Assembly: GCF_003383095.1 (NCBI RefSeq)
Contig: NZ_PSYW01000004.1
Span: 186,001 to 250,000, forward strand
Origin: Haloferax sp. Atlit-12N
Lineage (GTDB): Archaea; Halobacteriota; Halobacteria; Halobacteriales; Haloferacaceae
DNA: 64,000 nt
Reading direction: 5' to 3'
Part shown: positions 1 through 64,000 of the stretch, piece by piece
How positions within the stretch are numbered: the stretch's first letter is position 1
Layout: each line of letters opens with the position of its first letter
Translations under genes and position numbers: made by a program
Notes under the pieces: generated by a model
What the model saw: only the letters and a program-made list of their open reading frames with translations
Databases searched by the model: none
Told to the model about the DNA's origin: nothing

Positions 1-84
1 ATTAATCGGCTCGTGAGCCGATGTGTAGCCGAGTGTTACCGTTCGTGAATACGCCGGGTCACCGCCGAAGCGGCGACCCCCGAG
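1..84. other. Two inverted repeats upstream of the flippase
   Basis: A perfect 18-base palindrome lies at 5-22 (arms 5-12 and 15-22, both reading atcggctc/gagccgat). A second hairpin has arms 56-65 and 70-79 with one mismatch and a 4-base loop, and ends six bases before the GTG at 85. The first could be a terminator of an upstream gene or an operator. The second could affect translation of the flippase. Neither role can be shown from sequence alone. Confidence 0.4.
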
Positions 85-1614
85 GTGCGTTCGATGAGAG
101 ATAAGATTCGCTCGGTCGTCCGGACGATTCGCCGCCGGTTCGTTCCCGGCGACGACGACAGCGACCTCGCAGAGCGGACGGTGAAAAGCGGGATGTGGGT
201 CTCGGCGATGAACGTCCTCGACCGGGTGCTGAAGGTCGTCATGTTCGTCGTCCTCGCGCGGTTGCTCGGCCCCGAGGCTATCGGGCTGATGGGTATCGCG
301 CTCCTCACAATCTCGGCGCTGCTGAGCCTGACGAACCTCGGAATCGACGCCGCGCTCATCCAGCGCGTCGACGACGACGTGGACGAGTACCTGAACACGA
401 CGTTCACGCTCGAACTCCTCCGCGGCCTGCTGATGAGTTCGATTCTCTACTTCGCGGCCCCGTCGCTCGCCTCGCTGTTCGGCGAGCCCGCCGCGCGGGA
501 CCTCATCCGCGCCATCGCCCTGGTCCCGATTTTCCTCGCGCTGCGGAATCCCGCGATGGTCTACTTCAAGAAGGACCTCGCGTTCCACAAGGAGTTCGCC
601 TACCGGGTCAGCGGCACGACGGCCTACGTCGTCGTCGCGCTCGGTTACGCCGCGGTCAGCCCGACGGTCTGGGCGCTCATCTTCGGCTACCTCGCCGACG
701 CGAGCGTCCGTTCGGTCGTGACCTACTTCCTGCACCCGTACCGCCCGCGCCCCGCGTTGAACCGCGCGTACGCCGCCGAACTCATCGGCTACGGGAAGTG
801 GGTCACGGGGTCGTCCATCGTCGAGTTCCTCTACGGACAGGGCGACGACGCGGTCGTCGGCTGGCTCCTGACGGCGACCTCGCTCGGTTACTACCAGCTC
901 GCCTACCGCATCTCCAACGCGCCGGCGACCGAAATCGCCGTCGTCGTCTCCAGCGTGATGTTCTCGACCTACTCGAAGCTTCAGGAGGACCAGCGCGCCC
1001 TCCGCGAGGCGTTCTTCAGCACCTTCCGGCTCACGGCGTTCGTCGCCTTGCCCATGTCGGTCGGCATCTACCTCGTCGCGCCCGCCTTCGTCGGCGCGTT
1101 CCTCGGCGAGGACTGGCTCCCGATGGTGCTCGCCATGCAGATTCTCGTCGCCTACGGGCTCTTTCGGACGCTCTTCGCGACGTTCAACCCCGTCTGGCGC
1201 GCCGTCGGCCGCCCCGACGTGCAGACCAAACTTGGCTTCCTCCGCGTCGCCCTGCTCGCGATAGCTATCATCCCCGCGACGAGCGCCTACGGCATCGAAG
1301 GGACCGCCCTCGCGGTCACGGGCATCCTCGCGTTCCCGATGGTCCCGCTCTACGCGCGCGAAATGAAACGAACGCTCGGCACGACTTACCGCCGGTTCCT
1401 CCGAGAGCTCTCGTACCCCGTCGCTGCCAGCGGCGCGATGGCGCTTGCGGTCCTCGCGGCGCAGAACCGCGTCGGGTCGCCGCTCGTCGAGTTCGCGCTC
1501 CTCGTCGCTATCGGCGTCGTCGCCTACGCCGTCAGCGCCGCGTCGCTCATGACGCTCTTCGACTGGCGGGTCAAACAGAACCTCCGGGAACTCGTCTCCG
1601 TGATGTCCAAATGA
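85..1614 (+). CDS. MOP/Wzx-like polysaccharide or glycan-lipid flippase
   Basis: This is a polytopic membrane protein of 509 residues, the usual length for Wzx/RfbX-type flippases of the MOP superfamily, which move lipid-linked saccharides across the cytoplasmic membrane. A basic N-terminal tail of about 45 residues (several Arg/Lys, then DDDSD) precedes the first membrane segment, which begins around AERTVKSGMWVSAMN, a typical polysaccharide-biosynthesis-protein opening. About 12-14 hydrophobic segments follow, with a YLADASVRSV-type loop and a VWRAVGRPDVQTKLG loop that match the family. The start can be GTG at 85 or ATG at 94; they differ by three residues. The neighbours (beta-helix proteins, GT2, deacetylase) support a role in surface glycan or N-glycan export. 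The exact substrate is unknown. Confidence 0.88.
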   Translation: MRSMRDKIRSVVRTIRRRFVPGDDDSDLAERTVKSGMWVSAMNVLDRVLKVVMFVVLARLLGPEAIGLMGIALLTISALLSLTNLGIDAALIQRVDDDVDEYLNTTFTLELLRGLLMSSILYFAAPSLASLFGEPAARDLIRAIALVPIFLALRNPAMVYFKKDLAFHKEFAYRVSGTTAYVVVALGYAAVSPTVWALIFGYLADASVRSVVTYFLHPYRPRPALNRAYAAELIGYGKWVTGSSIVEFLYGQGDDAVVGWLLTATSLGYYQLAYRISNAPATEIAVVVSSVMFSTYSKLQEDQRALREAFFSTFRLTAFVALPMSVGIYLVAPAFVGAFLGEDWLPMVLAMQILVAYGLFRTLFATFNPVWRAVGRPDVQTKLGFLRVALLAIAIIPATSAYGIEGTALAVTGILAFPMVPLYAREMKRTLGTTYRRFLRELSYPVAASGAMALAVLAAQNRVGSPLVEFALLVAIGVVAYAVSAASLMTLFDWRVKQNLRELVSVMSK

Positions 1615-2069
1615 GGGCGGCGTTCGGCCGACTCGACGGCCCCGACGAGTGGTCGATTCGACTGACTCTCATTGCTAGCTGAACCTTCGACGTGAATCAA
1701 ACCTATCAGAACCCCGTCAGAAAATGTGGGTGCGGTGAAACGAACGCCCTCGCAAGGTTCGGTGGGAGCGTAATTACCAGTTCATAGATTGATTATCAGA
1801 CGAGCTGAGACGTTTCACGGGCTACCGTTGACCCGACATGGGATACCGGTTTGACCCGTATAGTCTCCATTAAGCGGTTGTTTTACGGGCGCAAACTGCC
1901 CCCATATCCATATTTAGTTGATACTATTCTGAGAGAATATAAGGTGTGTCTTTGATATGCAACTGGTAACTAATTGGCTTCTATCCGAAGCAAACCGGCA
2001 CGTAACCGTAGCTAACCCGATTATACCTCGCAATAATGATTATCACCTTAACGAGGGCTTTCCTCGGGT
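1615..2069 (+). promoter_or_regulatory. Intergenic region with promoter of the beta-helix gene
   Basis: This 455-base gap has no credible ORF. Its second half (about 1860-2045) is much richer in A+T than the flanking genes. A TATA-like element (around 2034-2046, aatgattatc) lies 25-35 bases before the ATG at 2070, which suggests a leaderless or near-leaderless transcript. A small inverted repeat (cgagg at 2052-2056, cctcg at 2062-2066) sits between that box and the start. The size of the gap suggests additional regulator sites, but none is identifiable. Confidence 0.5.
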
Positions 2070-4820
2070 ATGGCACGACTAACCGATGGAGATGACGACG
2101 AATCTGCGGCGGATTCAGACTCCATCCTCGAATCGCAACTCAACAGGCGGAACTACCTCAAACTCGGTGCGATGGCCGCATCGACTGCCCTCTCTGCCGG
2201 CGTCGCGTCGGCTGCGTCTGGACCAGAGGAGCGCTTCGGTATCCAGTGGGACCGCGTCGTCAACGCGGTGGACGACCTTGGAATGGACCCCAACGGAAAC
2301 GAACCGATAGACAACCAACTCGATTCCGCGTACGAAAGCGGGACGCTCATCGAATTCCCTCCGGGTGAGTATCTCGCCACCGAGACGCAGTACTGGAACG
2401 ACGGCGTCTCCCGCTTCGGGATGGTCGGTACCGGCAGTTCCCACAAGGACGTGCAGTTCGTCTTCCCGTCGGGCAACAACGGCGAGAAGTACCGGTTCCT
2501 CGAAATCACGAGCGGGGACCACCACGTCCTGAAGAACTTCTCCATCCAGCAGACCGACGACGACACCACCACGGCGGACATCTGGATGATAAACGACGAC
2601 GGCGGCCTCATCGAGGACGTCGAGTGGCTCGGCCGCACGCCCACCGACAATAACGCTCGCCGCCAGCTCCTCGCGTACGACTGTTCCTCCGTCGACGGCG
2701 TCAACGTCGCCCGCCGCGTCTACATGCGCGAGGGTGCCGAGCTTCCGGGCTACCCCGACGGCGTCGCGGGTATCCGCGTGCAGGGTGGCTCCGTCGGCGA
2801 GATTCGCCTCGTCGACTGCCACATCGAACAGCGCGGGTCGTCGTCGTTCCGCGCGACCCACACCCGCGGCGTCCTCCGCGTCGAGGGCGGGCTGTTCAAG
2901 AACAACGACAACACCAACATGCGCATCTCCGCGGGCGACCACCCCTCCAAGACCTCGTGGATCAAGGGCGCGACCGTCATCATGGACGCGGACAACCTCA
3001 ACGAGCACGCCCGCGACGGCGACAGCCTCGACAGTCCCGAGGGCCTCCGCATCGACTCCACCGGCAACGGCTACGCCGGCGTCCTCATCGAGGACTGTGA
3101 CTTCATCTTCAAGTCTTGCCCCACCTCGCGCGGCATCGTCTCGTCGCCGACGTGGGCCGGCCACGGCGGCTTCACCCTGCGTAACTGCCGCATCCAGAAC
3201 GACACGTCGGTCCAGACGATTCACGCCGACTCCGTCGACACCGACACCGCGGACAAGCCGTGGGGCGTGAACCTCGAAAACGTCTCTATCACGGGTAGCA
3301 CGCGGTCCCAGCCCGCCGGCGCGGCGGTCTGCATCGACAACGACCGCAACGGCTCGACCGTCCAGAACAGCTGTATCCACTTCCCGAACGGCGACGTGGA
3401 CGGCGTCCTCGTCAACGACGCCACGAACTGTGAGATTCTGGACTCGAACATCAACGTCACCGGGCAGGCGACGGTGTTCAGTGGGGCCGACGTGGACACG
3501 AGCAACATCACGAGCAGCGACACCTGTCCGCTCCCGAGCGCCGACGGGAGCACTAGCGACGACTCGTCGACCACGGACGACTCGACGGATTCGACGACCG
3601 ATTCCACGGATTCGACGACCGACTCCACGACCGAGCCCCTCCCGAACGAGATTCGCCTCGTCGGCACGGGCACGACGACCCAGTACGAGTTCACGGTGAC
3701 GGACTCGCTGCAGGCGTCGGGCGACACCATCGAGGAGTGGGACGACATCTCCGGCGGCACCGCGACCGGCTGGATTACGACCGACGGCGTCGAGGACGCG
3801 TACACGTTCTCCGGCGACATCGACTCGTTCTCGTTCCTCGAAGGCGAGTGTGAGATTTACGTCAACGGCGAGCAGGTGACGGAGAGTACAGTCACGGACG
3901 CCACGACGGATTCGTCGACCGACGGCTCCACCGATTCGACGGACGACTCTACGACGGACTCCACGACCGACTCCACCGACCTCTCGCACGAACTGCGCCT
4001 CGTCGGTACGGGCACGCAGACCCAGTACGAGTTCACCGTCAGCGACGCGCTCGAAGCCTCGGGCGACACCGTCGAGACGTGGGACACCATCGACGGCACC
4101 TCCGCTAGCGGCTGGATTACGACCGCGGGCGTCGAGGACACGTTCAACTTCGCGGGGAGCGTCACCTCCTTCAGCTTCGTCGAGGGCGAGGCCGAGATTT
4201 ACGTCGACGGCGAGCAGGTAACCGAGAGCACGGTCACGGACGCGACGACGGACGACTCCACCGATTCGAACACGGACGGTTCGACGGATTCGACCGACGA
4301 CTCCACGACTGACTCCACCGACAGCCAGAACGAACTGCGCCTCGTCGGCACCGGCGCCGAGACGCAGTACGAAGTCACCGTCAGCGGCACGCTCGAAGCC
4401 TCGGGCGACACCATCGAGCAGTGGGACGACGTGTCCGAAAGCTCCGCGACGGGTTGGGTGACCACCGAGGGCGCTGAGGACACGTTCACCTTCACGGGCA
4501 CGATTACGTCGCTGTCGTTCCTCCAGGGCGAGGCCGAGGTCTACGTCAACGGCACGCGGGTCGACCCCGCCGTGTTCTCCCTGCCGAACACCCTCGTCGT
4601 CGATGGCGACGGCACGGAGACGACGTACGAATTCATGGTCTCCGGCGACATCCTGAACGACCCGCTCGTCGGGCCGATCGAGAGCGACGACAGCGTCACC
4701 AACGGCAAGGTGAAAGGCTCCGTCACGGACAACGTCGACGCCTTCCGGTTCTCGGGTGACATCAGGAAGATGAACCTGACCGGCGACGCGGCGCTGACGT
4801 TCGAAGACAACGACGGCTGA
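2070..4820 (+). CDS. Secreted right-handed beta-helix (pectate-lyase-like) protein with four C-terminal repeat domains
   Basis: The 916-residue product has a Tat signal at residues 26-47 (RRNYLKLGAMAA, ending near VASA). Residues about 60-490 form a repetitive region rich in Asn, Gly, Val and Ile of the right-handed beta-helix type (pectin-lyase/polysaccharide-lyase fold), with recurrent inward hydrophobic turns such as GVLRVEGGLFKNND and GFTLRNCRIQND. Four related beta-sandwich-like repeats begin at residues 526, 640, 754 and 840 (consensus N-E-L-R-L-V-G-T-G), separated by Asp/Ser/Thr-rich linkers. No catalytic site can be assigned, so lyase, epimerase, hydrolase or a purely structural surface role all remain open. 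The core is a close paralogue of the gene at 9257-10687. The extreme acidity fits export into high salt. Confidence 0.85.
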   Translation: MARLTDGDDDESAADSDSILESQLNRRNYLKLGAMAASTALSAGVASAASGPEERFGIQWDRVVNAVDDLGMDPNGNEPIDNQLDSAYESGTLIEFPPGEYLATETQYWNDGVSRFGMVGTGSSHKDVQFVFPSGNNGEKYRFLEITSGDHHVLKNFSIQQTDDDTTTADIWMINDDGGLIEDVEWLGRTPTDNNARRQLLAYDCSSVDGVNVARRVYMREGAELPGYPDGVAGIRVQGGSVGEIRLVDCHIEQRGSSSFRATHTRGVLRVEGGLFKNNDNTNMRISAGDHPSKTSWIKGATVIMDADNLNEHARDGDSLDSPEGLRIDSTGNGYAGVLIEDCDFIFKSCPTSRGIVSSPTWAGHGGFTLRNCRIQNDTSVQTIHADSVDTDTADKPWGVNLENVSITGSTRSQPAGAAVCIDNDRNGSTVQNSCIHFPNGDVDGVLVNDATNCEILDSNINVTGQATVFSGADVDTSNITSSDTCPLPSADGSTSDDSSTTDDSTDSTTDSTDSTTDSTTEPLPNEIRLVGTGTTTQYEFTVTDSLQASGDTIEEWDDISGGTATGWITTDGVEDAYTFSGDIDSFSFLEGECEIYVNGEQVTESTVTDATTDSSTDGSTDSTDDSTTDSTTDSTDLSHELRLVGTGTQTQYEFTVSDALEASGDTVETWDTIDGTSASGWITTAGVEDTFNFAGSVTSFSFVEGEAEIYVDGEQVTESTVTDATTDDSTDSNTDGSTDSTDDSTTDSTDSQNELRLVGTGAETQYEVTVSGTLEASGDTIEQWDDVSESSATGWVTTEGAEDTFTFTGTITSLSFLQGEAEVYVNGTRVDPAVFSLPNTLVVDGDGTETTYEFMVSGDILNDPLVGPIESDDSVTNGKVKGSVTDNVDAFRFSGDIRKMNLTGDAALTFEDNDG
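2814..2941 (+). repeat. 128-bp tract identical to 9956-10083 in the paralogue
   Basis: From g2814 (within the codons for DCHIEQRG) to a2941 (SAGDH) this stretch matches 9956-10083 base for base, including all synonymous positions. The bases immediately outside differ (c/a before, c/t after), and the rest of the two genes differs at many third codon positions. The pattern is that of recent gene conversion or recombination. Confidence 0.85.
3645..4817 (+). repeat. Four in-frame copies of a ~75-residue domain with DST-rich linkers
   Basis: Copies start at 3645, 3987, 4329 and 4587. The first three are spaced exactly 342 bases apart (114 codons: about 75 of domain and 39 of linker). The fourth follows directly after a short linker and is the most diverged. 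Each of the first three carries G-T-x-x-T-Q-Y-E, the S/A-G-W motif and a closing segment GE-x-E-I/V-Y-V. The linkers are built from gac-tcc-acg type triplets (Asp-Ser-Thr). Confidence 0.85.
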
Positions 4821-4938
4821 GCCGACAGCGGACAGCGGACGACGGCAGGAAAACGGCACGACAGCACAGCACGCGGCGCACCGCTCACGCGGTGACGCCG
4901 CAGACAACTGAGGCACCCATGTTCGTATTTCGACGCGG

Positions 4939-4955
4939 TTTTTTTCGATTTTCCA
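4939..4955 (+). terminator. T-rich terminator after the beta-helix gene
   Basis: A run of seven T (4939-4945) followed by cgattttcc lies about 120 bases past the stop at 4820 and before the convergent minus-strand gene end at 5013. Oligo-T on the transcribed sense is the known archaeal termination signal. Confidence 0.5.
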
Positions 4956-5012
4956 CCCGACAGCTGAGCGGTGACCACGTTCAGGACGGAGCGGCGGCCG
5001 CGCGAGCGCGAG

Positions 5013-6059
5013 TTACGCCGCGTCGTCGCCGGCGTCCGCGCCGTCGGTCGGTTCCTCGGTCACGGTAACCCAGACGTACGCCGAGCGGTACGCCGTGTCG
5101 GTACTCGGTTCCGCCGGCGCGTCGCCCTCGTACAGGAAGTAGGTGAGCCGGAGGTCTTCGCCGGTCAGCGCCGGGGCGAACGTGTGGCGGGTCCGCCACG
5201 TCTCGCCGTCCGCGACGGTCTCCGTCCGCGACCCGAGCACCTGTCGCTCGACAACCGTCGTCTCGCCGTTCGTCCGCTCGACGCGCTGGAGTTCGGCCAC
5301 GAGCGTGTAGCTCGTCGCCTCGCCCTCGGCGTTCTCGATGGAGACGAACAGTTCGGTCTGCTCGCCCACCGTCAGTTCCTCGGGGTAGTCGGCGGCGACG
5401 AACTCGCCGCCGGCGTCCTGCGTGAGAAGCGACAGGCTCGAATACGACTCGCCCGTCCCCGGTGCGACGAGCGCGTAGCTCAGGCTCGCGACGGCCAAGA
5501 GGATGGCGAACGCGAGCGCGACGTTCAGGAGCGAGTCGACCCGCGAGGACTGGTCGAACGACCGGGTCACGTCGGCGTACCAGCGCCGAATCGGGACGTG
5601 GAAGCGCTCTTCCTCGGGGAGTCGCCGCCGCCGCACTTCGCCGACGGCGAGGCCGCCGACGATGATTGCCGACAGCGAGAGCAGGACAGGCGCGGCGTTC
5701 AGTCCGACGCCAGCCCAGAGGAGCGCCAGTCCGACCACCGGCAAGAGCGCGACGCTCATCCCGAAAGCGAGCGCAAATCGCTCCGTGAGGCTGAGGTCCG
5801 GCTGCCACTCGAATCGGCCGAATGACGGCCCCTCGGTCGGGTTGCCCGACGACCCGGCGGGAAACAGTGCGAGCAACAGCGCGTAACCTGGAAGAAACAG
5901 CAGTACTGGGAGTCCGACAAGGGCTTGGACGGTCGGAACGACGTCGAGAACCGCGACGAGGCTACTCGAGACGACGACGAGGAGAGAAGTGGGCACGTCC
6001 AACGAGAGTTCGTCGAGTGCCTGGTTTAACCGTCCTTTGCTGTGTGATGTAGACCCCAT
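5013..6059 (-). CDS. DUF1616 family membrane protein
   Basis: The 348-residue protein has four or five hydrophobic helices at the N-terminal half, including PTVQALVGLPVLLFLPGYAL, the signature opening of DUF1616. A fifth helix near residue 190 is followed by an exterior-type domain of about 140 residues with a beta-rich pattern (SLLTQDAGGEFVAADYPEEL) and an acidic end. DUF1616 proteins are common beside archaeal surface-polysaccharide and glycosylation genes, but their biochemical role is unknown. It lies 73 bases downstream of the GT2 gene on the same strand, so the two are probably cotranscribed. The ATG at 6059 is the only good start. Confidence 0.85.
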   Translation of the reverse strand: MGSTSHSKGRLNQALDELSLDVPTSLLVVVSSSLVAVLDVVPTVQALVGLPVLLFLPGYALLLALFPAGSSGNPTEGPSFGRFEWQPDLSLTERFALAFGMSVALLPVVGLALLWAGVGLNAAPVLLSLSAIIVGGLAVGEVRRRRLPEEERFHVPIRRWYADVTRSFDQSSRVDSLLNVALAFAILLAVASLSYALVAPGTGESYSSLSLLTQDAGGEFVAADYPEELTVGEQTELFVSIENAEGEATSYTLVAELQRVERTNGETTVVERQVLGSRTETVADGETWRTRHTFAPALTGEDLRLTYFLYEGDAPAEPSTDTAYRSAYVWVTVTEEPTDGADAGDDAA

Positions 6060-6132
6060 TACCGGCTAGATGACGCGACTAGGCTGTTGTTATTGAGCGC
6101 CTCACCCCACGGTTTTCGGCGGTACGAGGTGA

Positions 6133-7281
6133 CTAACTTCCTCCCCCTACTATTTCGCGGCCGTCTGAGACTCTGTCGAACTCTTTCTCGCTTCTCTCGT
6201 CGCTCTCGTCGCTCTCGTCGGCACCGTCGACGCGGGACGACGGCTGTGCCCCGTTCGACGGACCCCGCTCGAACGACGTGGACGGCTCCGCCTCGACTCG
6301 CAACCGTTCGTTCTCGCGGCTGTCGAGGACCATCGCGCCGCCGAGCGACCCGAAGCCGACGAGGAGTCCGGTGAGAGACTGCCGACCCGGTCGGTCCTTC
6401 GACTTCGACACGACCCCACCGACCAGTCGGAGCACGCCGGCGAGGACGCTCATCACGCCGAGCGCGTAGAGGACCGCAACCGGATGGACGCCGCCGTCGA
6501 GGTATCGAACGCGGAGTCGCCAGAGGAAGTCCCTGAGCAGGAGGAACGACAGTCCGGGGACGAACGTCGAGTACCTGATGCCGCTTTCCTCGTCGCCGTA
6601 ACGCGCGTGCATCGGCACGGTCGCGACGCGTTTTTCCGCGACGTTCAGGTGCACGAGCAGGTCGTTCAGGAAGCCGTACTGGTCGTACAGCCGGTCGAAA
6701 TCTAACTCCGAGAGCGCGTCGGCCGAGATGGCCGTGTAGCCGTTCTGCGGGTCGCGGATGTGCCAGTAGCCGCTGGCGATGCGCGTCAGCCCGGACAACA
6801 GGAGGTTGCCGAACAGCCGCCACGGCGGCATTCCCCGGCGGGTGTCGCGCGCGGCGAGTCGGTCGCCGACGGTGTAGTCGGCGTCTCCGTCGACGACGGG
6901 GTCGATGATGGCGGGCATGATGTCCGGGTCCATCTGTCCGTCGCCGTCCATCACGACGACGATGTCCATCCCGTCGGCGAGAGCGCGTTCGTAGCCGGTC
7001 TTGACGGCCGCGCCGCGCCCGCGGTTGACCGGGTGTCGAATCGGGACGACGCGTCCGTCGAGCGACGTGCCACCGTCGGCCGCGGCGACGACCGGTTCGG
7101 CCGCTCGCTCGTTCGCGCGCGCCGCGTGCCGCTGAATCATCTCCCACGTGCCGTCGGTTGAGCGGTCGTCGACGACGTACGCGCGGTCGACGAACGCGGG
7201 GAGGGTGTCGACGACGCCGCCGACGAACCGCGCCTCGTTGTACGCGGGCACGACGACGCCGACGGCGTTACCGCGGTACAT
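6133..7281 (-). CDS. GT2 family (dolichol-phosphate-sugar synthase-like) glycosyltransferase
   Basis: The 382-residue protein opens with the GT-A nucleotide-sugar fold (VVVPAYNEARFVGGVV), followed by VDDRSTDGTWE, NRGRGAAVKTGYERAL and the metal-binding VVMDGDGQMDP. DPQNGYTAISADAL is the DPM-synthase-like acceptor segment. Two C-terminal membrane helices (from about HPVAVLYALGVMSV) and a charged cytoplasmic tail follow. The family transfers a sugar from a nucleotide donor to a polyprenyl phosphate or a growing lipid-linked glycan. The frame stays open upstream to 7524, but the ATG at 7281 starts the fold directly; the upstream codons (Arg/Thr-rich) do not look coding. ATG 7440 is a less likely alternative. 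The gene precedes DUF1616 and follows the deacetylase on the same strand. Confidence 0.85.
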   Translation of the reverse strand: MYRGNAVGVVVPAYNEARFVGGVVDTLPAFVDRAYVVDDRSTDGTWEMIQRHAARANERAAEPVVAAADGGTSLDGRVVPIRHPVNRGRGAAVKTGYERALADGMDIVVVMDGDGQMDPDIMPAIIDPVVDGDADYTVGDRLAARDTRRGMPPWRLFGNLLLSGLTRIASGYWHIRDPQNGYTAISADALSELDFDRLYDQYGFLNDLLVHLNVAEKRVATVPMHARYGDEESGIRYSTFVPGLSFLLLRDFLWRLRVRYLDGGVHPVAVLYALGVMSVLAGVLRLVGGVVSKSKDRPGRQSLTGLLVGFGSLGGAMVLDSRENERLRVEAEPSTSFERGPSNGAQPSSRVDGADESDESDERSEKEFDRVSDGREIVGGGS

Positions 7282-7602
7282 CGACCCTCGCGTGCGACCC
7301 CGTTGTTGAACGCCGCGCGTCGACCGGTCCGCCGTCGTCGGGCGTGTCGTCCCGCGGCGGCGAATCGAGTTGGAGAGTGCGTAGGAACATCGATACTTCG
7401 ACCCGGTGATTGGGCCGTTCGGGTCTTTGTTAGTCGTCATCAACACGTATGTAAACCCGAATTTCAGGCGTTTAGGACGGTTAATGCGGGTGTCTAACCG
7501 CCACGAACGCGTGACTATCAGCACTCATGTCACGTTCGACGAGACTGTCAGAAAAATCAGCATTTCGGCGTATTTGGGTCGGCACGTCGGGCGGGGAACG
7601 CG
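7282..7602 (-). other. Intergenic region upstream of the GT2 gene
   Basis: No gene is supported here. The open minus frame continues from the GT2 gene to 7524 but lacks protein-like composition. An A-rich patch (cagaaaaatcagc, about 7549-7561) downstream of the deacetylase stop reads as T-rich on the minus strand and may terminate that transcript. The GT2 promoter must lie in this gap or further upstream, but no clear TATA box was found. Confidence 0.35.
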
Positions 7603-8901
7603 TCAGACGGTGTCTCGAACCGACTCCCAGTAGCTCGACGCGGTGACCACGTCCAGCCCGAGTTCGTCGACGTAGTCCATCGTCTCGGCGAACGCCCCCG
7701 GGCTGACGGAGCGTCCCCTCCCGGTCACGTCGTGGTACATAAGCACCGCGAGCTGGTTGTACTGGGCGGCGAAGTCGAGCGCCTTCTTCGCTTTCTGCAC
7801 GTCGTCGCCGTCGGTCCGGCCGACGATTTGCGGGTCGGATACCGCACCGGTCGGACCCCCGACCGTCACGAACCCGAGGTAGTGGTAGTCGCTCGCGATG
7901 TCGAGCGCCGACTCGTTGTACCGGCCGTACGGCCAGATGATGAAGTCGGCCCCGCGTTCGAACCCGTTTTCGACGAGCCACGCCTTCGACTCCCTGATGC
8001 TCGCGCGCTGGTCGGCCGGCGAGAGGACGCGGAACGAGTCCGACTGCTGGGGGTGGCTCACCATGTCCCAGCCGGATTCGACCATCTCGTCCATCCCCGA
8101 CCGGGGGATGCGGTGGCTCGACCCGACGGTCCACGGGATGACGCCGACGACGCCGGGGAAGCCGTGGGACTCCAGTATCGGATACGCTGTGTCGTACTGG
8201 CTCCGGGTGTTGTCGTCGAACGTTATCATCACAGACCCCGCGCCGGCCCGCGGTTTGGCCCGGAGCGAGTCGACGTAGAACCGCGCCGCAGTACCGCCGC
8301 CGGTGTACATCTGGATACTTATCTCGGTGACGTTCGTCAGGTCCGGTGACCCGGTGACGCGCTGCGGCCCGAGGTCGAGACGCTGCCAGCCGGCCTTCCA
8401 GATGTGCCGACCGAGAAGCAGCGTGTTGTCGTAGTCGGGCGCGGCGAGGCGAACCGTGATACCCTCGGTGTCGGGCGTTTCGAGGTTGACGGCCAGCGAG
8501 AGGTCGGCGTCAGAGAGGTCGATACCGTCCTCGAACGTCCGGTAAATCCACACCCGCTCGTCGTCCGGCGTCGCTTCGAGGCGGAGCGACTGCGACCCGG
8601 AGTAGACGACGTCCTCTTCGACGGCGTACCGCCCCGCAATCGTCCCCCAGAGACGCTCGTCCTCGAAGTCGTCGACGAGCCATCCGACGTCTCTGAACCG
8701 CTCTCGGCTGTTGAACGCGACCGCCAGCGGGTCGCCCGCCGCGTCGACGCTCGGGTCGTCGTATCTGAACCGCGGAGTCGGGACCGGCGGCTCGCTCGTC
8801 GCGGTCGCCTCGGGAGTACCGGCCGATTCACCGCCCCTCGCAACACAGCCGCTGAGCATGGCGGCGCTCAGTCCGAGATATGAACGCCGTGACAGATTCA
8901 T
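7603..8901 (-). CDS. Polysaccharide deacetylase (CE4/NodB-like) lipoprotein with N-terminal accessory domain
   Basis: The product has 432 residues from the ATG at 8901. The N-terminus (MNLSRRSYLGLSAAMLSGC) is a Tat signal with a lipobox, so the protein should be anchored outside the membrane. Residues about 45-210 form a beta-rich region that resembles a carbohydrate-binding or jelly-roll accessory domain. The C-terminal NodB domain begins at SVMITFDDNTRSQYD (TFDD motif), followed by DMVSHPQQSDSF (motif 2), IIWPYGRYNESA (motif 3) and LMYHDVTG near the end. CE4 enzymes remove N- or O-acetyl groups from polysaccharides. The second metal His of the usual H-x3-H is not obvious (SHPQQSD), so activity is not certain. 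A TATA-like ttactatcc about 28 bases upstream supports this start over the codon at 8919. Confidence 0.82.
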   Translation of the reverse strand: MNLSRRSYLGLSAAMLSGCVARGGESAGTPEATATSEPPVPTPRFRYDDPSVDAAGDPLAVAFNSRERFRDVGWLVDDFEDERLWGTIAGRYAVEEDVVYSGSQSLRLEATPDDERVWIYRTFEDGIDLSDADLSLAVNLETPDTEGITVRLAAPDYDNTLLLGRHIWKAGWQRLDLGPQRVTGSPDLTNVTEISIQMYTGGGTAARFYVDSLRAKPRAGAGSVMITFDDNTRSQYDTAYPILESHGFPGVVGVIPWTVGSSHRIPRSGMDEMVESGWDMVSHPQQSDSFRVLSPADQRASIRESKAWLVENGFERGADFIIWPYGRYNESALDIASDYHYLGFVTVGGPTGAVSDPQIVGRTDGDDVQKAKKALDFAAQYNQLAVLMYHDVTGRGRSVSPGAFAETMDYVDELGLDVVTASSYWESVRDTV

Positions 8902-9256
8902 ATAGACAACTGTCGCCACGAGTGGATAGTAATGCGACTCGTAATTTCCGTAGCCACGGACTGACGGCGTCGGGAACCGCGAATGTCTCCGATTTTGACT
9001 CGTCGTTTCGAATAGTCTCTCACTCCATTTCGCCGCCGCCGACCCGCCTCGATTTCGCGGCTTTCGCCTCGCAACCCGCGGTTACACACCGTTTACCAAT
9101 CACCTTCCCGGTCCAACTGACGGGAAACATGTGCAACCGACGTCGGTCCCTCTCTCTCCAACTCTCGTCTCGCCCTTCGAGACGACTCGATTCCGACGCT
9201 CGACGGATACTCGACAGTCACCGGGGACGCCCCGAACGCACGGAGGTCCCCCGCCG
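8902..9256. promoter_or_regulatory. Divergent promoter region between deacetylase and second beta-helix gene
   Basis: On the minus strand a TATA-like ttactatcc at about 8934-8926 serves the deacetylase start at 8901. On the plus strand a weaker gtttaccaat at 9091-9100 is placed for an ATG at 9129, which opens the short ORF described separately. No box is visible directly before the GTG at 9257. Confidence 0.45.
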
Positions 9257-9260
9257 GTGA
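9129..9260 (+). CDS. Possible short leader ORF ending in GTGA at the beta-helix start
   Basis: ATG at 9129 opens 43 codons that end with TGA at 9258-9260. This overlaps the GTG (9257-9259) of the beta-helix lipoprotein as GTGA. The product is Arg/Ser-rich (MCNRRRSLSLQLSSR...) and matches no family I know. It may serve only for translational coupling, or it may be chance. The only support is the position 26-35 bases after a weak TATA-like element and the exact stop/start overlap. Confidence 0.25.
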   Translation: MCNRRRSLSLQLSSRPSRRLDSDARRILDSHRGRPERTEVPRR

Positions 9261-10687
9261 AGCGTAGAACCTACCTGAAGACGCTCGGCGCGGTCGGCGT
9301 CGGTGCCGCGCTCGCCGGCTGTAACATGCCGGACGAGGAGACGCCGACGGAGACGCCGACGACCGAGGAGACGCCCACGCCCGAACCCGACATCACCGTC
9401 TTCAACGCGGTCGAGGACCTCGGGATGGACCCAACGGGTCAAGAACCGGTCGACGACATTCTCGACGGGGCGTACGGCGACGACACGGCCGTCGAGTTCC
9501 CGCCCGGTGACTACCTCATCACCCGCGAGCACGACTGGGACCGCGGCGTCTCGAACTTCCAACTCGTCGGCCTCGGCGACTCGCACAAAGACGTGCAGTT
9601 CGTCTTCCCGCCGGCGGACCCCGGCGAGCGGTTCCGGATGTTCCGAATCACGAGCGGGGACCACCACGTCCTGAAGAACTTCTCCGTCCAGCAGACCGAC
9701 GACGACACCACGAGCGCCGATATCTGGCTCGCCAACGACGACGGCGCGCTCATCGAGGACGTCGAGTGGCTCGGCCGTACCCCCACGGACAGCCACGCGC
9801 GCGACCAACTGCTCCTCTTCGACTGTACTTCGGTGGAGGGCGTCAACGTCATCCGTCGCGTCTACATGCGCGAGGGCGCGGCGCTCCCCGGCTACCCGAA
9901 CGGCGTCGCCGGGATTCGCATCACCGAACGGTCGGTCGGCGAGGTCAGGATGATAGACTGCCACATCGAACAGCGCGGGTCGTCGTCGTTCCGCGCGACC
10001 CACACCCGCGGCGTCCTCCGCGTCGAGGGCGGGCTGTTCAAGAACAACGACAACACCAACATGCGCATCTCCGCGGGCGACCATCCGACCAAGAGTTCGT
10101 GGATTAAGGGCGCGACAGTCATCGTCGACGCCGACAACCTCAACGAACACGCCCGCGAGGGGGACAGACTCGACAGCCCCGAAGGGCTCCGCATCGACTC
10201 GACGGGCCACGGCTACACGGGTGTTCTCATCGAGGACTGCGATTTCATCTTCCGGTCGAGTCCGTCCTCACCGGGCATCATCACCGCTCCGACGTACGGG
10301 AGCCACGGCGGCTTCACCCTGCGCAACTGCCGCATCGTCAACGACACGGGCGTCCAGACCATCTACGCGGGACCGGTCGACACCGACATCGCGCGGGAAC
10401 CGTGGGGGATGGTCCTCGACAACGTCACCATCTCGGGGGCGTGCGAGAGTCAGCCCTACGGCTCTGCGGTCGTCGTCGACGAGAACCGAAACGGCTCCCG
10501 CATCGTCGATAGCTGTATCCACCTGCCGAACGGCCGGGTCGGCGGCGTGCTCGTCAACCGCGCGTCGAACTGCGCCGTCGAGTCATCCAGCATCAACGTC
10601 AGCGGCCCGCCGACGCGGACCCGCGGCGTCGAACTCCTGCTCGATAACGTGTCCTACACCGCGACCTGCGCGTTCCGCGACGAGTGA
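9257..10687 (+). CDS. Secreted beta-helix lipoprotein, paralogue of the 2070-4820 protein
   Basis: The product has 476 residues from the GTG at 9257, chosen because it directly begins a Tat lipoprotein signal (VKRRTYLKTLGAVGVGAAL, then AGC). A Thr/Pro/Glu linker (ETPTETPTTEE) follows, then a right-handed beta-helix core that aligns along its length with residues about 60-490 of the first beta-helix protein (shared EDVEWLGRTPTD, CHIEQRGSSSFRATHTRG and GFTLRNCRI). It lacks the four C-terminal repeat domains. It is therefore membrane-anchored, whereas the first paralogue appears to be released or otherwise retained. Function is unknown; the fold allows polysaccharide lyase, epimerase or structural roles. 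The frame is open upstream to 9131, but that extension is low-complexity and would bury the signal peptide. Confidence 0.85.
   Translation: MKRRTYLKTLGAVGVGAALAGCNMPDEETPTETPTTEETPTPEPDITVFNAVEDLGMDPTGQEPVDDILDGAYGDDTAVEFPPGDYLITREHDWDRGVSNFQLVGLGDSHKDVQFVFPPADPGERFRMFRITSGDHHVLKNFSVQQTDDDTTSADIWLANDDGALIEDVEWLGRTPTDSHARDQLLLFDCTSVEGVNVIRRVYMREGAALPGYPNGVAGIRITERSVGEVRMIDCHIEQRGSSSFRATHTRGVLRVEGGLFKNNDNTNMRISAGDHPTKSSWIKGATVIVDADNLNEHAREGDRLDSPEGLRIDSTGHGYTGVLIEDCDFIFRSSPSSPGIITAPTYGSHGGFTLRNCRIVNDTGVQTIYAGPVDTDIAREPWGMVLDNVTISGACESQPYGSAVVVDENRNGSRIVDSCIHLPNGRVGGVLVNRASNCAVESSSINVSGPPTRTRGVELLLDNVSYTATCAFRDE
9956..10083 (+). repeat. 128-bp tract identical to 2814-2941
   Basis: This is the second member of the conversion tract. 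Shorter perfect blocks also occur nearby, for example the 40-base block that encodes ITSGDHHVLKNFS (around 9647-9687, matching about 2505-2545). Confidence 0.85.
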
Positions 10688-10688
10688 G

Positions 10689-10702
10689 CGGGCGTCGGCC
10701 CG
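10689..10702 (+). terminator. Hairpin after the second beta-helix gene
   Basis: A stem cgggc/gcccg with a 4-base loop lies just after the stop at 10687 and is followed by a pyrimidine-rich stretch (tattcctcc). It may be a terminator or a transcript end structure. Confidence 0.4.
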
Positions 10703-10760
10703 TATTCCTCCAGTCAGAATGGTAGCAAATCTCACCCAGTAGCATATTCTACCAGCAAAC

Positions 10761-11036
10761 ATGGCCACGTCGGTGAAGATGGACGACGACACGAAATCTC
10801 GTCTCGAACGGTTACAGGCCGAGATTCGGCTGAAGACCGGGAAGCGAGTGACGCAGCAGGAAGTCTTGGCACGGCTCGTCGAGAACGCCGTCGAGTCCAA
10901 GGCTGACCTCATCGACTCGTTCCGCGAGGAGCGTGTCCCGCTGTCGGAGTCCGAGCGCGAGCAGTTCCACGACGGGATGGTCTCGTCTGGCGTCACGACG
11001 ACCGAAGAAGACATCGACGACGTGCTGTACGGATGA
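10761..11036 (+). CDS. vapB: VapB-type antitoxin
   Basis: The product is 91 residues. Its N-terminal 55 residues (TSVKMDDDTKSRLERLQAEI, then TQQEVLARLVENAV) fit a ribbon-helix-helix DNA-binding fold. The acidic C-terminal part, which ends DIDDVLYG, would wrap the toxin. The ATGA overlap with the PIN gene at 11033 is the classic antitoxin-toxin arrangement, and the antitoxin probably represses its own operon. Start ATG 10761 lies a short way after the second beta-helix gene but reads as a separate unit: gcatattctacc at about 10742-10753 is too close to be its TATA, and ggtagcaaatctc upstream is a weak candidate. Confidence 0.8.
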   Translation: MATSVKMDDDTKSRLERLQAEIRLKTGKRVTQQEVLARLVENAVESKADLIDSFREERVPLSESEREQFHDGMVSSGVTTTEEDIDDVLYG

Positions 11037-11461
11037 GCGTCTTCGTCGACACCGGCGTGTTCTTCGCGCACCACGATACGGATGCCGACCGGCACGACCA
11101 AGCCGTCAGCGCGTTCGACGACCTGTTCGACGGGGAGTTCGGACAGCCGTACACGAACGACTACGTTCTCGACGAGACGGTCACGCTCACGCGCGCTCGA
11201 ACGGGTTCGTTCGAGGCGGCGGACACCGTCGCCAGTCGGGTTCTCGGCGAGGAACCGTTCCCGAACGTGTTCGAGATGACTCACGTCGAACCGGACGATG
11301 TCCGGGCGTCGCTGGAGACGCTCCGTCGATACGAGGACCACGACCTCAGCTTCACCGATGCGACCATCGTCTCGCTGTGTGAGTCGCGTGGCATCGACGC
11401 CGTGTTGAGTTTCGACACGGCTTTCGATGGCCTCCTCGACCGCATCGAACCGGGACACTAG
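11033..11461 (+). CDS. vapC: VapC-type PIN-domain ribonuclease toxin
   Basis: The 142-residue length is typical for VapC. The four acidic PIN residues are in place: D6 (MSVFVD), E48 (LDETVTL), D109 (FTDA) and D128 (LSFD). These bind Mg2+ for endoribonuclease cleavage, in characterised members of tRNA or rRNA. It overlaps the antitoxin by four bases. The pair sits between the glycan genes and the ATP-grasp gene, with no mobile-element remains visible, so it may stabilise the region or simply be resident. Confidence 0.87.
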   Translation: MSVFVDTGVFFAHHDTDADRHDQAVSAFDDLFDGEFGQPYTNDYVLDETVTLTRARTGSFEAADTVASRVLGEEPFPNVFEMTHVEPDDVRASLETLRRYEDHDLSFTDATIVSLCESRGIDAVLSFDTAFDGLLDRIEPGH

Positions 11462-11591
11462 GGGTGTCTTCTCTGGGGTGTTCGAGCCGAGTCGTTGGCC
11501 TCGTCTACTGCTTGCGCACACCTGTCAACTGAATTTTCGCAAAAGTCGCATCCCGACTGAAATCACGGCGACGCCACGACGCCCGGCCGAC

Positions 11592-12890
11592 TCAGCGACC
11601 TCTGAAGTTGAGTCCCGGCGTCAGCGTGATACCGGTTCTCGGTTCTTCCGATTCGCCTCCGTCACCGTCGCGGTCGGCGGTCGATTCCTCGTCGGCTTCG
11701 TCGTCCCCGCGGTTGAACAGCGCGTGGTGTACGTAGCGGGCGAAGGGAACCGGGTCGTCGAGGCGCGCGAGGTCGAATCTCGGCTCGTGGTAGATGGAGG
11801 ACGCGACCTCCCAGACGGTCTTGACGAACGACGGGCGCTCGACGAGCGGCGAGTCGTCGCGGCGGACGCTCATCACGTAGCCGAGTTCGCCCCAGAGGTA
11901 GTGGGTGCCGACGCCGAGTTCGTAGCCGGGTTCGATGCGGTGTTTCTGCCCGGTCGCCTGCAACCAGTAGTAGTACGGGAAGTCGGCCCCGGCGCGGACG
12001 GTCGAGGGGAGCGACTGCCACATCCGGGGGTTGATTTCGATGAGTTTGAACTCGCCCGTCTCGGCGTCCTTGAGGTACTCGATGCATGCGAGGCCGTGCC
12101 AGTCGATGTGACCGAGGAGCTTCCGCGCGACGGATTCGAGTTCGGGGTCGTACACCGAAGTCCGGTAGACGCCGCCGCCGCCGGTGTAGGAGTTCCCGCG
12201 AATCTGGAGGTGTTGGAACGTCGCGAGTGGCTCGCCGTGGTCGTACAGCGCCGCGAACATGTACTTGTCCTCGGTCGGGACGTAGTCCTGCACGATGGGG
12301 TCGTGTTTCATCTCGGCGTATATCTCGCCAGGATCTGGGCGGTCGCCGGGGCGGACGTGGCGGACGCTCTTGACGATGTCGTACTCGTGGGGGTCGTAGC
12401 TCTCGACGTACTCGCCGGCGACGACGTTGTACCGCGGCTTGATAATCGAAGGCTCGTCGAACGCCTCGACCTCGCTGAACAGGCGGGTCCGCGGCATGGG
12501 GACGCCGGCCTCGACGGCGGCCTCGTAGAGGAGCTTTCGGTCGTGGACCCGGCGGAGCGTCTCGAAGTCGGGGACGACGAGGTCGACGTACTGCTCGAAC
12601 TCGTCGAGGTACTTCGAGAAGACGTAGCCGTCTTCCGGTCGCGTCGGAATGATGGTCTTCACGTCCGGACGGGCGGCGATGCCGACGAGGGCGTCCTTGT
12701 AGGCGACGAGGTCGTCTTTCGGGGCGGGAATGCGGACGAGTTCGTCGCAGAATCGGGACGAGGCCGCCGGCGTGTCGTCGTGTTCCGAGGCCATGACCGT
12801 GTGGACACCCCGCTCGCCGAGCGACCGGACGCAGGTGTAGTTGCCCGATGGAACGAGTACCGATTCCCGGGCGTTCGCGCGTTTGGACAT
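11592..12890 (-). CDS. ATP-grasp domain carboxylate-amine ligase-like protein
   Basis: The 432-residue protein begins with a PreATP-grasp Rossmann-like segment (ESVLVPSGNYTCVRSLGERG, then TVMASEHDDTPAASSRFCD). The ATP-grasp fold follows: lysine-containing beta strand IIKPRYNVVAGEY, a Gly-rich loop near NSYTGGGGVYRT, and the metal site CIEYLKDAETGEFKLIEINPRM, in which E-I-N-P-R is the standard Mg2+ motif. Such enzymes join a carboxylate to an amine or other nucleophile through an acyl phosphate. Relatives occur in archaeal and bacterial surface-polysaccharide clusters, where they may modify sugars with amino acids. The substrate is not identifiable. The gene converges on VapC. ATG 12890 is the first good start. 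Confidence 0.82.
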   Translation of the reverse strand: MSKRANARESVLVPSGNYTCVRSLGERGVHTVMASEHDDTPAASSRFCDELVRIPAPKDDLVAYKDALVGIAARPDVKTIIPTRPEDGYVFSKYLDEFEQYVDLVVPDFETLRRVHDRKLLYEAAVEAGVPMPRTRLFSEVEAFDEPSIIKPRYNVVAGEYVESYDPHEYDIVKSVRHVRPGDRPDPGEIYAEMKHDPIVQDYVPTEDKYMFAALYDHGEPLATFQHLQIRGNSYTGGGGVYRTSVYDPELESVARKLLGHIDWHGLACIEYLKDAETGEFKLIEINPRMWQSLPSTVRAGADFPYYYWLQATGQKHRIEPGYELGVGTHYLWGELGYVMSVRRDDSPLVERPSFVKTVWEVASSIYHEPRFDLARLDDPVPFARYVHHALFNRGDDEADEESTADRDGDGGESEEPRTGITLTPGLNFRGR

Positions 12891-13165
12891 GCCTGAAGCG
12901 TCGCGCGGTGACGGAATTAGTATGGGTTCGCTAACGGATTCAGGGTCGCTGACGGGAGTCGGTTCTGACCGCTCGACTCGGCGGTCGGAGCGCCGGCGGC
13001 CGTCCGCGACGGGGTCAGACTGCGCCGTTGGGGGTGCGTCGCGGTGGCGGCCGAACTGTGGATTCGAACGCGCCCGACTGGATTCGATTCGTGAGAGTCG
13101 AGCAAACCGACGGTTCGGCGGTGGTTATCCACAGCATACCGGGGGTCAGGCGGAGCGTCGTCGCC

Positions 13166-13405
13166 TCAGAGCACGTCGTCGTCGAGGCCGCCGGGGTCGC
13201 CGGCGGTGTCGAAGAGGTTGTTCTGGGCGCTCTGGACGAAGTCGGACTGGACGCCGTCCTCGTCGTCGACGGGGGCACCGTAGGCGTCCATTCCCATCGA
13301 GAGGAGCTCCTCGACGGCCTGTTCTTCGCTGATGAATTCTTCGTCGACGAGCTGTTCGAACTCGACGAGCAGTTCGTCCGGGAGATTGACTTCTACGACG
13401 GGCAT
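13166..13405 (-). CDS. Small ribbon-helix-helix-like protein
   Basis: The product has 79 residues from ATG 13405. It opens with MPVVEVNLPDELLVEFEQLV, a beta strand followed by a helix as in CopG/MetJ-type proteins, then FISEEQAVEELLSMGMDAYG, and ends in a very acidic disordered tail. Many haloarchaea carry such small proteins, with unknown targets. The frame is open to 13480, but the MPVVEV start begins exactly at the conserved strand. It is 275 bases upstream of the ATP-grasp gene on the same strand and is likely a separate unit. Confidence 0.65.
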   Translation of the reverse strand: MPVVEVNLPDELLVEFEQLVDEEFISEEQAVEELLSMGMDAYGAPVDDEDGVQSDFVQSAQNNLFDTAGDPGGLDDDVL

Positions 13406-13598
13406 AGAAGCGCGTTCGTGCTGGACATACTTGAGCGACCGGGTGTGAGTAATCGCGGTTTCCGGTCGGCAACTGGTCACCGATGGTGACAGTCAGCGTC
13501 GCCTGGCAGTCTCAACCGCGTGTCTTATCAGCGCACGGTCAGTCCGTCCACGCGACGAACGGCGTCGATTTCCGACGCCTCTGACCCGAGGGACCGAC

Positions 13599-14210
13599 GT
13601 GACACGCGACACAGACCCGGCGACTGAGGACGCCGCCCCCGCCGAGAGCGACGAGCTCGGCTGGCTCCCCGAGCGCGTCGACCTGCCGAGCGACGAGTGG
13701 GTCATCTACCCGCCCGGCGAGCCGCGGCCGGCGAACTTCGCGCTCCGCTTCGAGAAGTCCATCCCCGCGGTGCTCGTCGGTATCGACTCCGGCGACTCGC
13801 CGGGCGTGCACGTTCTCCCACATCCGGGCGGACTCTCCGTCTCGGCCCGATTCGGTGGCGTCGTCGACGACTCGGTCCGCGAGTTCGAGCCGCCGGCGTC
13901 CGACGCCGAGCGCGAGGCGGTCGCCGCGTGGACACAGACGTGGGTCGAGCGCGTGGACGACCGGGCCGAACGGGCGCGCATCCGGACGGCCTGCGCGCCG
14001 GTTCCGAACGCCGGCGACCGCGTCTCTCGGGCGCTCTTCGAGCACTTCGAGAGCGCGGACGCCGTCGCGGCCGCGGTGCTCGAGCGGGACACCGCCGCGC
14101 TCAGGCGCGCGTCGGGGGTCGCCGAACAGACCGCGACCGACTTGGTCGTCCACTACGGCACCGATGCTGAGTGGGAGTACTACCGGAGCCACCGCGACGC
14201 CGCCCCGTGA
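13599..14210 (+). CDS. Haloarchaeal hypothetical protein with C-terminal helix-hairpin-helix-like motif
   Basis: The 203-residue acidic protein starts at a GTG. The middle is beta-rich (RPANFALRFEKSIPAVLVGI, then GVHVLPHPGGLSVSA). The last 70 residues read as two helical hairpins (RVSRALFEHFESADAVAAAV and LRRASGVAEQTATDLVVHYG), a pattern used by HhH domains for non-specific DNA contacts. I do not recognise the family. A role in nucleic-acid binding is only an inference from the C-terminal pattern. It is followed by a lipoprotein gene 58 bases downstream on the same strand. Confidence 0.65.
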   Translation: MTRDTDPATEDAAPAESDELGWLPERVDLPSDEWVIYPPGEPRPANFALRFEKSIPAVLVGIDSGDSPGVHVLPHPGGLSVSARFGGVVDDSVREFEPPASDAEREAVAAWTQTWVERVDDRAERARIRTACAPVPNAGDRVSRALFEHFESADAVAAAVLERDTAALRRASGVAEQTATDLVVHYGTDAEWEYYRSHRDAAP

Positions 14211-14268
14211 CTCAAATCGCGATTTGACTCTCGCGTAGGGTTATTCGCGTCCGCGACGAGTAACGGGT

Positions 14269-14970
14269 ATGTCCCTGACACGACGCACGTTCCTCGGTTC
14301 GACCGCCCTCCTCTCGTTCGGTCTCCTCGCCGGCTGTGTCGGCGACGGCGGGTCGGACGACGGCGCGACGACTGACGACGAATCGACTGACACGACGACT
14401 GACGAGCCGACGGACACGACAGACGACCTCCCGGACGGAAACGGCACCGACGACGGAACCGGCGGCACCCGCCCGTCCGGCGGCCCCGGCATCTCGCTCG
14501 TCGGCGTCGACGACGCCCCCGACGTGCCCGTCGAACACGACGTCGAGATAACGGAGGACCTCGCAAACGACGACCACCCGCCGCAGGTCCGCATCACGCT
14601 GACGAACACCGGCGACGAGGTCGTCGAAGTCGGCGAGGGGAGAACCGTCTTCTTCCAGTACGTCTCGGACACGACGAACGACCTCATCTTCCTCCCCGCG
14701 GACGGCGAGTATCCCGCGGAGGCGGGCTGTTGGCGGCTCGAAGACCACATCGCCGTGACCGAGGAGTACCGGATTCTCTCGCTCGAACCCGGCGAGTCGC
14801 GGTCGGAACTGCTGAACCTCTACGGTGTCGCGCAGTCTGAGGACGAAGAGGCGAGCTGTCTCCCGGTCGGCGAGTTCCGCTTCGAGGCGGACTTCGCCAC
14901 CGGCGGGCTCTCGGGGTCTGACGACGACAGACGAGAGGCGACGTGGGGCTTCTCGCTCACGCTGGAGTGA
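14269..14970 (+). CDS. Tat-exported lipoprotein of unknown function
   Basis: The 233-residue product opens with TRRTFLGSTALLSFGLLAGC, a Tat signal with lipobox, followed by a Thr/Asp-rich linker (TTDEPTDTTDD). From about residue 75 a beta-sandwich-like domain (QVRITLTNTGDEVVEVGEGR, later LSLEPGESRSELLNLYG) resembles the immunoglobulin-like domains found in many haloarchaeal lipoproteins. Two Cys (GCWRLED and ASCLPVG) could form a disulfide outside the cell. No enzyme motif is seen. It likely sits on the outer face of the membrane. Confidence 0.75.
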   Translation: MSLTRRTFLGSTALLSFGLLAGCVGDGGSDDGATTDDESTDTTTDEPTDTTDDLPDGNGTDDGTGGTRPSGGPGISLVGVDDAPDVPVEHDVEITEDLANDDHPPQVRITLTNTGDEVVEVGEGRTVFFQYVSDTTNDLIFLPADGEYPAEAGCWRLEDHIAVTEEYRILSLEPGESRSELLNLYGVAQSEDEEASCLPVGEFRFEADFATGGLSGSDDDRREATWGFSLTLE

Positions 14971-15308
14971 GAACCGCGGGTACCGAACACGACCGTCGAC
15001 GCCACTGGTCGTTCGATAGCGCCCTCCCATCGCCGGGCACCCATAACGTCTTGAGGGTGTCTGCGGGCATTCACTCGCCCTATCGAACGGTCGTCATCAA
15101 CGCTTCTCTGCCGGAACGCAGACCCGGTGACAGTCGACGGTTCGGTGTCTCCCGAGCCGGTGGTTGTGGTCGCACCGACTGGTCTGTTCTCGGATTTGAT
15201 ACGTGGATTCGGTTCGGAGCCGTCGGTGACCACGGGCGGTCGCATTCGATATGTCGGCCTCCCATGGTCGGTCGGATATATACCAGACGGGAGAGTAATC
15301 GTCGCCGC
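14971..15308 (+). promoter_or_regulatory. Intergenic region with strong TATA box for the HTH-10 gene
   Basis: The atatatac element at 15276-15283 lies 26-33 bases before the ATG at 15309, exact spacing for a leaderless haloarchaeal promoter. The frame upstream of 15309 is open to 14943, but its translation is not protein-like and this box argues for the internal ATG. I see no gene in the rest of the gap. Confidence 0.65.
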
Positions 15309-16049
15309 ATGTCGAACGCTAGCGCACCGGATTCCGAACTCACGGGCCCGACCAGACTCACGCTCAAGGTCTGGCACCCGGACTGCTGGACGCTGGAAGT
15401 GACGGACAACGTCGACGCCGGGGTCACCGCCCACACCGTGTACAACACGCCCGAAGACACGGTCAAGGGACACTTCACGGTCTACGCCGACCGGGTCGAG
15501 GACATCGACGACTTCGTCCGCGCGACCGAGCGGTCGCGGTTGACTGACTCCGTCTCCGAGTTGAGCCCCCGCCACGAGTTCGACAACGGCGCGTCGAACG
15601 TCGGCAACACGACGCGGGAGTTGATGGTCGAGTACGACCCCGAAAACAGCATGACCGACTCGCTTCTATCACACGGCTTCGTCCACGACGCGCCCGTCCG
15701 CGTCGACGACGGCTGGGAGTACTGGCCGGTCATCGACACCGCCGACCGGGCCGACCTCCGCGAACGCCTCGACTCGCTGGAGGCGGCGAATCAGGCCGAA
15801 ATCATCGTCACCAAGGTCACTTCCGTCGCCGGCGCGAAAAACCACGTCTCGCACCAACTGGACAAGCTCTCGAACCGCCAGCGTGAGGTGTTCGAACTGG
15901 CCTGTCGGCGCGACTACTACACGTGGCCGCGGGCGACGACGACGCGGGAACTGGCCGACGAACTCGACATCTCGAAAACTACGCTGCTCGAACATCTCCG
16001 GAAGGCCGAGGCGAAACTCCTCAACCAGTACGCGGAGTCAACTCCGTAA
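15309..16049 (+). CDS. HTH-10 family (bacterio-opsin activator-type) transcriptional regulator
   Basis: The product has 246 residues. Residues about 15-180 form a sensory region with the form seen in Bat-like regulators (LTLKVWHPDCWTLEVTDNVD, then HTVYNTPEDTVKGHFTVYAD). The C-terminal HTH-10 domain begins at LSNRQREVFELACRRDYYTW and continues RELADELDISKTTLLEHLRK, the standard recognition helix of this family. Such proteins are haloarchaeal transcription factors that usually act as activators of nearby or metabolic genes. The target is unknown. The start was chosen by the TATA box 26-33 bases upstream. Confidence 0.85.
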   Translation: MSNASAPDSELTGPTRLTLKVWHPDCWTLEVTDNVDAGVTAHTVYNTPEDTVKGHFTVYADRVEDIDDFVRATERSRLTDSVSELSPRHEFDNGASNVGNTTRELMVEYDPENSMTDSLLSHGFVHDAPVRVDDGWEYWPVIDTADRADLRERLDSLEAANQAEIIVTKVTSVAGAKNHVSHQLDKLSNRQREVFELACRRDYYTWPRATTTRELADELDISKTTLLEHLRKAEAKLLNQYAESTP

Positions 16050-16160
16050 CGCCGCGACGCCGCTCGTTATTCGATTCGATAACTTTCCCACCGGTTTACT
16101 CCGGACACGGTGGTGTCGGTTCGACGGGTCGCGTCCGCGGTACCGACAGCGTCTTTTCGT

Positions 16161-16289
16161 TCAGTCGGCCCCCTGTGGCGCGCGCCACGTACAGTCAGTA
16201 CAGCGTTCGATTCTGTGTCGCGTCTGTGTCTCCGAACCGCACTCCGGGCATCGTTGGGCCGACAGTCGCTCCGTGGCTGAGTTCGTCAT
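16161..16289 (-). CDS. 42-residue zinc-ribbon protein
   Basis: ATG at 16289 encodes MTNSATERLSAQRCPECGSE and continues to TGA at 16161-16163. It contains two CxxC pairs: C14-P-E-C17 and C30-T-D-C33, with TW after the second, the spacing of a small zinc ribbon. Haloarchaea express many such micro-proteins, and some have been shown to affect biofilm or motility. It begins 30 bases after the stop of the winged-helix-like ORF on the same strand, so both probably share a transcript. It ends about 110 bases from the convergent HTH-10 gene. Confidence 0.65.
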   Translation of the reverse strand: MTNSATERLSAQRCPECGSETQTRHRIERCTDCTWRAPQGAD

Positions 16290-16319
16290 GGCTGAGTCCT
16301 CGGTGGAGTGCGAGTTATA

Positions 16320-16565
16320 CTAGTGTCTGTCCATGGGAGGGTAGCCCTCGTGAGAGGTCGAGCGAGCGTACACGCCGCAACTCCGGCTTCGGAGTTCGCC
16401 CGCCTGCTGGAGTCGGCTACAGGCGTGTTCTATCTCGATAGGATGTCCGTCCACTCCGGAGAGTATCTCGTCTATCGGCGTCGCCCCTCGGCGGTCGAGA
16501 AGCGCGAGTACCGCCCGTTCGAGTTCGTCCGTCCGCTCGTCCGTCTGGTCGTCTCTCACGCGCAC
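16320..16565 (-). CDS. Small winged-helix-like protein (start uncertain, possible frameshift upstream)
   Basis: The 81-codon frame from GTG 16565 (or GTG 16559) carries ELERAVLALLDRRGATPIDE and EIEHACSRLQQAGELRSRSC, then GVYA, a helix-turn-helix-then-wing pattern like other small haloarchaeal DNA-binding proteins. The promoter upstream (TATA at 16671-16680) does not point to this GTG but to ATG 16651, which opens a 31-residue frame (MVTTSDERAEGD...) that stops at TGA 16558-16556, overlapping GTG 16559 as GTGA. Either the two frames are translationally coupled, or a one-base change split a gene of about 110 residues. Function is inferred from pattern only. Confidence 0.5.
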   Translation of the reverse strand: MRVRDDQTDERTDELERAVLALLDRRGATPIDEILSGVDGHPIEIEHACSRLQQAGELRSRSCGVYARSTSHEGYPPMDRH

Positions 16566-16651
16566 CGACGTGCTTCCGACTCGTGGTTCGTCCCGGGCTC
16601 GTCTCCCGGCGTCCGGTCGCCTTCGGCCCGCTCGTCGCTAGTCGTGACCAT
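16556..16651 (-). CDS. 31-residue leaderless ORF upstream of the winged-helix-like gene
   Basis: ATG 16651 is 25 bases from the centre of a strong minus-strand TATA (tatataacca). The frame is hydrophilic and acidic (DERAEGDRTPGDEPG), like a typical disordered haloarchaeal N-terminus, and ends at TGA inside GTGA. The composition suggests it could be the true N-terminus of the next frame with one base lost or gained. Confidence 0.4.
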   Translation of the reverse strand: MVTTSDERAEGDRTPGDEPGTNHESEARRCA

Positions 16652-16670
16652 GCCGGTGGTGTCCGCTTCG

Positions 16671-16680
16671 TGGTTATATA
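16671..16680 (-). promoter_or_regulatory. TATA box for the winged-helix/zinc-ribbon transcript
   Basis: On the minus strand the sequence reads tatataacca. A transcript would begin near 16651, where an ATG is present, so it should be leaderless. Confidence 0.6.
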
Positions 16681-16919
16681 CACATCCCCGACTATGATAC
16701 AGGCCGACCGATGATTTGGACCGAAACTTCCCAGCCGTTGATGTTTGCTACCGGATTCTCAATCTCATAATAGAGGTCCTGAAGTGGCTTGCTATCCGGA
16801 TGTAGTCGAATTATAAAATTAATCATAACAGAGTTCACATACATTTTCTATTGACGACCCCGACCATAGTAGCACATCCGTATAACTACCTTCTGTTCAA
16901 GGGTCTGGGTAGGATTATC
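16681..16919 (+). promoter_or_regulatory. AT-rich promoter region of the NSS transporter
   Basis: The stretch 16690-16915 is A+T-rich and carries no gene. cgtataacta at about 16879-16888 is the best TATA candidate for the start at 16920. A second A+T-rich patch (aattataaaattaatcataa, about 16810-16829) could hold a second promoter or an activator site. Confidence 0.5.
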
Positions 16920-18386
16920 ATGTCAGACTCAGAGGCGAGAACGGCGAGAGAGGAGTGGGGAAGCCGGTTCGGCTTCCTCATGGCGATGCTCGGCGCGATG
17001 GTGGGCGCGGGCAACATCTGGCGCATGCCGTTTACGACGGGCGAAAACGGCGGCGGTGCCTTCCTCGTGGCCTACATCCTCCTGTTGTACCTCATCGCGG
17101 TCCCCGGGTTGATGGCCGAGACGATGATCGGCCGCTACACGAACCACGGAGTCATCGGGGCGTTCAGGAAGGTCCTCGGGAGCAAGCGGGCGCAGGGTCT
17201 CGGCCTCGTGGTCCTCGTCGTCAACGTGGCGCTGATGTCGTACTACGCGCCCATCATCGGCTGGGCGCTCTACTACGCCGGCCACTCGATGCTCATGACA
17301 TTTACCCAACCAGGGTTCCAGCCGCAGGCGTTCTGGGAGGGCTTCATCAACAATCCGGCGCTCGTCGTCGGGATGCACACGGTGACGATGGCCGGTCTGG
17401 CCGGCGTCCTCGTGTTCGGCATCCGCCGGGGCATCGAGCGCGTCGTGAAATGGATGATTCCGTTGCTCGTCATCGCGCTCGTGGCCGTCTCGATTCGCGG
17501 CGTCACACTCCCTGGCGGCATGAAGGGCATCGCGTTCGTCTTCACGCCAGATTGGGGCTACCTCACCCGCGGCAGTACGTGGGTCGCGGCGCTCAGTCAG
17601 GCGCTGTTCTCGACGGGTCTCGGGTGGGGTATCGCGCTGACCTACGGGAGCTACCTCAGCCGGTACGACGACGTGCCGCTCGGCGGCGGCCTGTTCACCG
17701 CCATCGGAAACACGAGTATCGGCCTGCTCGCGGTGTTCGCCACGTTCCCTGTCGTCTTCGCGTTCGGACTCGAACCGAGCGCCGGATCCAACCTGCTTTT
17801 CATCTCGATGGCGCAGATGTTCCCCGAACTCCCCGGCGGGAGTCTGTGGGCTATCGTGTTCTTCGTCTCCTTCTTCTTCGCGACGTTCACCTCCGGTCTC
17901 GGCATCACCGAAGTCGCCGTCACCACCGTTTCGGAAGAGACGCGGCTCTCTCGGACGGGTGCCGTGCTCGCATCCTGCGGCGCTATCTGGCTGTTCGGCC
18001 TCCCGAGCGCCTACTCGTCGGCGTTCCTCGGGCGGATGGACTTCATGTTCGGGAGCTTCGGCCTCCCGCTCGCGACGCTCTCTATCATCGCGCTCGTCGC
18101 GTGGAAGTTCGGCCCCGAGCGCGCCCGCGTCCTCGACCTCAACCGTAACGCCGGCATCTACGTCGGCTCGTGGTGGAATCCGGTCGTGAAGTACGTCATC
18201 CCCGTCGTGATGGTGTTCATCCTCGGCTACGGCGTCTACTCCAGCATCGGGACCGCGAACCAGCGGTTGATGCTGCTCGGCGTCGCGTTCATGGCCGCGC
18301 TCGTCGTCGTGAGCACGCTCGTGATGAGCGTCGTCGGCGACGAGCCACCGTCCGGTTCCGCGGCGGTCCCAGGAGGTGACGACTGA
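16920..18386 (+). CDS. Sodium-dependent transporter of the NSS (SLC6/SNF) family
   Basis: The 488-residue protein begins ATG 16920. The TM1 sodium- and substrate-site motif GSRFGFLMAMLGAMVGAGNI, then WRMPF with GENGGGAFLVAYI, is diagnostic. About 11-12 hydrophobic helices follow, with the family's TM6-region break (YGSYLSRYDDVPLGG). Prokaryotic NSS proteins import amino acids with Na+. The next gene encodes a small single-helix protein and the one after that a proline-racemase-family enzyme; all overlap, so proline, hydroxyproline or a related amino acid is a plausible but unproven substrate. An earlier in-frame codon at 16851 lies in A+T-rich non-coding sequence and was rejected. Confidence 0.9.
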   Translation: MSDSEARTAREEWGSRFGFLMAMLGAMVGAGNIWRMPFTTGENGGGAFLVAYILLLYLIAVPGLMAETMIGRYTNHGVIGAFRKVLGSKRAQGLGLVVLVVNVALMSYYAPIIGWALYYAGHSMLMTFTQPGFQPQAFWEGFINNPALVVGMHTVTMAGLAGVLVFGIRRGIERVVKWMIPLLVIALVAVSIRGVTLPGGMKGIAFVFTPDWGYLTRGSTWVAALSQALFSTGLGWGIALTYGSYLSRYDDVPLGGGLFTAIGNTSIGLLAVFATFPVVFAFGLEPSAGSNLLFISMAQMFPELPGGSLWAIVFFVSFFFATFTSGLGITEVAVTTVSEETRLSRTGAVLASCGAIWLFGLPSAYSSAFLGRMDFMFGSFGLPLATLSIIALVAWKFGPERARVLDLNRNAGIYVGSWWNPVVKYVIPVVMVFILGYGVYSSIGTANQRLMLLGVAFMAALVVVSTLVMSVVGDEPPSGSAAVPGGDD

Positions 18387-18387
18387 G

Positions 18388-18711
18388 ATGGCGCTGTCGA
18401 CGCTCACGTGGGTCTCGATGCTCGTCTCGCTCCTCCTGTTGCCCGGCGTCGCGGCCGCGGTCCTCGTCAGGTCGCTCCGCACCGAGGAGCGCAAACTCGC
18501 GCTCTTACGGGAACAGGACGACGTCGATAGCTACTCGCCGCGGGCGCTCTCCGACCTCCGCGAGTGGATTCGCGCAAATCCCGACGACCCCTATGCGCCG
18601 ATTGCCCGCCGCCGCTACAACGAGTGCGTGCGGTCGCTCCGAGCGATTGACGAGCCGCATTACGACTGGTCCGACGAGCAAATCGCCCGGCTCGAACTGG
18701 TGGACGAATGA
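18388..18711 (+). CDS. Small membrane protein, putative NSS-transporter small subunit
   Basis: The 107-residue product from ATG 18388 (111 from GTG 18376, which overlaps the transporter) has one N-terminal membrane helix (STLTWVSMLVSLLLLPGVAA) and a hydrophilic cytoplasmic part (YSPRALSDLREWIRANPDDP). Bacterial NSS proteins of the MetP type need a small membrane partner (MetS) encoded immediately downstream; position and topology here are the same, although sequence identity to MetS cannot be claimed. The final bases overlap the next gene as ATGA. Confidence 0.65.
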   Translation: MALSTLTWVSMLVSLLLLPGVAAAVLVRSLRTEERKLALLREQDDVDSYSPRALSDLREWIRANPDDPYAPIARRRYNECVRSLRAIDEPHYDWSDEQIARLELVDE

Positions 18712-19769
18712 ACGGAGACCCCACGGCCGACGACCTCGCGGACGAAAGTGAGTTCGAGTTCGACGAACTCACCACGGACGCGTCGTTTACGACCATCGAC
18801 ACGCACACCGAGGGCGAGCCGACCCGCATCGTCGTCGACGGTATCGACCGCTCGGCGCTCGTGGGCGACTCCGTTCGGGAGCGCCGCGATTCGTTCACCG
18901 AGACCCACGACTGGGTGCGCGACCTGCTAATGCGAGAGCCTCGTGGCCACGACGACATGTTCGGGGCCGTCGTCGTCGATTCCGACCATCCCGACGCGGA
19001 CGTGGGCGTCTTCTTCATGGACAGTCGGGGCTACCTCGACATGTGCGGCCACGGGACCATCGGCGTCGTCTCCGCGCTCCTCGAACTGGGCCGACTCGAC
19101 CGACGCGAGACCGTCCGCGTCGAGACGCCGGCCGGACTCGTCGAGGCGACGCCCGAATACGCGTCCGACGGCGGCGTCGAGCGCGTCACGATAGAGAACG
19201 TCCGGTCGTTCGTCTACGACGAGGCGACCGTTCCGGTCTCGTTTCTCGACTCGCCGCTCCCCGTCGACGTCGTCTACGCGGGCAACTTCTTCGCGCTGGT
19301 CGACAGCGACCACCTCGACCTGCCCGTCGAACCACAGCACGCGGCGACGTTCGTCGATTGGGGCCTCGAAATCCGCGACGCCGTCAACGAGCGCCTCGAT
19401 ATCGTCCATCCGCTCACTGGCGAGGAGGGCTCGGTCTCGATTACCGAGATATACGGCACGCCCGAGGACGTAGACCGGAGTATCGTCGTCTTCGGCGAGG
19501 GACAGGTCGACCGCTCGCCGTGCGGGACCGGGACGTGCGCGAAGATGACGCTCCTCCACGACGCCGGCGCGCTCGACATCGGCGAGTCGTACCTCCACGA
19601 GAGCATCGTCGGCACGCGCTTCGAAGGTAGACTCGTCGCGGCCGACGAACGCGACGGCGTGACGCTGACGACGCCGCTCATCACCGGGTCGGCCCGCATC
19701 ACGGGGAAACATCGGTTCGTCAAGGACGCGAAGGACTCGCTTTCCGGGTTCAGTATCTCGGTGGAGTAG
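18708..19769 (+). CDS. Proline racemase / 4-hydroxyproline 2-epimerase family protein
   Basis: The 353-residue protein carries both catalytic cysteines of the family: C113 in MCGHGTIG and C272 in RSPCGTGTCAKM. Two Cys act as the paired acid/base that inverts C-alpha. Trans-3-hydroxyproline dehydratases replace the first Cys by Ser or Thr, so this should be a racemase/epimerase, not a dehydratase. TIDTHTEGEPTRIVVDGI near residue 30 is the usual N-terminal signature. The N-terminal 25 residues are an extra acidic stretch. It overlaps the small membrane gene by four bases, which makes an uptake-plus-epimerisation operon likely. Whether it acts on proline, 4-hydroxyproline or another imino acid cannot be read from sequence. 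Confidence 0.88.
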   Translation: MNGDPTADDLADESEFEFDELTTDASFTTIDTHTEGEPTRIVVDGIDRSALVGDSVRERRDSFTETHDWVRDLLMREPRGHDDMFGAVVVDSDHPDADVGVFFMDSRGYLDMCGHGTIGVVSALLELGRLDRRETVRVETPAGLVEATPEYASDGGVERVTIENVRSFVYDEATVPVSFLDSPLPVDVVYAGNFFALVDSDHLDLPVEPQHAATFVDWGLEIRDAVNERLDIVHPLTGEEGSVSITEIYGTPEDVDRSIVVFGEGQVDRSPCGTGTCAKMTLLHDAGALDIGESYLHESIVGTRFEGRLVAADERDGVTLTTPLITGSARITGKHRFVKDAKDSLSGFSISVE

Positions 19770-19799
19770 CGGGTTCGGCCGGACCGCTCTTCTTCGGGA

Positions 19800-21266
19800 T
19801 TAGTCCATCCCGCTCGATAGCTCCACGTCGTCGGTCTCCAGTTCGCCGCCGGCCGGCGTCCCGCGGACGTCGCCCTCGCGCCACGTCCCCCGGCGGAACC
19901 AGAGCCACGCGATGAGCGCGCCCGCGACGTTCGAGACGAAGAACGCTATCCAGATGCCTCGCACGTCGATGCTCCCGAGGAACCAGAAGTCGGTCGGCAG
20001 GAGTCCCTGCGACGCGACGAAGGCGACCGGAAGCCGGATGCCGGCGAGCGTGACGACCGATATCACCGCGGCGATGAGCGTCTTGCCTGCGCCCCGGAAG
20101 CCGCCGGTGAACGCCCGCATGATACCGATGAAGCCGAACGACAGCGAGACGTACCGCAGGAACTGCGCGCCCACGTCGAGGACCGCCGCATCGGTGGTGA
20201 ACACCGAGACGATGGGCTCAGGAACGAGGAAGATGGCGAGTCCGAGCAGGCCGAGGACGAAGAACAGTCCCTTGGCCGCGACGTAGTTCGCCTGCTCGGC
20301 GCGGTCGTACTTCCCCGCGCCGATGTTCTGGCCGGACATCGTCTCGACGCCGCGGGCGACGGCGATAGCCGGGAGGAAGATGACCGAGAACACGCGGGTG
20401 CCGATACCGAACGCCGCGACGACGGAAGTCGAAAACAGGCCGACGACGATGAGGAGCGCGTTGATGGAGAGCGCGCGACCCGTCCCCTCGATGCTGGCGG
20501 GGACGCCGATGCGGAGAATCTTCCGCAGGTACTCGAAGTCGGGTCGCATGTCCGTGAGGTGAATCTGGATGCCTCTGGTGCCCGACACCATGATGGCGAT
20601 GCCGACGACCATCGCGAGGACCCGCGAGATGACGGTGGCGATGGCCGCGCCCTGTATCCCGAGTTCGGGGAACTGAATCGGCCCCAGCGCCCACCCGTTG
20701 ATGAAAAACGGGTCGAGGACGACGTTGAGGACGACGGTACCGAACATCACGAGCATCGGCGTGATGGTGTCGCCCGCCCCGCGCATCAGCGAGATGAACA
20801 CGAAGAAGCCGAACATGAACGGCAGGCCGAGCGCGATGACCTGCATGTAGGCCGTCGCGCCCGGGAGCACGTCCGGCGAGGCCCCGAGGAAATCGAGGAA
20901 CGGGTTGACGAGCGGATAGCCGAGCGCGCCGAGCATCGTGGACCCGAGGAACGCGAACGTGACGGTCTGGGAGGCCGCGTACTCGGCTTTGTCCGTCTCC
21001 TCGGCTCCGGTGTGCTGGGCGACGAGGACGCTCCCGGCGACGGACAGTCCCATCCCGAGCGAGATGAGGAGGAACACCATCGGGAAGGCGAACGAGATTG
21101 CCGCGAGCGCCTCCGTGGAGTACTGCCCGAGCCAGAACGTGTCCGCGAGGTTGTACGCCGTCTGGAGCAGGTTCGTGATGACGATGGGGAGCGACAGATA
21201 GAGAAGTGGCTTGACGATGCCGCCCTCGGTGAGATTGAGCTCCGCTTGTCCCTTGAACAGACTCAT
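19800..21266 (-). CDS. MATE family efflux transporter
   Basis: The 488-residue, 12-helix protein opens GGIVKPLLYLSLPIVITNLL and QTAYNLADTFWLGQYSTEAL, the classic MATE N-terminus. The two half-repeats are recognisable (the second near LSINALLIVVGLFSTSVVAA). MATE proteins export cationic organic compounds or dyes in exchange for Na+ or H+. The gene overlaps the TetR gene upstream by four bases, so the pair is one operon, and export is likely induced by the regulator's ligand. The closing tail is hydrophilic and acidic. Confidence 0.92.
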   Translation of the reverse strand: MSLFKGQAELNLTEGGIVKPLLYLSLPIVITNLLQTAYNLADTFWLGQYSTEALAAISFAFPMVFLLISLGMGLSVAGSVLVAQHTGAEETDKAEYAASQTVTFAFLGSTMLGALGYPLVNPFLDFLGASPDVLPGATAYMQVIALGLPFMFGFFVFISLMRGAGDTITPMLVMFGTVVLNVVLDPFFINGWALGPIQFPELGIQGAAIATVISRVLAMVVGIAIMVSGTRGIQIHLTDMRPDFEYLRKILRIGVPASIEGTGRALSINALLIVVGLFSTSVVAAFGIGTRVFSVIFLPAIAVARGVETMSGQNIGAGKYDRAEQANYVAAKGLFFVLGLLGLAIFLVPEPIVSVFTTDAAVLDVGAQFLRYVSLSFGFIGIMRAFTGGFRGAGKTLIAAVISVVTLAGIRLPVAFVASQGLLPTDFWFLGSIDVRGIWIAFFVSNVAGALIAWLWFRRGTWREGDVRGTPAGGELETDDVELSSGMD

Positions 21267-21853
21267 TCGTCCACCCCCGCCGCCGGCGTCCAGCCGAGGT
21301 GGAGTTCGAGGGCGTCTTCGACGACCCGCCGGGTCTCAGCGGGGTGTTCGCCGAGCGCGACGGCGCGGGCGTGCGCGCCGTTGCTCATGGTCGTGACGAG
21401 CCGCGCGACCTCTTCGGGGTCGGCCTCGTCGAAGTGCCCGGATTCGACGCCGTCGCGGACGATGTCGGCGACGGTTCCGCGCATCACGTCGTCGAGGTCG
21501 AGGAAGCGCTCGCGGAACAGCTCGTGGTAGGGCGCTTGCGCCTTCAACTCCATGAGCGCCACGGGGAAGCCGTCGACGTCGGGCTCCTCGGGGTTGAACA
21601 CCGCGTCGAGAACCGCGTCGAGCCGCTTTCGTGGGTCGGACGCGCCGCACGACAGCTCGGACTCGAACCGCTCGATTAAGTCGTCGAGGAACGCGTTGAG
21701 AAGCTCCTCTTTCGTGTCGAAGTGGTAGTGAATCGCGGCGCTCGTCACCGACGACTCGTCCGCGATTCGCTGCACCGTCAGGCCGGCGTACCCGTGTTCG
21801 CAGAGCGCCCGGTTGGTCGCTTCGAGTATCTCGGCCCTGGTCTCTGCGTCCAT
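21263..21853 (-). CDS. TetR family transcriptional regulator of the MATE exporter
   Basis: The 196-residue protein has the N-terminal TetR HTH (EILEATNRALCEHGYAGLTV, then QRIADESSVTSAAIHYHF, and DTKEELLNAFL), where the recognition helix is SAAIHYHFD. The all-helical C-terminal part should bind a ligand and dimerise. It is first in the operon with the MATE gene (ATGA overlap). A near-perfect 14-base palindrome between its own start and the divergent histidine-kinase gene is a candidate autoregulatory operator. Confidence 0.92.
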   Translation of the reverse strand: MDAETRAEILEATNRALCEHGYAGLTVQRIADESSVTSAAIHYHFDTKEELLNAFLDDLIERFESELSCGASDPRKRLDAVLDAVFNPEEPDVDGFPVALMELKAQAPYHELFRERFLDLDDVMRGTVADIVRDGVESGHFDEADPEEVARLVTTMSNGAHARAVALGEHPAETRRVVEDALELHLGWTPAAGVDE

Positions 21854-21868
21854 CTTCTGTCCCGGCTT

Positions 21869-21882
21869 ACTGACCGGTTAGT
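21869..21882 (-). promoter_or_regulatory. Candidate TetR operator overlapping the promoter
   Basis: actgacc/ggttagt is a 14-base inverted repeat with a single mismatch, 16-29 bases upstream of the TetR ATG at 21853. On the minus strand the sequence just beyond (cttaacta, about 21887-21880) is the TATA candidate, so a bound dimer would block the pre-initiation complex. Similar ACTGACC-type half-sites are common for TetR repressors. Confidence 0.55.
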
Positions 21883-21977
21883 TAAGAGGCTTTGGACCGC
21901 GAAACCCCTCGTCAGGGCGACCCACGGCCGACCAACTGCTGGAGTTTCTAAGTGGTCGAGCCGGGTAACCGAGTGTA

Positions 21978-24020
21978 GTGCCTCTCTCGCTGTCACCGTA
22001 CGTTGGTGCACTTATCCTCGCGACCGTAATCTCCGTCGGCGTCGCGAGCTACGGCTGGCAGTACCGCGACGAACCGACCGGGTGGTGGTTCGTCGCCCTC
22101 TCTCTGAGCGCCGGCGGCTGGGCACTGTTCGAGGCGTTTTATCTCCTCGCCGACTCGGCGTCCGTCCGCCTCCTGTGGTTCGTTCTCATCTTGATACCCG
22201 CGGAGGCGGCGGTCTTTTTCACCCTGCTTTTCGCCCTCGAAATCGCGGGCTACGAGCGGTTGGTCTCTCGCCGCACCGCCGCGCTGTTCGCCGTGTGGCC
22301 CACGTTGACCGTCGTGGGGGCGGTAACGAACGCGCTCGGACTCCACACGCTGCTGTGGGAGTCGCTGTCGTTTTCGACCACCGGTGGAATCACGACGGCC
22401 GATGTCGTCTACGGACCGCTGTTCTGGGTGGATATTGTCTACAGCTACGTCGCGGTCGGGGCCGCGCTCGTCGCCCTCGGCATCCACTGCCTGCGGAGCC
22501 GACAGATATACCGAAAGCAAGCGCTCCTCCTGTTCGTCGCGGTTCTCGTTCCCCCCATCGTCGGCGCGGTGTATCTCTGGACGCCGTTTTCGCCCGCGAA
22601 CCCCATCGCCATCTCGTTCGCCGCCACGTCGTCGCTGCTCGCCATCGGGCTCTCGCGGTACCGAATCCTCGATATCAGCCCTATCGCGCGGGACCTCGTC
22701 ATCGAGCGGATGGCCGACCCCGTTATCGTCGTCGACCGAAAGGGCCGACTGGCCGACACCAACCCGTCGGCGAGGGCGCTTTTCGACGTGGAGCCCTCGT
22801 CGCTGGGGACGCCCGTGGCCGACGTGTTCGACGTGGAGGCCGCCGAGGCCCTCGAAACCGGCGGGGAGATTCGAGTCGTCGACGACAACGGCGAGGCGCG
22901 CTACTTCGAGGTCGACAGGTCGGCCGTGACCGACGGCCGAGACGCGATTCGCGGCCACCTGCACATCCTCCACGACATCACCGAGCGCCGCGTCCGCGAG
23001 CGGTGGTTTCGCGCGCTCACGGAGAACGCCTCCGACCTCATCTTCGTCCTCGACGCCGACGGCTCGGTCAGCTACCTGAGCGACTCGGCCGCCCAGACGC
23101 TCGGCACCGACGAGGACCCGAGTGAGGTACAGACGCTCGCACGGTTCCTCCACCCCGACGACGAGGACGCCGCCGTCGAGACGTTCCGGGAGGCGGTGGC
23201 GCGCCCCGACGAGGACGCCACCGCCGAACTCCGGTTCCGCAGTTCGACCCGCGGGTGGCGCGTCTTCAGCGTCCGGTGTCGGAACCTCCTCGACGACCCC
23301 GTCGTCGGCGGCGTCGTCGTCAACGCCCACGACGTGACCGACCGGCGAAAACACGAACAACAGCTCGAAACGTTCGCAAACGTCGTCTCGCACGACCTGC
23401 GAAACCCGCTGAACGTGGCGGAGGGCTACCTCGAACTGGTGAAGGAGGCAGACCGCCCCGACCCGGACCACGTCGAGCGAATCGAGACTGCCCACGAGCG
23501 TATGGGCGAGATTATTACCGACGTGCTCGCGCTCGCTCGCGGCGGCACGGTCGACGAGCGCGAGGCGGTCTCGCTCGACGCCGTCGCGACCGAGGCGTGG
23601 GCGAACGTCGACACCAAATCGGCCGCGTTCGAGGTGGCCGAAAGCGCGTCGTTCGCGGCGGACCGGACCCGGCTCCTCCAGCTTTTCGAGAATCTGTTTC
23701 GAAATTCCATCGAACACGTCGGCGACGGCGTGACCGTCACCGTCGGCCGACTCGACGACGATGCGGGCTTCTACGTCGAGGACGACGGCCCCGGCGTCCC
23801 GCCGGCGGACCGCCCGAAGCTCTTCGAATCCGGCTTCACGACGGCCAACGACGGCACCGGCTTCGGCCTCGCAATCGTCCGCACCATCGCCGACGCCCAC
23901 GGCTGGTCGGTCGGTTACGAGGACGCCGCGGACGCCGGCGCGCGGTTCGTGATTCGCGGCGTCGAACGCGCCGAGGGCTCGGCGCAGGATGCGGATGCGG
24001 CGTCGGCTGACGACGCCTGA
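21978..24020 (+). CDS. Membrane histidine kinase: 7TM sensor, two PAS domains, HisKA and HATPase
   Basis: The 680-residue protein starts at GTG 21978, with a TATA-like tttctaagtgg about 26-34 bases upstream. The first 220 residues hold seven hydrophobic helices of the 7TM sensor type common in haloarchaeal kinases. PAS domains occupy about 235-335 (RMADPVIVVDRKGRLADTNP) and 345-460 (ALTENASDLIFVLDADGSVS). The phosphoacceptor is H472 (NVVSHDLRNPL). The catalytic domain shows the N-box FENLFRNSIEHVGDG, then DDGPGVPP and GTGFGLAIV. No response regulator is encoded next to it, so it is an orphan kinase. Signal and partner are unknown. Confidence 0.88.
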   Translation: MPLSLSPYVGALILATVISVGVASYGWQYRDEPTGWWFVALSLSAGGWALFEAFYLLADSASVRLLWFVLILIPAEAAVFFTLLFALEIAGYERLVSRRTAALFAVWPTLTVVGAVTNALGLHTLLWESLSFSTTGGITTADVVYGPLFWVDIVYSYVAVGAALVALGIHCLRSRQIYRKQALLLFVAVLVPPIVGAVYLWTPFSPANPIAISFAATSSLLAIGLSRYRILDISPIARDLVIERMADPVIVVDRKGRLADTNPSARALFDVEPSSLGTPVADVFDVEAAEALETGGEIRVVDDNGEARYFEVDRSAVTDGRDAIRGHLHILHDITERRVRERWFRALTENASDLIFVLDADGSVSYLSDSAAQTLGTDEDPSEVQTLARFLHPDDEDAAVETFREAVARPDEDATAELRFRSSTRGWRVFSVRCRNLLDDPVVGGVVVNAHDVTDRRKHEQQLETFANVVSHDLRNPLNVAEGYLELVKEADRPDPDHVERIETAHERMGEIITDVLALARGGTVDEREAVSLDAVATEAWANVDTKSAAFEVAESASFAADRTRLLQLFENLFRNSIEHVGDGVTVTVGRLDDDAGFYVEDDGPGVPPADRPKLFESGFTTANDGTGFGLAIVRTIADAHGWSVGYEDAADAGARFVIRGVERAEGSAQDADAASADDA

Positions 24021-24067
24021 CCGCGGTCCCGAGCGGGTCGCTGCCGGGACACTACCGGGTCACCGGA

Positions 24068-25231
24068 CTACCAGAAGCGGTTCTCGTCGAGCCGCCGGAG
24101 CGCCTCCTCGATGGTCGCCTCGTTGCGGGAGAAGGTGAACCGGACCCAGTCCGCGGACCCCTCGGTGTAGAAACTGCTCCCGGGGACGACCGCGACGCCG
24201 GCCTCGCGGACGAGTCGGTGCGCGAACTCGGTGTCGTTGCCGTCGCCCGGATAGCGCGTCAGCATGTAGTACGCGCCGTCCGGTTTCACGGGGTCGAGGC
24301 CGACCTCCCGGAGCCCGTCGTACAGCAGTTCGCCGCGGCGTTCGTACGAGTCCGAGAGGTCGTCGTAGTAGTCCGCCGGGAGCGACAGCGCCTCCACGCC
24401 CGCCTGCTGGAACGGCGTCGGCGCACAGATGCTCGTGTAGTCGTGGACTTTCCGTAGTTCGGCCGACAGCGGTTCGGGTGCGAGCGCGAATCCGACGCGC
24501 CACCCCGTCACGGAGTACGTCTTCGACAGCCCCGTACAGACGACGGCTCGGCCGGCGAGGCCGTCGATTTCGACGGGGCTGACGTAGTCGTCGGCGTAGA
24601 CGATGTGCTCGTATATCTCGTCGGTGACGACGACGAGGTCCTCCTCGGCGGCGACCTCCGCGACGAGTTCGAGTTCAGCGGGCGAAAAGACGTTCCCCGT
24701 CGGGTTGTGTGGGTGGTTGAGAATCAGCATGGACGCGTCTTCGGCGGCGTCCCATAGCGCGTCGGCGTCGAGTTCGAGGCCGTCGGTGATGTCGAGCGGC
24801 ATCGGTTCGCCCCCGGCGAACTGGACGGCCGGGATGTAGCTCTCGTAGGTCGGCTCGAAGTAGATGACGCCGTCGCCGGGGTCGCAGAGCGCGAGGAGCG
24901 TCGAGACGACGGCCTCGCTCGTCCCGGTGGTGACGGTGACCTCCGTTTCGGGGTCGTAGCGGACGCCCTTCCACTCGGCGTAGCGCTCCGACACCGCCTC
25001 CCGGAGTTCCGGGAGTCCCCACGTGATGGTGTACTGGCTCGACGTGTCGATTGCGTCTTTCGCCGCGCGCTTCACGCTCGCCGGCGTCTCGTCCTCGTCG
25101 GGGATGCCCTGCGAGAGGTTGATGGCGTCGTGTTCGTGCGCCTCGCGGGTCATCTCTCGGATGACGGACTCGCGGGTTCCCGCGACGCGCTCGCTCCCGA
25201 TGGGCCGGGAGAACGCGGTCGGATGTGGCAT
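24068..25231 (-). CDS. PLP-dependent class I/II aminotransferase
   Basis: The 387-residue protein from ATG 25231 has the fold-type I landmarks: the aromatic/glycine segment TITWGLPELREAVSERYAEW, NHPHNPTGN (N176 contacts PLP), VVTDEIYEHI (D204 binds the pyridine N) and the Schiff-base lysine K237 in TGLSKTYSVTGWRVG, with the substrate-carboxylate Arg in VRFTFSRNE near the end. The N-terminus INLSQGIPDEDETP is typical of the aspartate/kynurenine-type subgroup (aminotransferase I gamma). Substrate is unassigned. The frame extends to 25276, but the MPHPTAF start sits at a good distance from the divergent acs promoter. It is divergent from the first acs. Confidence 0.88.
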   Translation of the reverse strand: MPHPTAFSRPIGSERVAGTRESVIREMTREAHEHDAINLSQGIPDEDETPASVKRAAKDAIDTSSQYTITWGLPELREAVSERYAEWKGVRYDPETEVTVTTGTSEAVVSTLLALCDPGDGVIYFEPTYESYIPAVQFAGGEPMPLDITDGLELDADALWDAAEDASMLILNHPHNPTGNVFSPAELELVAEVAAEEDLVVVTDEIYEHIVYADDYVSPVEIDGLAGRAVVCTGLSKTYSVTGWRVGFALAPEPLSAELRKVHDYTSICAPTPFQQAGVEALSLPADYYDDLSDSYERRGELLYDGLREVGLDPVKPDGAYYMLTRYPGDGNDTEFAHRLVREAGVAVVPGSSFYTEGSADWVRFTFSRNEATIEEALRRLDENRFW

Positions 25232-25339
25232 ACGTGGGCTGGGACTGGCTGACACAAGAAGCTTGGCGGACGCCATCGGTAGCCCGAGTCGCGCACACCG
25301 ACGAACGTTTTAATGCGATGAGGCCGACGTAACTCCTGT
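25232..25339. promoter_or_regulatory. Divergent promoter region: aminotransferase and acs
   Basis: On the plus strand gttttaatgc at about 25307-25316 lies 24-33 bases before the acs ATG at 25340, so that transcript should be leaderless. The minus-strand promoter of the aminotransferase shares the same 108 bases. Its exact element is not clear. Confidence 0.5.
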
Positions 25340-27292
<1,953 letters not shown>

Positions 27293-27440
27293 CGGCGTTG
27301 CGTTTCGGATAACCTTACTAACGCGAAACCGAATTACTGCCCAGAAGTGGCGCTATCTCTGCGGGCTACTGTTCTTGCGGTGTGAACTGCTCCGTCTTAC
27401 CGGAAGCTTTAGTTCGCCTTTCTACATTCTTCCGAAACAA

Positions 27441-29207
27441 ATGCGGGACGGAACCTCCGAACCGACGCCGTTGGCCGCGGGTGGGTACGAGCAACTGCGA
27501 CGGTCGACCGAGACGTACCGCGAGGACCTCGTGCTTCGACTCGGCGCGGAAGTCGGACTCACGCCGGCCGAGATGAGTCAGTTCGAACCCTCTCACGTGA
27601 CCCAGCGGCGACACCGGGGGACGGAACTCTACTTCCTCACTGTGCCGACCGACGGCCGAGAGGCGTACCTGCCGAACGAGGTCGAACACGACGTTCGAAA
27701 GTACGTCACGACGACCGACATCGACGAGACTGAACGAGTGCTTCCGGTCACACCGCGGCGTCTGCAGATGCTCGTGGCATCGGTCGGAACGCGGGCCGCC
27801 GAACGAACCGGCCGCGAGGGGTTGGCGGACGTTTCGACTCGCGACCTGCGTCGGCACTTCGCCCGAACGATGCTCGGTGACGGCGTCCCACCGAGCGTCG
27901 TCATGCGAGTCGGCGGGTGGGACCGAATCGAGAGTCTCGCGCCGCTCCTCGACGAACCGAGCGAAGACGAGGTGCTCGATGCGCTGTCGCCGGATGCCGT
28001 CGACAGCGGCGAGCGTCCTGCAGGCGGTGAATCCGACCGAGTGCGTCAGGTCGTCGAGACCGCCCGAAGCGTCGGGTCGGCACTCTCGGGGGTGAACACG
28101 CGAGGCGAGGTCGAACAGGCCGTCTGTGACGGACTCGCCGATTCGAGCCACTACCGTTTCGCTTGGATAGCGTCGGACGAAACCGATGCGCGAGCGTCGC
28201 TCACCGTCGCCGGACTCGACGAGGAATCGCTCGAAGCGGTCCGCCGATCGCTCGCCAGTCGAGACACGGATTTCGCTCGACGCGCGTGCGATACCGGTGC
28301 CGTGCAGACCGTGCGTATCGACCTGCCGCCGAACTCCGAGAGCGGCCGTCTCGCTGTCGTCCCGCTGGTACACGGCGAAACCGCCTACGGCGCGCTCTAC
28401 GTCGCGCTCGATGACGAAGCGGTCCCCGACGCCGAGGCGGACGTACTGGTGACGTTGGGCCGCCACGTCGGACAGGCTATCGCCGCCGCGGAGCGTCGGA
28501 AGCTACTCCTCGCCGACACGGTCGTTCAACTGGAGTTCGAATCATCGGACCAACAGGACGTGCTCGTCGGACTCTCCGCGGACCTCGGTTGTTCGGTTCG
28601 GCTCCGCGGCGTCGTTCCTATCGAGGAGCGGTCGTTGCTGTGCTTTCTCACCGTTCGGGGGGCGACGACGGACGCGGTGTTCGACGAGTTGCAAACGACG
28701 CCAGCAGTCGAGCACATCCGCCTCATTCGTGACCGGGGAACGGAGTCACTCCTCGAGGTCGCGCTCTCCGCGGGGTCGACGATTACGACGCTCACGTCCT
28801 ACGACGGAACCGTCTCGCGGTTCGTCGCGGAGGACGGCGTCGCCCGTTTCGTCGGCGAGTTCTCGAACGAAACGCCGCTCCGAGACGTGATGTCCGACCT
28901 GACCGACGCCTATCCCGCGACCGAACTCGTCGCGAAACAGGAGGTCGAACGGCCCACGCGAAACACCGCCGACTTTCGGGAGTCGCTCGTGGCGCGACTC
29001 ACAGACAAGCAGCAGTCCGTCCTGCGAGCGGCCTATCTCGCCGGGTACTTCGAGTGGCCCCGCGGTAGTACCGCCGAAGACCTCGCGGATTCGATAGACA
29101 TCTCGTCGCCGACGCTCCACCAGCACCTCCGAACCGCACAGCAGAAACTCATGACTGCGTTCTTCGACGACGACAGCGACGAACACGCTTCGACCCTAAA
29201 CCCTTAG
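27441..29207 (+). CDS. HTH-10 regulator with N-terminal inactive tyrosine-recombinase-like domain and GAF-like domain
   Basis: The 588-residue protein from ATG 27441 has three parts. Residues 1-180 resemble the catalytic fold of tyrosine recombinases (VLRLGAEVGLTPAEMSQFEP, later STRDLRRHFARTMLGDGVPP and VMRVGGWDRIESLAPLL), but the box I Arg is replaced (GLTPAEM for GLR-x-x-E), the first His of H-x-L-R-x-x is Arg, and no nucleophilic Tyr follows GGW. Residues about 200-360 look GAF-like (VSSxxxR-type SHYRFAWIAS, then FARRACDTGAVQTVRI and AYGALYVAL). The C-terminal half is the bacterio-opsin-activator domain with HTH-10 (LTDKQQSVLRAAYLAGYFEW and SSPTLHQHLR). It sits between two acs genes and is a likely local regulator of acetate use. 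Confidence 0.85.
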   Translation: MRDGTSEPTPLAAGGYEQLRRSTETYREDLVLRLGAEVGLTPAEMSQFEPSHVTQRRHRGTELYFLTVPTDGREAYLPNEVEHDVRKYVTTTDIDETERVLPVTPRRLQMLVASVGTRAAERTGREGLADVSTRDLRRHFARTMLGDGVPPSVVMRVGGWDRIESLAPLLDEPSEDEVLDALSPDAVDSGERPAGGESDRVRQVVETARSVGSALSGVNTRGEVEQAVCDGLADSSHYRFAWIASDETDARASLTVAGLDEESLEAVRRSLASRDTDFARRACDTGAVQTVRIDLPPNSESGRLAVVPLVHGETAYGALYVALDDEAVPDAEADVLVTLGRHVGQAIAAAERRKLLLADTVVQLEFESSDQQDVLVGLSADLGCSVRLRGVVPIEERSLLCFLTVRGATTDAVFDELQTTPAVEHIRLIRDRGTESLLEVALSAGSTITTLTSYDGTVSRFVAEDGVARFVGEFSNETPLRDVMSDLTDAYPATELVAKQEVERPTRNTADFRESLVARLTDKQQSVLRAAYLAGYFEWPRGSTAEDLADSIDISSPTLHQHLRTAQQKLMTAFFDDDSDEHASTLNP

Positions 29208-29405
29208 GCGTGCGACCAGTTGGCACACGAACGTTCATTATTGACTGAACTATTACTAATAGATTCAGACAGTAGTTTATTCCGTCTGTATTCATTTCTT
29301 GGGCCTACTATACCGAGTTTAGACTGTTATCCATAATCATGATGTTAACTTTCGATAATTAGTTACCCTACTTATGCCCCTTGTGGAGACTCGTTAACAC
29401 GACAT
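29208..29405 (+). promoter_or_regulatory. AT-rich promoter region of the second acs
   Basis: This 198-base gap is markedly A+T-rich from 29235 to 29385. acttatg at about 29369-29375, 31-37 bases before ATG 29406, is the best TATA candidate. The stretch upstream (aactattactaatagatt, about 29247-29265) could hold activator sites for the adjacent HTH-10 protein. No ORF is present. Confidence 0.5.
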
Positions 29406-31400
29406 ATGGCACAGGGTGACACCGAACTGGAGGCACGGCTGGAAGAACAAGACGAGTTCGAACCCGCCGAGGAGTTCGTCGAACAAGCGAACGTCTCGGA
29501 CGCCGGCATCTACGACGAGTTCGAGGAGAACTGGCCCGAGTGCTGGGAGCGGGCCGCCGACTTGCTCGACTGGGACGAAGAGTACGACGAGGTGCTGGAC
29601 GACTCGAACCCGCCGTTCTACGAGTGGTTCACCGGCGGCGAACTGAACGCCTGTTACAACTGCGTGGACCGCCACGTCGAAAACGGCGACAAGAACCGCG
29701 TCGCCATCAAGTGGGAGGGCGAACACGGCGAGACGCGGACGTACACGTATCAGGACCTCTACCGCGAGGCCAACGAGTTCGCGGCGGCGCTCCGCGCGCA
29801 AGGCGTCGAGGAAGACGACGTGGTCACGCTCTACATGCCGATGGTTCCGGAACTCCCCATCGCCATGCTGGCCTGCGCCCGCATCGGCGCGCCACACAAC
29901 GTCGTTTTCGCCGGCTTTTCCGCCGAGGCGTTGGCGACCCGGATGAACGCCGCGGACTCTCGATTCCTCGTTACCTGCGACGGCTACTACCGCCGCGGCG
30001 ACCCCCTCGACCACCTCGACAAGACTAACGAGGGACTCGACAGCGTCGACCACGGTGTGGACGCGACGGTCGTCGTCGACCGCCTCGGCGACGACGGCTT
30101 CGGCCACGACCTGAAGGGTAACCAGCACGACTGGGACGACCTCCTCGACGAGCACGCGGGCGAGCGCATCGACCCCGTCGAGCGCGACGCCGAGGACATG
30201 CTGTTCCTGATGTACACGTCGGGAACGACGGGGCAACCGAAGGGCGTCAAACACACCACCGGGGGGTATCTCTCCTACGCGACGTGGACTTCCCACGCCG
30301 TGCTCGACATCGAGAAAGAAGACACCTACTGGTGTTCGGCCGACATCGGCTGGATTACGGGCCACTCCTACATCGTCTACGGGCCGCTCGCACTCGGTTC
30401 GACGACGGTGATGTACGAGGGCACGCCTGACTTCCCGAACCGCGACCGGATGTGGGACATCGTCGAGAAGTACGCCGTCGATATCTTCTACACCGCGCCG
30501 ACGGCGATTCGCGCGTTCATGAAGTGGGGCAGCAAGTACCCCGAATCGCGCGACTTGTCGAGTCTCCGCCTGCTCGGCACGGTGGGCGAACCCATCAACC
30601 CGCGCGCGTGGAAGTGGTACTACGAGCACATCGGCAACGAGAACTGCCCGGTGGTAGACACGTGGTGGCAGACCGAGACCGGCGGTATGATGATTACGAC
30701 CTTGCCGGGCGTCAAGAACATGAAACCTGGCTCCGCCGGGCCGCCGCTGCCGGGTATCGACGCCCAAATCGTCGACACCAACGGCGACGAAGTAGAACCC
30801 GGTCGCGCGGGCTATCTCACGGTGAACAAGCCGTGGCCGGGGATGCTCCGGACGCTCTACAAGAACGACGAGCGCTACATCTCCGAGTACTGGGAGGAGT
30901 ACTCCGACACCGACAGCGACGACCCCGACGACTGGGTGTACTTCCCCGAGGACGGCGCGAAAGTGGACGACGACGACTACATCACCGTGCTCGGCCGCGT
31001 TGACGACGTTATCAACGTCTCGGGTCACCGCCTCGGGACGATGGAAATCGAGTCGGCCATCGTCGGCGTCGAAGGCGTCGCCGAGGCGGCGGTCGTCGGC
31101 GGCAACCACGAGGTGAAAGGCGAGGCCGTCTACGCCTACGTCATCACCGAAGACGGGTACGAGGAGGGAGAGGACCTGCGCGCGCGCATCATCGAGGGCG
31201 TCGAGGACGCTATCGGGCCCATCGCCAGACCCGAACAGGTCGTGTTCACGCCCGAACTGCCGAAGACGCGCTCGGGCAAAATCATGCGCCGCCTGCTCGA
31301 AGACGTGGCGAACGGCGCGGAACTGGGTAACACCTCGACGCTCCGGAACCCCGAAATCGTCGAGAAGATAGAAGCGAAAGTCCGCGTACAGAGCGACTGA
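29406..31400 (+). CDS. acs: Acetyl-CoA synthetase (AMP-forming)
   Basis: The 664-residue protein has every Acs hallmark: LMYTSGTTGQPKGVKHTTGG, VDTWWQTETGG, YFPEDGAKVDDDD, GRVDDVINVSGHRLGTMEIE and the regulatory lysine in LPKTRSGKIMRRLLED. Unlike the first copy it keeps PKGV and a recognisable R-T-L-Y-K-N-D-E-R-Y hinge-region segment, with an acidic insertion (EYSDTDSDDPDDW). It likely carries the main acetate-activating flux. The genes that follow on the same strand (DUF4212, SSS symporter, UspA) suggest an uptake-plus-activation transcription unit, although a hairpin and 54 bases separate it from the next gene. Confidence 0.94.
   Translation: MAQGDTELEARLEEQDEFEPAEEFVEQANVSDAGIYDEFEENWPECWERAADLLDWDEEYDEVLDDSNPPFYEWFTGGELNACYNCVDRHVENGDKNRVAIKWEGEHGETRTYTYQDLYREANEFAAALRAQGVEEDDVVTLYMPMVPELPIAMLACARIGAPHNVVFAGFSAEALATRMNAADSRFLVTCDGYYRRGDPLDHLDKTNEGLDSVDHGVDATVVVDRLGDDGFGHDLKGNQHDWDDLLDEHAGERIDPVERDAEDMLFLMYTSGTTGQPKGVKHTTGGYLSYATWTSHAVLDIEKEDTYWCSADIGWITGHSYIVYGPLALGSTTVMYEGTPDFPNRDRMWDIVEKYAVDIFYTAPTAIRAFMKWGSKYPESRDLSSLRLLGTVGEPINPRAWKWYYEHIGNENCPVVDTWWQTETGGMMITTLPGVKNMKPGSAGPPLPGIDAQIVDTNGDEVEPGRAGYLTVNKPWPGMLRTLYKNDERYISEYWEEYSDTDSDDPDDWVYFPEDGAKVDDDDYITVLGRVDDVINVSGHRLGTMEIESAIVGVEGVAEAAVVGGNHEVKGEAVYAYVITEDGYEEGEDLRARIIEGVEDAIGPIARPEQVVFTPELPKTRSGKIMRRLLEDVANGAELGNTSTLRNPEIVEKIEAKVRVQSD
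29737..29850 (+). repeat. Near-identical tract shared with 25671-25784 of the first acs
   Basis: This is the partner of the tract described in the first acs, with four differences in 114 bases. A second near-identical block encodes VDDVINVSGHRLGTMEIESA in both genes. Confidence 0.7.
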
Positions 31401-31418
31401 GCGGCCGCCTTCGGCCGC
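31401..31418 (+). terminator. GC hairpin after the second acs
   Basis: A perfect 7-bp stem gcggccg/cggccgc with the loop cctt begins right after the stop codon. There is no T-run, so it may slow rather than end transcription, or mark an RNA end between acs and the symporter genes. Confidence 0.45.
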
Positions 31419-31454
31419 CCGCATCGAGTGTAACTACGAGACGACCAACAATCT

Positions 31455-31892
31455 ATGTCACGCGAATCAACCGAGTCAGAAATTGACTCACACACCACGA
31501 GCACCGACCGGAGCACAGCTCCCGAACACGACGAGATAGACTACCTGTCGAGGGAGGTGAACCTGCTGAAACCGAGCACCCCGTTCATGCGAGACCACCT
31601 GAAAATAATCTGGGCCGGGTTCATCGCGTGGGCGCTCCTCACGTTCGGACCGCCGGTGCTCACCTACTTCGCACCGGCGACGATGACCGCGGAGCTTCCG
31701 GTCATCGGCTTCCCGGCGCACTACTTCCTCGTCGCCGTGTTGTCGCCGACCAGTTCGCTCGTCCTCGCGTTCGTCTACTCCCGCAAGCGCGACCAACTCG
31801 ACAGGCGGTACGGCATCGACCACGCGGCCTCGAAGTCGCGCTCGAAGAGTGAAAGCGAGGCCGCCGTCACCGACGGAGGGAGCGTCGAATGA
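31455..31892 (+). CDS. DUF4212 small subunit of a sodium/solute symporter
   Basis: The 145-residue protein has a hydrophilic N-terminus, the segment YLSREVNLLKPSTPFMRDHL and two membrane helices (KIIWAGFIAWALLTFGPPVL and GFPAHYFLVAVLSPTSSLVL), then a basic tail (YSRKRDQLDRRYG). This is the DUF4212 arrangement. Members are always encoded immediately before an SSS-family permease, as here (ATGA overlap at 31889), and probably form part of the complex. Confidence 0.88.
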   Translation: MSRESTESEIDSHTTSTDRSTAPEHDEIDYLSREVNLLKPSTPFMRDHLKIIWAGFIAWALLTFGPPVLTYFAPATMTAELPVIGFPAHYFLVAVLSPTSSLVLAFVYSRKRDQLDRRYGIDHAASKSRSKSESEAAVTDGGSVE

Positions 31893-33538
31893 CTGCGAGC
31901 GTGTTCCTCCAGTCGGGTGACCTGCTCCCCGAGGCGCTCAACATCTCGTTCAAACTCGTGCCGGCCATCATGGTCGTCGGGATGTTGGCTCTGTTCCTCG
32001 CCATCGGCTACGTGTTCAAAGTCGCCGACACGGAGGGGATGTGGGTCGCCGGTCGGTCGATCGGAAACGTCGAAAACGGGATGGCAATCGGCGCGAACTG
32101 GATGTCTGCGGCGTCGTACCTCGGATTGGCGGGGTTAGTCGCCCTCGCGGGCTTCTACGGGCTCGCGTTCATCATCGGCTGGACAGCCGGCTACTTCGTC
32201 CTCCTCATCTTCCTAGCCGCGCAGATGCGTCGGTTCGGGAAGTACACGGCTCCCGACTTCGTCGGCGACCGGTTCAACTCCGACACGGCGCGGGCAATCG
32301 GCGCGCTGACGACCATCCTCATCGGGTTCGTCTACTCGGTCGGACAGGCCCGCGGGATGGGTCTCGTCGGACTGTACGTCTTCGGGACCGACTACGTCAC
32401 GATGGTCGTCGTCATGATGGCGATTACGGTCGGCTACCTGACCATCTCCGGCATGATGGGCGCGACCAAGAACATGGCCGTCCAGTACGTCATCCTCATC
32501 GTGGCGTTCCTGACGGCCGTCTACGTCGTCGGCTTCACCGGCGGCTACTCGACCGTCCTCCCGCAAATCGAATACGGTCAGCTCATCGGCGAGCTGTCGG
32601 CCGAGTTCTCCGAACCGTTCGCCAACGCGGGGTTCTACCTCTGGATCGCCACGGCGTTCTCGCTCATCTTCGGGACCTGCGGCCTCCCACACGTGTTGGT
32701 GCGTTTCTACACCGTCGAAAACGAAAAGACGGCGCGGCAGTCGACCGTCTGGGGGCTGTTTTTCATCCTGCTCCTGTACTGGAGTGCCCCGGCGCTGGCG
32801 GCCTTCGGTGTCGACCTCTACGACGCCTCCCAGTACGGCCCGACGTTCGCGGCCAACGGCGGCATGAGCGGCGGTGAGGGCGACCTCATCGTGGTGCTCG
32901 CGGCGCAGCTTTCGAACCTGCCGACGTGGTTCGTCGGCCTCGTGGCGGCCGGCGGCATCGCCGCCGCCATCGCGACGACGGCGGGGCTGTTCATCACCGC
33001 CTCGTCCGCCGTCTCCCACGACATCTACACGAACATCATCAATCCCGACGCGACCCAGCGCCAGCAGGTGTTCGTCGGTCGCGCGACCATCGTCGCGCTC
33101 GGTGTCATCGTGACGATAACCGCGTTCGACCCGCCCGCGCTCGTCGGCGAACTGGTCGCGCTCGCGTTCTCGCTCGCGGCCATCGTGTTGTTCCCGATGT
33201 TCTTCCTCGGCCTCTGGTGGGAGAACACCAACCGTCAGGGCGCGCTCGCGGGTATGAGCGTCGGCCTCGTGCTCTGGGTCGCCGCGGTGGTCAACGACCT
33301 CATCTTCCACTTCAGCGACCTCTTCGCCGAGTTCGTGCCGGCCATCGGCGCGGCACTCGTCGGCACGCCGCTGGTGTTTGTCATCACCATCGCCGTCTCG
33401 ATGGCGACGGACGAACCGCCCGAGCGAATCAAGAAGATGGTTCGACAGTGCCACAGCCCGGAACCGATGGGCCAGCAACAGTCCGCAGAAGACGTGGTCA
33501 TGAGCGCCGACGGGGGCCAGTCCCCCGCGGACGACTAA
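31889..33538 (+). CDS. Sodium/solute symporter (SSS family, ActP/VC_2705-like)
   Basis: The 549-residue protein has about 13 membrane helices. The SSS signature region is clear: EGMWVAGRSIGNVENGMAIG, NWMSAASYLGLAGLVALAGF, then MRRFGKYTAPDFVGDRFNS, and the inner AAGGIAAAIATTAGLFITAS with SHDIYTNI. Proteins of this subgroup paired with DUF4212 transport short-chain organic acids such as acetate in characterised or inferred cases. Adjacent acs and a 3-base gap to a UspA gene support acetate (or a similar acid) as the cargo. It is probably translated with the DUF4212 gene. Confidence 0.9.
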   Translation: MTASVFLQSGDLLPEALNISFKLVPAIMVVGMLALFLAIGYVFKVADTEGMWVAGRSIGNVENGMAIGANWMSAASYLGLAGLVALAGFYGLAFIIGWTAGYFVLLIFLAAQMRRFGKYTAPDFVGDRFNSDTARAIGALTTILIGFVYSVGQARGMGLVGLYVFGTDYVTMVVVMMAITVGYLTISGMMGATKNMAVQYVILIVAFLTAVYVVGFTGGYSTVLPQIEYGQLIGELSAEFSEPFANAGFYLWIATAFSLIFGTCGLPHVLVRFYTVENEKTARQSTVWGLFFILLLYWSAPALAAFGVDLYDASQYGPTFAANGGMSGGEGDLIVVLAAQLSNLPTWFVGLVAAGGIAAAIATTAGLFITASSAVSHDIYTNIINPDATQRQQVFVGRATIVALGVIVTITAFDPPALVGELVALAFSLAAIVLFPMFFLGLWWENTNRQGALAGMSVGLVLWVAAVVNDLIFHFSDLFAEFVPAIGAALVGTPLVFVITIAVSMATDEPPERIKKMVRQCHSPEPMGQQQSAEDVVMSADGGQSPADD

Positions 33539-33541
33539 CCA

Positions 33542-34030
33542 ATGTACGAACACATCCTCGTTCCGACTGACGGAAGCGACGCGGCGGAGTACGCCGTCGA
33601 ACAGGCGGTCGACGTGGCCTCGAAGTACGGGGCGACAGTTCACGCGCTCTACGTCGTCGACGTCGACGCCACCAGCTACTCGCTGGGCACAGAACAGGTC
33701 GACCGCATCCGGCAGGGCCACCTCGACGACATGCCCGAAGTGAAGGAGGCGGCCGACAAGGCCACGGGCTACGTCGCTGACGTCGCCGCCGAACACGGAC
33801 TGGCTGTCCGCGAACACGTCGTCCCGGGCGAACCGGCGCGAGCCATCAGGAAGTTCGTCGAGGACAACGACATCGACCTCGTCGTGATGGGCTCGCACGG
33901 CCGTTCCGGGCTCTCCCGGGTCGTCCTCGGGAGCGTGACCGAACGCGTCCTGCGGCGGACCCGACTTCCGGTGCTCGTCGTCGACGTCCACGAAAAGGAA
34001 GCGGAAACAGAAGCAGAAGCGGAAGCGTAA
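33542..34030 (+). CDS. UspA family universal stress protein
   Basis: The 162-residue protein shows the Usp fold: MYEHILVPTDGSDAAEYAVE at the N-terminus and the ATP-loop motif VMGSHGRSGLSRVVLGSVTE near the C-terminus (G-x2-G-x9-G-S/T type). A Lys/Glu-rich repeat tail (EKEAETEAEAEA) ends the protein and is built on a short gaa-gcg type repeat. The gene starts three bases after the symporter stop and is surely in the same operon. Usp proteins often modulate the transporter beside them. Confidence 0.9.
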   Translation: MYEHILVPTDGSDAAEYAVEQAVDVASKYGATVHALYVVDVDATSYSLGTEQVDRIRQGHLDDMPEVKEAADKATGYVADVAAEHGLAVREHVVPGEPARAIRKFVEDNDIDLVVMGSHGRSGLSRVVLGSVTERVLRRTRLPVLVVDVHEKEAETEAEAEA

Positions 34031-34033
34031 CGC

Positions 34034-34123
34034 ATGCACGACGCGACCCACGCGAGGACGGATACGACCCACGCGAGGACGACCACGCCACCCGCGGCTC
34101 CCGACGGGGTGACCCGCCGATGA
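34034..34123 (+). CDS. Possible 29-residue His/Thr-rich ORF
   Basis: ATG 34034 opens MHDATHARTDTTHARTTTPP and stops at TGA 34121-34123, sharing ATGA with the next gene at 34120. The DNA contains a direct repeat (cgacccacgcgaggacg at 34043-34059 and 34063-34079). The position between two genes and the stop/start overlap are the only reasons to list it. Confidence 0.25.
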   Translation: MHDATHARTDTTHARTTTPPAAPDGVTRR

Positions 34124-34335
34124 GCCTCGCGGAGACGATTCGAACCCACGTGCGCGAACACCGCTCGGGAATGCTAACCGACCTGCTGTTCGCCCTCGCG
34201 TGGGTGACGGTCGTTTCGGTCCTATTCGACGTAGTCGACGGGCCGCAGTGGGCCTTTTACCTCTGTCTGGGTGCGGGCGTCGTCGCGTACTTCGGCTTCT
34301 TCGCGTCGGTCGAAGCCGCGCGCGAACAGCGCTGA
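34120..34335 (+). CDS. Small membrane protein, two helices
   Basis: The 71-residue product has two hydrophobic helices (LTDLLFALAWVTVVSVLFDV and QWAFYLCLGAGVVAYFGFFA) and a charged tail. No family is recognised. It closes the acetate-uptake run, 89 bases after the UspA stop, and could be an accessory membrane component. Confidence 0.6.
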   Translation: MSLAETIRTHVREHRSGMLTDLLFALAWVTVVSVLFDVVDGPQWAFYLCLGAGVVAYFGFFASVEAAREQR

Positions 34336-34407
34336 CGCCGGATTCACTCTCGGACTATTTTCTCGTACGGACTCGGAGCGGTTGCGGGTTCGCGCCCGCC
34401 GGCGCGC

Positions 34408-34872
34408 TCACTCGTTCGTCGTCGTCGGTGACGGCGGGTCAAACGTCGTCAACGCCGCGCCGACTTTCGCGCCCGCGCCGCCGAGGAGCGCCGACAGACC
34501 GAACCCGAGCAGGCCGACCGTGGCGACTCCGCCGAGCGCCATCAGCCAGCCCGCGCCGACGAACCACGTCGGGCCGGACAGCCCGGTGGCGAACGCGAGC
34601 ACGTCGAACAGTACCCAGAGGATGGGAAGCCCGCCGACGAGTCCCGTCTGAACACCGACGCCGGTCGCTGTTCCGTGCCGTCGCTTCGCCACCGCGCCGA
34701 CGACGAGTCCGGCGAAGAACACCGCGGTCAGCGACATCGCCGAGCGTCCGTCGAGATAGCTCCACGAGACGAACGCCGCCGCGACGAGGCCGCCGACGAG
34801 GCTGTACCGTCGTCGCCACGGGAGTTCGTCTGGAGGGCTGTGGTCGTTCATACGCCCATTCGTGTCTGTCAT
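34408..34872 (-). CDS. DUF5518-like haloarchaeal membrane protein
   Basis: The 154-residue protein has four hydrophobic segments (YSLVGGLVAAAFVSWSYLDG, SLTAVFFAGLVVGAVAKRRH, and two further Gly-rich helices) with the closing GAGAKVGAALTTFDPP. Gly-rich helices and the AKRR turn fit the DUF5518 family, common in Haloferax and relatives and of unknown role. ATG 34872 or 34851 can be the start. It converges on the small membrane gene at 34335. Confidence 0.65.
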   Translation of the reverse strand: MTDTNGRMNDHSPPDELPWRRRYSLVGGLVAAAFVSWSYLDGRSAMSLTAVFFAGLVVGAVAKRRHGTATGVGVQTGLVGGLPILWVLFDVLAFATGLSGPTWFVGAGWLMALGGVATVGLLGFGLSALLGGAGAKVGAALTTFDPPSPTTTNE

Positions 34873-34917
34873 CTAATAACTCTGTTCACGAACCGAAAAA
34901 ACCGGGCCGTTTCAGGG

Positions 34918-35058
34918 CTATTCGTCGCGTTCTCGTCGCCGGTAGGCGATGCCCGCGCCGGCGGCGAGCAGGACGGCGACGACGACAGTGACCGTCCATC
35001 CGGTGTTGCCGCCGTCACCGTCACGAGCGTCAGAAGGAGCGCGTTGGCCTGCTGTCAT
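34918..35058 (-). CDS. 46-residue protein with a C-terminal membrane helix and RRRER tail
   Basis: From ATG 35058 the product is MTAGQRAPSDARDGDGGNTG followed by a single helix (WTVTVVVAVLLAAGAGIAYR) and Arg-rich end. The helix-plus-Arg end resembles PGF-CTERM sorting tails of haloarchaeal surface proteins, but no secretion signal or surface domain precedes it, and no PGF motif is present. It may be a small membrane protein or a remnant. Confidence 0.4.
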   Translation of the reverse strand: MTAGQRAPSDARDGDGGNTGWTVTVVVAVLLAAGAGIAYRRRERDE

Positions 35059-35607
35059 GTTATCCGTGGTCTCTGCGTCACCTGCTGTTCGCCTCTCTGT
35101 CCGCCGCACCCTTCCCTGTGGTTCCCTTCGATGTCATTTCCCTGCCGAATTCGGTTTCACCACCGATAATCAGACGGTTTAGAGTCTCTGGATGCAAATA
35201 TGACAATATCGCATAGAAACAAGGTAACAGTGTAAATGTTATGAAATATGGATAAGAAAACTTATAGCTAATGTAAATAACAAACACTATTATCTGTGAC
35301 AAACACCGTCGATTTCCCGAATAACTTAATACAGGGTATCTATCTTGTATTCCCGAAATATAGAATAATATGTTTAAAATAGTGATTTGAAAATAGCACA
35401 CTACTATAGGACTCAAATTATCAAATTGAAGATTTTAACGAGCCGGATGTCCCATCGATGGTCTCCCCGTCTGAAATCGGGCCGTGCGGACGTCTCGAAG
35501 TCGGATGCAGCGCTCGTTCGGTGTTTAACGGTCTGCTTATCCACGGCGTATATTGCACCGCGACGTCGGTCGAATATTCCGTTCAGTTCCTCGGGAGAGC
35601 GGTACCG
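35059..35607. other. AT-rich gap without a gene
   Basis: The sequence from about 35160 to 35450 is strikingly A+T-rich compared with both sides. A minus-strand open frame of 112 codons across it has a composition (Ile, Tyr, Phe, Leu) that simply follows the base bias and ignores the acidic trend of real proteins here. I see no gene, only a possible promoter reservoir or the scar of acquired DNA. Confidence 0.5.
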
Positions 35608-37287
35608 CTACGCTTGCGGTCCGCTGTCGGTCTCATCTCCCGGGAGGAGCGCCGAAACGAAGAGCACGAGTAACACGAACAGCGCAAGGAGCAACAGCGT
35701 CTCCCGCTGTGCCTGCACTATCGCGGCGTCGAACACGTCGGCCAGCAGTTCCCGCTGCGCCGGAGCGAGACCGTCGAGGACCGCCCGCTGGGTCTCTTTG
35801 GTCGCCGTCTCCGCGGCGTCTTCGAGCGCAATGACGAGCGCCCCTCGCTCGCTCGCCGACACGCCCGCGTTAGCGGCGGTCAACACGCCGTCTACGACGC
35901 CGCCGTAGAACCGCCTGAGCAGGTATGTGCCCACGATGGCGGTCCCGAACGAGTAGCCGAGCATCATCGTCGCGTTCAGCAGGCCGGACGCCGCCGCCGA
36001 GTCCTGCTGGTCGACAGCCGAGAGCGTCATGTCGATGAGCTGTGCCATCACGAGACCGAGACCGAGACCGAGGCCGACGAGCGCCATCGGCACGGCGAGT
36101 TGCGCGACCGTCGCGTCCAGCGCGGTCTGCGACACGAGCGCGAGCACGCCGAGCCCCATGAGGACGGTTCCGCCCTGAATCAGCAGTTTCGGCGCGACGA
36201 ACCGCCGCCAGCCGGTCGTGAAGATGGACGCGACGAACGTCGCGACCGAGAACGGGAGCATCGCGACGCCGGTTTCGAACGCGGTGTAGCCGGCCCCCGA
36301 CTGGAGGAAGACCGGAACGACGAAGATGAACCCCGCGAGGACCAGCGACCGCGCGGCGTTCGTGGCGATGCCGGCGGTGAACGGGCCGTTCGACAGGAGG
36401 CGGACCGGGACGAGTGGCGACCCACCCCCGCGCTCGACGCGACGCTCGTACTGGACGAAGCCCGCGAAGACGACGGCCCCGAACCCGACGAGCCAGACCG
36501 TTGGAGACGCACCGAACAGGTCCAGTTGCACGTCGCCGACGACGAACGGCCGGCGGGCGGAAATCCAGCCGTAGCGCCCGGCCAGCAGGACGCCGGCGAC
36601 GAGCGCCGTCGTCCCCACCACCGAGAGGAGCGTCCCGCCCACGTCCAGTTTCGTCGGCGTCTCGCTCAGGGATTCCTCGGGGAGGTATCGGGTGAACGCG
36701 AGCGCGACGAGGACGATTAGCACCTCGATGCCGAACCCCCAGCGCCAGCTCGCGAACGTCGTGACCGCGCCGCCCAACAGCGGTCCGAACGCGGCACCGG
36801 CCGCGTTCACGCCGGCGAGGATACCGAGGGCTTTCGCCCGGTCGGCACCCTCGTAGCTCACGAGGAGGACGGTGAACGTCAGCGGGAGCAACACGGCGGC
36901 GGCGGCCCCCTCGATGACCGACCAGCCGACGTAGAGCACGGCGACGTTCCAACTCAGCGCCGCCAGCGTCGTCCCGACCCCGTACACGAGGAGCGTCGCG
37001 GTCATCAGCCGTCGAACCCCGTACACCGACGACAGCTTACCGCCGGGGAGAATCAGCGCCGCCATGACCATCGCGTAGAACGAAATCGCGCCCTGTACGA
37101 CCGTGACGGTCGTGTCGAGATCGGCGACGATGGACGGAATCGCGACGTTCATCAGCGTCGAATCGATGACGCCGATGAACATCGCGAGACTCACCGCCAC
37201 CGCGGGACCCCAGTACGCCAGCCCCCTCGCCGAGTCGTTCGCGACCGGTCTCTCCTCGAGAGCGTGCGCGTTCGCGTCAGAGTCCAT
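35608..37287 (-). CDS. MFS drug exporter of the DHA2 (14-helix) family
   Basis: The 559-residue protein from ATG 37287 shows the DHA2 opening ALAMFIGVIDSTLMNVAIPS-like segment (SLAMFIGVIDSTLMNVAIPS), motif A region KLSSVYGVRRLM and motif C-like GILAGVNAAGAAFGPLLGGA. Fourteen hydrophobic segments are visible, and a cytoplasmic or exterior loop follows near the end (DAAETATKETQRAVL). DHA2 transporters export drugs or metabolites against H+. No regulator sits next to it. The start at 37302 would add five residues, and the MDSDANAH start matches typical haloarchaeal N-termini better. Confidence 0.9.
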   Translation of the reverse strand: MDSDANAHALEERPVANDSARGLAYWGPAVAVSLAMFIGVIDSTLMNVAIPSIVADLDTTVTVVQGAISFYAMVMAALILPGGKLSSVYGVRRLMTATLLVYGVGTTLAALSWNVAVLYVGWSVIEGAAAAVLLPLTFTVLLVSYEGADRAKALGILAGVNAAGAAFGPLLGGAVTTFASWRWGFGIEVLIVLVALAFTRYLPEESLSETPTKLDVGGTLLSVVGTTALVAGVLLAGRYGWISARRPFVVGDVQLDLFGASPTVWLVGFGAVVFAGFVQYERRVERGGGSPLVPVRLLSNGPFTAGIATNAARSLVLAGFIFVVPVFLQSGAGYTAFETGVAMLPFSVATFVASIFTTGWRRFVAPKLLIQGGTVLMGLGVLALVSQTALDATVAQLAVPMALVGLGLGLGLVMAQLIDMTLSAVDQQDSAAASGLLNATMMLGYSFGTAIVGTYLLRRFYGGVVDGVLTAANAGVSASERGALVIALEDAAETATKETQRAVLDGLAPAQRELLADVFDAAIVQAQRETLLLLALFVLLVLFVSALLPGDETDSGPQA

Positions 37288-37346
37288 CGTCCTCGATACC
37301 ACCGCTCGTCCGATAAACCTCTCTGCGCGTCGGCCGGTTCGAGGCG

Positions 37347-38726
37347 TCAGCGGTCACGGTCACCCCTCGGGCCGGTCTCCGTCGCGGCCGCCTCGGTTGT
37401 CTCGGCCGCCTCAGTCGACTCAGTCGCATTGGTCGCCTCGACCGCCGGTCGGACGACGGTCCGGGACGGAATCACGTCCTCTCGTCTCGGCGCGGCCGCG
37501 ACGAGTCGTTGGAACCACGTCTCCTCGTTCGGCGCTGACTTCTCGACGAGTTCGTACTCGACGGCGACACCGCCGTCTTTCGTCGCTGACACGCGCACGT
37601 AGTTGAGTTGGTACCACGAGTAGAAGACTGGCGGGAGGACGCCGAGCGCGGACTCGACGCGCCGCAGTCGTTTCAGCCACGTCCCCGTGTTGACGACGAC
37701 TCTCTCGGCAACTTTGGTGACTGCGGGCCGGTGGGTGTGGCCGTAGACGAACACCGCGACTGTCGGGTCTGACGCGAACAGCTCTCTGGCGGCCGTCAGA
37801 TAGGTGTCCGCCGACGAGCCCCGGTCGTCGGGTCGGTCGATGCCGAACCGCCTGAGCGTCTTTCGGACGTCTCTGGCGAAGACCAAAAGCGGTATCGCGA
37901 CGAGAATCAGCAACAGCGTGACGGCGAGGTTCGCGGTCAAAAGCAAGTCCACCAGCACCCCGACCGGACCGAACAGCCCGAGGAACCGTTCGATGAGGGT
38001 CATCGGGAGCGACCAGACCCCGGCGGCGTCGAGCGCGAACGCGAGCACGTAGAGGAACCCGACGTTGAACAGGAGGAGAAACGGAGCGGAGGCGAATCTG
38101 AGCCACGGGCTCATCTCCCGATAGAAGTAGTTCGACAGCGTCCACGCCGGAATCTGCGTCATCGGCGTCACCGCCTGCACGTCTTTGAGCCAGTTGAACT
38201 TCCCGCGCTCGGAGAGCCGGCCGGCGCGACTCGTGACCTGTCTGTTGACGAAGTACCCCGGCGGGTTCGCGTAGGGGTTTCCGAAGTCCGGAATCCGGTT
38301 GTTGGGGTCCCGCTGCATCCCGTGTTCGATGTAGACGACGTAGTCGCCGACGCGCCGGGTTATCGAGACCTCCTGTCGGAGCGTGACGTTGAACTCGGCC
38401 AGCCGGTCGACGTACTCCGGGTAGGCGGCGAGTTCGTAGTCGTGGTTCCCGGGGATGAGCGTGATGGGGACGCGCTCGCCGGTCGCTTCGAACTGGTCGA
38501 ACAGCTCGGGATAACGCTCGACGAGCGCGTCGAACTTGTCGAGCCCGTCGACGTCGGTGAACTCCCACAGCCCGAAGGCGTCGCCGTTGATGATTAGCTC
38601 GGCGTCCTCGTCGGTCGCTTCGAGCATCCGCAGGAACGACAGAAGCTCGTTGAGGAAATCGACCTTTCCCAGTTGCTCGTCGCCGCCGATGTGGAGGTCG
38701 CTGATGAAGTAGTACGCGTCGGTCAC
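37347..38726 (-). CDS. Metallophosphoesterase with an inserted membrane segment
   Basis: The 459-residue protein has the calcineurin-type metal ligands: D10 and H12 (SDLHIGG), D49 (INGDAFGLWE), N94-H95 (PGNHD), H135 (YIEHG) and H330-H332 region (YGHTHRP). Between H135 and GHTH lie hydrophobic stretches at about 212-233 and 245-284, then a basic turn (RDVRKTLRRFG). The enzyme core is thus split by a membrane hairpin or two, which pins the phosphatase to the membrane. An Ala/Thr/Glu-rich tail (ATNATESTEAAETTEAAATE) ends the protein. It overlaps the DUF389 gene by four bases and so is cotranscribed. Substrate unknown. Confidence 0.85.
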   Translation of the reverse strand: MTDAYYFISDLHIGGDEQLGKVDFLNELLSFLRMLEATDEDAELIINGDAFGLWEFTDVDGLDKFDALVERYPELFDQFEATGERVPITLIPGNHDYELAAYPEYVDRLAEFNVTLRQEVSITRRVGDYVVYIEHGMQRDPNNRIPDFGNPYANPPGYFVNRQVTSRAGRLSERGKFNWLKDVQAVTPMTQIPAWTLSNYFYREMSPWLRFASAPFLLLFNVGFLYVLAFALDAAGVWSLPMTLIERFLGLFGPVGVLVDLLLTANLAVTLLLILVAIPLLVFARDVRKTLRRFGIDRPDDRGSSADTYLTAARELFASDPTVAVFVYGHTHRPAVTKVAERVVVNTGTWLKRLRRVESALGVLPPVFYSWYQLNYVRVSATKDGGVAVEYELVEKSAPNEETWFQRLVAAAPRREDVIPSRTVVRPAVEATNATESTEAAETTEAAATETGPRGDRDR

Positions 38727-40165
38727 GGCTGTCCCTCCGGAGTGCGGAGGACTGAGGGGCGGTCGAGGAGGTCTGAGGATCGGTCGATGAGAACTGAGGG
38801 GCAGTCGAGGAGGGATGACGGGCGGTCGAGACGGCTATTCGCCGGCGCGAGCCCGCCGATCGAGGCTCGCGTCGATGCGTCGTCGGAGACCTGCGCCTCG
38901 ACGAAGCCGACTCTCACCACCACGTCTCGGCCCAACCCCTCGGTCAGTTGGTCGTCGAATCGCTGTGCGAGGTCGGGCGGCGCTTGCAGGTCGCGCGGAA
39001 TCCCGACCAGCACGTTGACTCGCGGCTGGTTCCCGAGGAGGTAATCGATGGGCCTGTAATCGACCGTGACGCTGACGAGTTCGACGCCCTCGATGTCCGC
39101 CTCGTCGAACTGCCGCTGGAGTTCGGACTGCGTCTGTTGCTCGAACGACGAGGTCTGGAACGACGCGTACGTCACGCCGGTGAGGACGAGAGAGAGGACG
39201 GCGATACCCACGCCGATGACGGCGATTCGGGCGGCGACAGACGACCTGACGCTCTCCCGTTCGTCGGCGTCGAGGGGTTTGAACCCCGACAGGTAGAACA
39301 GAATCAGCGCCGAGAGGTTGATGGCGAGGAGGTTGACGACGACGAGCACCGCGCCCGCGATGGCGACCGCGGGGAGTCCGAACGCGATACCCAACCCCGA
39401 TGTCGCCGCCGGCGGAACGAGCGCGACGGCGATGGCGACGCCGACGAGAGTCGACCCGGACCCGCGCATGATGCTTATCGCGCCCGCGATACCCGACCCC
39501 AACGCGAGAAAGAGCGACAGGACGTTCGGACTGGTCCGCTCTGCGACCTGCGGTATCTCCTGAATATTGATGCCCGGCGGAATGAGAATCGTCTGCTGGA
39601 GCACTCCCCCGAGCACCGCGGCCGTCGCGATGGCCGCCGCGAGACCCGTCACCTGAAGGACGACGCCGCGGGTCGCCATCTGCCGGTCGGCCAGTATCGT
39701 GCCGACGGACGCCGAAACCGCCGGTCCCATCAGCGGGGCGACGACCATCGCGCCGATAATCGTCGCCGCGGAGTCGAGAAGCAGGCCCGTCGCAGCGATG
39801 ACCGTACTGAGTATCAGGAAACTGAAAAACGTCGAGTTCGCCGGCGCGAGGTCCTCCGCCCTGGCGTGGAGTTCCTCGCGGGAGATTCTGAGTCCGGGAA
39901 AGCGCTCTTTCAGGGCCGAGAGGCGCTGTGAGACGACCGTCTCCGTGGGGAGCACGATTGTGTAGCTGTCGTCTCGAATCCCCGCGGTCGTCAGTTTCTC
40001 CATCACCGTCTCGACGCCGCTTGGGGGAACCGGAAACTGCACCATCGCCTCGAAGTCGCCCCGCCCGACCTCCTCGAAGACGGCGTAGTCGACTCCCTGT
40101 TGGTCGAGCGACTCCAGCACGCTCTCTCGTCTCCCCTGTGGTATCAACACCTGAACGAGTCGCAT
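38723..40165 (-). CDS. DUF389 (TIGR00341) family membrane protein
   Basis: The 480-residue protein from ATG 40165 has an N-terminal ACT-like region (MRLVQVLIPQGRRESVLESL, then KERFPGLRISREELHARAED) and a DUF389 membrane core with six to eight helices (IIGAMVVAPLMGPAVSASVG, VALVPPAATSGLGIAFGLPA). A soluble C-terminal part follows (LGNQPRVNVLVGIPRDLQAP). The last 40 residues are an imperfect seven-residue repeat (RLDRPSSLLDCPSVLIDRSS) from a 21-bp DNA repeat. The family's function is unknown. It is first in an operon with the metallophosphoesterase. A longer start at 40192 lacks the conserved MRLVQ opening. Confidence 0.88.
   Translation of the reverse strand: MRLVQVLIPQGRRESVLESLDQQGVDYAVFEEVGRGDFEAMVQFPVPPSGVETVMEKLTTAGIRDDSYTIVLPTETVVSQRLSALKERFPGLRISREELHARAEDLAPANSTFFSFLILSTVIAATGLLLDSAATIIGAMVVAPLMGPAVSASVGTILADRQMATRGVVLQVTGLAAAIATAAVLGGVLQQTILIPPGINIQEIPQVAERTSPNVLSLFLALGSGIAGAISIMRGSGSTLVGVAIAVALVPPAATSGLGIAFGLPAVAIAGAVLVVVNLLAINLSALILFYLSGFKPLDADERESVRSSVAARIAVIGVGIAVLSLVLTGVTYASFQTSSFEQQTQSELQRQFDEADIEGVELVSVTVDYRPIDYLLGNQPRVNVLVGIPRDLQAPPDLAQRFDDQLTEGLGRDVVVRVGFVEAQVSDDASTRASIGGLAPANSRLDRPSSLLDCPSVLIDRSSDLLDRPSVLRTPEGQP
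38750..38833 (-). repeat. Four tandem 21-bp repeats at the 3' end of the DUF389 gene
   Basis: Copies at 38750-38770, 38771-38791, 38792-38812 and 38813-38833 share the pattern g-a-c-t-g-a-g-g-g-g-c-g-g-t-c-g-a-g-g-a-g with up to about a third of the bases changed. The unit is seven codons, so the repeat number can change without loss of frame. Confidence 0.8.
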
Positions 40166-40219
40166 ACGGGCTACAACGTCACGAGGGCACAAAAAATATG
40201 AGTGCTTTGATAGGATAGC

Positions 40220-40723
40220 TTACTCGATTGTCTCGCCCGACGTATCGGCAACGGCGAGGGTCTCCCCGATAGCGTCGATGAACGCCCGCTCGGCCGGACT
40301 GACTCGTCGGCCGCCCAGTCGGAGTATCCCGCCTTCGACGCCGGCGTCCGCGACGCGTTCGGCGCACCAGCGAACGAACCGCCCGTACTCGTCTCGCTCC
40401 GCCGCGGTCGCCCGAGCTCGGACGATTGTCGTTGCCTCCCGACAGTAGTCGTGGGCGCGAGCGATCGTCACCGCGCGGTTGGAATCGTGCGTCTCCGCGT
40501 CGCGTCGCACCCGGTCGGCGTTCACCCGGACGAACCCGGCGAGGTGTGTGACGAGTTCCGTCTCCGGGCCGAACTCGTCCGCGTGTCGGAGGGTCCGACG
40601 AATCGTCTTGAGTTCCCGCCGCAGGCCGCCGTTCGAGGCGACGACGACGCCGAACATCACCTCGACCGGCGTCTGCGCGAGCGTTCGCCACTCCTCGGGC
40701 GTGAACGACTCTCGACTGGTCAT
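40220..40723 (-). CDS. Hypothetical helical protein
   Basis: The 167-residue, mostly helical protein (SFTPEEWRTLAQTPVEVMFG, then FVRVNADRVRRDAETHDSNR) ends in a Gly-Gly segment GGILRLGGRRVSPAERAFID. No signal peptide or membrane helix is seen. I do not recognise a family. The two well-spaced helical halves could bind a small ligand or a partner protein. It is upstream of the DUF389 gene on the same strand, 54 bases away. Confidence 0.65.
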   Translation of the reverse strand: MTSRESFTPEEWRTLAQTPVEVMFGVVVASNGGLRRELKTIRRTLRHADEFGPETELVTHLAGFVRVNADRVRRDAETHDSNRAVTIARAHDYCREATTIVRARATAAERDEYGRFVRWCAERVADAGVEGGILRLGGRRVSPAERAFIDAIGETLAVADTSGETIE

Positions 40724-40864
40724 GACGAACCGTTGGCGGGCGACGAATATAGCGTCGCAGGTCGTCGCGGGCCGAATCGGCGGATTACGGAATATGAGAC
40801 AATCAGCACGTCGGTAAATGCAGTTTATTATGGGTTCTCACTTACCTGTAGTCGGGTTGACGAG

Positions 40865-41362
40865 ATGAGTTCACTAGTAGTACTCGCGTTCGACACGATG
40901 GACGGGGCGGAGAACATGCGGGAGAAACTGTATCACCTCCAACGCCGAGAACTGATTACGATAGAGGACGCCGCCATCGCCGTTCGAAAAGAGAACGGTC
41001 AGGTGAAAGTCAAACAGGCCCAGAGCCTCGTCGGCGTGGGCGCGCTCGGCGGGTCATTCTGGGGACTTCTCATCGGCGTCATCTTCTGGATGCCGTGGCT
41101 CGGGATGGCGGTCGGGGCGGTGACGGGTGCACTCAGCGGGAAGTTCACCGATATCGGCGTCGACGACTCGTTCATCAAAGAGGTCGCGAACACGGTCGAA
41201 CCCGGAAACTCCGCGCTGTTCCTCCTGTCTCGCGGCGCGCAGATGGACCGAATCAAGGCGGAACTGTCGGACGACGAGTTCGAGATTATCGAGACGAACC
41301 TCTCGCCAGAGGACGAAGACCGGCTTCGTGAAGCGTTCGCTGCCGAGGAAATCGCGGGATAG
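40865..41362 (+). CDS. DUF1269 family membrane protein
   Basis: The 165-residue protein begins MSSLVVLAFDTMDGAENMRE, then RRELITIEDAAIAVRKENGQ, a pattern specific to DUF1269. A Gly-rich membrane hairpin (ALGGSFWGLLIGVIFWMPWL, GMAVGAVTGALSGKFTDIGV) follows, and the C-terminal part (SALFLLSRGAQMDRIKAELS) completes the fold. Function unknown; in other prokaryotes it is often stress- or membrane-associated. A TATA-like gtttattatg lies about 35 bases upstream. Divergent from the hypothetical helical gene. Confidence 0.88.
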   Translation: MSSLVVLAFDTMDGAENMREKLYHLQRRELITIEDAAIAVRKENGQVKVKQAQSLVGVGALGGSFWGLLIGVIFWMPWLGMAVGAVTGALSGKFTDIGVDDSFIKEVANTVEPGNSALFLLSRGAQMDRIKAELSDDEFEIIETNLSPEDEDRLREAFAAEEIAG

Positions 41363-41876
41363 GTTCCGAACGCCGACAGGCGACCGTCTGCACGGTGCGG
41401 AGAGCATCGCCCACGCGCGACGAGGTGTGCGCCGGTCGCCCCGGCACGGTCCAGGTCCAACTTGCTCGTTTTTGTCTCACCTGCTTCGCTCGCGTTATCT
41501 CTCGGAGACGTGCGAAGAATATCTGCGAACCGCCTCAGACGGACGTTTCGGCGCTCGCAAGTATCTTACTCCCCAGAACGAGATTCACTATACTTTACAA
41601 AGGTAGTTGTGTAACAAAAACGTCGGTGAGCCATCATTATCGGGGGTTGACGGGTGCTTGATGGCGACGTAGTCTGCCAGCGATTCGGTGGGGAGGGCCG
41701 TCCTCTGGCCTGAAATGGGCGTTCTTAGTCGAACAGTCGGTGCGTTCCGAACGCTGGTTGGCTTTTCAGTACAGAAACGCGTCTCGCCACGGCTAGTTGC
41801 ATATCGCGATATACAATTTATGGCGGCCACCACTCCACCTCGTGCCTTACGCAGAGATCCGTGACAGGCCCAACAG
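41363..41876. other. Intergenic region between converging genes
   Basis: This 514-base gap lies after the DUF1269 and recombinase genes, which converge on it. It is less G+C-rich than its surroundings. A minus-strand frame (41588-41833) has a Cys- and Arg-containing sequence that matches no family I can name, so I do not call it a gene. It could be a transposase fragment, but no terminal inverted repeats or target-site duplications were found. Confidence 0.4.
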
Positions 41877-43127
41877 CTACTGCAGCACGTGCTCTTCGAC
41901 GGTCACGGACTCGTCGGTAGATTCGAACACGTCGGCCAGCGTCTCGCGCATCGCCTGCCGGCGGAACGACCGGCGACGCTCCTCGGAGAGGTAGTTCGAC
42001 ATGACGATGTCGGCGCTCTTCGACCCCTGGTCGGCGGCAACGCCCTCCAACTGCGCGAGCATCTCGTCGACCGCCGCCTGATAGGCGGTGTACCAGAAGC
42101 GCCGACAGAGTTTCGCGGTCGGGACCTCACCGTCGACGGTCACGCCCGCCTCGTCGGCGAGGCGCTTGAACCGCCGGTTGACCGTCTCGCGAGCGATGTG
42201 ACCCGAGGCGGCCCGCGAGGAGGGGAACAGCGCGCCGTTCCAGTCGTCGTCCTCGGCGAGCGCGTCGATTCGGGCGGCAACTGCGTCGACGCCGTAGAGG
42301 AGCGCGACGGTCCCCGGCCCGTTCTTCCGTGCTTCGAACGCGATGTGGGGGTCGTCGCCGGAGAGGACGAGTTGCGACGCGCGGAGCGACGCGAGTTCGT
42401 TCGGTCGGAGCCCCCACCCGGCGAGTCCGAGGACGAGCAGGCGGTCTTCGAGGTCGTCGGCGACGGCGTACACGTCGCTCACCTGGTCGGCCGACATCGT
42501 TCGGTTGTCGGGTTGCCCCTGCTCCCAGCGGAACTGTTTCGCGGCGTTCTCGACGGGGTTGTACCGCGCGCGCCGGAAGTCCACAAGATACTCGTAGAAC
42601 GACCGGACCGTCTGGAGGTATTTGAGCTTCGTCCCGTCGGTGGCGAGGTCGGCGTCGAACTCGTCGAGGACCGCGAGACAGCGGTCTATCTCGTCGGGTT
42701 CGGCGTCGCGGTCGTCGAGTCGTGAGAGCAGGTCGGCCGACCCGTGGCGGTCCCGGTAGACCCGGGCGAACCGCGCGAGGTGGGTCCGGCGGGTCGGCAA
42801 CGTCGAGTCCGCGAGTCCGCGCCGCGATTCGAGCATGTCGAGGTAGGACTCGAACGCCTCGACGGTTCGGTCGTCGTCGATGCCCCAGTCGTAGCCCTCG
42901 TCGGCGTCCTCGTCGCCGAGGCCGACGACCCCGACGAAGAACTCCCGCGGCGTGAGGTCGTGTTTCTCGCGGAGCGCGTAGGCGATGCCCGACCAGCCGC
43001 GTTCGGTCAGCCATGTGTAGGTCGGCACGTCCCGCGTCGGGTCCATCCCGTCGCGGTCCATCGCGGGCGCTATCGTCTCCCAGTAGAACGCCTCGAGTTC
43101 GTCGAGCGACTTCCGCGACCAGTTCAC
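41877..43127 (-). CDS. Tyrosine recombinase / site-specific integrase-like protein
   Basis: The 416-residue protein has an SAM-like core-binding part (RRGLADSTLPTRRTHLARFA, then DLATDGTKLKYLQTVRSFYE) and a C-terminal catalytic domain: box I Arg in GWGLRPNELASLRASQL, Lys in FEARKNGPGTVAL, box II Arg in PTAKLCRRFWYTAYQAAVDE and the candidate nucleophile Tyr in DIVMSNYLSEERR. The first His of box II is Lys and the H/W before the Tyr is Ser, so activity may be weak or altered. No tRNA gene, att repeat or phage gene is nearby. It looks like a resident chromosomal recombinase of haloarchaea rather than an active island integrase. Confidence 0.75.
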   Translation of the reverse strand: MNWSRKSLDELEAFYWETIAPAMDRDGMDPTRDVPTYTWLTERGWSGIAYALREKHDLTPREFFVGVVGLGDEDADEGYDWGIDDDRTVEAFESYLDMLESRRGLADSTLPTRRTHLARFARVYRDRHGSADLLSRLDDRDAEPDEIDRCLAVLDEFDADLATDGTKLKYLQTVRSFYEYLVDFRRARYNPVENAAKQFRWEQGQPDNRTMSADQVSDVYAVADDLEDRLLVLGLAGWGLRPNELASLRASQLVLSGDDPHIAFEARKNGPGTVALLYGVDAVAARIDALAEDDDWNGALFPSSRAASGHIARETVNRRFKRLADEAGVTVDGEVPTAKLCRRFWYTAYQAAVDEMLAQLEGVAADQGSKSADIVMSNYLSEERRRSFRRQAMRETLADVFESTDESVTVEEHVLQ

Positions 43128-43334
43128 TGCGGCTCACCCCGCCCGAACCGGCCGCCGCGTCGCGTTCCGTGCGCCATCGTTCTGCATGCAGGGCGTGCCG
43201 CGGACGGATTAACACTTTCTCTCGTCGCGGGCGACGACGCGTCGGCTGTGGTGTTGCACCCACCGGCCGACTCGACTACCCTAAATATGACGGGTATTAG
43301 ATATATTGGGGAGCCGTGATAACAGGAATCCACA

Positions 43335-44806
43335 ATGTCGGATGAAAACCACGGCGGTTCGGTGCTCGGGGCGGACCCGCCCAACGACGGGCCAGGGGTC
43401 GGTGACGCGGACCCGGCGGTCGACGTCGGGGCCGCGGCCGACGAGGTGACGGTCCTCGAAAGCGGGACCGAGTTGGAGCGGACGATCGGCCTCCGCGGCG
43501 GGTTGGCAATCGGTATCGGGACGATGGTCGGCGCGGGTATCTTCGTCTTTCCCGGCCTCGCCGCCGGGCAAGCGGGCCCCGCGGCCGCGCTCTCGTTCGC
43601 GCTCGGGGCGGTCATCGCGCTGTTGGTCGCGCTTCCGACCTCCGAGTTGGCCACGGCGATGCCCAAAGCGGCGGCGCGTACTACTTCATCTCCCGCGGCA
43701 TGGGTTCGGCGTTCGGCGCGGTCGTCGGTATCGGTCTCTGGTTGGGGCTCGTCTTCGCCTCGGCGTTCTACCTCGTCGGGTTCGCGCAGTACGCCATCGC
43801 CGTGCTTGCGGAGTTGGGGATGATGTCGATGATTTCCGACTCCCAACTGCTCGTGGCAGTGCTCGGCGTCAGCTTCGGGCTCGTCTTGACGGCGCTCAGC
43901 ATGTTCGGGACCGAGAACGCGACGAAGCTCCAGAACGGTATCGTGAGCCTGCTTCTCGGCATCCTCCTCGTGTTCCTCGTCTACGGCTCGCTCGACACGC
44001 TCGGGCTGTTCGGCCGTCAGACCGTCCCCGAGGAGTTCATTCCCTACGGGACGCTCAGCATCTTCACCACGGCGGCGCTCGTGTTCACCTCCTATCTCGG
44101 GTTCGCGCAGGTGGCGACGGTCGCGGGCGAGATAACGAAGCCCGGCCGGAACCTCCCGCTTGCGATGGTCGGCTCCGTAATCGTCGTCGGGGTGCTGTAC
44201 GTCGTGACCATCCTCGTCTCGACGGGCGCGTTCGGGAGCGCCAGACTCGCCGACTTCGGCGAGACGGCCATCGTCGAGGTCGCCCGCTCGTACCTCGGAT
44301 TCCCCGGTGCGGTCGCCATCCTCCTCGCCGGGCTCTTGGCGACGGTGTCGAGCGCGAACGCCTCGATTCTCAGTTCGTCGCGCGCCCTCTACGCGCTCAG
44401 CCGCGACGCGCTGGTCCCGCCGCAACTCGCGCGAATCAACCTCCGGTACGGGACGCCCCACGTCGCGCTCGCGCTGGTCGGCGGGCCGACGGTCGTCCTC
44501 GTTGCCGTCGGCCGGACGGAGGTGCTCGCCGAGGTCGCGTCGTTCCTGCATCTCGTCACCTACGGGCTCATCTGCGTGGCGCTCGTCGTCCTCCGCCGGT
44601 CGAACCCCGCGTGGTACGACCCGTCGTTCCGGGTGCCCGGCTACCCGGTCGTCCCGGTGCTCGGGGGGCTTGCGAGTTTCAGCCTCGTCGCGTTCATGCA
44701 ACCGCTCTCGCAGGCAACCGGCGCCGTCGTCGCGGTCGCCGCACTGGTGTGGTACTTCGCCTACGCCCGCGACGTGCGCCTGAAGGGGGTGAGCTCCGAT
44801 GCGTGA
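43335..44806 (+). pseudogene. APC-family amino-acid permease, interrupted by a one-base deletion
   Basis: The first part (43335-43670) encodes the APC N-terminus: hydrophilic lead, then [20 protein letters not shown] and [20 protein letters not shown], with ELATAMPKA. Here the frame is lost. The continuation from about 43673 in another frame reads [20 protein letters not shown], then [20 protein letters not shown], exactly the expected next helices, to 44806. The motif [12 protein letters not shown] needs a run of three G where only two are found (around 43670-43671). Restored, the protein would have 490 residues. The rest shows no decay, so this is either a recent mutation, a switchable G-run or a sequencing error. 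A TATA-like tagatatattgg lies about 28-39 bases before 43335. Substrate: an amino acid or polyamine, not specified. Confidence 0.85.
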
Positions 44807-45572
44807 CCCCGACGACGTTCGCGTGCTCGTCCCCGTCGCGGTGCTGGCGGGACAGGTGATTCCGGACCAACTGATACGCGTCCTCTCGGGGACGACGGTC
44901 GTTCTCCTCGCGTACCACGAGATACCCGAGCAGACGGCCCCCGAGCAGGCCAGAGAGCAGTTCGAGCCGAAGGCCCGCGAGGAACTCGACGAACTCGTCT
45001 CGGTGTTCGAAGCCGCCGGCGCGACCGTCGAGACGCGGCTCGTGTTCACTCACGACCTGGACCAGACGACAGAGCGCATCGCCACGGAGGCGGAGTGTGA
45101 CGCGGTGTTGCTCTCGAACCCCGCTCCGACCATCGACCGCGTCATCGTTCCGATAAAGGAGGCTATCAACCTCGACACGATTACCAAAGTCGCCGCGGCC
45201 GTCGGAAAGCGCGGAGACGTCGAACTCACGCTGTTCCAAGCCGTCCAGGACGACGACGCGGTTCCGGACGGAGAAGCCCTCCTCGACGAGGTCGCGAACG
45301 ACCTGGCCGTTCTCGGCGTCAACCGCGAGCACGTCTCGCGCGTCGTCGTCGTCGCACAGAACCCACTTCAGGCGCTCATCGAGGGCGCAGAGGACCACGA
45401 CGTGGTCGTGATGGGCGAGGAGAAACCCACGCTCCGCGGTCGACTGTTCGGCGAGACCTCCGACCGAGTCGCCGAGCAGACAGTCGGTCCGGTGCTGGTG
45501 GTCCGACGACCGCTTGACCCCGAACCTGACGCTGACGAGGCCGACGGTTCCACTACCGACGGCTTGGAGTGA
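44799..45572 (+). CDS. UspA-like two-domain stress protein partnered with the permease
   Basis: The 257-residue protein has two Usp-like halves: [20 protein letters not shown] at the start and [20 protein letters not shown] in the second, with a closing [20 protein letters not shown] that keeps the ATP-loop place but in altered form. It overlaps the permease gene by eight bases. Many haloarchaeal APC permeases carry a Usp domain fused to their C-terminus; here the same pair is split into two genes. It should still be translated despite the permease frameshift if it has its own start, because the overlapping start lies in the restored frame region. Confidence 0.82.
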
Positions 45573-46415
45573 GGCCGACCCATCTCGAACCGCGCTGTCT
45601 TTCTAACTCATTCTTGCATACCGGAGACATTTCTAACGGCGCTACTCGACTGCTCGAAGCGCGACCGTAGAATATGAAAATTATGCAATTTTTACAATGT
45701 CTACAAATTGTATAACCACACACTCACTCGAGGTGATTGAATTGGATATCATCGACTCTCTGTCGCTCTCTGATTACTCCGTAATTTTGGCCGCACTCGA
45801 CGACCTGTTTGATGCTCCGTATTATTGCTCAACAAATACATTTCTCTATTGGTCCGAAGACCGTGTTCGGCCCGTCTCAGTCGTCCGTACACGACAGCCG
45901 ACCCCGCGGTTTCCGTGGGTACCTACATTACACTCGTAATTGTGTCATGGCTGTTGGGCTCTCATTCGATGGGTGGTGATAGCCGCCCGCCTCTTCAGTA
46001 GGGCGTCTCGATTGCGACAGAAAATTTTGAAGACTAGCTGGAATGTGCCGTACCTTTGAATCTTCTCTCACCGATACTTGGTTCGTGTTCTTATATGGTC
46101 AATCCTACCGGATATTCGTTTTTGTGTGTCGCTTCTTCGATGTTCCGTTCTCGCTACTTTTCGGGGCACGTTGACGGTCCGACGTTCGAAACCGTCAATC
46201 TCGGTCGACGGACGACATCGACGGTCCGAGCGCGGCGTTGCCGGCGGTGACATCGAGATTCGGGGACGGGAACGCCGTTCGGACCGCCGCTCGTCTCGTC
46301 GGTGGCCGTCGAGCCGGCCGCGACTCGGTCGAGACCGCTGGTTCTCCGTTTGTGAACCGTGCCGTGGCGCGGTCGACGTGAGGTGGTATCGTAGATGTGT
46401 TGGGGGTGGGCCCGA
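45573..46415. other. AT-rich intergenic region
   Basis: This 843-base stretch separates the UspA-like gene from the end of the IclR gene. It is A+T-rich in parts (45590-45860, 46020-46170). A plus-strand frame of 80 codons at 45697 is hydrophobic and Ser-rich but has no good start context and no recognisable domain, and I do not call it. It contains a 10-bp inverted repeat described separately. Possible causes are relics of acquired DNA or a non-coding RNA. Confidence 0.45.
45682..45714. repeat. Inverted repeat tatgcaattt / aaattgtata
   Basis: Arms at 45682-45691 and 45705-45714 match 9 of 10 with a 13-base spacer. It lies 110 bases after the UspA-like stop and could be a terminator-like stem or a binding site. 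Confidence 0.45.
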
Positions 46416-47231
46416 CTAACTGAACGTCGGGAAGTCGTCGTCGGACTCCTCCATGTTGACGTTGACCTCGATGACGTTGGCGGTGTTGACGACGCTCTCG
46501 ATGAGCTGTTCGTGGTACTCCGGCTGTTTCATCCGGCGGACGGGACCGGAGACGCTGATTGAGCCGAGGACGCGCCCGTGGCGGTTCGTCACCGGCGCGC
46601 CGATGGCCTGCAGACCCTTTATCTCCTCTTCGTCGTTGAGGGAGTAACCCCGGTCGCGAATCGTCTCCAACTCCTCGAAGAGTTCCTCGCGGGTCGTGAT
46701 GGTCGCCTCGGTCTTGCCCGGCAGGCCGTACTGGTCGATAATCCACTCGACGCGTTCCTTCGGGAGGTGCGCGAGAATGGCCTTGCCCGTCGCCGAGAAG
46801 TGGAGGTAGTCGGCGCGCTGGAGTTTGTTCACTTGGTAGTCGCTCCCGACGGCCTTCTCGCCGCTCACCTTGTAGAGGTTGACGCCCAGTCCGTGCTGCT
46901 CGGTCGCCAGATGCGCGTACTCGCCGGTCTTCTCAGCGAGTTCCTCTATTTCGGGCTTGCCGATGCGATAGAGGATGTTCTGGTACCGGACGTACTCGCC
47001 CACGAGGAGGAACTGCAGGGACAGCCGGTAGGTGTCTTCTTCCTTCACGACGAACTTCTCGGCCCGGAGCGTGCTCAGGTAGTTGTAGACGACACTCTTC
47101 GAGAGGTCCAGATGGTTTGCCAACTCGGTCACTCGCGCGCCGTCTAACTCCTCGAGCGCCCGAACGACATCGAACGCACGAGACACCGTCTTCAGCGTCC
47201 GCGGCGAACCGGTCGTGTGTTCGTCTGCCAT
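46416..47231 (-). CDS. IclR family transcriptional regulator
   Basis: The 271-residue protein from ATG 47231 has the IclR winged helix (RTLKTVSRAFDVVRALEELD, then RVTELANHLDLSKSVVYNYL and STLRAEKFVVKEEDTYRLSL) and the C-terminal effector domain (ADYLHFSATGKAILAHLPKE, later TIRDRGYSLNDEEEIKGLQA and IGAPVTNRHGRVLGSISVSG). Such regulators sense organic acids or amides. The neighbours (amidohydrolase, peptide-type ABC importer, DUF1028) make it the probable local regulator. The frame extends to 47321, but the internal ATG begins the acidic N-terminus before the HTH and has a TATA-like aatacaaac at about 47270-47262. Confidence 0.9.
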   Translation of the reverse strand: MADEHTTGSPRTLKTVSRAFDVVRALEELDGARVTELANHLDLSKSVVYNYLSTLRAEKFVVKEEDTYRLSLQFLLVGEYVRYQNILYRIGKPEIEELAEKTGEYAHLATEQHGLGVNLYKVSGEKAVGSDYQVNKLQRADYLHFSATGKAILAHLPKERVEWIIDQYGLPGKTEATITTREELFEELETIRDRGYSLNDEEEIKGLQAIGAPVTNRHGRVLGSISVSGPVRRMKQPEYHEQLIESVVNTANVIEVNVNMEESDDDFPTFS

Positions 47232-47632
47232 AGTCCAGTTCGAAGCCCCCGCGACATAGGTGTTTGTATTTGACGAACGGTCACTTCCGTACGAGCACGA
47301 AATCCGCAGGTATTGCCGCAAAGTGGCGTGATTCGAAGGGTCCTAACTACGCATACCATCTATACAGGTGCTGAAACAGTCGAATCCGACTACTTCGGAC
47401 TCATGTTCTCATTGTACAAACATCGCGGTATTTCGACCGAGTCGTCTCGCGTCGAATCGCGAGTAACGACGGGCGTCAATGGCTCTAACGAGCGATACCT
47501 ACTTCGCCCTGGCGGTCGTTTCGACTACGCGGTCGGCGCGGAGTGACGGGTGGCAGTCGATTTGAACTCACCAATAGAGCGGGTCCACGAAGGGCGGAAC
47601 CGAGAACAGCAGTCGTCGGCCGAGCGGTTTCG
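47232..47632 (-). promoter_or_regulatory. Region upstream of the IclR gene
   Basis: This 401-base gap holds the IclR promoter near 47270-47262 (minus strand). The remaining sequence has a moderately A+T-rich patch (47340-47440) and no ORF with protein-like composition. The amidohydrolase gene upstream on the same strand ends at 47633, so IclR probably has its own promoter. Confidence 0.45.
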
Positions 47633-48880
47633 TCACTCGGTCGCGAGGTCGGCGAGCGCGCCGGCGAGCACGCGGGTCGCGTCGGCGCAGTCCTCCCAGT
47701 CGGTCCACTCGCGGGGGTTGTGCGAGATGCCGTCGCGAGAGGGGGCAAAGAGCAGAGCGGCGTCGGTGACGGCCGCGACGTGCATGGTGTCGTGGCCGGC
47801 ACCGGAGTGGAGGTCGAGGGTTTCGAGGTCGGCATCGGTCCCTGCGTCGTGGAGCGCGGCGCGGCAGCGCTCGCTCATCTCGACGGGCTTGCGGTCCCAC
47901 GGATGCGAGAGCGAGGCCTCGACCGGACGTTCGGCCTCGATGCGGTCGAGACTCGCCTCCGCCTCGTCGATGACGTACTCGATGGAGTCGTACGCCACGT
48001 CGCGGATGTCGACGGTCAGGTCGACTTTCCCAGCGATGACGTTGGGCGCGTTCGGCGAGACTTCGAGTTTGCCGACGGTTCCGACCGCGGTCTCCGAGAC
48101 CTCGTTGCGTTCGTTCGTCGCGCGCTCGACGTCGAGGACGAACTCGCTGGCGGCGGCGAGCGCGTCCGAGCGGTCGTCCATGAGCGTCGACCCGGCGTGG
48201 TCGGCCTCGCCCGTGATTTCGACGGCACAGCGCGAGAGGCCGACGATGCTCGTGACGACGCCGGCGGGGACCGCGGCGTCTTCGAGGCGCTCGGACTGTT
48301 CGATGTGAAGCTCTATCCACGCGTCCCAGTCGGCGGCGTCGACGCGCCCGTCGCCCCGGTAGCCGATGTCCGCGAGAGCGTCGCCGAGCGGAATCCCGTC
48401 GGCGTCCTCGATGTCGAGCGCCTCCGCGACGCCCAGTTCGCCGACGGCGACCGCCGACCCGATGAGGCCGCCGCCGAACCGCTGGCCCTCCTCCTCGGTG
48501 AAGTTGACGACCTCGACGGGCCGGACGGGTTCGATTCCGGCGTCCTGCATCGCGCGGACGCTCTCCAGCCCCGCGTAGACGCCGAGCGGGCCGTCGAAGA
48601 TGCCGCCCTCGGGGACCGAATCGAGGTGGCTTCCCGTGGCGACCGGGGCCGCGTCGGGGTCCGCGCTCTCTGGCTCCCACCGACCGACGATGTTGCCGAC
48701 CTCGTCGATGGTGATGGAGAGACCGGCGTCTCGGAGGCGCTCGCAGAAGAACTCTCTCGCCCGCCGGTCCGCCTCGCTGCCGGTCAGGACCGTCCGTCCC
48801 CGACCCTCGTCCGTCGGGACGGCCCCGAACTCCGCGTTCGACTCGATGTCGCTGCGGAGTCGCTGCTGATTGACTCGCAT
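47633..48880 (-). CDS. M20-family amidohydrolase (N-carbamoyl-L-amino-acid hydrolase / allantoate amidohydrolase type)
   Basis: The 415-residue length matches the hydantoinase/carbamoylase family. Metal ligands are visible: H in ATGSHLDSVPEGGIFDGPLG (with D as the bridging ligand), E in NFTEEEGQRFGGGLIGS, H in WIELHIEQSERLEDA and the last His in SGAGHDTMHVA. DRRAREFFCERLRDAGLSIT near the N-terminus is also typical. These enzymes cut an N-carbamoyl or allantoate-type amide with two Zn or Mn ions. Specificity cannot be read. The gene is divergent from the ABC importer and on the same strand as IclR. Its open frame reaches 49213, but the MRVNQQRLR start and a TATA-like element (agtaaaatagg, about 28-36 bases upstream) fit 48880. 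Confidence 0.88.
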   Translation of the reverse strand: MRVNQQRLRSDIESNAEFGAVPTDEGRGRTVLTGSEADRRAREFFCERLRDAGLSITIDEVGNIVGRWEPESADPDAAPVATGSHLDSVPEGGIFDGPLGVYAGLESVRAMQDAGIEPVRPVEVVNFTEEEGQRFGGGLIGSAVAVGELGVAEALDIEDADGIPLGDALADIGYRGDGRVDAADWDAWIELHIEQSERLEDAAVPAGVVTSIVGLSRCAVEITGEADHAGSTLMDDRSDALAAASEFVLDVERATNERNEVSETAVGTVGKLEVSPNAPNVIAGKVDLTVDIRDVAYDSIEYVIDEAEASLDRIEAERPVEASLSHPWDRKPVEMSERCRAALHDAGTDADLETLDLHSGAGHDTMHVAAVTDAALLFAPSRDGISHNPREWTDWEDCADATRVLAGALADLATE

Positions 48881-49303
48881 GGTTCCCGGATTCGTGACTA
48901 ACCCTATTTTACTGTTTGGAATTCGGTCACATGCGTGACAGTATCGAACGGCCGCGAACTCCCCGAAACCAGCAGGTACGGGCGCTGGATGTGGGTTCTG
49001 GGACTCTGCCCACCTCTTTGTCGCTCGAAGACGTCCGTCGGCGATGGCTCGGTCGTCCGCGATGACGGCTCGGTCACCCGCGAGTGACCTGCGGGCCGTC
49101 GATGTGGACCGTCGCCTGCGACGGGGTTGGTTGACGTTCGGGGAGTAATATCGGATGTGATGGGATATAATTGGACATTCCACAGTTCCGCTGCGCTCGG
49201 TGCTCGAACTCATATTTGGTATTACATCTCTCTCGTCTCGATATGGTGATTGTACTCACACAACCACAATTTTTATCACACAGTAGCGGATTTGAGCGAC
49301 TGT
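48881..49303. promoter_or_regulatory. Divergent promoter region: amidohydrolase and ABC importer
   Basis: Plus strand: caatttttatcac at about 49267-49279 lies 25-36 bases before the ATG at 49304. Minus strand: agtaaaatagg at about 48918-48908 serves the start at 48880. Both starts should be leaderless. The space between them (about 350 bases) is large enough for a regulator such as IclR to bind, but I could not find a repeated operator. Confidence 0.55.
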
Positions 49304-50977
49304 ATGCAAGAGAATGGCAAGGGGAGCGACTCCTCCGACAGCACCGGCGACGGCACGCGTCGCAGTCGTTTCGACCGCCGCACTTTCCTCGGGGCGGCGG
49401 CGACGACCGGCGCGGTGGCACTCGCCGGATGTACGGGCGGCGGTTCGGACGACAGCACGACCGAAGACTCGGGTTCCACGGACGAGGGCGGCGACACCGA
49501 AAGCACCGACACGACCGCCGCGAGCGGCGGGAAGCAGGGCGGCACGCTTCAGTGGGGCGGCGCGGTGCCGGTGCAGGGCCTCGACCCGCACATCGACACT
49601 TCGGCGGCCTCGAAGCGCGTTCTGGAGAACATCTACGAGGAAGTCGTCGCGCTGCAGGACGACTACTCCATCGAACCGCACCTCGCGGAGTCGATGGAGC
49701 AGTCCGACGACAACACGCTCCTGACGTTCAACCTCCGGCAGGGCGTCACCTTCCACAACGGCAAGGAGATGACCTCCGAGGACGTGCTGGCGAGCTACGA
49801 GCGCGTCCAGAACGGCGACTACCTCGCCACCGGCTTCTTCGACTACGTCGAGGAGCTTCGCGCCCCCGACGACTACACCTTCGAAGTCCAGCTCACCGAG
49901 CCCTTCGCGCCGTTCCTCGCGAAGATGGCGACGGCGGAACTGTCGGTCATGCCCGCCGAGAACGCCGAGAAGGACATGGTCGAAGAACCCATCGGGACTG
50001 GCCCGTACGTGTTCGAGAGCCGCGAAATCGAGACCTCGTTCACGATGTCGCGCAACGAGGACTACTGGGGCGCGTCCGACGAGGACGGCCCGTTCATCGA
50101 CACCATCGTCAAGAGCGAGGTGCCGGACCCGAGCGTCCGCCTTCAGTCGTTCCTCGCCGGCGAGTACGACTTCATCAACGGCATCGCGCCGAAGGACGTC
50201 TCCCGCGTCGAGCAGGCCCCCGACGTTCGGTTCGAAAAGCAGTTCCCGAAATCGCTCGTCTACCTCGGCCTGAACTGCGACGTGGCTCCGTTCGACAACA
50301 AGGACGCCCGCCTCGCGCTCGACTACACCATCGACAAGGAGAAGGTCGCCGAGGCGGCCCTCTACGGTACCGGCCAGACCACCGCGTCCCCGGCGACGCC
50401 CGGCAGTCCGTGGGTCAACCCGGACATCGAACCGCGCCCACGTGACCTCGACAAGGCCCAAGAGCACCTCGACGCCGCCGGCATGTCCGACGGCTTCACG
50501 GCGACGTTCAAGATTCCGCAGTCCTACCCGACGCAGGTGCAGGCCGCGGAGGTCATCGCCGCCGACGCCGCCGAGGTCGGCATCAACCTCGAAATCCAGC
50601 AGATCACGTGGAGTACGTGGCTCTCGGACGTCTACTCCAACCGCGACTTCCAGGCGACGACGAGTTCCTACCTCGCGCTCTGGTACCCCGACGTGTCGTT
50701 CTACAAGTTCCTGCACCCCAACGGCGCGTTCTTCTTCACCAACTGGGAGAACGAGGACTACAACGCGCTCGTCGAGGAGGCGCGTACCATCTACGACGAA
50801 CAGGAGCGCGCCGACCTCTACCACCAGGCGACGGAGATTCTCCACGAGGAGCGCGCCGGTCACCTCTTCCTGTGGTGGCAGCCGAGCCTCTACGGAGCCG
50901 CCTCGCAGTACAAAGGCGACATCGGCGCGCCTGACGGGTCGACGCTACAGTTCGGCGACAACTGGCTCGACCGCTAA
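49304..50977 (+). CDS. ABC importer solute-binding lipoprotein, peptide/nickel (SBP family 5) type
   Basis: The 557-residue protein opens with a Tat lipoprotein signal (RRTFLGAAATTGAVALAGCT) and a Ser/Thr/Asp/Glu linker. The SBP_bac_5 fold follows: GTLQWGGAVPVQGLDPHIDT, LTFNLRQGVTFHNGKEMTSE (the usual F-x-L-R-x-G-V-x-F-H-x-G motif), then ARLALDYTIDKEKVAEAALY. The C-terminal part contains ERADLYHQATEILHEERAGH. The protein should capture peptide- or amide-like solutes outside the cell and deliver them to the permeases downstream. ATG 49304 was chosen because it begins directly at the hydrophilic lead to the twin Arg. Confidence 0.92.
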   Translation: MQENGKGSDSSDSTGDGTRRSRFDRRTFLGAAATTGAVALAGCTGGGSDDSTTEDSGSTDEGGDTESTDTTAASGGKQGGTLQWGGAVPVQGLDPHIDTSAASKRVLENIYEEVVALQDDYSIEPHLAESMEQSDDNTLLTFNLRQGVTFHNGKEMTSEDVLASYERVQNGDYLATGFFDYVEELRAPDDYTFEVQLTEPFAPFLAKMATAELSVMPAENAEKDMVEEPIGTGPYVFESREIETSFTMSRNEDYWGASDEDGPFIDTIVKSEVPDPSVRLQSFLAGEYDFINGIAPKDVSRVEQAPDVRFEKQFPKSLVYLGLNCDVAPFDNKDARLALDYTIDKEKVAEAALYGTGQTTASPATPGSPWVNPDIEPRPRDLDKAQEHLDAAGMSDGFTATFKIPQSYPTQVQAAEVIAADAAEVGINLEIQQITWSTWLSDVYSNRDFQATTSSYLALWYPDVSFYKFLHPNGAFFFTNWENEDYNALVEEARTIYDEQERADLYHQATEILHEERAGHLFLWWQPSLYGAASQYKGDIGAPDGSTLQFGDNWLDR

Positions 50978-50992
50978 CAGAGATTCCACACA

Positions 50993-51952
50993 ATGTCGAT
51001 GTACAACTACGTCTTTCGGCGCGTCGGGTTCATGGCGGTGACGCTGTTCTTCGTCACGCTCATCGCCTTCGCCGTCACCAACATCCTGCCCGGTGACGTG
51101 GCCCTGCTCATCTTGGGCCCCAACGCGACCGAACAATCGCTCGAAGCGCTCCAAACCCAACTGGGACTCAACCGCCCGCTGTACGTGCAGTACATCGACT
51201 GGGTCGTCGGGCTCCTCCAGGGGAACATGGGCGAATCACTCCGGTTCGGCGAGCCCGTGGCACAGCTCATCGCCGAGCGCCTGCCGCGGTCGATGATGCT
51301 CGCGGTCGCCGCGACGCTCGTCGCCGTCGTGCTGTCGGTTCCGCTCGGCGTCTACGCCGCCGTCAACCAGAACGAAGCGCCCGACGTGAGCGCTTCGATG
51401 TTCGCCTTCGTCGGCATCTCGATGCCCATCTTCCTGTGGGGGTTGGTGTTCATCCTGGTGTTCGCCGTCTGGCTGAACCTCTTTCCGACCGGGGGGTACG
51501 TCTCCCCGAGCGAGGACCTCGTCGGGTCGCTCACGCGACTCGTCCTCCCCGCGGGGGCGATGGGCTTCGCGCTCACCGCCTACATCATGCGGATGACCCG
51601 GTCGTCGATGCTGGAGGTGCTCAGCGAGGAGTACATCAATCTCGCGCGTGCGAAGGGGATGAGCCAACGGGTCATCGTCCTCAGACACGCACTCAAGAAC
51701 GCAATCATCCCCGTCATCACGGTCATCGCGTTCCAGTTCAGCTACGCGTTCGGCGGGGTCGTCGTGCTCGAAGAGGTGTTCTTCTGGCCCGGCATCGGTC
51801 GGCTGACGCTGACCGCGATTCAGAGCCGCGACATCCCCCTGATTCAGGGGTGCATCCTCGTGGTCGCACTCATCTACATGTTCTCGAACTTCGCCGCAGA
51901 CCTACTGTACGCGTACTTCGACCCGCGCATCCGCTACGGAGGTGACGACTGA
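50993..51952 (+). CDS. ABC importer permease, DppB-like
   Basis: The 319-residue protein has six hydrophobic helices in the DppB/OppB order (YVFRRVGFMAVTLFFVTLIA at the start, LQTQLGLNRPLYVQYIDWVV, then GNMGESLRFGEPVAQLIAER). The EAA loop contact with the ATPase is EEYINLARAKGMSQRVIVLR. It lies 15 bases after the binding-protein stop and overlaps the next permease by one base (TGATG-type junction), which shows one transcript. Confidence 0.93.
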   Translation: MSMYNYVFRRVGFMAVTLFFVTLIAFAVTNILPGDVALLILGPNATEQSLEALQTQLGLNRPLYVQYIDWVVGLLQGNMGESLRFGEPVAQLIAERLPRSMMLAVAATLVAVVLSVPLGVYAAVNQNEAPDVSASMFAFVGISMPIFLWGLVFILVFAVWLNLFPTGGYVSPSEDLVGSLTRLVLPAGAMGFALTAYIMRMTRSSMLEVLSEEYINLARAKGMSQRVIVLRHALKNAIIPVITVIAFQFSYAFGGVVVLEEVFFWPGIGRLTLTAIQSRDIPLIQGCILVVALIYMFSNFAADLLYAYFDPRIRYGGDD

Positions 51953-52851
51953 TGGCGACCGAACAGGAGACCGACCGCGGTCGCTTCACCATCACGCAGT
52001 CACAGCGCGACCGCATCGCCCGGTTCGTCCGGAAGTTCCGAAGCAACACGAAGGCGATGCTCGGCTTCTCCATCGTGGTGCTGCTCGTGCTTGTCGCCAT
52101 CTTCGCGCCGATTATCGCGCCGTACCCCATCGACGCGACGAACATCGAAGACCGCTCGCAGGCCCCGTCGGTCGAACACCCGTTCGGCACCGACGACCTC
52201 GGCCGCGACATCTTCAGCCGCGTCATCATGGGAAGCCGAATCTCGCTGTACGTCGGCTTCGGTGCCATCTCCGGCGCACTCGCCGTCGGGGCGGTCGTCG
52301 GCGTCGTCGCCGGCTACGCCGGCGGCTTGACCGACGAGATACTGATGCGCCTTATGGACGCCGCAATGGCGTTCCCACCAGTGTTGCTCGCGCTCACGCT
52401 CTTGGTCGTCCTCGGCCCGGAGTTGAGTAACGTCATCATCGCCTTGGCGTTCGTCTACACGCCGTACATCGCCCGCGTCTCGCGGAGCGCGGCGCTGGCC
52501 GAACGCAACGAGGCGTACGTCGAGGCCGCCATCGCCCGCGGCGAGAGCGACTCGCGCATCGTCTTCAGCGAGGTGTTCCCGAACTGCATGGCTCCCATGC
52601 TGGTGCAGGGGTCGCTGAACGTCTCGTTCGCCATCCTCGCGGAGGCGAGCCTGTCGTTCCTCGGCCTCGGCGCGCAACCCCCGCGGCCGTCGTGGGGGCT
52701 GATGATCAACACCGGTCGCGGCTTCATGGAGACCGCGCCGTGGATGTTGCTGTTCCCCGCGTTGGCTATCGGTATCGCCGTCGTCGGGTTCAACATGCTC
52801 GGCGACGGACTGCGTGACGTGCTCGACCCCAAAGTGGAGGCGATAGAATGA
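51952..52851 (+). CDS. ABC importer permease, DppC-like
   Basis: The 299-residue protein opens with a hydrophilic lead and [20 protein letters not shown], then [20 protein letters not shown], a DppC-specific stretch. The EAA loop is [20 protein letters not shown]. It pairs with the DppB-like permease to form the channel. It begins on the last base of that gene and overlaps the ATPase gene by four bases (ATGA at 52848). Confidence 0.93.
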
Positions 52852-55001
52852 GTGCTCCCACTACTGCGACGGACGGCGAGGCCGACGACGGCCCGCTGCT
52901 CGACGTGCGCGGACTCAGAACCGAGTTCCGCACCGACAGCGGCCCCATCGTCGCCTCCAACGAGGTGTCGTTTTCGCTCGACCGCGGCGAGACCATGGGT
53001 CTCGTCGGCGAGTCGGGCGCGGGCAAGTCCGTGACGGCGCGGTCGCTCATGCGCCTCATCGACTCGCCCGGCGAAATCACGGGCGGGCAGGTCGTCTTCG
53101 ACGGCGAAGACCTCCTACAGAAGACGGAAGCCGAGATGCGCGACATCCGCGGCAACCGCATCGCCATGATTCCGCAGGACCCGATGTCGTCGCTCAACCC
53201 GGTGATGACCGTCGGCGAGCAAATCACGGAGACGATTCGCCGCCATCAGGACGTCTCCAAGTCAGAGGCACGCCAGCTCGCCGTCGAGTCGATGGACGAC
53301 GTCGGCATCCCGGACGCCGAAGAGCGCATCGACGACTACCCCCACGAGTTCTCCGGGGGGATGCGCCAGCGCGTCCTCGTCGCCATCGGCTTCTCCTGCG
53401 AACCGGACCTCATCATCGCCGACGAGCCGACCACCGCACTCGACGTGACGACGCAGGCGAAGATTCTCGACCTACTCAACGAGATGCAGGAGCGCGAGGG
53501 GACGGCCGTGCTGATGATTACCCACAATCTCGGCGTCGTCGCCCAGACGTGTGACCACGTCGGCGTCATGTACGCCGGGAACCTCGTGGAGACGGCCGAA
53601 CTCGGCGACCTGTTCGACCGCCCGCGACACCCCTACACCCGCGCGCTCATCGACTCCATCCCGGAGGTCGACACCGACTACGACGAACTGCCGACGCTCG
53701 ACGGCGCGATGCCCGACCTCGGGAACCTCCCGAGCGGCTGTAACTTCGCGCCGCGGTGTCCCCACGCCACCGAGGCGTGTCGGACCGGCGGCGACCCGGC
53801 GCTCGAGGCCGTCGGCGACGACTCGTCGCGCGCGGCGTGTCTCCACGCCGCCGACCTCGACCTCTCGGAGAGCACGGTCCCCGAAGCCGGGACCGGCCGC
53901 CGCGACATCGACCGCAGCGGCCAGCCGCTGTTCGAGGTGCGGAACCTGAAGAAGTACTTCAACGCCGGTGAGGGCGTCTTCGGCAACGTCCACCTCTCGT
54001 GGGAGGGCGGTGGCCTACCGACCGTCGAACGGCGGCACGTCAAGGCCGTCGACGACGTGAGCTTCGACGTCTACCCCGGCGAGACCGTCGGGCTCGTCGG
54101 CGAGTCCGGCTGCGGGAAGTCCACGGTCGCTCGCACCGCGCTCCGGCTCCTCGAACCGACCGACGGCGAGGTGTACTTCGAGGGGCAGCCGCTCCACGAG
54201 CTCGGCTCCTCGGAGATTCGGAGTCTGCGCCGCGAGATGCAGATGATATTCCAGGACCCCCAGAGTTCGCTCAACCCGCGAAAGACCGTCGGCCAAATCG
54301 TCGGCCGCGCGATGGAGAAACACGGCATCGCCACCGGCGAGGAAAAGCGCGAACGCGTGGGCGACCTGCTCGAACGCGTCGGCCTCTCGCGGGCCGCCGC
54401 GAGCAAGTACCCCCACGAATTCTCCGGGGGCCAACAACAGCGCGTCGCCATCGCGCACGCGCTCGCGGTCGAACCGAAGCTCATCGTCTGCGACGAGCCC
54501 GTCTCGGCGCTCGACGTGAGCGTGCAGGCGCAGATTCTCAACCTCCTGAACGAGATTCAGGAAGACGAGAACATCTCGTTCCTGTTCATCTCGCACAACA
54601 TCGGCGTCATCCGGCACATCTGCGACCGCGTGGCCGTGATGTACCTCGGGAAGATAGCGGAGTTCGGGAGCATCGAGCAGGTGTTCTCGCCGCCGTTCCA
54701 CCCCTACACGGAGAGTCTCCTGTCCGCGGTCCCCCACGCGAATCCGGACCGCGAGACGGACCGCATCCTGCTGGAGGGGAGCGTCCCGAGTCCCATCAAC
54801 CCGCCGTCGGGCTGTCCGTTCCAGACGCGCTGTCCGAAGAAAATCGGCGACGTCTGCGAGCAGGACCTCCCGGAACTCGAGGCGGTCGGCGACGGCGACC
54901 ACTACATCTCCTGTCACCTCTCCGAAGAGGAGATGAGCCAGCGTGACTCCTTTATCACGCCGTCGAAGCGCGCGGAGACCAGTCCGGCCGACTCGGACTG
55001 A
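52848..55001 (+). CDS. Fused ABC ATPase pair (DppD-DppF in one chain)
   Basis: The 717-residue protein holds two complete ATPase domains. The first has Walker A GESGAGKS, signature FSGGMRQR and Walker B LIIADEP; the second has [16 protein letters not shown] and LIVCDEP. After each comes the oligopeptide-type C-terminal Cys segment ([15 protein letters not shown] and [16 protein letters not shown]). In many bacteria these are two separate genes; here they are one chain, with the junction around residue 350-360. The protein powers the importer. It is last in the four-gene unit and its end converges on the DUF1028 gene. Confidence 0.94.
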
Positions 55002-55021
55002 CGCCGCCCGCGCGGTCTCTT

Positions 55022-55069
55022 CTCAGTATTTGACGCCGAAGTCGACTCAGTACTTGACGCCGAAGTCGA
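55022..55069 (-). repeat. 24-bp tandem duplication at the 3' end of the DUF1028 gene
   Basis: Units 55022-55045 and 55046-55069 are the same except t at 55029 versus c at 55053. The second contains the true stop and last codons (F-G-V-K-Y) of the DUF1028 gene; the first is a copy just outside it that repeats the same codons and stop. Confidence 0.85.
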
Positions 55070-55736
55070 GAATCTCGTCTGGGTAGTCGCCGAACTGCGC
55101 GTCCGTCTCCCGTCGAATCTGGGCTTTCGCGCGCCGCGCCTCCGCGAGCAGGTCGCGCAGGTCGGACACCGGTTCGTCGGAGAGGTCGACCCGGAGGTTG
55201 TGGTAGAACTCCGGCGTCGGCGCGTGGACGAGCAGCGCGGCGCTCATCTCGCCGCGGTCGTCGCCGCCCGCGGCCTCGCCGGCTTCGAGCGCCGAGACGA
55301 GTCGCTCGGCCATGTCGCCGTCGGCGGACTCGTAGGCCTCGGCGGTCGCCTCGACGACCGCTTCCCCAGCGAGCATGTTGCCAGCGACGGTGTAGTCGTC
55401 GCTGACGCGGTGGCCGGCCCACGAGACGCACTCGTCGCCGGTGAAGGCGAACTCGCCGCCCGCGCCGACGCCGTGGACCTGCCGGTAGGCGGCGTGGTCG
55501 TCGCCGTCGAGGAGAGTTTCGAAGGCGTCGTCGATGCGCTCGCCGGCTTCCGCGCGGGCGACCGCGTCGCGGCCGTGTTCGGTCTTCGTGTACGACTGCG
55601 TGACCGCCGCGCCGCCGGCGCTCACGTAGGGGCAGGTCGCGCCGACGGCGACGGTGCCGGTCGTCACCGCCGCGCCGAAGACGTTCGCCTCGGGGTCGCG
55701 CGCCGCTATCGAGAAGGTTCCTGGGACGTGTCGCAT
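55047..55736 (-). CDS. DUF1028 family (Ntn-hydrolase-like) protein
   Basis: The 229-residue protein opens TFSIAARDPEANVFGAAVTT, with TVAVGATCPYVSAGGAAVTQ and, further on, TVAGNMLAGEAVVEATAEAY, all typical of DUF1028. The family shares the Ntn-hydrolase fold and is often encoded beside amino-acid or peptide catabolism genes; its reaction is not established. The end converges on the ABC ATPase gene, and the context suggests it helps break down the imported compound. Confidence 0.88.
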   Translation of the reverse strand: MRHVPGTFSIAARDPEANVFGAAVTTGTVAVGATCPYVSAGGAAVTQSYTKTEHGRDAVARAEAGERIDDAFETLLDGDDHAAYRQVHGVGAGGEFAFTGDECVSWAGHRVSDDYTVAGNMLAGEAVVEATAEAYESADGDMAERLVSALEAGEAAGGDDRGEMSAALLVHAPTPEFYHNLRVDLSDEPVSDLRDLLAEARRAKAQIRRETDAQFGDYPDEILDFGVKY

Positions 55737-56128
55737 GGGTTCGTTACTGCGCTTTGGTCACGCTCGGGCGATAAATAGTCTCCTCTCGCGGGAGCGACGC
55801 GAGAGCGGTGCGACATCCGAACGCGGCACGGTATCCCGATTACGTCGGCCTCTGCGTCTATCTCTCGCCCTCAGATGTTGGCGATAGAATTGTAAAAAGA
55901 AAACATTATTGTAAGCCATAATTTCTTATTTATCTGACCTTCTTGTTCGGATGTTTTTGAATTAGACGTGAATGATTGCATTGTCACTCTCGCTTCGATT
56001 TGAGACGAAAAGCTAAGACGGGCGAGTTCGACGGAAGAGTAGTATTCGTGGTGACGAGCAATACCGCCGTCTCTCACGGGCGGCAGTCGCCTCCAATGCT
56101 TATGTTGTCGCGGTGGCAAGACCGACGT
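55737..56128 (+). promoter_or_regulatory. Intergenic region with promoter of a small membrane gene
   Basis: A strongly A+T-rich patch (about 55878-55975) has no ORF. aatgcttatg at about 56095-56104 lies 25-34 bases before ATG 56129, so that start should be leaderless. The minus-strand promoter of the DUF1028 gene must be in the first 100 bases (gcgataaatagtc, about 55768-55780, reads gactatttatcgc on that strand). Confidence 0.55.
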
Positions 56129-56323
56129 ATGAGACTGGGTATCGGTCGAACCGGCGTGGTGATTCTCCTCGGACTGTTCGTCATCCTCGGTGCGGAGGAC
56201 GTGTACGTCTGGGCCGTCGCCGGAACCGTTCCCGGCGTCGAGTTCTTCCTGGCGCTCGTGTTCGCTCTCGCCGTCGCGTTCGTGGCGATTCGGGAGGCGC
56301 GGGCGCACCCGCCGAGTCGGTAG
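56129..56323 (+). CDS. Small two-helix membrane protein
   Basis: The 64-residue product has two hydrophobic helices (IGRTGVVILLGLFVILGAED and VEFFLALVFALAVAFVAIRE) and a basic end. The TATA-like box 25-34 bases upstream supports ATG 56129 over the longer open frame from 55976, whose first part lies in the A+T-rich patch. Function unknown. Confidence 0.6.
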   Translation: MRLGIGRTGVVILLGLFVILGAEDVYVWAVAGTVPGVEFFLALVFALAVAFVAIREARAHPPSR

Positions 56324-56354
56324 TCGTCGGGCGGTCGGACGTGGTTTTCGCCCG

Positions 56355-56999
56355 CTAGTCTTGCCGCTCCCGGCAGTCGAGCGGTGCTTCGCAACACGCG
56401 GAGCGGTAGGCCGACGACTCCCGGACGAGTTTGCACTCGCGGTAGCGGTAGGCCACGTCCGCGCCGCAGGCCTCGCAGGTGAGGGTGTACTTCGGTTCCG
56501 CGAACCGGCGGACGCGAACCGGCGCGTCGACCGCCTCGGCACGGCGCTTGAACGCCGGTCCGTGGTCGGTCGCGCCGAACGCCTGAAACTGCTCGACGTG
56601 GACCAGTTCGTGCCGGAGCGTCGCGGTCCACTCTCCGCGGTCGAACGACTCGAACGCCCGCCACGACAGCGACATGGTACACGTGGGTGCGATGTCGAGT
56701 TCGACCGACTGCGAGGACGTGCCGGTCCACCGCCTCGGCTCCCCGACCTCCGCGTCGTCGATGTTCGGTGTCTTCACCGCCGCCGCCCGCCGCTTCGCGC
56801 GAGTAGACACTTCCCACCGGACCCGGTGTAAGTCCACGTCGAACTCGTATTGACTCGCCGCGTGGCGACAGTACGTCCGCGACCAGCTCACCAACTCGTC
56901 GCCGGTTTCGATAGCGTCGTACCCGCCGGGGCTCCCGTCTTCGTGTCCCACGGTTTCGGGCCGTGATTCGGAGCGAGCCGATATGTGTGTTGTGCCCAC
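56355..56999 (-). CDS. SprT-like zinc metalloprotein
   Basis: The 214-residue protein starts at GTG 56999. It carries HELVHVEQ (H130-E131-H134, the HExxH zinc site) with D145-H146 (ATDHGPAF) as the third ligand, as in SprT/Spartan proteases. The C-terminal zinc ribbon is C175-C178 (TCEACGAD) and C202/C203 with C209. SprT-like proteins act on proteins crosslinked to DNA in eukaryotes, but archaeal members are not characterised. It lies 123 bases (all repeats) after the phosphohexomutase gene on the same strand. Confidence 0.8.
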   Translation of the reverse strand: MGTTHISARSESRPETVGHEDGSPGGYDAIETGDELVSWSRTYCRHAASQYEFDVDLHRVRWEVSTRAKRRAAAVKTPNIDDAEVGEPRRWTGTSSQSVELDIAPTCTMSLSWRAFESFDRGEWTATLRHELVHVEQFQAFGATDHGPAFKRRAEAVDAPVRVRRFAEPKYTLTCEACGADVAYRYRECKLVRESSAYRSACCEAPLDCRERQD

Positions 57000-57122
57000 C
57001 CGCGACGGTCGCCGACGAGCGGTGTTGGTGCGGGTGTGGATGCGGTATGGATGTTAGTGCGGGTGTGAATGTTAGTGCGGCTATGGATGTTGGTTCGGGT
57101 GTGGGTGCAGGTGTGGACGTGG
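57000..57122. repeat. Degenerate tandem repeats between the SprT-like and phosphohexomutase genes
   Basis: Between about 57025 and 57120 the unit gtgcgggtgtgaatgtta (about 18 bases) recurs in variants (ggtgtggatgcggtatggat, ggtgtgaatgttagtgcggc and similar). No CRISPR-like unique spacers occur. It could encode a His/Thr stretch in one frame but no gene is open around it. Confidence 0.7.
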
Positions 57123-58457
57123 TCAGGCTGTGAGCGTCGTTTTCTCGTCGGACACGAGCTCCCGAACTGTGTCGAACAGCCGCTTCGCGCTGTCTCGGGA
57201 CGTTCCTTCGACGGTCGCGCGAAGCACGCGCTCGGTTCGGCTCGCCCTGACGACAAACCACGCGTCGTCGCGCTCGACGAAGATTCCGTCGTCGGTCCGA
57301 ACGTCGTCGAAGCGCTCTTGGCACTCGGTCGCCAGTCGCGTCATCTCGCGGGCGCAGTTGTCGACCGCGAACGAGTCGAAAAACAGCGGGTACGCCGCCA
57401 CGTCGCCCGCCTGCTCGGAGAGCGCGTCTCCCTCGTCGACGAGTCGCGCGAGGCGAATCGCCGAGAGCGTCGCGTCCGGGCAGGGCGACTCGGCCGGCCA
57501 CTGGTAGACGCCGGTCGGCTCGCCGCCGAAGACGACGTCCGCGTCCGCCGCCGGTCCGGACCCCGGAATCCCGTCCATCTCGACCCGGACGATGCTTCCC
57601 CCCGCGTCGGAGACGACCTCTCCGATGCGACGGCTCGCCTCCAGCGGCACCGCGACGTGGGCGTCCCCGTCCGCATCGCGGACTGCCTCGCGTGCGAACA
57701 GTCCCAACAGCGCGTCTCCGCCGACGACCTCGCCGGTCTCGTCGACGGCCACGAGTCGGTCCGCGTCGGCGTCGTGAGCCAGACCGATATCGGCGTCCGA
57801 GGCCGCGACCGCTCGGCGGAGCGTCCCGCACGCGCCGTCGCCCGCGGCGACCCGACGGCGCGGAAACGAGTCGTCCGCGGTTCCGTCGAGGCGTTCGACG
57901 TCGCAGCCGAGCCGTTCGAGCGCCTCGGCCATGATGTCGTCGTCCCGCTCGCCGACGTCAACTACGACGCGCGTGTCGGAAACCGAAGTTCGTCCCTCGC
58001 AGAGGTGGTCGAGGTGATGTGCCGTGGCGTCGTCCCAGCGACGTTCCTCGCCGATTTCGTCCCACGGGGCGACTTCGGCCGACGAGCCGTTGACCCGGCG
58101 GACGACCCTGCTCTGTTGCTCCCACGAGAGGCGCGAGCCGTCGTCGTCGAACAGTTTCAGCCCGGTGTCTTCGGCGGGGTCGCTGACGGTCGTCACCGCC
58201 ACGCCGGCGTCGCCGCCGAGTCGCCTCACGCCGTGAGAGACGGTCGGGCTCGCAACCGGACCGAGTCGGTGGACGGTGCCGCCGCACTCGCAGACGCCGG
58301 TTGCGACCGCATCCGCGAGGAGGCGAGCGCTGTCGCTCGGGTCGTGACCCACGACGATTTCGTCGCCCGTTCCGGCGAGGGCGCGACCGGCTTTGAGGGC
58401 GAGTTTCGCGGTCACCTGCGTCCCGTACGAACCGCGGATGCGTGATGGTGCGAACAT
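57123..58457 (-). CDS. Atypical phosphohexomutase (phosphomannomutase/phosphoglucomutase/GlmM family)
   Basis: The 444-residue protein has the four-domain order of the alpha-D-phosphohexomutase family: N-terminal FAPSRIRGSYGTQV, active-site loop around S92 (AVTTVSDPAEDTGLKLF), metal loop near 229-234 (HDADADRLVAVDE), sugar-binding GGEPTGVYQW and the C-terminal phosphate site ASRTERVLRATVEGTSRD. Two key motifs are unusual: the serine loop lacks the His-Asn of the usual T-A-S-H-N-P, and the metal loop is D-A-D-A-D-R where D-G-D is typical. The enzyme may have altered metal use, altered substrate or low activity. It is the third gene of a minus-strand run after the ASST-like and GT-C-like genes. 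Confidence 0.78.
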   Translation of the reverse strand: MFAPSRIRGSYGTQVTAKLALKAGRALAGTGDEIVVGHDPSDSARLLADAVATGVCECGGTVHRLGPVASPTVSHGVRRLGGDAGVAVTTVSDPAEDTGLKLFDDDGSRLSWEQQSRVVRRVNGSSAEVAPWDEIGEERRWDDATAHHLDHLCEGRTSVSDTRVVVDVGERDDDIMAEALERLGCDVERLDGTADDSFPRRRVAAGDGACGTLRRAVAASDADIGLAHDADADRLVAVDETGEVVGGDALLGLFAREAVRDADGDAHVAVPLEASRRIGEVVSDAGGSIVRVEMDGIPGSGPAADADVVFGGEPTGVYQWPAESPCPDATLSAIRLARLVDEGDALSEQAGDVAAYPLFFDSFAVDNCAREMTRLATECQERFDDVRTDDGIFVERDDAWFVVRASRTERVLRATVEGTSRDSAKRLFDTVRELVSDEKTTLTA

Positions 58458-58516
58458 ACCCCACTGTCCGCCCGAGGGATGTTTACTATCGGTCGGATAA
58501 TGTCGGCCAGCGTCGC

Positions 58517-60244
58517 TTAGCGTCCGACAAATCGGCGGCTTCGGTCGTCGGTGACGTCGGTATTGGTCTCGGTGCCAGTGTCGACGTTGGCATCGATGCT
58601 AGCGTCGGTGTCGGTGTCGTCCGACACGACCTCGTACACCACGACCCCGTCGTTTCCGTAGACTCGTCGGTACCGGGGACTGTCCGCGAGCGAGGCGCGA
58701 AGCCGTTCGGTTCCGTCTTCTTCGAGCCCCCGGACGGTGTACGTCCCGCGGGGGACGTACAGGTAGTCGGGCGAGGCGTCGACGGACGCCATCGACGCGG
58801 TCACGCAGGTCGCGTTCTCGCAGGTGCTCGCCGTTTTGAACGCCGAAATCTGGTCGTAGTACCTATCGGGGTTCTTCCATTCGACGCCCCACGGCCCCAC
58901 GAGCATCGTCCGCTTCGCGTAGTGCGGGAACAACTCGGCTGCGTCCGAGAGCACGACGAACGACGCGTTCGCGTCGGTGTCGTTTCTCGCCCACTCCATG
59001 GCCTCGCGGTCGTCGTCGTCCACGAAAGACGGGAGGCTCGGACTGCCGTGGTGCGCCGCGCCGAGACCGCTCGCCGCGTAGAACCCGCCGAGGCTCGTCC
59101 CGACGACGAGGACCACGACCAGCGACGACGCCAGCAGTTGCCGGTTATCGAGCGACCCCCGAACCCTGTCGGTCAGCCGCGGCACGACGACGCCGAACAG
59201 CACCGTCGAAATCATCATCGCGCCGGCGACGAACTGGAAGCGCTCCTTTCCGATGACGTACGCGCAGACGAAGAGCCAAAGCGGCAGCGTGAACTTCTTC
59301 CGAGAGCCGAGCACGGCTGTGGCGGCGAAGCTCGCGAGGAAGAACACCGTGACGACGGTCGGGTCCAGCGGGTAGACGAACTGGTCGAGGAGCCGACCGA
59401 CGCCGCCGGCGATACCGCTGTGACTGCCCGCCGCACCTGTGAAGGCCCCGACGCCGTGAGTGGTGACGACGTTGGCCCACCACGGCGCGGCGAGGACGAG
59501 TCCCCCGAGCGCCACCGCGGCACCGCTGACGAGGCCGGGGAGCGTCCGGTCGAGCATCGCGTAGAGGACGAGCCAACTGACGCCGAAGAAGACGGTGTAC
59601 GTCGGGTGCGAGAGGACGGTCAGCCCGAAGCAGATGATACCGGAGCCGACCCACAGCGGTCGCCGCGTGCCGCGGCGGAACAGCCTCGCCCCGACGTAAA
59701 CCCCGCAGAGAGACAGGAAGAACGCGGACGCGCGGACGATGCCGCCGGCAGAGAGGTGCCACTGGAGAACCGGCGGCGTGACCGCGAGAATCGCCGTCGC
59801 GACCCCCGCCTGCCGCGGCGTCGGGAGGAGTTCGAGCGCGATGCCGTAGTACGGAACGAGGTAGAGGACCGTGACGACGGCCGGGAGGACGAGGCTGAGT
59901 GTCGTCCCCGAGACGCCGAGGTCGGTCAGGAACGCGACCACGTAGAACTGGAGCGGCGGGTACGCGAACGGGATCCCACCGTCGTAGTACGGTATCGTCG
60001 TCGGGAGCGCGTAGCCGCCGGCCCGAATCTGCTCCGCGATTTCGAGGTACAGTCCGGACCCGTAGGCCGGGTAGTCGTGAGTCGCCACGTACGTCACCGA
60101 GACGACGAGTCCGGCGACGAGGGCGAGTGCGAACCACGCGTGGCTCTCGCGGCCGAGGCCGGGAACGCCGTTGGTGAACGCGTTCGCGCGGCCCGGTGCC
60201 GCGGGGTCGAGACCGTTCGCCGTGTCGTCGGTCGTTGAGTTCAT
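58517..60244 (-). CDS. GT-C-like polytopic membrane protein (glycosyltransferase-type)
   Basis: The 575-residue protein has about 10-12 membrane helices. An early acidic exterior loop (VATHDYPAYGSGLYLEIAEQ) and SAGGIVRASAFFLSLCGVYV suit GT-C glycosyltransferases, in which an acidic residue of the first loop acts on a polyprenyl-phosphate sugar. A soluble C-terminal domain follows (AMEWARNDTDANASFVVLSD, then EDGTERLRASLADSPRYRRV). The protein ends in a Asp/Thr/Asn-rich tail (TDTDASIDANVDTGTETN). It starts 10 bases after the ASST-like stop, so they share a transcript. Donor and acceptor unknown. Confidence 0.72.
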   Translation of the reverse strand: MNSTTDDTANGLDPAAPGRANAFTNGVPGLGRESHAWFALALVAGLVVSVTYVATHDYPAYGSGLYLEIAEQIRAGGYALPTTIPYYDGGIPFAYPPLQFYVVAFLTDLGVSGTTLSLVLPAVVTVLYLVPYYGIALELLPTPRQAGVATAILAVTPPVLQWHLSAGGIVRASAFFLSLCGVYVGARLFRRGTRRPLWVGSGIICFGLTVLSHPTYTVFFGVSWLVLYAMLDRTLPGLVSGAAVALGGLVLAAPWWANVVTTHGVGAFTGAAGSHSGIAGGVGRLLDQFVYPLDPTVVTVFFLASFAATAVLGSRKKFTLPLWLFVCAYVIGKERFQFVAGAMMISTVLFGVVVPRLTDRVRGSLDNRQLLASSLVVVLVVGTSLGGFYAASGLGAAHHGSPSLPSFVDDDDREAMEWARNDTDANASFVVLSDAAELFPHYAKRTMLVGPWGVEWKNPDRYYDQISAFKTASTCENATCVTASMASVDASPDYLYVPRGTYTVRGLEEDGTERLRASLADSPRYRRVYGNDGVVVYEVVSDDTDTDASIDANVDTGTETNTDVTDDRSRRFVGR

Positions 60245-60254
60245 GGAGTAGCTC

Positions 60255-61607
60255 TCACTTCCGCTTTCGAAGCGAGACGGGGTTCGTGAGCGAGACGCGA
60301 TACGGGAGCCACCGCAGTTCGGCGACGGCCCACCCGAGTCCGACAGCGAGGGCGAGACAGGACACCAGAAGCTCTGTGACGCCCATCCACTGCGGCAGGA
60401 TGTAGTAGACGGCGTTCACGACTGGTCCGGGGAGTACCGACGACTGAGATGCGCCGCCGTCGCCAACCGTCGAGCCGCCGGCCGTTCGGTTCTGGAGGTC
60501 GAGTTCGTGTGCCGGTGGACCGCCGGCGCTCTCGTCACCGGTCCCGAGCCGTTCGGCCTCGTAGGGGAACGCGACGGGGACGCTCCAGACGACCTCGCCG
60601 GTCTCGTCCAGTTCGAACACGCGGTTCCCGTTCGAGTCGGTCACGAGCGTGTGCCCGTTCGGGAGTCTGTCCGCGTCGCGCGCCCACTGGAGTCGCTTGT
60701 CCTGCCAGACCCACGAGCGAACCCACCCGCCGTCGTCGTCGCGGTATTCGACGAGGCGGTTGTTCTCAGAGTCGGCGACGAGGACGGCGTCGTCGCCGTC
60801 CGGGTTCTCGATGTAATCGGGATTGTGCTGTTCGTAGAGGACGTCGTGAGAGCCGTTTCCGAGCGTCCGGTTCTCGACGAGACCGGTCTCGCGGTCGAGG
60901 TACACCACTCTGTCGTGGTTGCGGAGGCTGACCTGAATGAGCCCGCTTTCGAGCACCTCCACGTCGTTGAGGTGGGTCCAATCGGACGGATACGGCCCGC
61001 CGGTCGTCGTGGGGTCGAACGCTGCCTGCGCGTCCCACGACCACTCGACGATGCCCGTCGTCGTGTTCACGACGAACACGCGGTCCGCGGCGATGTCGGC
61101 GACGACGTACGTCGAATCGCTCAGCCGGTCGCCGTCGTGCCACCGCGTCGAGTGCTTCCCGGCGGTCACGCGGCTGTAAATCCCCTCGACGTTCCCGGTG
61201 GTGAGGTTCACGCGCTCGATACCGTTTCGCGTACACGCGCTCTCGCCGCCGCACTCCTCGGCGATCAGGTGGTCCGCGTAGAGGTATTCGACCGTCGCGT
61301 TCGTCCCCTCGACGGGGTCGACGTCCCAGTAGCGGGTGTGGGAATCGTCGTAGTATCGCCGCTCACCGTCGGCTCCGAAGGCGACGAGTTCGGCGTTCGC
61401 TCGCGGGCCGTCGCTCTCTCGCCCGAGCCACGTGTTCGAATCGGTCGCGATGACCGTCGTTCCGTTCGCGGGCGCGACCCGTGCGCTCTCGCCGGTCGCG
61501 TCCGTCACCGCCGAGGTCGGTCGGCTCAGGTATGCGGCCCCGACGATACCCGCGCAGACGAGGAGGGCGACTGCCGCGGCGACTCGTAGATGCGTCCGCT
61601 CGACCAT
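60255..61607 (-). CDS. Arylsulfotransferase (ASST)-like membrane-anchored protein
   Basis: The 450-residue protein has an N-terminal anchor (AAAVALLVCAGIVGAAYLSR), a beta-propeller-like core with repeated strands (NTWLGRESDGPRANAELVAF, then GPYPSDWTHLNDVEVLESGL, and ARDADRLPNGHTLVTDSNGN), and a C-terminal helix (VTELLVSCLALAVGLGWAVA). The segment W-T-H-x-N-D-V-E is the best ASST feature, with a candidate His nucleophile. Such proteins can move sulfate between phenols, and in haloarchaea a relation to sulfated glycans is an inference. First gene of a minus-strand run with the GT-C-like and phosphohexomutase genes. Confidence 0.75.
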   Translation of the reverse strand: MVERTHLRVAAAVALLVCAGIVGAAYLSRPTSAVTDATGESARVAPANGTTVIATDSNTWLGRESDGPRANAELVAFGADGERRYYDDSHTRYWDVDPVEGTNATVEYLYADHLIAEECGGESACTRNGIERVNLTTGNVEGIYSRVTAGKHSTRWHDGDRLSDSTYVVADIAADRVFVVNTTTGIVEWSWDAQAAFDPTTTGGPYPSDWTHLNDVEVLESGLIQVSLRNHDRVVYLDRETGLVENRTLGNGSHDVLYEQHNPDYIENPDGDDAVLVADSENNRLVEYRDDDGGWVRSWVWQDKRLQWARDADRLPNGHTLVTDSNGNRVFELDETGEVVWSVPVAFPYEAERLGTGDESAGGPPAHELDLQNRTAGGSTVGDGGASQSSVLPGPVVNAVYYILPQWMGVTELLVSCLALAVGLGWAVAELRWLPYRVSLTNPVSLRKRK

Positions 61608-61746
61608 TGCGTAGTCGTCGGTGGGTGGACGGTCTTACTATCGGGATGCTAAACCGCGAATACGCCCGTGCCCACCGACGTGGAATCCGTCCACTCGGAC
61701 CTTACGCACGGAATAATTAGGGTCCTGAGGCCGGGTAGACGACGCA
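61608..61746. promoter_or_regulatory. Divergent promoters, ASST-like and LssY-C-like genes
   Basis: On the plus strand aataattag at about 61711-61719 lies 28-36 bases before ATG 61747. On the minus strand gatagtaag (about 61644-61636) lies 29-37 bases before 61607. Confidence 0.55.
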
Positions 61747-63222
61747 ATGGCGTCTCGTCTCGGGGCTGCCGAGAGCCTCGTCGTCCTCGGTCTCGTCTTC
61801 CTCTTGGCGGCGACAGCGGTGCCGACCACGAGCGTCGTCGACTTCGGCGCGAACGGGGGTGTTTCGACGGCCGCGACGACCGAACCGGCACCGAACGGTC
61901 CGAAATCGGCCGCCGACGTTCGGTTGGTCTCGGTCGGCGACCGGGGCGACAGGCTCTGGCCGTTCACCAGCCGTGACCGGGCGTTCGAGACGCTGACGCT
62001 CCCAGTGAACGTCGTCGTCGAGGGGAACCCCGCGCGGGTCCGCTCGCTGCTCATGTACTCGCGCGACGCGACGTGGGACGAGACGAACGAGTCGTGGCAA
62101 CAGGCGTCCACCGAACAGGCCCCGACGGACGAAGCGGCCTCCCCGTGGGGGTCGGCCACGGGCGCGGACCGGTTTACTTTCGTCGACACCGCGGAGTCGG
62201 GCGGGCTGTGGATTGCGGAGTCGATGCAGCTCCACGACGGGACGTACTTCGGGAGTCGAATCCACCTCCGCCTGTACGGCGGCGGGACGCCGGACGACTC
62301 GTGGACGGCGATTCAGGCCCACCGTGACTACTGGGACTGGTTCCGGCTTCGGCACACGGTGACGAGCCTGTCCGGCCCGCAACACGTCGTCGAGCGGGAC
62401 CTGATGCGGCAATCGACCGTCGTGGACGTCCGCCGCGAGCGGTTCGCCAACGGCGGCATCATCGACGCCGACGGCTGGGTGTCGGTTGTCGAACTCGGTC
62501 CGCCACAACTCTCGACGCTTCCGAGAGACGACGCGCGTCGCTCCGTGCCCGTCGAGTCGGTGACCGATAGAGGCGAGAGAAGGCCCGCAGAGCGTGCCGA
62601 TTCCGACCGCGGCGATACCCCCTCGGTACTCGATGCGCCGACAACGGATTCGGCGGGTGTCGGAACAGCCCTGTCGATACTCGCCGTCGTCTTCGTCGGC
62701 GTCGGCGGCCTCGCCGCAGTCGTCACTCGCCGAGACGAATTCGGCGCGCTCGTCGAGCGCCTCCGCTGGTCGCGTCTGGCGGACGACCGATTCCAGCGGG
62801 TCGTCGCGCTCGCGGTCGCCCTCGTCGCGCTCCCGGTTTTGGTCCGCTCGGCGGCACTCGGTCTGGAGAGCGTCATCCCGAACCACCCGAAGGTCGTCGC
62901 CGGACTGCTCTCTCCCGTGTTCGCGTTCGCGCCGGTCGCCCTCGCCGCTCGCCTGCCGCGGGGGTACTCCCCGGAACTGTGGTTCGGCACCGCGTTCGTC
63001 GGCTACGGGGTGGGGCTCGTCGCCGACTTCGCGATGATAGGAGTCGCCGTCGTCCCGGTCGACGTCGTCCTCCACCGGTTCGCCGTGCTCGTCGCGCTCG
63101 GCGTGATTGCCGTCGCCGGCCACCGTCGATTCGAGGCGTCGGAGCCCCGCCGAGCGCCGCTTTGGGCGGCCGTCTGCCTGTGGATTCTCCTGTTCGCGTG
63201 GCCGCTTTTCTTGGGCATCTAG
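61747..63222 (+). CDS. Membrane protein with an LssY-C-like exterior domain
   Basis: The 491-residue protein has an N-terminal helix (LVVLGLVFLLAATAVPTTSV). An exterior domain of about 200 residues (FETLTLPVNVVVEGNPARVR, then GSRIHLRLYGGGTPDDSWTA, HRDYWDWFRLRHTV and QHVVERDLM) follows the pattern of the LssY C-terminal domain (PxNV, HxRLW-like segment, H-R-D-x-W-D and E-R-D). Then come Asp-rich linkers and five or six helices at the C-terminus. In bacteria LssY_C is found with lipid or sulfate-linked membrane proteins of unclear role. The gene is divergent from the ASST-like gene. Confidence 0.65.
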   Translation: MASRLGAAESLVVLGLVFLLAATAVPTTSVVDFGANGGVSTAATTEPAPNGPKSAADVRLVSVGDRGDRLWPFTSRDRAFETLTLPVNVVVEGNPARVRSLLMYSRDATWDETNESWQQASTEQAPTDEAASPWGSATGADRFTFVDTAESGGLWIAESMQLHDGTYFGSRIHLRLYGGGTPDDSWTAIQAHRDYWDWFRLRHTVTSLSGPQHVVERDLMRQSTVVDVRRERFANGGIIDADGWVSVVELGPPQLSTLPRDDARRSVPVESVTDRGERRPAERADSDRGDTPSVLDAPTTDSAGVGTALSILAVVFVGVGGLAAVVTRRDEFGALVERLRWSRLADDRFQRVVALAVALVALPVLVRSAALGLESVIPNHPKVVAGLLSPVFAFAPVALAARLPRGYSPELWFGTAFVGYGVGLVADFAMIGVAVVPVDVVLHRFAVLVALGVIAVAGHRRFEASEPRRAPLWAAVCLWILLFAWPLFLGI

Positions 63223-63283
63223 GCGCTTAGCCCCCGGATAATAACGACACCACGCCCGAAGACAGTTACCTGCCCTCCCGTAC

Positions 63284-64000
63284 ATGTCATCAACACGGCT
63301 CTCTAGACGGTCGGTTTTGGCGCTCGCAGGCGCGAGCCTGACCAGCGGGTGCGTCCGGCAGCTCGAATCGACGGTCTCGCGCGACGAGCGGACGCCGCTT
63401 TCGCTCTCCATCAAGACCGTCCCCGCGGACGCCGACGCGACGGCGACGAAGCTCGCCCGCTACCTCGCCACTCGCCTCCAGGCGGTCGGCGTCGCGGCGA
63501 CCGTGGTTCCGATGAGCCGGGAGGAACTCCTCCGCGACGTGCTCTCGAACCACGACTTCGATATCTACGTCTCCCGGCTGCTGCTGCGGCGCGACCCGGA
63601 CTTCCTCCGTCCCCTGCTCCACTCTCGCTACGGCCCGGGACGCGGCTGGCAAAACCCGTTCGGATACGGCGACCTGTCGTTGGACTCGCTTCTGGAGCGA
63701 CAGCGGACCGAGACCGGTTCCGTCCGCGCCGCGACGCTCGCTGAGATTCAACGGCGCATCGTGGAGGCCCAACCGTTCACGCCCGTCGCGGCCCCGCGCC
63801 CGGCTCAGGCGACGCGGCCGGTGCGGGTCGACTGGCCGGACGGCGTCGGCATCCACAGCCTCACGGGATATCTCGGTGCCAGAGCTGTCACCACCACGTC
63901 GACCGCCTCGCGAACCGAGTCGACAGTCACGTCGTCGGCGACGCCCGCACCGACCGAGCAGTCGACGCCTGCAACGACCTCGGCGTCTACAACGACCCCG
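63284..64000 (+). CDS. Lipoprotein with a short SBP family 5-like domain (partial, cut by window end)
   Basis: The visible 239 residues begin with a Tat lipoprotein signal (RRSVLALAGASLTSGC). The next 190 residues resemble only the C-terminal lobe of peptide-type solute-binding proteins (SIKTVPADADATATKLARYL, later DIYVSRLLLRRDPDFLRPLL and SYGPGRGW-like RYGPGRGWQNPFGYGDLSLD). The N-terminal lobe is missing between the signal and this part, so it is a naturally short or truncated form. The visible end is a Ser/Thr/Pro-rich tail (STVTSSATPAPTEQSTPATT) that looks like a linker to a further domain. The frame is still open at base 64000. Confidence 0.72.
   Translation, partial: MSSTRLSRRSVLALAGASLTSGCVRQLESTVSRDERTPLSLSIKTVPADADATATKLARYLATRLQAVGVAATVVPMSREELLRDVLSNHDFDIYVSRLLLRRDPDFLRPLLHSRYGPGRGWQNPFGYGDLSLDSLLERQRTETGSVRAATLAEIQRRIVEAQPFTPVAAPRPAQATRPVRVDWPDGVGIHSLTGYLGARAVTTTSTASRTESTVTSSATPAPTEQSTPATTSASTTTP

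Follow-up and report, generated by a model that had tools for sequence, protein, structure and literature searches.

Three very small open reading frames on the minus strand of a Haloferax sp. Atlit-12N contig raise the question of whether they are members of one translationally coupled operon or pieces of one split gene, and of what their products may do. The whole stretch of DNA analysed, 64,000 nt in length, is called the window here, and its relevant features are collected in Table 1. According to the sequence and the list of open reading frames, the order of the locus is TATATAA, ORF31, wH ORF and ZnR ORF. A preliminary description had pointed to a minus-strand TATA facing ATG 16651, to a frame stopping at GTGA on a downstream DNA-binding-like ORF, and to a 42-residue CxxC-CxxC zinc ribbon 30 bases after the latter. 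All these elements were found as described, the TATA and its ATG being the same in five genomes, and the three-part anatomy is confirmed as real and above chance. The centre of TATATAA lies 26 nt ahead of the A in ATG 16651, which is the spacing of a leaderless start, and the TATAAC of the ZnR promoter starts 30 nt ahead of ATG 16289. The transporter gene of the window is divergent from ORF31 and wH.

Table 1. Features of the studied locus, with positions in the window
Feature	Position	Strand	Remarks
HTH_10 regulator	15309..16049	+	PF04967, 59.5 bits; convergent with ZnR
ZnR, 42-residue zinc ribbon CPECG...CTDCxW...PQGAD	16161..16289	-	30 nt 3' of wH stop
ZnR gene promoter: CATGG, 11 nt, TATAAC	16314..16335	-	kept in 5 genomes
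wH, 79-residue winged-helix protein (predicted)	16320..16559	-	81 aa if GTG 16565 is the start
ORF31, 31-codon frame, leaderless-type ATG	16556..16651	-	TGA stop overlaps wH start GTG 16559 as GTGA
TATATAA box, ORF31-wH promoter	16674..16680	-	from the sequence; kept in 5/5 ORF31-bearing genomes
Half-site of palindromic operator candidate, CATAGTCGGGG	16686..16696	-	upstream of ORF31; CATAG ends 11 nt ahead of TATA
Second operator half-site (candidate), CTATGGTCGGGG	16858..16869	-	upstream of divergent transporter gene; kept in 5 genomes and G003
SNF-family Na+-dependent transporter	16920..18386	+	PF00209, 199 bits
Proline racemase family protein	18708..19769	+	PF05544, 300 bits; NCBIfam equivalogs below their cut-offs

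The ATG, the 31 codons, the GTGA, wH and ZnR are all kept in five Haloferax genomes (the window's own, G000, and G001, G002, G004 and G007), and ORF31 is free of indels in them, with unchanged start and stop. Across these genomes, the pN/pS ratio in frame was 0.52 for wH (core 0.42; other forward frames 1.12-1.18) and 0.30 for ZnR (other forward frames 0.87-1.70), and the forward out-of-frame values of all three ORFs ranged from 0.87 to 1.75. The preliminary description had also considered that the three frames are a single split or frameshifted gene, which is highly improbable. In each of the five genomes the wH frame does run open for 105-115 codons between stops, but the frame offset is identical in all of them, the window has no in-frame ATG, GTG or TTG before GTG 16565, the upstream extension of the wH frame is unconstrained (pN/pS 1.37), and the RefSeq start of the H. 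gibbonsii wH gene gives 74 residues, as here. When orthologues were compared for a single uninterrupted frame near 110 residues in length, only this open stretch, startless in the window, came to light, and no fused coding frame was seen. H. gibbonsii LR2-5, a strain for which RNA-seq has been published (PMC12542753), carries the locus on plasmid pHGLR2. Its wH counterpart is annotated as a hypothetical protein, and the plasmid record, whose gene table is incomplete, lists wH as a gene and leaves ZnR and ORF31 unlisted. Judged by these comparisons, the locus is a conserved, real gene set and not one broken gene.

The GTGA overlap of ORF31 and wH is ordinary, because ATGA/GTGA was reported to exceed by a wide margin every other arrangement of neighbouring same-strand genes in H. 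volcanii, where 354 such pairs were counted (PMC10666635). Of the overlapping pairs tested in H. volcanii and E. coli, 13 of 14 were reported to be strictly coupled (PMC6728339), and a distance of about 20 nt was reported to almost abolish coupling in H. volcanii (PMC10666635). The locus shares the GTGA overlap with the termination-reinitiation pairs described there (PMC6728339, PMC10666635), but its upstream frame has just 31 codons and its function as a protein is doubtful. Between wH and ZnR, three genomes have a gap of 30 nt, and in the remaining two it measures 71 and 158 nt. Because of this gap and the TATAAC of its own conserved in five genomes, ZnR was rejected as a third coupled cistron and is read as its own leaderless unit. 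The coupled micro-operon of the preliminary description thus stood in part: its separate frames, leaderless-type promoter and ORF31/wH overlap were borne out, but ZnR dropped out of it, and coupling is plausible for ORF31 and wH alone. Furthermore, ZnR does not depend on wH, because it persists both in G013, which has a shortened wH, and in H. massiliensis (G003), which has lost most of ORF31 and wH and reads TCTAAC where the ZnR promoter of the five genomes has TATAAC.

The pN/pS ratio of ORF31 was 0.47 in frame; its two other forward frames gave 1.27 and 1.37, and one reverse frame gave 0.58. Variable columns numbered 4, 4 and 9 by codon position, and a coding test by shuffling of alignment columns gave p = 0.12. 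This pattern suggests that ORF31 is translated, probably as a translated lead-in. A functional 31-residue microprotein would agree with the indel-free frame, the unchanged start and stop and the low in-frame ratio, but it is unlikely in view of the permutation result and the reverse-frame value; moreover, a DNA search of the ten remaining Haloferax genomes returned no match to ORF31 except 38 bases elsewhere in G003, and profile searches gave no family match. Perhaps, and we put this forward tentatively, ORF31 is a decayed zinc-ribbon copy from a duplicated promoter-ZnR-wH unit, in which the first ZnR lost its zinc-binding part and the second lost its wH, so that the frame would stay open only as a ribosome feeder to wH. 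Both window promoters (ORF31 and ZnR) have the layout YATRG-N11-TATA, and ZnR-wH is the order outside the five genomes, from which duplication and decay would give promoter-ORF31-wH-promoter-ZnR. In G001 the score of the DNA alignment between the ORF31 unit and the ZnR unit was reached by 1 of 500 shuffles (3 of 500 for the ORF parts alone), but in the other four genomes it was reached by 55, 319, 71 and 124 of 500, the promoter parts alone were never significant (88-244 of 500), and codon structure is not preserved by this shuffling. Inspection by eye showed no remnant of wH after ZnR. An origin of ORF31 by decay is compatible with the role in proline use proposed below for its neighbours.

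The AF2 model of wH, built from an 8-row alignment (mean pLDDT 78.3), has the order helix-helix-helix-strand-strand, and the predicted structure fits the winged-helix pattern of three helices and a two-strand wing. A Foldseek search of the PDB gave generic winged helices, with a best E of 4e-3 and none at ≤0.001, and query TM values of 0.67-0.73 to winged-helix domains, e.g., Zalpha and Rpa2. The nearest Pfam family is DUF5805 (PF19121), with a resemblance spanning 55 residues; membership was rejected at 23.4 bits against the 28.5 cut-off, whereas the true member of the same genome, located elsewhere, scores 93.2 bits. The protein is acidic (pI 5.04; two wH proteins in swapped order have pI 6.01 and 5.9), and it was rejected as a Brb, which is strongly basic with a pI of 11.4. 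Within the order, the wH alignment matched in 159 of 392 genomes at E 1e-6. Relatives of wH were also observed directly 3' of an apparent transcription factor B gene, called by eye, in five genomes (L010, L012 and L016 in G056, G032 and G050; L009 and L015 in G040 and G030), where they may be a partner of general transcription.

The ZnR protein, which ends in PQGAD, is a C4 ribbon, and its four cysteines, paired in CPECG (residues 14-18) and CTDC (30-33), do not vary in either of two alignments, one of 9 and one of 10 sequences. It has the pattern by which CPxCG-related zinc finger proteins were defined, i.e., two Cys/His patterns 7-40 residues apart, of which at least one is CPxCG-like (PMC2253796), and we infer that it binds zinc. 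In size and paired CxxC motifs it resembles the haloarchaeal CPxCG zinc-finger micro-proteins of the H. volcanii set as described (PMC10716476), but it differs from them by its distinct PQGAD C-terminus. The fold model is weak (mean pLDDT 72.5), Foldseek against the PDB gave nothing better than E 1.2, with TFS4 as one of many ribbons listed, and profile searches against named families gave sub-threshold matches only. Membership in the Brz family was rejected, as ZnR had no PF23454 match up to E 1; the Brz of G104 (L130) reaches 76.7 bits against PF23454 and aligns with ZnR over 14 residues around CPxCG only. A TFE-like split factor, with wH as the winged helix and ZnR as the ribbon, was also considered; the Foldseek results were generic winged helices for wH and no significant match for ZnR. 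The ZnR alignment was matched in 159 of 392 genomes of the order at E 0.001, although many of the weaker matches cover part of the model only and may be other ribbons.

The gene neighbourhood of ZnR was compared in 20 stretches from 19 genomes and nine genera, 19 of them fetched by rank of the order-wide match and one (G003) added. Not included from the ranked list are the five genomes of the window type, 14 additional matches from the genus to which G053 belongs, and three matches close to the lower end of the ranks taken (G095, G299 and the second G297 match); some loci had been partly viewed before sampling, and loci of one genus are not independent. Neighbour genes were called by tblastn at E 1e-30, and the L151 stretch covers one side of ZnR. 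Near ZnR, an aldehyde dehydrogenase (ALDH), a proline-dehydrogenase-like protein (PRODH) and HTH_10 were each found in 10/20 loci, a racemase in 6/20 and an SNF transporter in 4/20, and nine loci (L147-L151, L157-L159 and L165) had none of these five large genes. An intact wH lies beside ZnR in 8/20 loci and a truncated one in 1/20. The order is wH-ZnR in the five Haloferax genomes. The opposite order, ZnR-wH, with an overlap or a gap of no more than about 20 nt, was found in G006, G008, G009, G039, G068, G079 and twice in G132; it is the order of other Haloferax as well as Halostella-type and Halorussus genomes. In G132 (L154, L155), a single contig carries two copies of the whole SNF-racemase-HTH_10-ALDH-PRODH-ZnR-wH cluster, separated by about 515 kb and equal in their match percentages.

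Proline use is deduced from this combination of genes, because the NCBIfam cut-offs for PRODH, racemase and ALDH were unmet: two proline-dehydrogenase-like proteins had 186 and 194 bits to NF045947 (cut-off 500), the racemase family protein 297 bits to PRK13969 (cut-off 556), and the best ALDH profile, 2,5-dioxovalerate dehydrogenase, gave 401 bits against 750, with other profiles lower. No PRODH or ALDH relatives were found in the 64-kb window. The window's own genome has a proline dehydrogenase gene (C1:278161) adjoined by an ALDH gene and an HTH_10 paralogue with 43% to the HTH_10 of the window. Two further observations concern other parts of the window. A second HTH_10 gene (match 28995-29162) lies between two acetate-CoA ligase genes (about 27400-29200), and its H. 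gibbonsii counterpart is annotated as a bacterio-opsin activator domain protein. A PIN-domain protein is encoded at 11033-11461; the H. gibbonsii gene has a small neighbour overlapping its start, an arrangement that looks like a toxin-antitoxin pair.

A candidate operator was found in the same set of loci. The full palindrome CCCGACCATGGTCGGG, 16 bp and perfect, occurs in the divergent promoters between the HTH_10 and ALDH genes of L162, L163 and L164, and the window has half-sites. The core ATRGTCGGG occurs twice in the 64 kb, at 16687 and 16859, in the upstream regions of ORF31 and the transporter gene; since two or more copies were obtained in 24 of 100 shuffles of the 64 kb, the number is unremarkable and the positions are remarkable. 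Only one copy in the 4.0 Mb of the genome, that of the ORF31 promoter, is followed by a TATA at 4-7 nt. The palindrome or its half was present within 250 nt upstream of ZnR in 12/20, ALDH in 5/10, PRODH in 6/10, HTH_10 in 4/10, SNF in 1/4 and racemase in 0/6 cases (shuffle expectation 0.00-0.05 per gene class; 0.04 for ZnR), counts which are overstated because eight of the 20 loci had served to spot the motif by eye before the pattern was widened, because divergent genes share sites and because the genomes are related. At least one motif lies upstream of matched genes in 17/20 loci (absent in L159, L160 and L165), and outside the eight loci where it was first noticed (L147-L153, L156) it is present in 9/12, the SNF site of L166 among those 12 having been visible earlier. 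When all 20 loci were divided into 250-nt tiles, cluster promoters included, the motif was present in 28 of 1478.

TAT follows YATRG at exactly 11 nt in 11 of the 16 promoters listed, which were chosen for having the motif, under a loosened pattern that admits the ZnR promoter of the window; the exceptions are the ZnR promoter of H. massiliensis, L147-L149 and the PRODH of the own genome. The latter genome (4.0 Mb) has five sites with one mismatch from CCGACYATRGTCGG and none perfect, and one of the five, CCGTCCATGGTCGG, lies about 111 nt ahead of its proline dehydrogenase gene. At ≤2 mismatches to CCGACYATRGTCGG, 66 sites were counted, compared with 26 for the reversed pattern. As to the factor that might bind, the motif occurs without a nearby intact wH in L150, L156-L158, L161-L164 and L166, and without a nearby HTH_10 in L147-L152, L157 and L158; HTH_10 relatives are present in 20/20 genomes searched, so the presence of HTH_10 cannot discriminate the operator-binding factor. 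In the Haloarcula-type locus L160 the motif is absent despite HTH_10, ALDH, PRODH, racemase and ZnR.

We hypothesize, with a probability of about 0.5, that wH and ZnR are small regulators of proline use which work with or alongside the neighbouring HTH_10, that a factor of this set binds the palindrome, and that ORF31 and wH are coupled with ZnR expressed separately. Transcription would start leaderless at ATG 16651, ribosomes ending ORF31 would reinitiate on the overlapping GTG and translate wH, and ZnR would be started separately from its own TATA. A factor of the wH/ZnR/HTH_10 set would bind the palindrome, of which often only half is kept and whose centre block typically lies 11 nt from the TATA ahead of zinc-ribbon, PRODH, ALDH and transporter genes, and it would control these catabolic genes as well as its own. 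HTH_10, ZnR and wH may form or modulate one activator or repressor at this site, as Brz and Brb act with Bat at the bop promoter; the position of the motif just upstream of the TATA would fit activation. The motif copies in the window, on the other hand, are degenerate halves, which counts against this explanation. A literature search, with most subscription journals outside its scope, recognised no published proline regulator or operator in haloarchaea.

Also counting against a regulator is the arrangement of ZnR in Haloarcula-type loci (L031, L071-L075, L080, L083, L085, L086 and L128), where its start overlaps the ALDH stop by about 8 nt and where it is probably coupled to the ALDH gene. 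This would equally fit an enzyme partner, i.e., ZnR as a small subunit or stabiliser of ALDH or another enzyme, with wH as a separate local repressor. ZnR likewise overlaps or directly follows ALDH in L161, L163 and L164, and overlapping pairs were reported to be enriched in subunits of complexes (PMC10666635). We nevertheless regard an enzyme partner as unlikely: ALDH is absent from the fetched stretch in 10/20 loci (L151 covering one side only), and ZnR is preceded by an operator-type promoter of its own and is found paired with wH in either order.

The layout of HTH_10, ZnR and wH recalls the bop regulators Bat, Brz and Brb of Halobacterium salinarum. Bat carries an HTH_10 domain. In the papers on this system it is called a helix-turn-helix protein (PMC2253796, PMC3184054). 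Loss of the small zinc protein Brz lowers bop mRNA (PMC2253796). Brb is co-transcribed and was reported to cooperate with Brz and Bat, although stop mutations in brb by themselves had no effect (PMC3184054). Two further zinc/basic pairs were described near Bat homologues in H. salinarum, in both orders (PMC3184054). As far as described there, the two sets share a CPxCG zinc protein of very small size, another very small protein whose frame adjoins or overlaps that of the first, and a neighbouring HTH_10-type regulator, and there too the small genes occur in either order (brz-brb versus bp4-OE2447F). Here, an HTH_10 gene near the small zinc protein was found in the window (15309-16049) and in 10/20 ZnR loci. 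The differences from the published system are that ZnR does not belong to PF23454, that wH is an acidic winged helix by prediction in place of the basic Brb, and that the neighbours are transport and amino-acid genes instead of opsin genes. The layout is like Bat-Brz-Brb and the protein families are different, and the conserved pair most likely consists of regulators of proline use.

A broader proposal is conceivable, though speculative: HTH_10, a zinc ribbon of 34-42 residues and a very small second protein could be a general haloarchaeal three-part regulator reaching far beyond bacteriorhodopsin. At this locus it would govern proline uptake and breakdown via the 16-bp palindrome locked 11 nt upstream of the TATA and would regulate itself, with ORF31 as a worn-down zinc-ribbon copy kept as ribosome feeder for wH. 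Haloarchaea have an abundance of very small zinc proteins, most of which have no known role. The locus links one family of them with a likely pathway as well as with a partner and a cis element, so that a role becomes testable in Haloferax, where genetic tools exist. If true, it would mean that the Bat-Brz-Brb scheme widens from photobiology to metabolism.
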